22,354 bases of DNA, from positions 1-22,354 of the IMG/VR virus record IMGVR_UViG_3300044645_002359; one strand, written 5' to 3'. Shown in pieces: positions 1-22,354 of the stretch. The notes below the pieces were generated by a model, which saw only the letters and a program-made list of their open reading frames with translations, was not told the origin of the DNA and searched no databases. The position numbers and the translations under genes are program-made. This DNA is from a virus. Position 1 is the first letter of the stretch; each line of letters begins with the position of its first letter.

Positions 1-17
1 AATTAATTCCAAGTTAA

Positions 18-90
18 GGGTCACTAACTCAATTGGTAGAGTAACTCCCTCTTAAGGAGTAGGTTCGGGGTTCAATTCCCCGGTGGCCCA
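18..90 (+). tRNA. trnK: tRNA-Lys(CUU)
   Basis: Full cloverleaf: acceptor GGGTCAC/GTGGCCC, D-arm ACTC/GAGT, anticodon stem ACTCC/GGAGT with loop CTCTTAA, T-arm CGGGG-TTCAATT-CCCCG, A73. CCA is not encoded. First gene of the array. Confidence 0.93.
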
Positions 91-192
91 TACGTCTTTA
101 GTGAAGTCACTTTAGGCAACCGTGCTGGAGTAACCACTACTAAACTGCTCCTTCTTTCGAGAAATGTTTTCGGTTAAAAGATCGAAGAAAAC

Positions 193-265
193 GGGGGCAA
201 ATGTTCCAAGGTGGCGAGGACGCTTTGCAAGCGACTTGTGATCGGTTCAATTCCGATTGTCTCCA
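193..265 (+). tRNA. trnA: tRNA-Ala(UGC), copy 1
   Basis: Acceptor GGGGGCA/TGTCTCC contains G3.U70, the alanine identity pair. Anticodon loop TTTGCAA; T-arm ATCGG-TTCAATT-CCGAT. The D-arm is weak (TCC/GGA core) and the anticodon stem has an A-A mismatch, so the gene looks slightly eroded. A second Ala(UGC) lies at 5397. Confidence 0.75.
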
Positions 266-362
266 TTTCTGCTAACTCAGAATTATCCCTAAGTTCGCAA
301 TTTCTGAGGGATTTGATTTAAAAGTCTAGACTGTGAAATTGCACCCCAACTCTTGGGGTTAA

Positions 363-433
363 TGGGTTGTAGATTCAGTGGAAGAACGCCTCCTACTTGG
401 GGGCAGGCGCAGGTTCGATTCCTGCCAACCCGA
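363..433 (+). tRNA. tRNA-like gene, isotype unclear (loop CTACTTG)
   Basis: Acceptor TGGGTTG/CAACCCG (U1.G72 wobble) and a perfect T-arm GCAGG-TTCGATT-CCTGC. The anticodon arm is GCCTC-CTACTTG-GGGGC, so the formal anticodon is ACU (Ser AGU), but the gene lacks the long variable arm of a serine tRNA and D-stem pairing is poor. Eroded or remodelled; I do not assign an amino acid. Confidence 0.5.
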
Positions 434-514
434 TTGTTTCCCTTGAGGAAACAGTTCCTTAGCATTAATATAGGTTGCCGGTTTGCGGCTAAGGATTAGT
501 AATAACCGGAAATG

Positions 515-606
515 GCGCAGGATGCCCGCCCACCAGTTCACCTGGCAGAGTCCTTAAGGCGACGAAGCGTGACTCGTAAGTTCTTCGTGACAGGCTACCC
601 TGCGCT
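515..606 (+). other. possible structured RNA, 92 nt
   Basis: A 7-bp outer stem GCGCAGG/CCTGCGC closes a 92-nt segment with inner hairpins (CCAG..CTGG and ACGAA..TTCGT). There is no T-arm consensus, so it is not a standard tRNA. The size and closing stem resemble neighbouring tRNA genes; it may be a decayed tRNA or a small RNA. Weak call. Confidence 0.25.
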
Positions 607-669
607 GCCTACACAAGTAGCATAGAGGTGTATCCGGCAACAAGACACCGAAAAACGAGGGATACTAAA

Positions 670-879
670 ATGAAAGGAACAATTTCTCCGGAACTTAGGG
701 CCATCTTAGCAAACCCTTCGACTTCAGAGGCTTTTCAGGAAGGGTTCTTAAATCGGGACCGTTCCAGACCAGCGGTGAATATAGACCTAGGCAACGGTCA
801 AACAGTCACCGTGAGAAACTTCTGGGCAGCGGCTCCTAAAAAGAAGAGAAATCTGTTTCAGATTCTCTTCGGGCGATAA
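670..879 (+). CDS. small hypothetical protein, 69 aa
   Basis: I do not recognise this family. An N-terminal helix (residues 5-22, around PELRAILANPS) is followed by a beta-hairpin-like stretch (NIDLGNGQTVTV, about 51-62) and a basic tail containing PKKKR. The ATG at 670 is preferred over one 42 bases upstream because a GAGG ribosome-binding site lies 9 nt before it. The organisation (short helix, then VxLxxGxxxT strand pair) resembles the 49-aa product at 5242, so they may be distant relatives. It sits alone between tRNA genes, and its stop codon is 3 nt before the 158-nt tRNA-like gene at 883. Confidence 0.65.
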   Translation: MKGTISPELRAILANPSTSEAFQEGFLNRDRSRPAVNIDLGNGQTVTVRNFWAAAPKKKRNLFQILFGR

Positions 880-882
880 ATT

Positions 883-1040
883 TGAAGTGTGCCGGAACTG
901 GTATACGGGGGTGTGGTATCAGCCAATACGGATGGGGTTGTAAATGCTAATAGCAACTTCCTGGCTCATGGTCGGAACCACCTGTTAAGTAGCAGCCAAA
1001 CGCAATCTTAACATTGAGAGTTCGAGTCTCTCCACTTCAA
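883..1040 (+). ncRNA. 158-nt tRNA-like gene with expanded core
   Basis: The ends are those of a tRNA: 7-bp acceptor TGAAGTG/CACTTCA, A at the discriminator position, T-arm GAGAG-TTCGAGT-CTCTC. A leucine-like D-arm (CCG..GGT..CGG) follows the 5' strand. About 70 nt more than a class II tRNA lies between the D- and T-arms, with its own hairpins (GTTG..CAAC; GTTAAG..CTTAAC). No anticodon can be assigned. It shares the motif GTAAATGCTRATAG with the similar gene at 3219. Could be an intron-bearing tRNA, a tRNA mimic or a decayed tRNA. Confidence 0.5.
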
Positions 1041-1058
1041 TGTTTTTCTTCGAAAAAC

Positions 1059-1130
1059 GGGACCATAGCTCAGTGGTAGAGCGTTTCTTTGACACGGAAA
1101 AGGTCACAGGTTCAAGCCCTGTTGGTCCCA
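1059..1130 (+). tRNA. trnV: tRNA-Val(GAC)
   Basis: Acceptor GGGACCA/TGGTCCC, anticodon loop TTGACAC, T-arm ACAGG-TTCAAGC-CCTGT, A73. GAC is a rare bacterial valine anticodon; Val(UAC) is also present at 6725. Confidence 0.92.
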
Positions 1131-1246
1131 CTTTTCGCTAACGCGAAAACGCAGAATCGTCTCCTGCGTTAAGAAACTTCGGTTGGTTGACGATAGGCCA
1201 AGGTCCGAAAACTGTAGGGTTCCTGGGTACCGTAAACCTGGGACGT

Positions 1247-1319
1247 GGGAATGTCGTATAGTGGACTAATACCCTCGGCCGATTACCGAGATACACAGGT
1301 TCGAATCCTGTCATTCCTA
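1247..1319 (+). tRNA. tRNA-like gene, formal anticodon GAU (Ile?)
   Basis: Acceptor GGGAATG/CATTCCT and T-arm ACAGG-TTCGAAT-CCTGT are intact. The anticodon arm is CTCGG-CCGATTA-CCGAG: GAU at 34-36, but C at 33 instead of U and U at 37. The D-arm (GTCGTATAGTGG) looks more like a Glu/Asp tRNA, so the isotype is uncertain. Confidence 0.6.
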
Positions 1320-1358
1320 CTTTGCTTAGGCAAAACTCTCTGTTTTTCGCAGAAAAAC

Positions 1359-1431
1359 GGCCCTATCGACTAATGGCGTAGGTCGCTACCTTCTCAAGGT
1401 GGAAATACCGGTTCGAATCCGGTTGGGGCAA
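1359..1431 (+). tRNA. trnE: tRNA-Glu(CUC)
   Basis: Anticodon arm CTACC-TTCTCAA-GGTGG, D-arm GAC/GTC, T-arm ACCGG-TTCGAAT-CCGGT. Acceptor GGCCCTA/TGGGGCA pairs at positions 2-7, with G.A at 1-72. Confidence 0.8.
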
Positions 1432-1453
1432 TTTCCCTAAGGTTCTTAGGGCT

Positions 1454-1577
1454 TCCTGAACTAAATATAGGAACTGAAACCGAGTTCGATTCTCGGGGTA
1501 CTTGGTAGTTGTGTGGGTTCGATTCCCACCTAGAGTGCACGGTGCACGGGAAGGTTCGAAACCTTCTGGTTTAGGAA
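1454..1577 (+). ncRNA. cluster of three T-arm hairpins within one acceptor-like stem
   Basis: Outer strands TCCTGAA (1454) and TTTAGGA (1570) can pair over 7 bp and are followed by A, as in a tRNA. Inside are three complete T-arm hairpins: CCGAG-TTCGATT-CTCGG (1480), GTGGG-TTCGATT-CCCAC (1513) and GAAGG-TTCGAAA-CCTTC (1550). No convincing D-arm or anticodon arm is present. Could be fused remnants of several tRNAs. Confidence 0.4.
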
Positions 1578-1580
1578 AAT

Positions 1581-1665
1581 GGAAGGGCAATCCGATTGGC
1601 GACGGAACCGATCTTGAAAATCGTTGAGTGTAAAAGCCTTGGGAGTTCGACTCTCCCCTCTTCCG
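1581..1665 (+). tRNA. trnS: tRNA-Ser(UGA)
   Basis: Class II tRNA: acceptor GGAAGGG/CTCTTCC, anticodon loop CTTGAAA, extended variable region, T-arm GGGAG-TTCGACT-CTCCC and G73 typical of serine. Confidence 0.88.
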
Positions 1666-1707
1666 TGCTTTCTGCTTTTGCAGAAAGAAACTGCTCCAAG
1701 GAGCAAT

Positions 1708-1779
1708 GCGAACGTAACTCAGCGGTAGAGTGCCTCGTTGCCAACGAGACTGTCGAGGGTTCAAATCCCTTCGTTCGCT
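1708..1779 (+). tRNA. trnG: tRNA-Gly(GCC)
   Basis: Acceptor GCGAACG/CGTTCGC, anticodon arm CCTCG-TTGCCAA-CGAGA, T-arm GAGGG-TTCAAAT-CCCTT, U73 as usual for glycine. Confidence 0.92.
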
Positions 1780-1956
1780 TGAAACCTTGCGGTTTCAGGT
1801 TGTTGCCCGACATAAAAACACCGCCCTTCTCGGGCTGTTGCAAAGTCGGAATTTGCACTCGCAACATTTGCAATGAGTGGCAAAGGCAAAGGGAAGAGAC
1901 AACAACTTCAACTTCTGCGGGGGATGGCGCCATCCCTCTCAGAGCTTAAAAAGTGA
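1780..1956 (+). other. spacer with a perfect 16-bp palindrome
   Basis: This 177-nt spacer between Gly and Leu tRNAs holds a hairpin just after the Gly gene (GAAACC..GGTTTC) and a perfect palindrome GGGATGGCGCCATCCC at 1921-1936. I see no convincing gene. Confidence 0.5.
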
Positions 1957-2038
1957 GCGCACGTGGCGGAACAGGCAGACGCGTATGGTTTAGGCCCATA
2001 TGGGGTACCCCATGGAGGTTCGAGTCCTCTCGTGCGCA
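1957..2038 (+). tRNA. trnL: tRNA-Leu(UAG)
   Basis: Acceptor GCGCACG/CGTGCGC, leucine-type D-arm, anticodon arm TATGG-TTTAGGC-CCATA, variable arm TGGGG-TA-CCCCA, T-arm GGAGG-TTCGAGT-CCTCT, A73. Confidence 0.92.
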
Positions 2039-2067
2039 CTTACCTCTGGTTAATAATCTAGAGGCAA

Positions 2068-2115
2068 AGGCAAGTAGCTCAGTTGGTAGTCCAACCTTGT
2101 TGTTTGACGAGACAA
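2068..2115 (+). pseudogene. 5' tRNA fragment
   Basis: A TAGCTCAGTTGGTAG D-arm block and a degraded anticodon-like hairpin (CTTG..CGAG) are visible, but there is no T-arm or matching 3' acceptor strand before the next tRNA. Interpreted as a decayed tRNA 5' half. Confidence 0.4.
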
Positions 2116-2164
2116 AAGTTTACTTATTGTGGGCACAACTATGATAAGTTCACTTCTGGAAAGA

Positions 2165-2237
2165 GCCTTCTTAACTCAGTGAACAGAGTACCGGGTTTCG
2201 AGCCGGTGGGTCGCAGGTTTGAATCCTGCAGAGGGCG
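2165..2237 (+). tRNA. trnR: tRNA-Arg(UCG), slipped anticodon stem
   Basis: Acceptor GCCTTCT/AGAGGGC, D-arm ACTC/GAGT, T-arm GCAGG-TTTGAAT-CCTGC, G73. The best anticodon stem is ACCGG/CCGGT, which leaves an 8-nt loop GTTTCGAG. By position the anticodon is UCG with U33 and A37. The enlarged loop is unusual. Confidence 0.7.
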
Positions 2238-2256
2238 TTTTCCTTACGGAAAACAT

Positions 2257-2345
2257 AGAAGAGTGGCCGAGTGGCTTAAGGCGACGGTTTGCTAAACCGT
2301 TGAGTCGCGAAAGCGGCTCCGGGGGTTCGAATCCCCCCTCTTCTG
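2257..2345 (+). tRNA. trnS: tRNA-Ser(GCU)
   Basis: Class II: acceptor AGAAGAG/CTCTTCT, anticodon stem ACGGT/ACCGT with loop TTGCTAA, long variable arm, T-arm GGGGG-TTCGAAT-CCCCC, G73. Confidence 0.95.
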
Positions 2346-2347
2346 TT

Positions 2348-2435
2348 GAGAGTGCGTCTGGGCAGGACGGGTGCGACGGCATCGAAAGTTCGATTCTTTC
2401 ATCTGGCAATGGTGGTTCGAATCCACCTACTCTCA
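2348..2435 (+). ncRNA. 88-nt tRNA-like gene with two T-arm hairpins
   Basis: Acceptor GAGAGTG/TACTCTC, A73 and a terminal T-arm GGTGG-TTCGAAT-CCACC are intact. A second T-arm-like hairpin, GAAAG-TTCGATT-CTTTC, lies 10 nt upstream. If read as an anticodon arm it would give CGA (Ser UCG), but U37 and A73 do not fit serine, and the 5' part does not form a normal D-arm. Isotype not assigned. Confidence 0.45.
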
Positions 2436-2439
2436 AATT

Positions 2440-2529
2440 GGAGAATTGACCGAGTGGCTTATGGTGCCTGCTTGGAAAGCAGGTGGTGTCCTCATCGGGC
2501 ACCCGTGGGTTCAAATCCCTCATTCTCCG
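2440..2529 (+). tRNA. trnS: tRNA-Ser(GGA)
   Basis: Class II: acceptor GGAGAAT/ATTCTCC, anticodon stem CTGCT/AGCAG with loop TTGGAAA, long variable arm, G73. Third canonical serine tRNA of the array. Confidence 0.93.
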
Positions 2530-2593
2530 TCGCCCCTAAAATGAGGGGGTCAATGTAGAATCGTCTAGCGGCTTCTCTACACGGTAAAGCCCG

Positions 2594-2686
2594 GTCTTTT
2601 GCTTCAGCAAAAGGGTTCGGTTAACCGCCCTGAACCGTTCGGTTCACACCCTTGTTTCTGCTCCGCAGAAACGCTATCATAGAGTT
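2594..2686 (+). promoter_or_regulatory. leaderless promoter cassette 1
   Basis: Hairpin CTTTTGC..GCAAAAG, GGTTAACC, inverted repeat GAACCGTTCGGTTC, then -35 TTGTTT (2652-2657) inside GTTTCTGC..GCAGAAAC, a 17-bp spacer and -10 TATCAT (2675-2680). Exactly 6 nt separate the -10 from the ATG at 2687. Confidence 0.85.
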
Positions 2687-2953
2687 ATGGAAAGCACTTC
2701 ACGGATGAGACTGAAAGACTGGTAGAATCTTGGGCGTAACGCTCGAGTAGAGGGTGAGAACCAAGCAAGCTGGATTGCTCTTATTCAAGATGATCTGTCT
2801 CAACTAACTCACTCTGACGAAGCCTTTTTGTCAGGACACACCTCGCTATTGTCTTGGAGGCCCCTCTCAGCCTTCTCTCCCAAGATGATTAGCACGGGTC
2901 CCTCTCCCTTAATTCGTCAAGTTTTCGAGAGACCTTTTCGCTTCTTTCTCTGA
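2687..2953 (+). pseudogene. leaderless ORF with in-frame TAG at codon 13
   Basis: Starts 6 nt after the -10 of cassette 1, as at the other cassettes. The N-terminus MESTSRMRLKDW resembles MESTTSRRGILW of the cassette-driven gene at 16232. A TAG follows at 2723-2725; the same frame then stays open for 75 codons to a TGA at 2951. The part after the TAG looks coding at first (VEGENQASWIALIQDDLSQL) and less so towards the end. It may be a pseudogene, an amber readthrough gene, or a 12-aa leader peptide followed by chance. No function assigned. Confidence 0.45.
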
Positions 2954-2969
2954 GAAGCCCCATCTATAA

Positions 2970-3040
2970 TCCGGAGTCGTCTAACGGCAGGACACCTCCC
3001 TTTGAAGGAGTTTACATAGGTTCGAATCCTATCTCCGGAA
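2970..3040 (+). tRNA. trnQ: tRNA-Gln(UUG)
   Basis: Acceptor TCCGGAG/CTCCGGA with U1-A72, a glutamine feature. Anticodon loop CTTTGAA, T-arm ATAGG-TTCGAAT-CCTAT, A73. A TATAAT box ends on the first bases of the gene. Confidence 0.9.
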
Positions 3041-3044
3041 TTGT

Positions 3045-3100
3045 CTGAAAGTAAACTTAATTCAAGTGAGTTTACTTTTCAGCAAGCCCCTATAATAGGG
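3045..3100 (+). promoter_or_regulatory. hairpin followed by TATAAT promoter
   Basis: A long imperfect hairpin (CTGAAAGTAAACT at 3045, AGTTTACTTTTCAG at 3069) directly follows tRNA-Gln. Its 3' arm carries GAGTTTACTTT, and TATAATAGG follows at 3091. The same GAGTTTACTTT..TATAATAGG pair precedes tRNA-Cys (7750-7782), so I read it as a promoter type used for the tRNAs. The hairpin may also end upstream transcripts. Confidence 0.5.
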
Positions 3101-3218
3101 ATGTAACGCGGGTGAGTGTTTCGCTCCGCGAACTCAGATGATTCAGCGATTGACTCCTTCGAACTGGAAAAACAATCATCTAGCCTAATTTTGTTAGAAA
3201 TTTTCAAAACACAGTAAA

Positions 3219-3373
3219 GTCCCAAAGTAATCGGAACAGGCATCAGGGTTCAAATCTATAAGTAAATGCTGATAGGCGTATTGAACCTACGTTGATAAGG
3301 ACGGTATCGAAACCCCGCCTTCTTATTGAAAATAGATTCTTTTGCTTCCAGGTTCGATTCCCTGGTTGGGGCA
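3219..3373 (+). ncRNA. 155-nt tRNA-like gene with expanded core
   Basis: Acceptor GTCCCAA/TTGGGGC (7 bp with one U.G), A73, and T-stem CCAGG/CCTGG around an 8-nt loop TTCGATTC. A D-arm-like CGGAACAGGCATC follows the 5' strand. The core holds a 7-bp helix GGTTCAA..TTGAACC and a second one (AAGG.CGG..CCG.CTT). Shares length and the motif GTAAATGCTRATAG with the gene at 883. No anticodon assigned. Confidence 0.5.
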
Positions 3374-3470
3374 TTGCCCACGGTTGGGTCTGGGTAATAT
3401 GACTTAGGGTATAAATGGGAGACCATCACCTCAAAGTTTCATTACCCTTGGACTCAAACCAAAGCAGCAT

Positions 3471-3543
3471 GGTGGTAGTAGCCAAGCGGTAAGGCATCTG
3501 GTTGTGAGCCAGAGTAGCGCGGGTTCGATTCCCGTCTATCACC
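3471..3543 (+). tRNA. trnH: tRNA-His(GUG)
   Basis: Has the extra G-1 opposite C73 that marks histidine tRNA. Acceptor GTGGTAG/CTATCAC, anticodon arm TCTGG-TTGTGAG-CCAGA, T-arm GCGGG-TTCGATT-CCCGT. Confidence 0.96.
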
Positions 3544-3582
3544 CTTTGCTGACGCAAACATTGCGAAAGCATCACACAAAAT

Positions 3583-3664
3583 GCGGGTATAGCTCAGCGG
3601 TAGAGCACTTGTCTTCCAAACAAGAGGCGAATAGTTCACGCAGGTTCGAATCCTGTTACCCGCT
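3583..3664 (+). tRNA. trnG: tRNA-Gly(UCC) with enlarged variable loop
   Basis: Acceptor GCGGGTA/TACCCGC, D-arm GCTC/GAGC, anticodon arm CTTGT-CTTCCAA-ACAAG, T-arm GCAGG-TTCGAAT-CCTGT, U73. The variable region is 15 nt instead of the usual 5, giving an 82-nt gene, unusual for a class I glycine tRNA. Confidence 0.9.
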
Positions 3665-3693
3665 TTTTTCTCTCACGAGAAAATTTCAAATTT

Positions 3694-3764
3694 ACGTAGA
3701 TGGTGTAGCGGTAACATGACGGTCTCCAAAACCGTTGTCCACAGTTCAATCCTGTGTCTGCGTG
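3694..3764 (+). tRNA. trnW: tRNA-Trp(CCA)
   Basis: Acceptor ACGTAGA/TCTGCGT, anticodon arm ACGGT-CTCCAAA-ACCGT, T-arm CACAG-TTCAATC-CTGTG, G73 as expected for tryptophan. Confidence 0.9.
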
Positions 3765-3853
3765 TCTTTCGCTTCGCGAAAGTTCGGCTAACCGTCCCCA
3801 ACGGTTCGGTTCTCCCCCTTGTTTCTGCCCCGCAGAAACGCTATGATATAAGG
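3764..3853 (+). promoter_or_regulatory. leaderless-type promoter cassette 2
   Basis: Hairpin CTTTCGC..GCGAAAG, ACGGTTCGGTTC, -35 TTGTTT (3819-3824) in GTTTCTGC..GCAGAAAC, a 17-bp spacer, -10 TATGAT (3842-3847). Six nt later is a GTG opening a 21-codon frame ending at 3919 (VVERGLRPHLL...), itself made of two hairpins; probably degenerate. The transcript would run into tRNA-Leu(UAA). Confidence 0.8.
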
Positions 3854-3932
3854 GTGGTTGAGAGAGGGCTTCGCCCTCACCTCCTCCCTGGTTTTTGCGA
3901 AAGCAAAAAAGCAACTTGACAATTTAAACATT

Positions 3933-4013
3933 GCCCGTCTGGCGGAATGGTAGACGCACCTGACTTAAAATCAGGCGCCGAAAGGCGTGGGAGTTCAAGT
4001 CTCCCGATGGGCA
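3933..4013 (+). tRNA. trnL: tRNA-Leu(UAA)
   Basis: Acceptor GCCCGTC/GATGGGC, anticodon arm CCTGA-CTTAAAA-TCAGG, variable arm GCGCC-GAAA-GGCGT, T-arm GGGAG-TTCAAGT-CTCCC. It lacks the group I intron that many cyanobacterial chromosomal trnL(UAA) genes carry. Confidence 0.95.
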
Positions 4014-4067
4014 TTGCGTTGGCAAACGCAAAGGCGAATGGCTACTATGCACGGTTGCCGCCAGCCT

Positions 4068-4123
4068 GAGATTGGCCCCTTGGTTCGATTCCCTGGCCTC
4101 TGGTGAGGTGGGTTCCCAATCTC
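4068..4123 (+). ncRNA. short tRNA-like stem with T-arm motif
   Basis: GAGATTGG (4068) pairs with CCAATCTC (4116) over 8 bp, followed by TCA. Inside lies GGTTCGATTCCCTGG, nearly the T-arm of the gene at 3219. Only 56 nt long, with no anticodon arm. Probably a deleted tRNA. Confidence 0.35.
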
Positions 4124-4133
4124 TCAATTTTTT

Positions 4134-4207
4134 GCCCTGGTAGCTCAGTGGAAGAGCACTACGCTACGAACGTAGGTTTTGCGGGGGTTCGAATCCCTCC
4201 CAGGGTG
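4134..4207 (+). tRNA. trnR: tRNA-Arg(ACG)
   Basis: Acceptor GCCCTGG/CCAGGGT, D-arm GCTC/GAGC, anticodon arm CTACG-CTACGAA-CGTAG, T-arm GGGGG-TTCGAAT-CCCTC, G73. A34 would need host TadA to become inosine. Confidence 0.94.
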
Positions 4208-4274
4208 TTGCCTCCAGCAGGTTTGCTAGTGCGGTTCTTAAGAACAAGCAAGTGAGCCATTTCTTGAGGTTAAT

Positions 4275-4348
4275 GACCTTGTAGCTTAGCGGCTTAAAGC
4301 GCCTCCCTGTCACGGAGGAGATCAGGGGTTCGAATCCCCTCAGGGTCG
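4275..4348 (+). tRNA. trnD: tRNA-Asp(GUC)
   Basis: Acceptor GACCTTG/CAGGGTC, anticodon arm CCTCC-CTGTCAC-GGAGG, T-arm AGGGG-TTCGAAT-CCCCT, G73 as expected for aspartate. Followed at once by hairpin TTTTTGC..GCAAAAA. Confidence 0.95.
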
Positions 4349-4478
4349 TTTTTGCTATCGCAAAAACCCAAAGCCATGGGTAACTGATGGCACAAAGGGT
4401 GTGAGTCCCGAGGGGAAAGCAACTGCAATTGTAATACCCGGCCCTTCAAAGTAACTTGCAGGTTTCTTCATAGGGATT

Positions 4479-4548
4479 TGGACGTTAGCTCAACTGGAAG
4501 AGCGCCGCCCACCGGTGGAGGTTGCGGGTTCGAGTCCCGTGCGTTCAA
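4479..4548 (+). tRNA. tRNA-like gene, formal anticodon CCG (Arg?)
   Basis: Acceptor TGGACGT/GCGTTCA, D-arm GCTC/GAGC and T-arm GCGGG-TTCGAGT-CCCGT are good. The anticodon arm CCGCC-CACCGGT-GGAGG has A instead of U33 and one G-A mismatch, and the variable loop is only 2 nt. Position suggests Arg(CCG); function is doubtful. Confidence 0.5.
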
Positions 4549-4609
4549 TTTGCCCTCAGGTGAAAGTCTAGGGGTAATAATTACCGGGAGATCAAACCCT
4601 GGTAAAAAA

Positions 4610-4686
4610 CGGGAATTAGCTCAGTCTTGGTGAAGAGCGCTCGTCTGAAAAACGAGAGGTCCGCAGTTCGATTCTGCGATTTCCGG
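4610..4686 (+). tRNA. trnF: tRNA-Phe(GAA)
   Basis: Anticodon arm CTCGT-CTGAAAA-ACGAG, acceptor CGGGAAT/ATTTCCG, T-arm CGCAG-TTCGATT-CTGCG. The D-loop is long and the discriminator base is G rather than the usual A. Confidence 0.88.
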
Positions 4687-4710
4687 TTGTTTTGCGATAG
4701 CAAAACTAAG

Positions 4711-4842
4711 ATGGTTCAGCAATCTAAAAACTTTCTTTTTGGTAGAAAAACAACCATCTTGTGTAACCTCACAGTTACAAGCTTCGGAATTGACTTAGAA
4801 AGTGGTGCCGTCACCACTCACAGTTTTAACTGCAGAGTTTAG
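4711..4842 (+). CDS. small hypothetical protein, 43 aa
   Basis: Unrecognised. The frame opens between tRNA-Phe and tRNA-Pro; the product begins MVQQSKNFLFGRKTT and has alternating hydrophobic beta-like segments (TTILCNLTVTSFGIDL). No clear Shine-Dalgarno site. It ends in TAG. Composition looks coding, but at this length a chance frame cannot be excluded. Confidence 0.35.
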   Translation: MVQQSKNFLFGRKTTILCNLTVTSFGIDLESGAVTTHSFNCRV

Positions 4843-4879
4843 TCAATCTCCTTGATCGTAGCGGGTAAACGGTCTTCAA

Positions 4880-4951
4880 CGGAATGTAGCTCAGAGGGAG
4901 AGCACTCGTCTGGGGGGCGAGAAGTCGTCGGTTCAATCCCGGCCATTCCGA
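4880..4951 (+). tRNA. trnP: tRNA-Pro(GGG)
   Basis: Acceptor CGGAATG/CATTCCG with C1-G72, a proline identity feature. Anticodon arm CTCGT-CTGGGGG-GCGAG, A73. Followed by a strong GC hairpin CCGACCGC..GCGGTCGG (4953-4980). Confidence 0.9.
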
Positions 4952-5142
4952 TACCGACCGCAATAGATCTTGCGCGGTCGGGTTCACCTAGTAAGTGGTG
5001 AGACGAATTACACGATTTCCCATCGGTAATACTATAAAAAGCAAACTTGCAAGAAAGGTGTAAGTCCTAGGTTGAGTCCTCGCCAAGGAAGCAACCCTCT
5101 CCGCGAAGCGATTGGCAGTCGTTAGCATAAGGAGAGCCAAAC

Positions 5143-5211
5143 CGCTCCGTAGTTTAGTGGCAGAACGTCCCCGCGACGGGGTTAATTCGGGTTCGAATCC
5201 CGACAGAGCAA
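5143..5211 (+). tRNA. tRNA-like gene with abnormal anticodon arm
   Basis: The D-arm block (TAGTTTAGTGGCAGAAC) and T-arm TCGGG-TTCGAAT-CCCGA are clear. Acceptor CGCTCCG/CAGAGCA has mismatches at 1-72 and 6-67. The anticodon arm folds best as CCCC-GCGAC-GGGG, leaving a 5-nt loop, so no anticodon can be named. Likely decayed. Confidence 0.45.
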
Positions 5212-5241
5212 TTTGCCCACAAGTGACAAATCCTATTTCAT

Positions 5242-5391
5242 ATGAAAGTAGAAACACCGAAATTGGTGAGAGAGATTCTTCAAGATGCTGAGGCAAGGAA
5301 ACAACTGGCTGCTGCCATAGCTAATCCTTCTCTCACTGTCACACTTAAGGGTAAAACCTATACGCTGGAAAGCATTAAGTTACACACTTAG
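5242..5391 (+). CDS. small hypothetical protein, 49 aa
   Basis: Unrecognised. An amphipathic helix (PKLVREILQDAEARKQLAAA) is followed by a short beta-hairpin (LTVTLKGKTYTLESI). The arrangement resembles the 69-aa product at 670, suggesting a small family inserted among the tRNAs. Stop codon TAG; tRNA-Ala(UGC) begins 5 nt later, so the two may be co-transcribed. No strong Shine-Dalgarno site before the ATG. Confidence 0.6.
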   Translation: MKVETPKLVREILQDAEARKQLAAAIANPSLTVTLKGKTYTLESIKLHT

Positions 5392-5396
5392 CACAA

Positions 5397-5470
5397 GGGC
5401 TCGTAGCTCAATTGGAAGAGCACCTGTTTTGCAAGCAGGGGGGTTGTCGGTTCGAGACCGATCTTGTCCA
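5397..5470 (+). tRNA. trnA: tRNA-Ala(UGC), copy 2
   Basis: Anticodon arm CCTGT-TTTGCAA-GCAGG, D-arm GCTC/GAGC, T-arm GTCGG-TTCGAGA-CCGAT. Acceptor GGGCTCG/CTTGTCC keeps G3.U70 but has two mismatches (5-68, 6-67). Confidence 0.82.
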
Positions 5471-5530
5471 CTTGGGGTCGCTCCCCCTCTGAGTAAGTCC
5501 ACCAGGTCTATAATAGACGAAAGGGCTCCA

Positions 5531-5604
5531 CGGGATGTAGCTCAGTTTGGTAGAGCCTTCGCTTTGGGAGCGAGAGGTCGCAGGTTCGAATCCTGTCATC
5601 CCGA
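5531..5604 (+). tRNA. trnP: tRNA-Pro(UGG)
   Basis: Acceptor CGGGATG/CATCCCG with C1-G72, anticodon loop TTTGGGA, T-arm GCAGG-TTCGAAT-CCTGT. A TATAAT box at 5509-5514 is a likely promoter for this gene. Confidence 0.94.
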
Positions 5605-5632
5605 TTGCCGTAATTAACACACGGTACAATAA

Positions 5633-5704
5633 CGCGGAGTAGAGAAGTAGAATCTCGTCAGGCTCATACCCTGAAGATCGCTGGTGCAAATCCAGCTTCC
5701 GCCA
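5633..5704 (+). tRNA. trnfM: initiator tRNA-fMet(CAU)
   Basis: Starts CGCGGAG and ends TTCCGCC-A, so position 1-72 is C.C and unpaired, the hallmark that allows formylation and blocks elongation use. Anticodon arm TCAGG-CTCATAC-CCTGA keeps only part of the three-G stem of standard initiators. The T-loop is TGCAAAT instead of TTCAAAT. Overall match to bacterial initiators is strong. Two other CAU tRNAs (10315, 13647) have paired acceptors. Confidence 0.9.
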
Positions 5705-5870
5705 TGTTTGCTCCAGCAAACCAACTATCTTGCATAACCTACCGGTTAGAGCGCGTAACGCTCGGTACCACCCCCCGAACGGGGTTCTCCCAGGCTTGTG
5801 CCCCAGGCCTGGAGCCTCCTGCCCCCTAAGGACAAGGTGCCCTACAAGGGCTTCCAGGCCCCTCTCAGAG
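5705..5870 (+). other. palindrome-rich noncoding spacer
   Basis: GC-rich stretch with stacked short inverted repeats (CCCCAGGCCTGG, GAGCGCGTAACGCTC, CCCCGAACGGGG) leading into promoter cassette 3. Frames across it look like non-coding translation of palindromes. A comparable spacer precedes cassette 5 (12128-12225). Confidence 0.5.
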
Positions 5871-5943
5871 GGGGCGGTAAGCCGACCCTTCCGGTTCGGT
5901 TCTCCGGCTTGTTTCTGCCTCGCAGAAACGCTATGATATTAAC
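5871..5943 (+). promoter_or_regulatory. leaderless promoter cassette 3
   Basis: GGGCGGTAAGCC, CCGGTTCGGTTC, -35 TTGTTT (5909-5914) in GTTTCTGC..GCAGAAAC, 17-bp spacer, -10 TATGAT (5932-5937), 6 nt, ATG at 5944. Confidence 0.88.
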
Positions 5944-6261
5944 ATGGAAATCACCGCTTCGTCATCGCCCCTTTCCCCCGCTGAGATGGTCATGGGTTTC
6001 GTACACCGGGCTCGCTCGTCCAGCTTTGCGGGCGGCTTCTCTGAGCGCGACTTTGCTGCTCATGTGCTTCTCTCCGCAGTTGATCAAGTTGATTTGGATC
6101 AATATTCGCGGGAAGCTTTTCTGGCGATCGCCGATGAATTGAGTCGCTATCGCCCGCTTGATATGGTCGAGGAACTGTCAGCCCGTCTTCGCCGTCGGGA
6201 AGCTAGCTTGCAGGCACGTCGTTTACGTCGTCAGCAGCGTATCGCAGACAGAGTAGAATAA
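5944..6261 (+). CDS. hypothetical alpha-helical protein, 105 aa, leaderless
   Basis: No family recognised. Residues about 10-75 look helical (PAEMVMGFVHRAR; FLAIADELSRY; DMVEELSARL). The C-terminus is a strongly basic helix rich in arginine (RLRRREASLQARRLRRQQR), which could bind nucleic acid. The start is fixed by the cassette: the ATG lies 6 nt after the -10. Codon use (CGT, CGC, GCG) is more GC-rich than its neighbours, and the only HIP1 octamer I found in the window lies inside it (6124-6131), hinting at a different or host origin. Confidence 0.8.
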   Translation: MEITASSSPLSPAEMVMGFVHRARSSSFAGGFSERDFAAHVLLSAVDQVDLDQYSREAFLAIADELSRYRPLDMVEELSARLRRREASLQARRLRRQQRIADRVE

Positions 6262-6314
6262 TACGAGGCTCAACTGGTTTTGAGCCACTTTAACTAGTGC
6301 AACTCTAAACCAAC

Positions 6315-6496
6315 ATGACAACCCTGTACGTCTTCAAAAAACCAGATATGTACTTGTACGAACCCTAGGCAAAACACCAGAGGAACCTCTCTTTTCGGTG
6401 ATTGCCAGCGGTCCATGAAAGCCATTAACAAAGAACGGCTCCGTTTATTCTGACCTTAGCGGAGTGAAATACAATCTTAGACTCAAACAACTATGA
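6315..6496 (+). pseudogene. disrupted small gene (frameshift plus TGA)
   Basis: An ATG at 6315 opens MTTLYVFKKPDMYLYEP and meets TAG at 6366. A -1 shift at the CCC just before it continues with LGKTPEEPLFSVIASGP, then TGA at 6416, then KPLTKNGSVYSDLSGVKYN and so on, to a TGA at 6494 that overlaps the ATG of the next gene. The coding look of all three pieces and the ATGA overlap suggest a formerly intact gene of about 60 codons; the TGA could be a mutated TGG. Sequencing error would explain the shift but not easily both lesions. Confidence 0.5.
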
Positions 6497-6693
6497 AAAT
6501 TAAGGCAATCACACCTCTTGGAACTTTTGTCTCTGTAGAGCAACCCTTCACCGAGTCTCAAAGGAAAAGACTCGACGAGATCTTGACAAATAATATAGAA
6601 GACCTTAAGTTCTACACTTGTGTAACTGAGGAGGGTCCGGTATATTTCGGGCTGAATGTAATTCAAAACTCCGTTTTTGTCCTCCTGGACTGA
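6493..6693 (+). CDS. small hypothetical protein, 66 aa
   Basis: Not recognised. Predicted beta strands at the N-terminus (KIKAITPLGTFVSV), a helix (TESQRKRLDEILTN) and two C-terminal strands (LKFYTCVTE; PVYFGLNVIQNSVFVLLD) suggest a compact alpha/beta fold. The start overlaps the stop of the disrupted gene upstream (ATGA), pointing to translational coupling. tRNA-Val(UAC) follows 31 nt downstream. Confidence 0.75.
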   Translation: MKIKAITPLGTFVSVEQPFTESQRKRLDEILTNNIEDLKFYTCVTEEGPVYFGLNVIQNSVFVLLD

Positions 6694-6724
6694 AATAAGG
6701 GGGCAGTCACCGTGGCCCTTTATC

Positions 6725-6796
6725 GGGAGATTAGCTCAGCGGTAGAGCGCCTGCCCTACAAGCAGGATGTCATCGGTTCAAGCCCGGTATCTCCCA
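6725..6796 (+). tRNA. trnV: tRNA-Val(UAC)
   Basis: Acceptor GGGAGAT/ATCTCCC, D-arm GCTC/GAGC, anticodon arm CCTGC-CCTACAA-GCAGG, A73. Position 33 is C instead of the near-invariant U. Confidence 0.88.
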
Positions 6797-6950
6797 TTTG
6801 CTCTGAATCTAGATGAAGGGCAAAGTTTTCAACCTGTGAAAACCTGGTAATGCGCACCCTGCCAGTGTCTGGCTTTTTCGATAAGAGCCCGTTACTAGCC
6901 TATATCAACGTTAAAATAAGGGTAGAGCGGAGGTCGCGCCTTCGCATCTT

Positions 6951-7022
6951 AGGTATGTAGCCAAGTGGTAAGGCAGCTCACTGTTAATGAGCCCAGCGTA
7001 GGTTCGATCCCTACCATACCTG
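6951..7022 (+). tRNA. trnN: tRNA-Asn(GUU)
   Basis: Acceptor AGGTATG/CATACCT, anticodon arm GCTCA-CTGTTAA-TGAGC, T-arm GTAGG-TTCGATC-CCTAC, G73. The 154 nt before it show no gene. Confidence 0.94.
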
Positions 7023-7048
7023 TCCCAAGGGCTTAACACCCTCGGCAA

Positions 7049-7119
7049 GCCCCTATAGCTCAGTGGTAGAGTGCCTCTTTGGTAAGGAGGAGACGCGAGT
7101 TCAATTCTCGCTGGGGGCT
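7049..7119 (+). tRNA. trnT: tRNA-Thr(GGU)
   Basis: Acceptor GCCCCTA/TGGGGGC, anticodon arm CCTCT-TTGGTAA-GGAGG, T-arm GCGAG-TTCAATT-CTCGC, U73. Confidence 0.93.
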
Positions 7120-7205
7120 TTCGCTTCGCAAAGGTTCGGTTAACCGCCCCGAAACGTTCGGTTCTCACCCTTGGCAAGCCCTGGCAAAGACCCTATAGTT
7201 AGAGC
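7117..7205 (+). promoter_or_regulatory. leaderless promoter cassette 4
   Basis: Hairpin CTTTCGC..GCAAAG, GGTTCGGTTAACCG, AACGTTCGGTTC, -35 TTGGCA (7171-7176), 17-bp spacer, -10 TATAGT (7194-7199), 6 nt, ATG at 7206. The GTTTCTGC palindrome is replaced by a TGGCA direct repeat. Confidence 0.85.
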
Positions 7206-7382
7206 ATGAACGAAGACACCAAGCGGCGGATCCTTGAAACTCTCCAAGATGAGCGGGAGGCTCGGTCCAAGGCCCTTGCCTCGCGAGGTTTCACGAGTGA
7301 GCAAGCCCACGCTTACATCGCGGGATACACGGAATCCGTTCTCAACCGCATCCAAGAGCTTCTCTCTGATTCAATCTTGTGA
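7206..7382 (+). CDS. small hypothetical protein, 58 aa, leaderless
   Basis: Unrecognised, largely helical and charged (MNEDTKRRILETLQDEREARSK-type N-terminus, then SEQAHAYIAGYTESVLNRI). Start set by cassette 4. Its stop overlaps a GTG start at 7379 (GTGA), so it heads a three-gene overlapping string (7206, 7379, 7524) that looks translationally coupled. Confidence 0.75.
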   Translation: MNEDTKRRILETLQDEREARSKALASRGFTSEQAHAYIAGYTESVLNRIQELLSDSIL

Positions 7383-7546
7383 CGAAACCCGTGAGCCGAA
7401 ACCAAAGCAGATACCTCAGAGAGGTTAGAGACTTTCCTACGAAAATTGCTAAGCAACTCTGGAAGAAGTTTGCCAGAAGAGCAGTTAGACTCCGCAACAA
7501 GAAAACCTTTGAACGTGAAAACCATGACAAATACCAACGCGACTGA
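7379..7546 (+). CDS. small basic protein, 55 aa, GTG start
   Basis: A GTG start overlaps the upstream stop by 4 nt, and the frame overlaps the next gene by 23 nt, as expected in a tight phage operon. The product is very basic and helical (KQLWKKFARRAVRLRNKK about residues 25-42) with an acidic/polar tail ending in KYQRD, suggesting a small nucleic-acid-binding protein. No family recognised. A second in-frame GTG at 7391 is an alternative start. Confidence 0.65.
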   Translation: MTKPVSRNQSRYLREVRDFPTKIAKQLWKKFARRAVRLRNKKTFERENHDKYQRD

Positions 7547-7751
7547 CGCCCAAACTGTGATCCAACAAGGTTTGAAGATCAACCAACTTCTGCGAGAAAT
7601 TGATTCCCTTAAGAGTCTGGCAGAGGATATGATCCACGCTCTAAATATGGCCTCGTATGACGTTGAGGATCCTTCCAAGAGCCACCTGCTGGAGGTGAAC
7701 GCCGACCAATTTAGCGATAGGTTCCTGTCGATTATTCGGTCAGAGCCCTGA
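7524..7751 (+). CDS. small hypothetical protein, 75 aa
   Basis: Not recognised. The N-terminus is threonine/asparagine-rich, then a long helix (VIQQGLKINQLLREIDSLKSLAEDMIHAL) with coiled-coil character. The ATG at 7524 is preferred over the TTG at 7446, since it gives the usual short overlap with the upstream gene. Last gene of the cassette 4 string; a promoter-like GAGTTTACTTT begins on its last base. Confidence 0.7.
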   Translation: MTNTNATDAQTVIQQGLKINQLLREIDSLKSLAEDMIHALNMASYDVEDPSKSHLLEVNADQFSDRFLSIIRSEP

Positions 7752-7782
7752 GTTTACTTTCCTAAGGCAACCCTATAATAGG
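7750..7782 (+). promoter_or_regulatory. tRNA-type promoter with TATAAT
   Basis: GAGTTTACTTT (7750) and TATAATAGG (7774), 6 bp before tRNA-Cys. The same pair occurs at 3068-3099. Confidence 0.55.
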
Positions 7783-7788
7783 TTCAAC

Positions 7789-7861
7789 GTTCCAGTGGCC
7801 AAGTGGTCTAAGGCTGGTGCCTGCAAAGCACCGATCGTCGGTTCGACTCCGACCTGGAACT
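7789..7861 (+). tRNA. trnC: tRNA-Cys(GCA)
   Basis: Acceptor GTTCCAG/CTGGAAC, anticodon arm GGTGC-CTGCAAA-GCACC, T-arm GTCGG-TTCGACT-CCGAC, U73 (cysteine identity). Confidence 0.96.
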
Positions 7862-7890
7862 TTGCGTTAGAGTGAAAATTCTAAAGCCAC

Positions 7891-7964
7891 GCTGGCTTAG
7901 CTCAGTTGGATAGAGCAGCTGTTTTGTAAACAGCAGGTCGTCGGTTCGAGTCCGACAGTCAGCT
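7891..7964 (+). tRNA. trnT: tRNA-Thr(UGU)
   Basis: Acceptor GCTGGCT/AGTCAGC, anticodon arm GCTGT-TTTGTAA-ACAGC, T-arm GTCGG-TTCGAGT-CCGAC, U73. Confidence 0.95.
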
Positions 7965-7981
7965 TTTTAAATCAATCGAAA

Positions 7982-8221
7982 ATGTCAAGGGTAACCCTAA
8001 AGCAGCTGATCAAACAAGGTTTCGAACAAGAACCTCGTGACGGCACCGTGACAATTTTTCGAAACCTGCGGGACGGAAACTTGTATCGCATCTACCTGGC
8101 TTCCCCACGGATGTATACTGGAAGCCGGTTAATTGCTGAGCGCATGTTTTATCCCAACGGAGTCACAAAGCGGATTCCTGAGTCCCATCAGAAAGATTAC
8201 GTTGTTGTTTCCTATCGATAA
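7982..8221 (+). CDS. small hypothetical protein, 79 aa
   Basis: Unrecognised. A helix at the N-terminus (TLKQLIKQGF) is followed by a beta-rich part (GTVTIFRNLRDGNLYRIYL) and a tail ending KDYVVVSYR. Begins 17 nt after tRNA-Thr(UGU), so it is probably read from the same transcript. No Shine-Dalgarno site; an A-rich leader (CGAAA) precedes the ATG, as for many genes here. Confidence 0.75.
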   Translation: MSRVTLKQLIKQGFEQEPRDGTVTIFRNLRDGNLYRIYLASPRMYTGSRLIAERMFYPNGVTKRIPESHQKDYVVVSYR

Positions 8222-8240
8222 TCATGATTGATATCAACGA

Positions 8241-8474
8241 ATGAAACCCACGAATTCTCCACCTGAACTTTTCCTGCCGCTTGAACGAGCTGTCGTAGCT
8301 GCAGCCTATCAGAACCTTTTGATTGATCGAATCAACGTTCCCCTTGAACAGGGTGAAGAGGAAACCCCTTGGCAAAATTACCTTGAAGAGGCTCGCTACC
8401 TTCTTAAGGAGACTGGGGAAAACTACAAGGGTCAACACGGTCATCCCACTATCAAAGTTTTCACTGAAAATTAA
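8241..8474 (+). CDS. small hypothetical protein, 77 aa
   Basis: Unrecognised. Mostly helical: residues 12-30 (LERAVVAAAYQNLLIDRIN) and 42-58 (WQNYLEEARYLLKETGE), with an acidic centre. Eleven nt separate it from the next gene, in an evenly spaced run of small genes from 7982 to 10280 that looks like one transcription unit. Confidence 0.75.
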   Translation: MKPTNSPPELFLPLERAVVAAAYQNLLIDRINVPLEQGEEETPWQNYLEEARYLLKETGENYKGQHGHPTIKVFTEN

Positions 8475-8485
8475 GACCCTGAATT

Positions 8486-8776
8486 ATGGAAATTTGGCAA
8501 ACCTACCGAAACGCCGACGACATTGAAGGGCGAGGCCCCATGGTCCCTGACCGGGCATTCCTCCATGAGCACCATGCTGCTGAGTACATTGATGCCCAAC
8601 CGGGCATTATGGGCCGGAGGGGGGAATGGTCCAAGCAAAAGTATGGGGATTGGGAGATGAAGAGGGTGTTTGTGTATGAACACAGCGTCATTGAGCAAGA
8701 ACGCCAATTGGCTGCGCTCAAAGAAACTGCGTTAGCTAAGCTCACTGTGGCGGAAAAAGAGGCTCTGGGACTATGA
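8486..8776 (+). CDS. hypothetical protein, 96 aa, with ALGL C-terminus
   Basis: Family not named. The motifs DIEGRGPMVPDRAF (about 11-25) and GIMGRRGEW are the kind of pattern seen in small phage proteins, but I cannot give a function. After a W/K-rich centre comes a helix (VIEQERQLAALKETALAKL) and the C-terminal motif VAEKEALGL. A closely similar last-20-residue motif ends three other products here (14238, 14631, 15117). Confidence 0.8.
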   Translation: MEIWQTYRNADDIEGRGPMVPDRAFLHEHHAAEYIDAQPGIMGRRGEWSKQKYGDWEMKRVFVYEHSVIEQERQLAALKETALAKLTVAEKEALGL

Positions 8777-8799
8777 CGATCAAGTCAATCTAAAGACAG

Positions 8800-9252
8800 A
8801 TGGGAAAGTATTCTTGCAATGTTGACGGAAAGGTTCTGGACTGGAAGTTCACCAAATCTAAGGCTAGCTCTGGCACCGAAATAACTTGGAACTTCTTTCT
8901 AGGTGAAACGTTTATTGGGCAGATGGTTAAGGCCCGACGCAGCGGGTGGGACCCGTACGTTCACCATACTCGGTGCCCTTTCGGCGGCCTGCAAGGTTTT
9001 GCAACCAGGTACGATGCGGCAGAGTACATGCTGAAAGTTTGCGGTTTCATCAAACACCCGGACCAGCAGTATATCGCAGAGATGATAGACTTGGAGCACA
9101 TGCCTTTCGAGTTTGGGACCTTCAAGGAGTTTATTGACTGCAAACAGAAACTAAAGGTTGCTGAAGAGAAGTTGGCTGCTGCGTATGAAAGGGAAGTTGC
9201 ACTAGAGAGTCAGCTCTCTTGGGCCGAAAACCCTGAACGTATGGGCAACTAA
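8800..9252 (+). CDS. hypothetical protein, 150 aa
   Basis: No family recognised. The N-terminal half is beta-rich with many aromatics (WKFTKSKASS; ITWNFFLGETFIGQMV; GWDPYVHH); a central part (YDAAEYMLKVCGFIKHPDQQ) is helical; the last 40 residues (CKQKLKVAEEKLAAAYEREV) form a predicted coiled coil that may drive oligomerisation. Follows 8486 by 23 nt. Confidence 0.8.
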   Translation: MGKYSCNVDGKVLDWKFTKSKASSGTEITWNFFLGETFIGQMVKARRSGWDPYVHHTRCPFGGLQGFATRYDAAEYMLKVCGFIKHPDQQYIAEMIDLEHMPFEFGTFKEFIDCKQKLKVAEEKLAAAYEREVALESQLSWAENPERMGN

Positions 9253-9285
9253 CTCACACCAAATAACACTAACCCTACCAAAAAA

Positions 9286-9576
9286 ATGAACCCTGAAGAA
9301 TTTTGCATTTGGTTAAGAGGCTTCCTAGATGGGGCTGATACTTTATATGGCCTTAGCCTTGATAAATTGAATACACTTGTAGAAAAACTGAACTCGGTCT
9401 CACCCCAGTCAGTTAAAACGGAATTCACCCTCCCTAAGATTACAGAAGACGAAGCTTATCGTATGAAAAAAGCAATTGACGATTACCAATGGCCACCTAA
9501 AAAGAGTGACCCCTGGGCACCTCCGTACAGATTTACCTGTGACAGTCAGGAGCCTGATATTAGATTAAACTGCTGA
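9286..9576 (+). CDS. WLxG paralogue 1, 96 aa
   Basis: First of three tandem relatives. N-terminus FCIWLRGFLDG followed by a helix LSLDKLNTLVEKLNSV: the pattern FxxWLxGxxxx, then (T/S)xxQ or DKL, then a helix. This short helical domain is common among uncharacterised tailed-phage proteins. Here the C-terminal part (residues 45-96) is unique and ends in a Cys. Upstream of each ATG in the trio is an A-rich leader instead of a Shine-Dalgarno site. Confidence 0.82.
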   Translation: MNPEEFCIWLRGFLDGADTLYGLSLDKLNTLVEKLNSVSPQSVKTEFTLPKITEDEAYRMKKAIDDYQWPPKKSDPWAPPYRFTCDSQEPDIRLNC

Positions 9577-9599
9577 TTCCCCCTAAAATTATAACAAAA

Positions 9600-9788
9600 A
9601 TGAGTCAAAACGACTTCCTGTGTTGGCTTCAGGGCTACATCCTAGGTGTAACCGGCACTCAATTATCAGACGAACAAGTTGATCGTATCCATGGTAATCT
9701 GGTAAAAGTCACTTACCCGCCACAACCGGGGCAAACACCTTTTCCTGTTAACGGCCAGAGCCCAACCGGGGAACTTTACCGCTGTTAA
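9600..9788 (+). CDS. WLxG paralogue 2, 62 aa
   Basis: Second of the trio. FLCWLQGYILG at residues 6-16, then LSDEQVDRIHGNLVKV, then a short proline-rich tail ending in YRC. Twenty-three nt after paralogue 1. Shortest copy, essentially the bare domain. Role unknown. Confidence 0.82.
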   Translation: MSQNDFLCWLQGYILGVTGTQLSDEQVDRIHGNLVKVTYPPQPGQTPFPVNGQSPTGELYRC

Positions 9789-9807
9789 TTCCACTTTCAT
9801 AAACACA

Positions 9808-10080
9808 ATGCAATCACGAGACTTTTGCTACTGGCTCCAAGGACTCTTTGAGCTTGGGAACCCTCAGACGCTTACCTCTGAGCAAATCCAAATCATCCGC
9901 AATCACCTCAACATGGTTTTCTACCATGAGATTGACCCTAGTTTCGGGGGACCCGAGGTTCAGGATGCCCTAAACACGCTACACTCGGGGTCTGTCTCAC
10001 TGTCAAACCAAACACAGTCTAGCGAGTTGTTTCACCCCGCCCAAAGACCCCCACGAAATGGTCCCCTCATGAAATGCTGA
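9808..10080 (+). CDS. WLxG paralogue 3, 90 aa
   Basis: Third of the trio: FCYWLQGLFELG, then LTSEQIQIIRNHLNMVFYHEI, followed by a polar Ser/Gln/Pro-rich tail of about 40 residues ending in KC. All three paralogues end in a cysteine or have it one residue from the end, an unexpected shared detail. The repeated domain with divergent tails suggests tandem duplication followed by tail replacement. Confidence 0.82.
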   Translation: MQSRDFCYWLQGLFELGNPQTLTSEQIQIIRNHLNMVFYHEIDPSFGGPEVQDALNTLHSGSVSLSNQTQSSELFHPAQRPPRNGPLMKC

Positions 10081-10109
10081 ATTGCGAGTAACGTGAACTG
10101 ATAAGAAAA

Positions 10110-10280
10110 ATGGACAGCAAGACTCGAGAAGAAATCTCAGCATTGATTGATGGCAAAATTCGTGAGCATGAATTCAAGGTTGGTTGGGTCAGCGGACTCA
10201 TTGGCGTGGCCTTCGTGGTTGGTATAGTCCATGCTATTTGGCTGCTGAAACAGCTTGCCTCGTTTACGGCTGCGAGCTGA
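10110..10280 (+). CDS. small single-pass membrane protein, 56 aa
   Basis: A charged helix (TREEISALIDGKIREHEF) precedes one strong membrane segment (about residues 25-46, WVSGLIGVAFVVGIVHAIWLL). This resembles the layout of small phage holin-like or hemolysin XhlA-like proteins (short amphipathic helix plus one membrane span), but I cannot confirm that role. Followed by hairpin CCCTGT..ACAGGG (10292-10309) and tRNA-Met, a likely transcript end. Confidence 0.65.
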   Translation: MDSKTREEISALIDGKIREHEFKVGWVSGLIGVAFVVGIVHAIWLLKQLASFTAAS

Positions 10281-10291
10281 AGGTAAAATAA

Positions 10292-10309
10292 CCCTGTAAA
10301 TAAACAGGG
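10292..10309 (+). terminator. short hairpin before tRNA-Met
   Basis: CCCTGT-AAATAA-ACAGGG inverted repeat, 12 nt after the membrane-protein gene. No T-run, so termination is only possible. Confidence 0.35.
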
Positions 10310-10314
10310 AACAA

Positions 10315-10386
10315 GGTTGGATAGTTCAGAGGTAGAACGGCTCTTTCATACGGAGTAAGTCGCAGGTTCGAATCCTGCTCCAGCCA
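10315..10386 (+). tRNA. tRNA with CAU anticodon (elongator Met or Ile2)
   Basis: Paired acceptor GGTTGGA/TCCAGCC, anticodon loop TTCATAC, T-arm GCAGG-TTCGAAT-CCTGC, A73. Not an initiator. Met versus lysidine-modified Ile cannot be decided by eye; another CAU tRNA is at 13647. Confidence 0.9.
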
Positions 10387-10393
10387 TTTTACC

Positions 10394-10423
10394 GGGGTAA
10401 GTTTAACTGAGTCCACGAAACAT
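10394..10423 (+). promoter_or_regulatory. conserved upstream element of effector genes, copy 1
   Basis: GGGGTAAGTTTAA(C/T)TGAG begins exactly 30 nt before the ATG; the same element is at the same distance before the paralogue at 11351. Possible phage-specific (late) promoter or translation enhancer. Confidence 0.5.
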
Positions 10424-11262
10424 ATGCAGAGTTCTTTTTCAGCTAAAGCTATTGAGACAGTTAACCTTCTCCTGGGTAGTTCAGGCACACTTGACTACAC
10501 ACGTTGTGTAAGACCGGATGGTACCGCCTATGGGACTTCAGGTTCCTGTCGCAAGGGTACGCAGCAAAATAAAGCTGAAATTCGGAAGCTAAAAGCCAAG
10601 ATAAAAGAAGCTGAGGGGGTTATAGAGTACCAGCTGAAAGCAGGCGACCCGGCATACGCAAGTCTCTGGGCCAAGCGATTAGAGGAACACAAAAGAAAAC
10701 TAACCGAACTTGAGGGCAATGAGCCGGTCAAGCCAACTACAAAATCAAACGCTCCAGTCTTAACTGGCGTTGAAAAAAGCGCCTTGGTTAACTATATGAC
10801 CGGGGGCTCCATGGAAACTGGGAATTTGCTGGATATAAACTGGAGGCTCAGGGGATTAGGTGAAGGGCTGATCTCATCTACCGAAAACGAACAAATCAAG
10901 AATCTGGACTCAGCCTTGAAGAAACTACCCGGTAATTCGTCTGGGCAGGAGTTTTATCGGGGTGTATCTTTGGAGCCTGAGCAAGCCAGGAATCTCTTAA
11001 CTTCACTGAAAAGTCAAGGGTCGTGGAAAGACCCAGGTTTTCTTCCTACTCGCGAGACAGAGAACAGGCAGAAGAGTTTGCAGGTCAAGGGGAAGTTTCC
11101 GTCATTTTCATTACGCGGTCCAAAAACTTACGAGATGCCGGTAAATACGCTCCCGAAGAATTTTCGGATCAGCAAGAATCAATCCTCCCCCGGAATACCC
11201 CTTTAAGGGTTACAAACATTAAAAAAGACGGCGAGCTAATTGTGGTCCATCTGGCTGATTGA
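10424..11262 (+). pseudogene. ADP-ribosyltransferase-type effector, split by a -1 frameshift
   Basis: N-terminal segment (residues 1-45) with DYTRCVRPDGTAYGTSG, shared with the gene at 11351; then a charged coiled coil (45-95), a linker, and a C-terminal domain with the three marks of R-S-E ADP-ribosyltransferases: EFYRG (R179), GFSSYS (STS-like) and DQQESILPRNTPLRV (QxE). The first frame ends at 11206. The second half of the catalytic domain is in the -1 frame from the TTTT run at 11038-11041 to 11262; joined, the protein would be about 279 aa. QxE is typical of C3-like enzymes that modify Asn, but specificity cannot be deduced. A mutation, programmed slippage or a sequencing error could explain the shift. 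Compare phage-injected T4 Alt/ModA. Confidence 0.7.
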
Positions 11263-11320
11263 GCTTCCCATATCCACAATTAAACTTCCTTGGCTCAGCG
11301 GTTTCAACCTTTGGTGCAAG

Positions 11321-11350
11321 GGGGTAAGTTTAATTGAGCTCCCTTAACAG
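11321..11350 (+). promoter_or_regulatory. conserved upstream element of effector genes, copy 2
   Basis: GGGGTAAGTTTAATTGAG starting 30 nt before the ATG at 11351, matching the element at 10394 in sequence and distance. Confidence 0.5.
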
Positions 11351-12127
11351 ATGCAAAGCTCCTTTTCAGTCGATGCCCTAAACAAAGTCGACCGGCTCTT
11401 GGCTGGTGCGGATGCTTTAGACTTCACTCGTTGCGTAAGGCCCAATGGCACAGCCTAGGGGACAGCAGGTCAATGCCGTAAAGGAGTAGAACGTCCAGAA
11501 GAAGAGACGGAGAGGCAAGATCGTGAGAAAAAACAAGTTCTGTATCTGATTGACAAGCGTTACTCCGATGACCCGGAAAGAAAGGCCAAGGTTCTTAACA
11601 GCTTCGAGGCCAACGGAAACTTAGCCGACAAGATTCGAGAGTTGGATGACGGGAACACCGTAATACTTTCAAACCACATGAACATTCATCTGGAGAGAAA
11701 ACTCAATGACATTGACAGTGTATCCCTGACATTAGTAGGCAGAGCAGACCAAAAAGTAAAAGAGATCAGCTTCACTGCCAACGGGGAATTGGATTACGGA
11801 AGCATAGAAGATCCAAAGGATCGCGTCAAAGCTGCTTTAACTGTACGAAAGTTATTTACGATGCTAACAAAGGCTTTGAACCCAGGGGATATGCTCTCTT
11901 GCTACGCCTGGGATGAAGACGGAAGAGAGCAACAAAGAGAAAAAGCCTACAAGAAAATTGGCTTTCAGCCCCAGGCTGACGGTAGTTTGTTAGGAGAAGT
12001 TCAATCGGGTGGCGGTGTTGCCTTCCGAGCTGAACCTGCATTCTCAGAAAGCAAAGGAAGCTGGGTAGACTGGTATGTGGCCCTATTCGGTGAGCTGCCC
12101 CGGAGAAGCTCCTCCAAGGCTCTCTGA
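11351..12127 (+). pseudogene. effector paralogue with GNAT-like C-terminus and in-frame TAG
   Basis: Reads 258 codons from MQSSFSVDALNKVDRLL to a TGA, interrupted only by TAG at codon 36 (11456-11458). The segment FTRCVRPNGTA*GTAGQCRKG aligns with DYTRCVRPDGTAYGTSGSCRKG of the 10424 product, so the TAG stands where the relative has Tyr (TAT). After a charged linker the C-terminal domain (about residues 100-245) is different: RVKAALTVRKLFTMLTKAL followed later by AYKKIGF resembles GNAT acetyltransferases, without a clear full set of motifs. May be an amber-recoded gene, a fresh pseudogene, or a gene restarting at 11642 (ATG, 161 codons). Confidence 0.6.
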
Positions 12128-12225
12128 GGCTGCTTAGGCGAAGGGCTACCCTTCCGTGCCCCTCGGCTGAGACCCCGTCCGAGGCTCCTCTAGCCCCCTT
12201 AGAGCGGTGGTGCGTCTTTGCTGAG
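12128..12225 (+). other. palindrome-rich noncoding spacer
   Basis: Dense short inverted repeats (AAGGGCTACCCTT, CCTCGGCTGAG, GAGGCTCCTC, CCCCCTTAGAGCGG) lead into cassette 5. No gene seen. Similar in style to 5705-5870. Confidence 0.45.
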
Positions 12226-12324
12226 CAAAGGGTCGGTCTTTACTACGTAAAGGGTCGGTAAGCCGCCCTGAACCGTTCGGTTCCCACCCTTGGCCTTCGG
12301 TCACAAAGGTAGTATAGTATTTGT
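12226..12324 (+). promoter_or_regulatory. leaderless promoter cassette 5
   Basis: Two hairpins (CTTTGCTGAGCAAAG, CTTTACTACGTAAAG), GGTCGGTAAGCCG, GAACCGTTCGGTTC, -35 TTGGCC (12290-12295), 17-bp spacer, -10 TATAGT (12313-12318), 6 nt, ATG at 12325. Confidence 0.87.
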
Positions 12325-12621
12325 ATGAAAAGCGACCTCACTCCCGTCCACTTCGCTGCTATTGAAGAAACGCTAACCCTGATCGGTAGTGGGTTCGAAC
12401 CACGCAGTCTCATGAACAAACTTCTGTTCGATCTTTTTCCGAACGAAGACCAAAAGTTCTTGGATTACTGGGCTGGTTACAGGTTCGTTCACCTAAAAGG
12501 AACTGCTTTTCTGTCGAGTCGAGAATGGATCCTGACAGACATGGTTCGCGAAGTTCTTCAAGGCACTGCCCAAAAGTGGTTTGAAGATTGGCTTCAAGAG
12601 CACGGTCAGGTAGCTGCCTGA
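12325..12621 (+). CDS. hypothetical protein, 98 aa, leaderless
   Basis: Unrecognised. Predicted helical (FAAIEETLTLIGSGF; SLMNKLLFDLF; WILTDMVREVLQGTAQKWFEDWLQEHG), acidic, rich in Trp/Phe. The start is set by cassette 5. tRNA-Arg(UCU) follows 9 nt after the stop, so gene and tRNA are likely on one leaderless transcript. Confidence 0.8.
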   Translation: MKSDLTPVHFAAIEETLTLIGSGFEPRSLMNKLLFDLFPNEDQKFLDYWAGYRFVHLKGTAFLSSREWILTDMVREVLQGTAQKWFEDWLQEHGQVAA

Positions 12622-12630
12622 TCACAACAA

Positions 12631-12703
12631 ACCGGCATAGTTCAGCGGACAGAACGCGAGCCTTCTAAGCTTGATGTCGGGGGTTCAAATCCCTCTGCCG
12701 GTG
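12631..12703 (+). tRNA. trnR: tRNA-Arg(UCU)
   Basis: Acceptor ACCGGCA/TGCCGGT, D-arm GTTC/GAAC, anticodon arm CGAGC-CTTCTAA-GCTTG, T-arm GGGGG-TTCAAAT-CCCTC, G73. Confidence 0.95.
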
Positions 12704-12720
12704 TTTGTCTACTTAATCAA

Positions 12721-13059
12721 ATGTTTCAAGATCGCGAATCCTACCTGCGCGAAGTTGCCGAATGGCAAGCAACCTACGCCCAGCTGAGTGAGCGCCAGCG
12801 CAACCGCAAACTAGAAATCAAGGGCACACAGCGGAACGCCAGTGAAATCCCCGTGTTTTCTTACCTCTGGCCCGTTGAACAGCAAGAGGCGTGGAACCGT
12901 GAATACGGTCGCTCCTACGGCTCCTACACGAGCCGACATTCCGCCTTGCAGCTCACCGTCAACGACGTAGCCCTTCAGGCCCAAGCAATGCTTCGAGCTC
13001 GCTCTGCCATGAAGGCTGAAGCCGGTCGCCAAACAGCCTTGCTTCCCGCTGTTGTCTGA
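12721..13059 (+). CDS. hypothetical helical protein, 112 aa
   Basis: No family recognised. N-terminal helix with coiled-coil features (SYLREVAEWQATYAQLSERQRNRK), a central aromatic stretch (IPVFSYLWPVEQQEAWNREYGRSYGSYTS) and a C-terminal alanine-rich helix. Begins 17 nt after tRNA-Arg(UCU). It ends 13 nt before the start of cassette 6, so the cassette 5 unit probably covers 12325, the tRNA and this gene. Confidence 0.8.
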   Translation: MFQDRESYLREVAEWQATYAQLSERQRNRKLEIKGTQRNASEIPVFSYLWPVEQQEAWNREYGRSYGSYTSRHSALQLTVNDVALQAQAMLRARSAMKAEAGRQTALLPAVV

Positions 13060-13072
13060 ACCCTTCGGAGGG

Positions 13073-13142
13073 GCGGTGAACCGAACGAACCGGTTCGGTT
13101 CGCAGCCTTGTTTTCGCCTCGCGAAAACGCTATGATTATTGT
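13073..13142 (+). promoter_or_regulatory. leaderless promoter cassette 6
   Basis: GGCGGTGAACCG, AACCGGTTCGGTTC, -35 TTGTTT (13108-13113) within GTTTTCGC..GCGAAAAC (a compensatory variant of the usual palindrome), 17-bp spacer, -10 TATGAT (13131-13136), 6 nt, ATG at 13143. Confidence 0.9.
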
Positions 13143-13337
13143 ATGAAAACAGCCTACCGAGTCGACGTCATCACTGGAACCAACAAGCGCAACCGGCGTG
13201 AAGTTGTCAATCGAGACGGATTTACCGTTTTCAGTGAAGCCCAGCGTTGGCGAGATTCGGTAGCTCGTGAAAATCCGCAAGCGTTGGTTGTAGTTACCGC
13301 ATACGCTTCTCCAGAGAGCCTACTAATTAGGCTCTGA
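13143..13337 (+). CDS. small hypothetical protein, 64 aa, leaderless
   Basis: Unrecognised; alternating strands and one helix (YRVDVITGTNKRNRREVVNRDGF, FSEAQRWRDSVARENP, ALVVVTAYAS) suggest a small alpha/beta fold. Start fixed by the 6-nt distance from the -10. Heads a run of five small genes and a tRNA up to 14094. Confidence 0.8.
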   Translation: MKTAYRVDVITGTNKRNRREVVNRDGFTVFSEAQRWRDSVARENPQALVVVTAYASPESLLIRL

Positions 13338-13357
13338 CAGGAACCTCTCAGAAAACA

Positions 13358-13639
13358 ATGAAATCGAAAACCTATTCATTCGCAAAACAACCTGGCCGCA
13401 AGGTTTCTCTTTACGAGGTCGAATGCCTTGAGGATAGGGTGAACACCTTGGAGTCTTGCCTAGAGCACTCAGAACGGCTGAGGAAAGTAGAAAACCTGAG
13501 TGCCGATAACTTTGAGCACTTTCTCATCGAGAATGAGCCCCTGGTTGCGTTCACACCTGAAGGAGAGTCCTTCTTTCCTTGCACCTCCTCGATCTCAAAG
13601 TCAGGAAACGGTGTAGGAAAGTTCGCCCGTCAGTGTTGA
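13358..13639 (+). CDS. hypothetical protein, 93 aa
   Basis: Unrecognised. A basic N-terminus is followed by a predicted coiled coil (VSLYEVECLEDRVNTLESCLEHSERLRKVENL, about 16-47) and a polar C-terminus with Cys and Ser/Gly. Twenty nt after the preceding gene; tRNA(CAU) begins 7 nt after its stop. Confidence 0.75.
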   Translation: MKSKTYSFAKQPGRKVSLYEVECLEDRVNTLESCLEHSERLRKVENLSADNFEHFLIENEPLVAFTPEGESFFPCTSSISKSGNGVGKFARQC

Positions 13640-13646
13640 CGGCCAC

Positions 13647-13719
13647 GCTCCTTTAGCTATCTGGTGAAAGCAGCAAACTCATAATTTGCCTCAGACGTGT
13701 TCGATCCACGTAAGGAGCA
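13647..13719 (+). tRNA. tRNA with CAU anticodon (elongator Met or Ile2)
   Basis: Acceptor GCTCCTT/AAGGAGC, anticodon arm GCAAA-CTCATAA-TTTGC, T-arm ACGTG-TTCGATC-CACGT, A73. With the initiator at 5633 and the CAU tRNA at 10315, one of these two is probably the AUA-reading Ile2. Confidence 0.88.
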
Positions 13720-13741
13720 TTCTAAAACAACGGAGTTACAA

Positions 13742-13915
13742 ATGGATTATAACGATCTCTTAATCGAGATTTTAAACATGACACCGGAACAACGCACCCA
13801 GAAGGTGAAAGTTGCTGATGGCGACCACGGAATGGGTTTCTCTGAATCTGATTGTACAGACATCCGACGGCTTGAAATCTTAAACTGGTGCGGCCCGGCG
13901 CTGTTTCTTAACTAA
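13742..13915 (+). CDS. small hypothetical protein, 57 aa
   Basis: The ATG at 13742 is chosen because a GGAG site lies 8 nt upstream and because the longer frame would run into the tRNA. The product has a helix (DYNDLLIEILNMTPEQRTQKV) then a polar stretch (DGDHGMGF) and ends in CGPALFLN. The TPEQRxxxV pattern is seen in many small phage proteins; no function assigned. Confidence 0.75.
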   Translation: MDYNDLLIEILNMTPEQRTQKVKVADGDHGMGFSESDCTDIRRLEILNWCGPALFLN

Positions 13916-13926
13916 CTTTGATACCA

Positions 13927-14094
13927 ATGCTAACACGAGAGCAAGAAACGTCAGTTATGCGTTTCTACGACGAACTTTCCCTTGATCATAGAGAATCTGT
14001 AAACTTCTTTGTTAACATGGTTTCCAGACTAACTGACTTTGAAGCCATCGAGATTGACACAACCAATAATAAAGTTCACTTAAAGAAACTTTGA
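13927..14094 (+). CDS. small hypothetical protein, 55 aa
   Basis: Begins 11 nt after the preceding stop. The product is mostly helical (LTREQETSVMRFYDELSLDHRESVNFFVNMVSRL) with a short beta tail (EIDTTNNKVHLKKL). Unrecognised. tRNA-Arg(CCU) begins 8 nt downstream. Confidence 0.7.
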   Translation: MLTREQETSVMRFYDELSLDHRESVNFFVNMVSRLTDFEAIEIDTTNNKVHLKKL

Positions 14095-14102
14095 CTCCAT
14101 AA

Positions 14103-14176
14103 GCCTTGTTAGCTCAGCTGGATAGAGCACATCTTTCCTAAAGATGAGGTCGCAGGTTCAATTCCTGTACAGGGTG
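14103..14176 (+). tRNA. trnR: tRNA-Arg(CCU)
   Basis: Acceptor GCCTTGT/ACAGGGT, anticodon arm CATCT-TTCCTAA-AGATG, T-arm GCAGG-TTCAATT-CCTGT, G73. With ACG, UCG and UCU this gives an almost complete arginine set. Confidence 0.95.
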
Positions 14177-14237
14177 CTTTTCACAGGTAGGAACACAAAG
14201 GGGGTAGACTCCTCACACAACAAATCACTGAATCAAA

Positions 14238-14600
14238 ATGGAAAAAACAAAGAAACTGGTTAAAGAATACAAGTTGGACCCTGAAGAAACCAGGTACCTT
14301 CGGCCTTTGGAAGAGGACCTTGAAGACCTTCCCACAGACTTAAGTGAACTTGTAAGCCACATTAATTCTCTCATAGATGAAGGTTTTACGACCTTAGACG
14401 TAGACATCTCTGGATGGGAGGGGTCCGGTACAGCTTATCTTTCCTATTTCAAAGAAAGAGAGGAAGCTGACGCAGAATTTCAGGCACGACTGAAAGTTGA
14501 ACAAGAAAGGGAAGAAATAGCAGAAAGACGGAGGGTGACTATTGCGGGACTATCCCAGGAGCAAAGAGAGGCTTTGGGCATTAGTCAATACGCTTCTTAG
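14238..14600 (+). CDS. hypothetical protein, 120 aa, with ALGI C-terminal motif
   Basis: Not recognised. An acidic N-terminal region (LEEDLEDLPTDLSELVSHINSLIDEGFTTLDVD) precedes a Gly/aromatic strand (GWEGSGTAYLSYF) and a long charged helix (KEREEADAEFQARLKVEQER), ending in VTIAGLSQEQREALGIS. Clearly related to the frameshifted gene at 14631 and sharing the C-terminal motif with 8486 and 15117. Stop codon TAG. Confidence 0.8.
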   Translation: MEKTKKLVKEYKLDPEETRYLRPLEEDLEDLPTDLSELVSHINSLIDEGFTTLDVDISGWEGSGTAYLSYFKEREEADAEFQARLKVEQEREEIAERRRVTIAGLSQEQREALGISQYAS

Positions 14601-14630
14601 AGTTCTATTGAAAACAAAAACAAAGGCAAA

Positions 14631-14998
14631 ATGACGAAACTCAAAAGACTGACTGTGTATGACTACAAAATGCAGTCTAAAAAGAGCAATACACCGATGA
14701 TGCTACTTATGTTTTCAGTGGGGAAATTTCAGCAGTTATTGCGTATCTTCAAGATATCTTAAACGAGGGTTTCACCCACATGGATACAGAAAAGTGGGTT
14801 GAGGAGGAGTACGGCCATGGGTATGCAATGTGTGAAACTAAATATTACAAAGTTAGAGAGGAGACTGACGGAGAATATGAAAAACGGTGTGAAAACCACC
14901 GAAAACAAAAGGAAGCGGAAAAAGTTAAGGCGGAAGCAAGGAGGGTAGCAATGGAAGCATTGACCCTTGAGCAAAGGGGCGCACTTGGGATTCGTTGA
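14631..14998 (+). pseudogene. paralogue of 14238 broken by a -1 frameshift
   Basis: The ATG at 14631 opens MTKLKRLTVYDYKMQSK; at the AAAAAG run (about 14679) the frame must shift by -1 to continue as KEQYTDDATYVFSGEISAVIAYLQ and on to a TGA at 14998. Joined, it matches the layout of the 14238 product: DILNEGFTHMD versus SLIDEGFTTLD, then a charged helix and AMEALTLEQRGALGI. The downstream part could also start at the ATG at 14780. Mutation, slippage or a homopolymer sequencing error. Confidence 0.65.
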
Positions 14999-15116
14999 CT
15001 TCGACTTCCGATGGCGTAATAACCGAACCTTTTTGTACGGTAATCCGAACCCACACCCGAAAGTAAACGACCTCTAATAGCACCAACACCCTCCAGCCCC
15101 AAACCCTAAGCAAACC

Positions 15117-15575
15117 ATGCCAAGCCCCAAACAACCACAATCCGGCGAAGAAAAAGCTCTTCGCAAGCAGCAACGTCTGGAAAAAGAAGCTGAATTAAAG
15201 GCCGCCGTTATCCAGACTCAAAAGAAGGAGATGGAGAATTACTTCCAGGGTTTACCTCGTCTTATCCTTAATTTGCTTTCAGAACTTGATAAAGAGGTTA
15301 TTGACTATACCTTAAAACAACCGGAATCCAATAAATTCGAACTTACCACCCATAATTCAAACTTCGGCCTCTCAGATAATAGCCTTAATTTTACGGTATC
15401 TCAAGATGACTACTCTTACTCTGACTACGTTAATCTGAAATACAATATCGATAATGCCTTCTCAGTGATTGAGTCCATTAGACGCTCTCGTCTTGAAGAA
15501 GAAGAAAAACACCGTAAACGGCAAGCTGCCCTTGCAAAACTTGACCCCGAAGACCGTAAACTTCTAGGGCTTTGA
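15117..15575 (+). CDS. hypothetical protein, 152 aa, with LLGL C-terminal motif
   Basis: Unrecognised. A Lys/Glu/Gln-rich helix (EEKALRKQQRLEKEAELKAAVI, about 11-33) leads into a beta-rich, Ser/Asn/Tyr-rich core (FELTTHNSNFGLSDNSLNF; DDYSYSDYVNLKYN). A C-terminal charged helix ends in RQAALAKLDPEDRKLLGL, the motif also ending 8486, 14238 and 14631. The 118 nt before it hold no gene. Confidence 0.8.
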   Translation: MPSPKQPQSGEEKALRKQQRLEKEAELKAAVIQTQKKEMENYFQGLPRLILNLLSELDKEVIDYTLKQPESNKFELTTHNSNFGLSDNSLNFTVSQDDYSYSDYVNLKYNIDNAFSVIESIRRSRLEEEEKHRKRQAALAKLDPEDRKLLGL

Positions 15576-15604
15576 TTGCCTTTGAGAAGCAAAGACTACT
15601 ATTC

Positions 15605-15811
15605 ATGGCCAACCAATCAACCCAAATGAAGCCCGAATTTCGCATCCGAGAACGCCACTATGGCAGCGAATCTATACCTTATCGTACAACCTTTTTCTAC
15701 TGTGAGAAAAAATTTCTATGGTTCTGGATACCAGTGTTTAAGATAGATGTCGGTAAAGGCAGAGACGTAATCCGAGGTTTCGGGTCCCTGGAAAAGCCCA
15801 AAAGGCAATAA
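15605..15811 (+). CDS. small hypothetical protein, 68 aa
   Basis: Unrecognised; basic, aromatic and beta-rich (RIRERHYGS; TTFFYCEKKFLWFWIPVFKID). The ATG at 15605 gives a 29-nt gap from the previous stop; an upstream start at 15572 would overlap it. The FLWFWIPVF patch is hydrophobic but too short and too flanked by charges for a confident membrane span. Confidence 0.7.
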   Translation: MANQSTQMKPEFRIRERHYGSESIPYRTTFFYCEKKFLWFWIPVFKIDVGKGRDVIRGFGSLEKPKRQ

Positions 15812-15856
15812 GTGACTATTGCGAATACACGAAGTTTCACTACCCCTGCTAAAACA

Positions 15857-16132
15857 ATGACCGAACCCCCAATCAAAAACTGCTCTACATGCGGCCACAG
15901 CACCCCCGGTGAGTATAGCTCGCAAGTAGGCAAAGATCGATATCGCTTTTGCAATCTTTGCAGTGAGTCTTGTTCTTTGGTCAATAACCCAGCACTATCG
16001 GGCTCGCATTGGGCTTGCTTTAGACACAGCCAATGGGTACCTCAACCAACCTCGCCACCGAAACCCTCAACTATTTGGCAACAAATCGGTAAGGCAATCC
16101 TTGCCAAACTTACGCCGGGTTACCCAAAGTGA
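15857..16132 (+). CDS. cysteine-rich, probably zinc-binding protein, 91 aa
   Basis: Cysteine pairs CSTC (about 9-12) and CNLC (about 32-35), then C and CFRH further on, suggest a treble-clef or ribbon-type zinc site. The C-terminal half is Pro/Ser-rich, then a helix (WQQIGKAILAKL). A GTG at 15812, immediately after the previous stop, is an alternative start that adds 15 residues. Promoter cassette 7 begins just after its stop. Function unknown. Confidence 0.7.
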   Translation: MTEPPIKNCSTCGHSTPGEYSSQVGKDRYRFCNLCSESCSLVNNPALSGSHWACFRHSQWVPQPTSPPKPSTIWQQIGKAILAKLTPGYPK

Positions 16133-16134
16133 AG

Positions 16135-16231
16135 GGAGGTTCGGTCTTTGCTACGCAAAGGACGGTTACCCGAACCGACCCGTTCGGTTCCCCCCCTTGT
16201 TTCTGCACTGCAGAAACGGTATAGTATATGT
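16135..16231 (+). promoter_or_regulatory. leaderless promoter cassette 7
   Basis: Hairpin CTTTGCTACGCAAAG, GACGGTTACC, GACCCGTTCGGTTC, -35 TTGTTT (16197-16202) in GTTTCTGC..GCAGAAAC, 17-bp spacer, -10 TATAGT (16220-16225), 6 nt, ATG at 16232. Confidence 0.9.
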
Positions 16232-16624
16232 ATGGAAAGCACTACCTCTCGCCGTGGAATCCTCTGGTTGTCTGACCCAGACCAAGAGTTTCGGGTGTGC
16301 ACAACCTTTGCCAACGCTGCACGCCACTTGCATGTGACTTTGCAGTTTGGGATTTATGAGAACGAGATTCCTGCCGGGATTTTGGGTCACACTTTCTCTG
16401 TTCGGGCTACAAGCATCTGTTACAATACCCGAATTCAAGCTTTGCGCGTAGAACTGCCTACCGAACTCCAAGACGTTTGTCAAAACGAAAACCCTCATAT
16501 GACAATCTCGATGATTCCTGGAGTTCGCCCCGTTGAGTCAAACGAGATGTTGCAGGGTTCCTATCATTCCGAGTCAGTAGACTTTGAAATGTCTCTCATC
16601 TGCGAATTTTCACCCTTCAACTAA
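16232..16624 (+). CDS. 2H phosphoesterase (LigT/CPDase-like), 130 aa, leaderless
   Basis: Two HxTx motifs, the catalytic signature of the 2H phosphoesterase superfamily: HVTL at residues 34-37 (context RHLHVTLQFG) and HMTI at 89-92 (context PHMTISMIPGVRPVESN), about 55 residues apart. Members open or form 2',5' or cyclic 2',3' phosphodiester ends on RNA, including tRNA fragments. Length is short for the family (usually about 180), so it is minimal or divergent. The longer upstream frame is ruled out because the ATG at 16232 is placed by the cassette. A role in RNA-end repair or nucleotide-signal removal is inference. Confidence 0.7.
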   Translation: MESTTSRRGILWLSDPDQEFRVCTTFANAARHLHVTLQFGIYENEIPAGILGHTFSVRATSICYNTRIQALRVELPTELQDVCQNENPHMTISMIPGVRPVESNEMLQGSYHSESVDFEMSLICEFSPFN

Positions 16625-16626
16625 TC

Positions 16627-16818
16627 ATGTTTCCTAACAGTCCAGAAAAAATCGTGTCCTTCCAGGTTGTACCTGCAAGCTGCCTTGAATACCCAAGCGA
16701 GCTAGGAGAGAGTGTGGTATATTTGACCAAAGAGCACGTGGTTGCCCTCGACTCAGAAGGGATGTTATGGGCAAGAAACGTTGACGAAACAGGTTGGACC
16801 TGCTTAAACCCTTCCTAA
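16627..16818 (+). CDS. small hypothetical protein, 63 aa
   Basis: Two nt after the 2H phosphoesterase gene, so likely co-translated with it. Beta-rich: KIVSFQVVPASCLEY, SVVYLTKEHVVALDSEGMLWARNVDETGWTCLN, looking like a small beta-barrel or a single repeat of a propeller-type fold. Unrecognised. Confidence 0.75.
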   Translation: MFPNSPEKIVSFQVVPASCLEYPSELGESVVYLTKEHVVALDSEGMLWARNVDETGWTCLNPS

Positions 16819-16835
16819 ATTAAATCCGGAGACCA

Positions 16836-17105
16836 ATGACAGCAACTTCTTTTGATGACATCCTCGACGAATACTATGAGGAAATGAACCAATACATGAA
16901 AAATCTGGCAGTTGAACTAGGTGTGTCCATCTGGTGCGCGGAAGACGTTTGGTACTTGCGTACTCGTTCACGCCACACCCCGGAACTGGAAGCCGAACTG
17001 ATTGCACTCCATGCTGCAGGCACTCCTCCGAACATGTGTGATTTCGGTGTGACCGAAAACACTCAGGCTTACATCCGAGAATCTTGCGCTGACACCCGAG
17101 GGTGA
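16836..17105 (+). CDS. hypothetical protein, 89 aa
   Basis: Has a good GGAG ribosome-binding site 8 nt before the ATG, in contrast to the leaderless genes. Acidic helical N-terminus (FDDILDEYYEEMNQYMKNLAVELG), then WCAEDVWYLRTRSRHTPELEAELIALHAAG. Its stop overlaps the GTG start at 17102 (GTGA). Unrecognised. Confidence 0.8.
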   Translation: MTATSFDDILDEYYEEMNQYMKNLAVELGVSIWCAEDVWYLRTRSRHTPELEAELIALHAAGTPPNMCDFGVTENTQAYIRESCADTRG

Positions 17106-17287
17106 CTGTGTCAAGTAACGAAGATGAAAAAGACGCCGAACTGTTTCGATTCCGGGCGCAAGAACTATGTGCCCGCCGCAAAGAAGTTTCTAATGCACTA
17201 GAGTGGTGCAGAACTCCAACCGAAGCCCGAAACACCCTTTCCGCCATCATGACGTTGAAAAAAGCTTGTCCAAAGTCAAATCCCTAA
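17102..17287 (+). CDS. small hypothetical protein, 61 aa, GTG start
   Basis: GTG start overlapping the upstream stop by 4 nt, indicating coupling. Charged helical product (EDEKDAELFRFRAQELCARRKEVSNALEW) with a C-terminal basic helix (TEARNTLSAIMTLKKA). Unrecognised. Confidence 0.7.
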   Translation: MTVSSNEDEKDAELFRFRAQELCARRKEVSNALEWCRTPTEARNTLSAIMTLKKACPKSNP

Positions 17288-17301
17288 CTTCCGTAAAAAA
17301 A

Positions 17302-17448
17302 ATGATCCCCAACATTAAATCCAAGGACATCGAAGTGCGCCTGCTCAGCGAACTTTCTCCGCAACTTCCGGCAGTCAAAGAACCTGACAATCGCCGTTGT
17401 GTATACAAGCAGATTCAAGCAGAATTTCGCCATGAGGGGTTGTACTGA
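17302..17448 (+). CDS. small hypothetical protein, 48 aa
   Basis: The ATG at 17302 follows an A-rich leader 14 nt after the previous stop; a longer frame would overlap the preceding gene. Predicted helices (SKDIEVRLLSELSPQL; NRRCVYKQIQAEF). Followed by hairpin CCCC-AATTAA-GGGG (17463-17476), a possible transcript end before tRNA-Thr. Confidence 0.6.
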   Translation: MIPNIKSKDIEVRLLSELSPQLPAVKEPDNRRCVYKQIQAEFRHEGLY

Positions 17449-17480
17449 ACTGAATTAGTTCCCCCCAATTAAGGGGACAC

Positions 17481-17552
17481 ACCCACGTAGCACAGCGGTA
17501 GTGCAGCCGTTTCGTAAGCGGCAGGTCGCTGGTTCGAGTCCAGTCGTGGTTT
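17481..17552 (+). tRNA. trnT: tRNA-Thr(CGU)
   Basis: D-arm GCAC/GTGC, anticodon arm GCCGT-TTCGTAA-GCGGC, T-arm GCTGG-TTCGAGT-CCAGT. Acceptor ACCCACG/CGTGGTT has one mismatch (2-71). U73. Last tRNA of the window. Confidence 0.9.
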
Positions 17553-17570
17553 TTCCTTTACTCTTACAAA

Positions 17571-17726
17571 GTGCCTTCCTTTATTTACAGACCAGAAACT
17601 CGAATTGCTGTTGGAACCTTATTAAGCGTCATTGGCTTGGCAATTCCGGGTCGTTCTCCGGGTATAATTTTTTGTGCTGTCGGTGGCGCGTTACTTGGGT
17701 CGGGAGTTTCTGGTTTTCTTCGGTGA
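17571..17726 (+). CDS. small membrane protein, 51 aa, GTG start
   Basis: A GTG opens a frame whose product has one or two hydrophobic segments separated by a PGRSPG turn (TRIAVGTLLSVIGLAI and GIIFCAVGGALLGSG), matching a two-span glycine-rich hairpin. Many phage holins have this size and shape, but so do other small proteins. Begins 18 nt after tRNA-Thr. No clear Shine-Dalgarno site. Confidence 0.5.
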   Translation: MPSFIYRPETRIAVGTLLSVIGLAIPGRSPGIIFCAVGGALLGSGVSGFLR

Positions 17727-17781
17727 TTGCCCCCGGACAGCTTAACCGACTATCTATAACTCTGGATCCCTTGAAATCAAA

Positions 17782-18042
17782 ATGGTAAAATCAGCCCGAA
17801 GACGCCACCATGCCATGCGCCTGAGGAATAAATGGCTGAGGCTGCTACACAACCTGAGCCCTGAGCGCGGTCTTGACTGCATCACCTTTGGCAAGGTCTA
17901 TAGCAAAGACCCAATTGATTGCGGAAACCCACGGTGCAAACTTTGCTCTTATGCGAAGGTCTTACACAGCAAAGAGAAAAGGTTGCTTGAGAAGAGAGTT
18001 GCCAAGAATGAAACTTTAGAATTTAATAAGGAGGGCGGTTAA
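17782..18042 (+). CDS. basic protein with CGNPRCKLC motif, 86 aa
   Basis: Arginine/histidine-rich N-terminus (ARRRHHAMRLRNKWLRLLHN), then FGKVYSKDPIDCGNPRCKLC (about 46-65) with cysteines spaced C-x4-C-x2-C, compatible with metal binding together with a histidine. The C-terminus is a lysine-rich helix. A basic protein with a knuckle-like motif suggests nucleic-acid binding; I cannot name a family. Its last codons run into cassette 8. Confidence 0.7.
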   Translation: MVKSARRRHHAMRLRNKWLRLLHNLSPERGLDCITFGKVYSKDPIDCGNPRCKLCSYAKVLHSKEKRLLEKRVAKNETLEFNKEGG

Positions 18043-18104
18043 CCGTCCCGAACCGTTCGGTTCCCACCCTTGTTTCTGCGTTTCAGAAACGCTATAATAT
18101 GATT
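18031..18104 (+). promoter_or_regulatory. leaderless promoter cassette 8
   Basis: GGCGGTTAACCG, GAACCGTTCGGTTC, -35 TTGTTT (18070-18075) in GTTTCTG..CAGAAAC, 17-bp spacer, consensus -10 TATAAT (18093-18098), 6 nt, ATG at 18105. An ATG at 18099 lies between -10 and predicted start point and would not be transcribed. Confidence 0.92.
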
Positions 18105-18629
18105 ATGAAGAAACCAACCTACACCATTTCAGCGGTAAACACCGACGGCTCATCCGAGTTTCCTCGTCCCGAATGTCTACCTCAAGCTGGCGATGTCCTT
18201 GTGGTTGAAAAGCCTTTCAGGACTCTGGCTGGTTATGACTATCAAGTTGGTTCTAGGCTGCGTCTTATTGAGCGAACGCTAGATGCCCCTTTTAGACTTC
18301 TCAGTTCTCTTGGTAATTGGGTGGTAGAATGCCCATTTCAAAAGTCCGTATGGACCAATATTGAGCTGATGATTGCTGAGGGGACGTTGAGTTGTGACAG
18401 GGGACCCGAAGCTGGGGAATGGCTACCGATTAGTACCGCTCCAAAAGAATACAAACCTTACTCAATGTTTGTCGTGATTGCTATGGATGTCACCGTTGGC
18501 GCCGCGATCCGCTATACGACAGACCCCTATTGTGTTTACCGCACGGGCGGAACATACGTGAGGTGGCCACACTTTTTTCCTCCAACACATTGGAGGCCAC
18601 TCCCTGATTATAACCCAAAAACCAAATGA
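18105..18629 (+). CDS. hypothetical protein with DUF551-like C-terminus, 174 aa, leaderless
   Basis: Cassette geometry selects the ATG at 18105 over that at 18099. Residues 1-100 (beta-rich: AGDVLVVEKPF; YDYQVGSRLRLIERT; NWVVECPFQ) look like a small barrel. The C-terminus carries GEWLPISTAPKEYKPYS and PPTHWRPLPD, the WxPIxTAPK..THWxPLP pattern of DUF551, frequent in phages and prophages and of unknown function. Stop overlaps the next ATG (ATGA). Confidence 0.8.
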   Translation: MKKPTYTISAVNTDGSSEFPRPECLPQAGDVLVVEKPFRTLAGYDYQVGSRLRLIERTLDAPFRLLSSLGNWVVECPFQKSVWTNIELMIAEGTLSCDRGPEAGEWLPISTAPKEYKPYSMFVVIAMDVTVGAAIRYTTDPYCVYRTGGTYVRWPHFFPPTHWRPLPDYNPKTK

Positions 18630-18742
18630 CTAACTTCCTCAGTAGACTCAATGCCCTTCTTCCCCCAAAGAAGAAATTCATCGTGCTCACAGATTTAAAG
18701 TCGGGCGACCCGTTAACTCCCCAGACCAACCTGCCAACTTAA
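18626..18742 (+). CDS. micro-protein, 38 aa
   Basis: ATGA overlap with the upstream gene. Product begins MTNFLSRLNALLPPKKKFIVL and ends in a polar PLTPQTNLPT tail. Too short for family assignment; the overlap and the gap-free fit between neighbours are the main support. Confidence 0.55.
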   Translation: MTNFLSRLNALLPPKKKFIVLTDLKSGDPLTPQTNLPT

Positions 18743-18756
18743 ACGTACAAACCAAC

Positions 18757-18987
18757 ATGACACTTACACCCGAACAAATTAGTCTCTTCAATTCTCTCGT
18801 AGAGAGACTCCAGGCTAAAGCTTCCCGGCCACATGCAATTGATTACCGAGGCGATGACTTTTGTGCGATAGATGCAGGAAGCTATGACGATGCTTTCGAT
18901 TGGGGCTGCCAAGTAGGCGAGATTGACTATGCCCGAGAACTATGCAACTTTCTGAAAGTTCCCTACACCGTAGACAAAGAATGGTGA
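18757..18987 (+). CDS. small hypothetical protein, 76 aa
   Basis: Helical N-terminus (TPEQISLFNSLVERLQAKA), then DFCAIDAGSYDDAFDWGCQVGEIDYARELCNFL, a pattern (D.GSYDDAFDWG..VGE) of the type found in small phage proteins, function unknown. Overlaps the next start by 7 nt (ATGGTGA). Confidence 0.78.
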   Translation: MTLTPEQISLFNSLVERLQAKASRPHAIDYRGDDFCAIDAGSYDDAFDWGCQVGEIDYARELCNFLKVPYTVDKEW

Positions 18988-19355
18988 CGCCTCCACTCAT
19001 TTACGTGGCTGCACCTTACAATGACCCTGACCCGGTAATCGTCCAAAGGCGCATGGAAACCGTTACTTACGAGCTTGCTGTATTGGCATCAAAAGGCTCC
19101 GTTGCTTTCTCTCCACTGCTCATGCACTTTTGCTTAAACACGGGCATCGAACTCCCGTCTGACTACAATTTTTGGGAGAATTTCTGCCTGACAATGCTGA
19201 GCAAATCAGACGCACTCGTGGTCTTGACACTTCCAGGATGGGTTGGGTCTTCCGGAGTTCAATCCGAAATTTCCTTTGCCAAGGATATAGACATTCCAAT
19301 TTCTTATCAAACACCAAAGCAAAATGACTACACAAATTCGACAAGCAGTATTTGA
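18981..19355 (+). CDS. DUF1937-like, nucleoside deoxyribosyltransferase-fold protein, 124 aa
   Basis: N-terminus PPLIYVAAPYNDPDPVIVQRR matches the phosphate/nucleoside-binding start of DUF1937 proteins (Y(L/V)AxPYxxPDPxxxxxR), a branch of the nucleoside 2-deoxyribosyltransferase-like fold found in phages. Later SDALVVLTLPGWVGSSGVQSEISFA holds the usual D..(V)V..LPGW..S.G...E pattern with a conserved Glu. Likely acts on a nucleotide or base; substrate unknown. Start at 18981 keeps a 7-nt overlap with the upstream gene; its last 32 nt overlap the next gene. Confidence 0.75.
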   Translation: MVTPPLIYVAAPYNDPDPVIVQRRMETVTYELAVLASKGSVAFSPLLMHFCLNTGIELPSDYNFWENFCLTMLSKSDALVVLTLPGWVGSSGVQSEISFAKDIDIPISYQTPKQNDYTNSTSSI

Positions 19356-19785
19356 GACCAATAGCTCAAGCACTCACTCACTCAGTATATCCTCGGGTGA
19401 CTCTACTGATCTACTAAGCACCCTGCCATTGGACGAAGAGGGAAACGTTGTACTCATCGGAGGTGAATTTGGTTGGGAAATTGAAGACTACACTGACGCC
19501 GACATTAAGGCTAATTACGCGGCTATCTATGTTGAATCTTGGGCAGGAGAGAAAAGTGAGGAATACAGGGAAGTTCTAAATTCGGTGATCAAACAGCAAA
19601 CCGGTTGCTTCAGTGTTGTATATGACCTTAACACGTCGTGGGAGGAAGGTAAAGATCCTTCCTACATTGACCACCAGTCTGTAGAAGGAGGTCAGTTAGA
19701 CTACTTGTTTGAAGACCCCGAACTCTTGCGACAGTTTATCTTTAACCCCCGCAGCGTCCTTCACACCGACAATGACAACTACTGA
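19324..19785 (+). CDS. FETNSSSTHS-family protein, 153 aa
   Basis: The N-terminal motif VFETNSSSTHSLSI (residues 9-22) belongs to a widespread but uncharacterised family of phage and bacterial proteins with an almost invariant FETNSSSxHS near the start. The rest is acidic (DEEGNVVLIGGEFGWEIEDY; SWEEGKDPS; QLDYLFEDPELLRQFI) with a C-terminal NPRSVLHTDNDNY. Overlaps the radical SAM gene by 14 nt, so the two are probably translated together. Confidence 0.8.
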   Translation: MTTQIRQAVFETNSSSTHSLSISSGDSTDLLSTLPLDEEGNVVLIGGEFGWEIEDYTDADIKANYAAIYVESWAGEKSEEYREVLNSVIKQQTGCFSVVYDLNTSWEEGKDPSYIDHQSVEGGQLDYLFEDPELLRQFIFNPRSVLHTDNDNY

Positions 19786-20674
19786 GTCAATTCTTCACAG
19801 TTACAAAAACGGCAACTGCAAAGTTACCTTATGCTCGAATGGGACTAAGATCCGAGAAACCCTTGACAACAACCCCCCGTGGGCGAGACACCCGGAGAGT
19901 ATTGACGTGAAAATTACAAACTTTTGTGATCTAGCGTGCCCCTACTGTCACGAAAATTCCACCCTTGGGGGGAAGCCTGGGGATCTGAACCGTTTGCTTT
20001 CCATACTGAAGCCCTTGCCAGCAGGAGTGGAGCTGGCCATAGGCGGTGGTAACCCGCTTTCCCATCCTGAACTCATTCCGTTTTTAACCGAAGTACGCGA
20101 CAGGGGGTTAGTATCAAATCTAACTGTGAACGAAAGACACTTGAAACCCTACGAGTTTCTTTTGAGTACCCTAAGTAGGAAAGGCTTGGTCAAAGGAATC
20201 GGAGTTTCTGTCACAGGTACAAACTTACCTCTTCTCAAGCAATTTCTAGAAAACAATCCGCACACTGTGTTCCACGTGATCGCAGGGGTTCATTCCCCGG
20301 AAGTCTTGTCGGACCTTAGCGCTCTGGAAAACAGCAAAACTTTGGTCCTAGGGTACAAAACGTTCGGACGAGGGATTCAGTACTATAGCGACAAAACCAA
20401 ACAGTTGCTAACCGAATGGTATCGAACTATACCATCTTTCCTTGGAAAGATCCACTTGTCGTTCGACAATCTAGCCGTTGAACAGCTTAACATTAGGAGA
20501 TTGTTGACAAACGCAGGGTGGTCCAAGTTTTACATGGGTAATGACGGTACATTCACCATGTACATCGACGCTGTCGAAGGCACCTACGCAAAGACTAGCC
20601 GGAGTATTAAACGAACCCTGTTCAAGGAAATGGACTTAATCACCTACTTCCGGAACCTACCGAAGTTTGCCTAG
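19772..20674 (+). CDS. radical SAM enzyme, 300 aa
   Basis: CDLACPYC at residues 52-59 is the CxxxCxxC motif that holds the 4Fe-4S cluster, preceded by SIDVKITNF (strand 1) and followed by AIGGGNPLSHPEL, the GGEP-type SAM-binding motif with G in place of E. The barrel continues to about residue 230. There is no obvious SPASM domain with extra cysteines, so it resembles a minimal core enzyme. The start at 19772 is preferred over upstream ATGs because it leaves only a small overlap with 19324. Substrate unknown; the overlapping FETNSSSTHS protein is the obvious candidate partner or target. Stop codon TAG. Confidence 0.85.
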   Translation: MTTTESILHSYKNGNCKVTLCSNGTKIRETLDNNPPWARHPESIDVKITNFCDLACPYCHENSTLGGKPGDLNRLLSILKPLPAGVELAIGGGNPLSHPELIPFLTEVRDRGLVSNLTVNERHLKPYEFLLSTLSRKGLVKGIGVSVTGTNLPLLKQFLENNPHTVFHVIAGVHSPEVLSDLSALENSKTLVLGYKTFGRGIQYYSDKTKQLLTEWYRTIPSFLGKIHLSFDNLAVEQLNIRRLLTNAGWSKFYMGNDGTFTMYIDAVEGTYAKTSRSIKRTLFKEMDLITYFRNLPKFA

Positions 20675-20691
20675 TCCGACTTTTATAAAAC

Positions 20692-20762
20692 GACGGTTAA
20701 CCCTCCCGCCCGGTTCGGTTCTCCGGCTTGTTACTGCAACTTAGAAACGCTAAACTTATTCC
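20692..20762 (+). promoter_or_regulatory. leaderless promoter cassette 9 (weaker)
   Basis: ACGGTTAACC, CCCGGTTCGGTTC, -35 TTGTTA (20728-20733), degenerate palindrome, 17-bp spacer, -10 TAAACT (20751-20756), 6 nt, ATG at 20763. Most diverged copy, but both spacings are kept. Confidence 0.8.
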
Positions 20763-21050
20763 ATGAAAGACGAACAACACGCCACTTTAAGCCACGAAAC
20801 AACATCGGAGGAGCGTCCTATTTGCTTCCTTAAAATTGAACTGGCCCCGAAAGATGGCCGCCCTATTTGGGCTAAGGGGTATATTTGGGGTGATACTTCT
20901 GGTTCCTTGGGCACTTTTTGTGTATGGGCCTATTGGGACGGAAATGTTTGGAAAGAAGCTGGAGTAGAGAACTCAAGCCTTAATTCCCGTCACCTGTATG
21001 AATACATGCCCCTTACACTGAACTCTGCTGTCAGAGATATACCAATCTAG
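20763..21050 (+). CDS. hypothetical protein, 95 aa, DUF551-like pattern, leaderless
   Basis: After a polar N-terminus, residues 24-80 read KIELAPKDGRPIWAKGYIWG, then FCVWAYWDGNVWKEAGVENS and YEYMPLTL: the (T)APKDGxPIxxxG..W.DG.W pattern resembles the domain of the cassette 8 protein (18105) and similar small phage proteins. Function unknown. Stop codon TAG. Start set by cassette 9. Confidence 0.75.
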   Translation: MKDEQHATLSHETTSEERPICFLKIELAPKDGRPIWAKGYIWGDTSGSLGTFCVWAYWDGNVWKEAGVENSSLNSRHLYEYMPLTLNSAVRDIPI

Positions 21051-21089
21051 TTTAATTCCGATAACTCTAAACATACCGGATCACAACAA

Positions 21090-21413
21090 ATGAAAAAAGC
21101 CATCTACAAGTTCTACCAAGACCACGGCCGGATGGGTAGCCTCGAAGGAATCTTCGTAGCTGACCCCGAAGAAGTAAAGCGACTGATTAACAGCCAAGAA
21201 GAAATCTACTTTGGCGAAGTCCTTGGAAAGCACAGTGAAATTTTCGGCCCCATTAGCGAAGGCGAAATCACAATGGTATCCGACGATCCCGCGTTTGTAA
21301 AGCTTTTTGAATTCCACGATTTATCTTCTGGGTATTGTCCCTTTGATTATCTCGAAGATGATGACTACGGTGATGATGACTATGAGGGACCCGAAGGCCC
21401 CTGCCCAGCTTGA
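21090..21413 (+). CDS. conserved phage-type hypothetical protein, 107 aa
   Basis: The pattern KFYQDHGRMGSLEGIFVADPEEV, then IYFGEVLGKHSEIFGPI, then GYCPFDY matches a conserved uncharacterised family that I associate with tailed phages and their hosts. The C-terminal 25 residues are very acidic (EDDDYGDDDYEGPEG). An A-rich leader (CACAACAA) precedes the ATG. Confidence 0.8.
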   Translation: MKKAIYKFYQDHGRMGSLEGIFVADPEEVKRLINSQEEIYFGEVLGKHSEIFGPISEGEITMVSDDPAFVKLFEFHDLSSGYCPFDYLEDDDYGDDDYEGPEGPCPA

Positions 21414-21474
21414 ATTAACGGGCACCAAAGTGAATCCCAATGCTCCACCCCTCAAATAAGTACCTAAAATCAAA

Positions 21475-22083
21475 ATGACCAACTTCCCACCCACAATCCC
21501 ACAAATTAAAGCACTTCGTGAAAAAACTGGGGCAGGTATGATCCTTTGTAAGGAAGCACTTATTAACTCCAAAGGCGATGAAGCAGGGGCAATCACTTGG
21601 CTGCGCCAAAAGGGTATTGTCTTAGCTGATGGTAAAATTGGTAGGGCTGCCAAAGAAGGGATCATCTCCAGCTATATCCATACAGGTGGCAAGATCGGTG
21701 TACTCATCGAAGTGAATTGCGAAACTGATTTTGTGGCAAGATCTGGGCCATTCCAAGAGTTCGTTCGCACTTTGGCAATGCAAATCGCAGCTTGCCCCTC
21801 CGTTAATTACATCTCAATTACCGAAATTCCAGAGTCTATTCTTTTGGACGAGACACGGATCGAAATGAGCAAGGAAGATCTTGCAAAGAAACCCGAAGCA
21901 ATGCGTGGCAAAATTGTTGAAGGTAGGGTAGCCAAACGTTTCAAGGAAATGTCTTTGATGGACCAACCATATATCAAAGATGGCACAATGACTATCGAGA
22001 CTTATGTCAAAAACTTCGCTGCTACGGTTGGCGAAAACATCGTTGTGAAGCGATTCGCTCGCTTCGTTCTCGGCAACTCCTGA
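21475..22083 (+). CDS. tsf: translation elongation factor Ts (EF-Ts), 202 aa
   Basis: Recycles EF-Tu from GDP to GTP form. The N-terminal UBA-like domain has LREKTGAGMILCKEAL (14-29) and ITWLRQKGI; the core has EGIISSYIHTGGKIGVLIEVNCETDFVAR (about 62-90), with the TDFVAR signature that contacts the EF-Tu G domain; the C-terminus has MDQPYIKDGTMTIETYV and GENIVVKRFARFVLG. The length and the phrase AMQIAACPSVNYIS match the short cyanobacterial/chloroplast form rather than E. coli EF-Ts (283 aa). No ribosomal protein S2 gene precedes it, unlike the usual chromosomal rpsB-tsf order, supporting a mobile copy. Known huge phages carry EF-Ts; the host-derived lineage suggested here is inference. Confidence 0.96.
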   Translation: MTNFPPTIPQIKALREKTGAGMILCKEALINSKGDEAGAITWLRQKGIVLADGKIGRAAKEGIISSYIHTGGKIGVLIEVNCETDFVARSGPFQEFVRTLAMQIAACPSVNYISITEIPESILLDETRIEMSKEDLAKKPEAMRGKIVEGRVAKRFKEMSLMDQPYIKDGTMTIETYVKNFAATVGENIVVKRFARFVLGNS

Positions 22084-22102
22084 ACCTGTCACCTGCGAAC
22101 AA

Positions 22103-22330
22103 ATGTGGAGCCCAGCATATCTACCATTGTGGATGAGGCAACCATTGCCCCCCATTAATAAACGCACACAAGCGTCTCAGGTCGAAGAAATGGCTCTCAA
22201 GGCCGAAGAGATGGCTAACAAAGCCGAACGCATGGCTCTCAGGGCCGAAGAAATGGCTCTCAGGGCCGAAGAAATGGCTCTAATACTCCTATCATTAGAA
22301 ATTGAATTTGATCAGCGGCGAAAACAATGA
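22103..22330 (+). CDS. coiled-coil heptad-repeat protein, 75 aa
   Basis: After a Trp/Pro-rich N-terminus (MWSPAYLPLWMRQPLPP), residues 28-62 are five near-identical heptads of the type EEMALRA, encoded by a 21-bp tandem repeat (GCTCTCAGGGCCGAAGAAAT and variants, 22187-22270). The heptad pattern predicts a coiled coil; repeat number may vary by slippage. Begins 19 nt after EF-Ts. Unrecognised. Confidence 0.75.
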   Translation: MWSPAYLPLWMRQPLPPINKRTQASQVEEMALKAEEMANKAERMALRAEEMALRAEEMALILLSLEIEFDQRRKQ

Positions 22331-22354
22331 ATATCAAACTTGCAACTCCCGGGG
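22327..22354 (+). CDS. start of next gene, truncated by window end
   Basis: ATGA overlap with the stop of the coiled-coil gene; the visible product is MNIKLATPG. Typical coupled start for this element. Confidence 0.5.

Follow-up and report, generated by a model that had tools for sequence, protein, structure and literature searches.

An A18·G55 initiator tRNA as a probable member of a phage-encoded translation kit

Why should a phage carry an initiator tRNA of its own, and is that tRNA tied to leaderless genes? This question is raised by a tRNA gene at positions 5633–5704 of the window, i.e. the whole stretch analysed here, which spans positions 1 to 22,354 of an IMG/VR virus record (G000) 201,260 bases long. 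An earlier note on this DNA had described the gene as a tRNA-fMet with an unpaired C1·C72, carried with elongation factor Ts (EF-Ts) and suited to a specialised leaderless mode of initiation. ARAGORN and Rfam agree on a tRNA-Met(CAT) with exactly these boundaries (RF00005, 53.6 bits, E=3.7e-9), the CAU anticodon lies within the match to the tRNA covariance model, and the 72-nt sequence is predicted to form a clean cloverleaf in which the two C residues at positions 1 and 72 leave no Watson-Crick pair, which confirms the first of these claims. With A11-U24 in the D stem (GAGA/TCTC), the CAU anticodon and the 1-72 mismatch, the gene is, by its sequence, of the bacterial initiator type. Its anticodon stem, TCAGG/CCTGA, holds A29-U41, G30-C40 and G31-C39; of the three G:C pairs at 29-31/39-41 that typify bacterial initiators without strictly defining them, two are therefore present. 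Its anticodon loop is CUCAUAC with C38. The altered three-G stem remarked on earlier is therefore real but, as described below, ordinary for phage initiators, in which G29-C41 is rare. The G in the T-loop TGCAAAT is likewise confirmed, as G55; overlooked were the matching change of D-loop G18 to A, of which this G is one half, and the fact that the gene is one of 35 tRNAs in the window.

Few features of tRNA are as universal as the contact between G18 and U(Ψ)55 at the elbow. We scanned IMG/VR for CAT tRNAs whose anticodon stem is initiator-like and whose T-loop is either UGCRAAU or, separately, UUCRAAU (U55); in viral contigs the former scan returned the A18·G55 initiator pattern from at least 120 stretches, and the latter also matched at least 120 stretches. 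After removal of duplicates and checks of the stems, 94 G55 and 103 U55 sequences were tallied among the matches listed. A18-G19 was present in 92 of these 94 listed G55 initiator-like phage tRNAs, and G18-G19 in 103 of the 103 listed U55 ones (Fisher p about 6e-55, a value that overstates the evidence in that shared ancestry is ignored and viral contigs are not independent). The tRNA at 5633–5704, with A18-G19 in the D-loop and a UGCRAAU T-loop, fits the A18·G55 class. Initiator features are similar in the two groups, with position 1·72 mispaired in 79/94 G55 vs. 76/103 U55 and A11-U24 present in 69/94 vs. 81/103 (among the matches listed). G29-C41 was found in just 8/94 and 30/103 of them, respectively (absent from 86/94 and 73/103 of the matches listed), and since this pair is mostly missing from phage initiator-like tRNAs, and also from the cellular KatS3mg098 initiator described below, A29-U41 should be no bar to membership among initiators.

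The coupling is not limited to CAT tRNAs. Over the full set of ARAGORN tRNAs from the viral loci, G55 was found in only 7 of 1,157 non-CAT tRNAs, and on our reading of their D-loops all seven carry A-G at 18-19, although three of these loops also hold GG just before the A-G. The seven elongator genes are Lys-TTT, Leu-TAA, Arg-ACG, Arg-TCT, Gly-TCC, Ile-GAT and Thr-GGT, and their T-loops read TGCRANN or AGCGTTR. That the coupling spans seven different anticodons points to a direct contact of position 18 with position 55 and to multiple origins. Outside the clade of this phage, a scan without a T-loop condition found G55 in 4 of ~22 CAT tRNAs, a small sample. In this class both bases of the elbow contact G18·U(Ψ)55 are exchanged together for A18·G55, with G19-C56, the 1·72 mismatch and A11-U24 kept.

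In cells the A18·G55 pattern is rare, being present in 60 contigs of a collection that represents 84,980 species by a single genome each. Many of these matches fall in Patescibacteria, some in Bacteroidota and others elsewhere (carriers include KatS3mg098 and Adlerbacteria, Saccharibacteria and Muribaculaceae MAGs), and no cyanobacterium is among the 60 contigs. Most of the 60 have A18·G55, with a few that are not initiators or have GG; the result is pattern-based and derives mostly from MAGs, with one complete genome. With a pattern accepting both loops, the A18·G55 tRNA was the only match in 16 of the 19 genomes searched, and in the remaining three, all alphaproteobacterial, it accompanied ordinary initiators as an extra copy, which is what one would expect of a mobile element. 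In the complete genome, the 562-kb Parcubacteria KatS3mg098, ARAGORN finds two CAT tRNAs, an A18·G55 initiator with T29-A41 and an ordinary elongator, and the G55 loop occurs in no other tRNA of this genome. As the former is the only initiator found there, the A18·G55 elbow would be compatible with initiation of a whole proteome. Keeping in mind that it is often the only matching initiator in cells, this complete genome included, we interpret the class as very probably functional.

Relatives of the phage were found through EF-Ts. The exact 72-nt initiator recurs in four of the five close relatives (G001, G002, G004 and G013) and differs by 1 nt in the fifth (G005). The other same-anticodon tRNAs have median best identities of 0.80 in G001, 0.69 in G002, 0.68 in G004 and 0.69 in G013, medians that include replaced, non-orthologous tRNAs. 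Because the initiator is 100% identical while the other tRNAs of these relatives diverge, it looks to be under strong selection, although recent recombination of the segment may contribute part of the conservation, since the flanking spacer and, in some relatives, also tRNA-Pro are nearly identical. The order Ala-Pro-fMet-Val is retained in G001 and G002, in both of which, as partial records, the initiator is the only CAT tRNA found. A further relative, G015, has 49 distinct tRNAs in the stretches read, and its initiator-like tRNA is a different one, canonical at the elbow and poorly paired in its stems; the A18·G55 form is therefore not required even within this group.

The surroundings of the gene are listed in Table 1. 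The spacer immediately upstream may act in processing or as a promoter. Short hairpins of the TTTGC..GCAAA type lie directly 3' of several tRNAs (e.g. 4687–4707 and 5706–5721), and they resemble the palindromes in the spacer of the promoter cassette described below. As the other two CAT tRNAs of the window are an elongator type and probably Ile2, the phage would seem to separate initiator from elongator. Two tRNAs, at 2165–2237 and 4478–4549, have anticodon loops that are abnormal to ARAGORN (TTCG and AC) and are decayed-looking or unusual decoders. A tRNA-like stretch at about 195–266 (..CGCTTTGCAAGCG..GGTTCAATTCC..), called by neither ARAGORN nor Rfam, is perhaps a decayed tRNA-Ala.

Table 1. 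Positions of the initiator tRNA gene, its parts and related features (window coordinates unless marked G000 or L002)
Feature	Position	Strand	Basis or detail
tRNA-fMet (CAU), C1·C72 unpaired, A11-U24, no encoded CCA	5633..5704	+	ARAGORN; Rfam RF00005; cloverleaf
D-loop AGTAGAA	5646..5652	+	A18 (5649), G19 (5650) replacing G18-G19
Anticodon arm TCAGG-CUCAUAC-CCTGA	5658..5674	+	sequence; C38 instead of A38
T-loop TGCAAAT	5685..5691	+	G55 (5686) replacing U55
tRNA-Pro(UGG), upstream neighbour	5531..5604	+	ARAGORN
Spacer with small inverted repeat CCGT..ACGG	5605..5632	+	near-identical in relatives (flank comparison)
Hairpin GTTTGCTCCAGCAAAC, directly 3' of initiator tRNA	5706..5721	+	sequence
Second CAT tRNA, elongator-type, canonical elbow	10315..10386	+	ARAGORN
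Third CAT tRNA, probably Ile2 (CAU) or elongator Met	13647..13719	+	ARAGORN; putative identity
Elongation factor Ts	21475..22083	+	PF00889 E=5.8e-30; 22 viral relatives
Permuted tmRNA	G000 24423-24732 (L002 2423-2732)		tag ANKIVKFERTAVAV
Cassette TTGTTT-17-TATGAT-6-ATG of ORF at 5944, nearest to tRNA	5889..5946	+	profile score 62.2
Cassette ending on ATG	2632..2689	+	profile
Cassette ending on GTG	3799..3856	+	profile
Cassette ending on ATG	7151..7208	+	profile
Cassette ending on ATG	12270..12327	+	profile
Cassette ending on ATG	13088..13145	+	profile
Cassette ending on ATG	16177..16234	+	profile
Cassette ending on ATG	18050..18107	+	profile
Cassette ending on ATG	20708..20765	+	profile

The initiator is one member of a near-complete phage tRNA set, with ARAGORN finding 35 tRNAs in the window and 38 in the whole record. 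EF-Ts is indeed encoded in the window, as pointed out previously, but it lies 15.8 kb away and is not adjacent to the tRNA. The record further contains a permuted tmRNA with the tag ANKIVKFERTAVAV (Rfam RF04321, 73 bits) and encodes a Mu-type portal, a terminase and gyrase A; the tmRNA tags of relatives are either near-identical to ANKIVKFERTAVAV or of the ANNIV type. Searches of six phage records for IF1, IF3, peptide deformylase and Met-tRNA formyltransferase found none, and a search for near-identical DNA among known phages and plasmids returned isolated tRNA matches only. One tRNA of the record matches cyanophage S-CRM01 at 87%, and the record encodes a DUF1517 protein, of a family known from cyanobacteria and plastids. 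Together with the permuted tmRNA and the lack of an encoded CCA in the tRNA at 5633–5704, these two features suggest a cyanobacterial host. As to other gene content, there is a weak ADP-ribosyltransferase match at window positions 10424–11206 (PF03496), whose E value of 3.8e-4 does not reach the cut-off set for the family. Two Tet/JBP oxygenase-domain proteins, an amino acid:DNA transferase and a histone-deacetylase-domain protein are encoded at 80726–82213, 83416–84411, 89786–90802 and 98146–99225 of the record, and the oxygenases and the transferase together probably stand for DNA base hypermodification.

On this evidence we consider it likely that the gene at 5633–5704 encodes a working phage initiator tRNA that belongs to a structural class of its own and forms part of a phage translation kit. 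Host MetRS would charge the tRNA, host formyltransferase would formylate it and a host enzyme would add the CCA, and the initiator, the near-complete tRNA set, EF-Ts and tmRNA could then sustain phage translation when the host tRNA pool falls or is attacked. Without U55 the tRNA can be no substrate of Ψ55 synthase. An altered elbow should be tolerated in an initiator, since initiators are brought to the P site by IF2 and do not pass through the A site with EF-Tu; such an elbow may also help to keep the tRNA off EF-Tu. As a side benefit, more fMet-tRNA would favour the approximately 30 leaderless phage genes considered below.

A different purpose would be evasion of nucleases, with the phage initiator replacing a host initiator cut by an infection-triggered anticodon nuclease and being itself, through C38 (A38 in the host) and the altered elbow, a poor substrate. 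Changes in the anticodon loop have been proposed to protect phage tRNAs in this manner from VapC, PrrC and colicins (PMC10264068), and C38 is indeed found in all six A18·G55 copies of the clade, while A38 prevails in phage initiator-like tRNAs (66/85 and 101/118). However, C38 also occurs in elongator-type CAT tRNAs, and phages generally avoid tRNA-fMet where VapC-LT2 targets tRNA-fMet (PMC10264068), and we thus regard this explanation as unlikely.

As regards the leaderless genes, the promoter cassette consists of TTGTTT (the -35 box), a 17-bp, often palindromic spacer, TATNAT (the -10 box), exactly six bases and then ATG or GTG. Searched with a profile, the record yields 37 such sites, of which 29 end on ATG, GTG or TTG, and shuffled sequence yields none. 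TTG-N(16-18)-TANNNT was also counted ahead of the ATG of ORFs no shorter than 50 codons, with 23 cases at spacing 6 and 0–3 at every other spacing. The usual distance from a -10 box to the transcription start is 6–7 bases. It is this fit that makes the cassette leaderless in type, and it strongly supports the view that many start codons lie at the transcription start; the leaderless promoters of the earlier note are therefore real as an architecture, their leaderless status being read from promoter spacing. The cassette appears to be a leaderless-type expression unit that has multiplied across the left part of the genome. It is present in the inner EF-Ts relatives examined (G001, G002, G004, G005 and G009–G015) and absent from the outer ones (G016–G020), many of these records being partial. 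With simple gene calling, Shine-Dalgarno usage came out weak overall, a tentative result in view of uncertain choices of start. A second motif, resembling GGGTAAARTT, lies ~25–40 nt 5' of many starts in the structural region (121000–200000 of the record; e.g. upstream of 145908, 154503, 162892 and 185858) and is probably a late promoter.

Given this architecture, the tRNA could be carried specifically for leaderless translation, with raised initiator levels letting 70S ribosomes start at the 5'-terminal AUGs of transcripts from the cassette promoters. About 30 cassette genes do have ATG or GTG exactly 6 nt past the -10 box, and cassette and tRNA occur together in the present record and in G001, G002, G004, G005 and G013. 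The idea is also mechanistically sound, since in vitro, according to a review, leaderless translation gains strongly from extra fMet-tRNA and canonical translation only mildly (PMC9031893). Nevertheless, while the tRNA class is found in at least 120 viral stretches and in bacteria, just 5 stretches were found to hold the exact cassette pattern, and at least four of these belong to this clade. Further, carriers of the class are no more leaderless than other phages: promoters at spacing 6 numbered 20 vs. about 8 at other spacings in G55-initiator phages, 12 vs. about 6 in phages with ordinary (U55) initiators and 11 vs. about 5 in other viral contigs. The same mild excess in all three groups led us to reject a link between initiator class and leaderless promoters across phages. 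Moreover, G002, G004 and G013 keep the identical tRNA despite weak leaderless enrichment, the initiator-like tRNA of the cassette-rich G015 is canonical at the elbow, and a tRNA that sits within a near-complete set needs no special purpose. No phage-encoded leaderless factor was found in searches for factors other than IF2. What stands of the specialised initiation proposed earlier is that the tRNA is of initiator type, retained and unusually conserved in cassette-bearing genomes; the specific link is not supported, as there is no association across phages and the two do not occur together across relatives more often than expected, with the class common without the cassette and carriers showing no additional leaderless enrichment. 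A special tie to the leaderless genes is plausible; that the tRNA is carried specifically for them seems to us improbable. Since nothing in the comparison singles out the leaderless link, we prefer a general role in the translation kit, with the leaderless genes as likely beneficiaries.

It is highly improbable that the gene is a functionless passenger decaying in a hypervariable tRNA array, as might be read from its odd loops, the two array tRNAs with abnormal anticodon loops and the degraded look of the G015 initiator-like tRNA, since it is 100% identical across relatives whose other tRNAs diverge strongly, its two loop changes are coupled rather than random, and the same loop pair belongs to the only initiator found in some cells.

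The preferred reading, that of a functional initiator within a translation kit, can be tentatively extended. The A18·G55 tRNAs might form a separate lineage or convergent class of initiators in which the elbow was rewired from G18·Ψ55 to A18·G55, which was spread by phages, became the sole initiator of some Patescibacteria and Bacteroidota, and marks the phage initiator as chemically distinct (no Ψ55, altered recognition by EF-Tu and nucleases), possibly biasing initiation toward leaderless mRNAs; as a whole we hold this more elaborate view to be possible but doubtful. A coupled natural swap that is concentrated in initiators, enriched in phages and carried by the sole recognisable initiator of some bacteria may show which elbow contacts initiation needs, and the A18·G55 initiator could serve as an orthogonal initiator scaffold of natural origin. 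It also makes testable the question of whether a phage uses its own initiator to control the use of start sites, with leaderless mRNAs responding most to initiator levels.

With bacterial tRNA-fMet, such as the product of E. coli metY/metZ, the phage tRNA shares CAU, a 1·72 mismatch, A11-U24, G30-C40, G31-C39 and the cloverleaf, and it differs in having A18·G55 for G18·U55, a seven-base D-loop, A29-U41, C38 and no encoded CCA; the E. coli initiator has C1·A72, and the phage tRNA C1·C72 instead. Phage-encoded initiator tRNAs are already known. The matches in Pseudomonas phage D3, Komagataeibacter phiKX1 and Mesorhizobium phage Cp1R7A-A1 (78–88% identity over the matched part) are phage-borne tRNA-Met resembling initiators, and a wastewater huge phage carries fMet genes, described in passages that do not mention the coupled elbow class (PMC10747093). 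A description of A18·G55 initiators as a class was not found in the literature searched, which consisted largely of open-access journal papers. The A18·G55 initiators of Patescibacteria and some Bacteroidota have the same D- and T-loop pair, initiator ends and A11-U24, but they are chromosomal and the only matching initiator, and must therefore serve all start sites and not a phage subset. The non-proteinogenic tRNA-Gly of Staphylococcus aureus has also lost GG at 18-19, a loss that goes with weak EF-Tu binding (PMC4052509), although it is a cell-wall substrate and not an initiator, and has UU or CU, not AG, at these positions. Finally, as in the tRNA arrays of huge phages and cyanophages, a large tRNA set and translation factors are found here in a large phage genome; this phage differs from them in that the initiator is the best conserved tRNA in four of five close relatives, and in that many genes of the left half lie behind leaderless-type cassettes.
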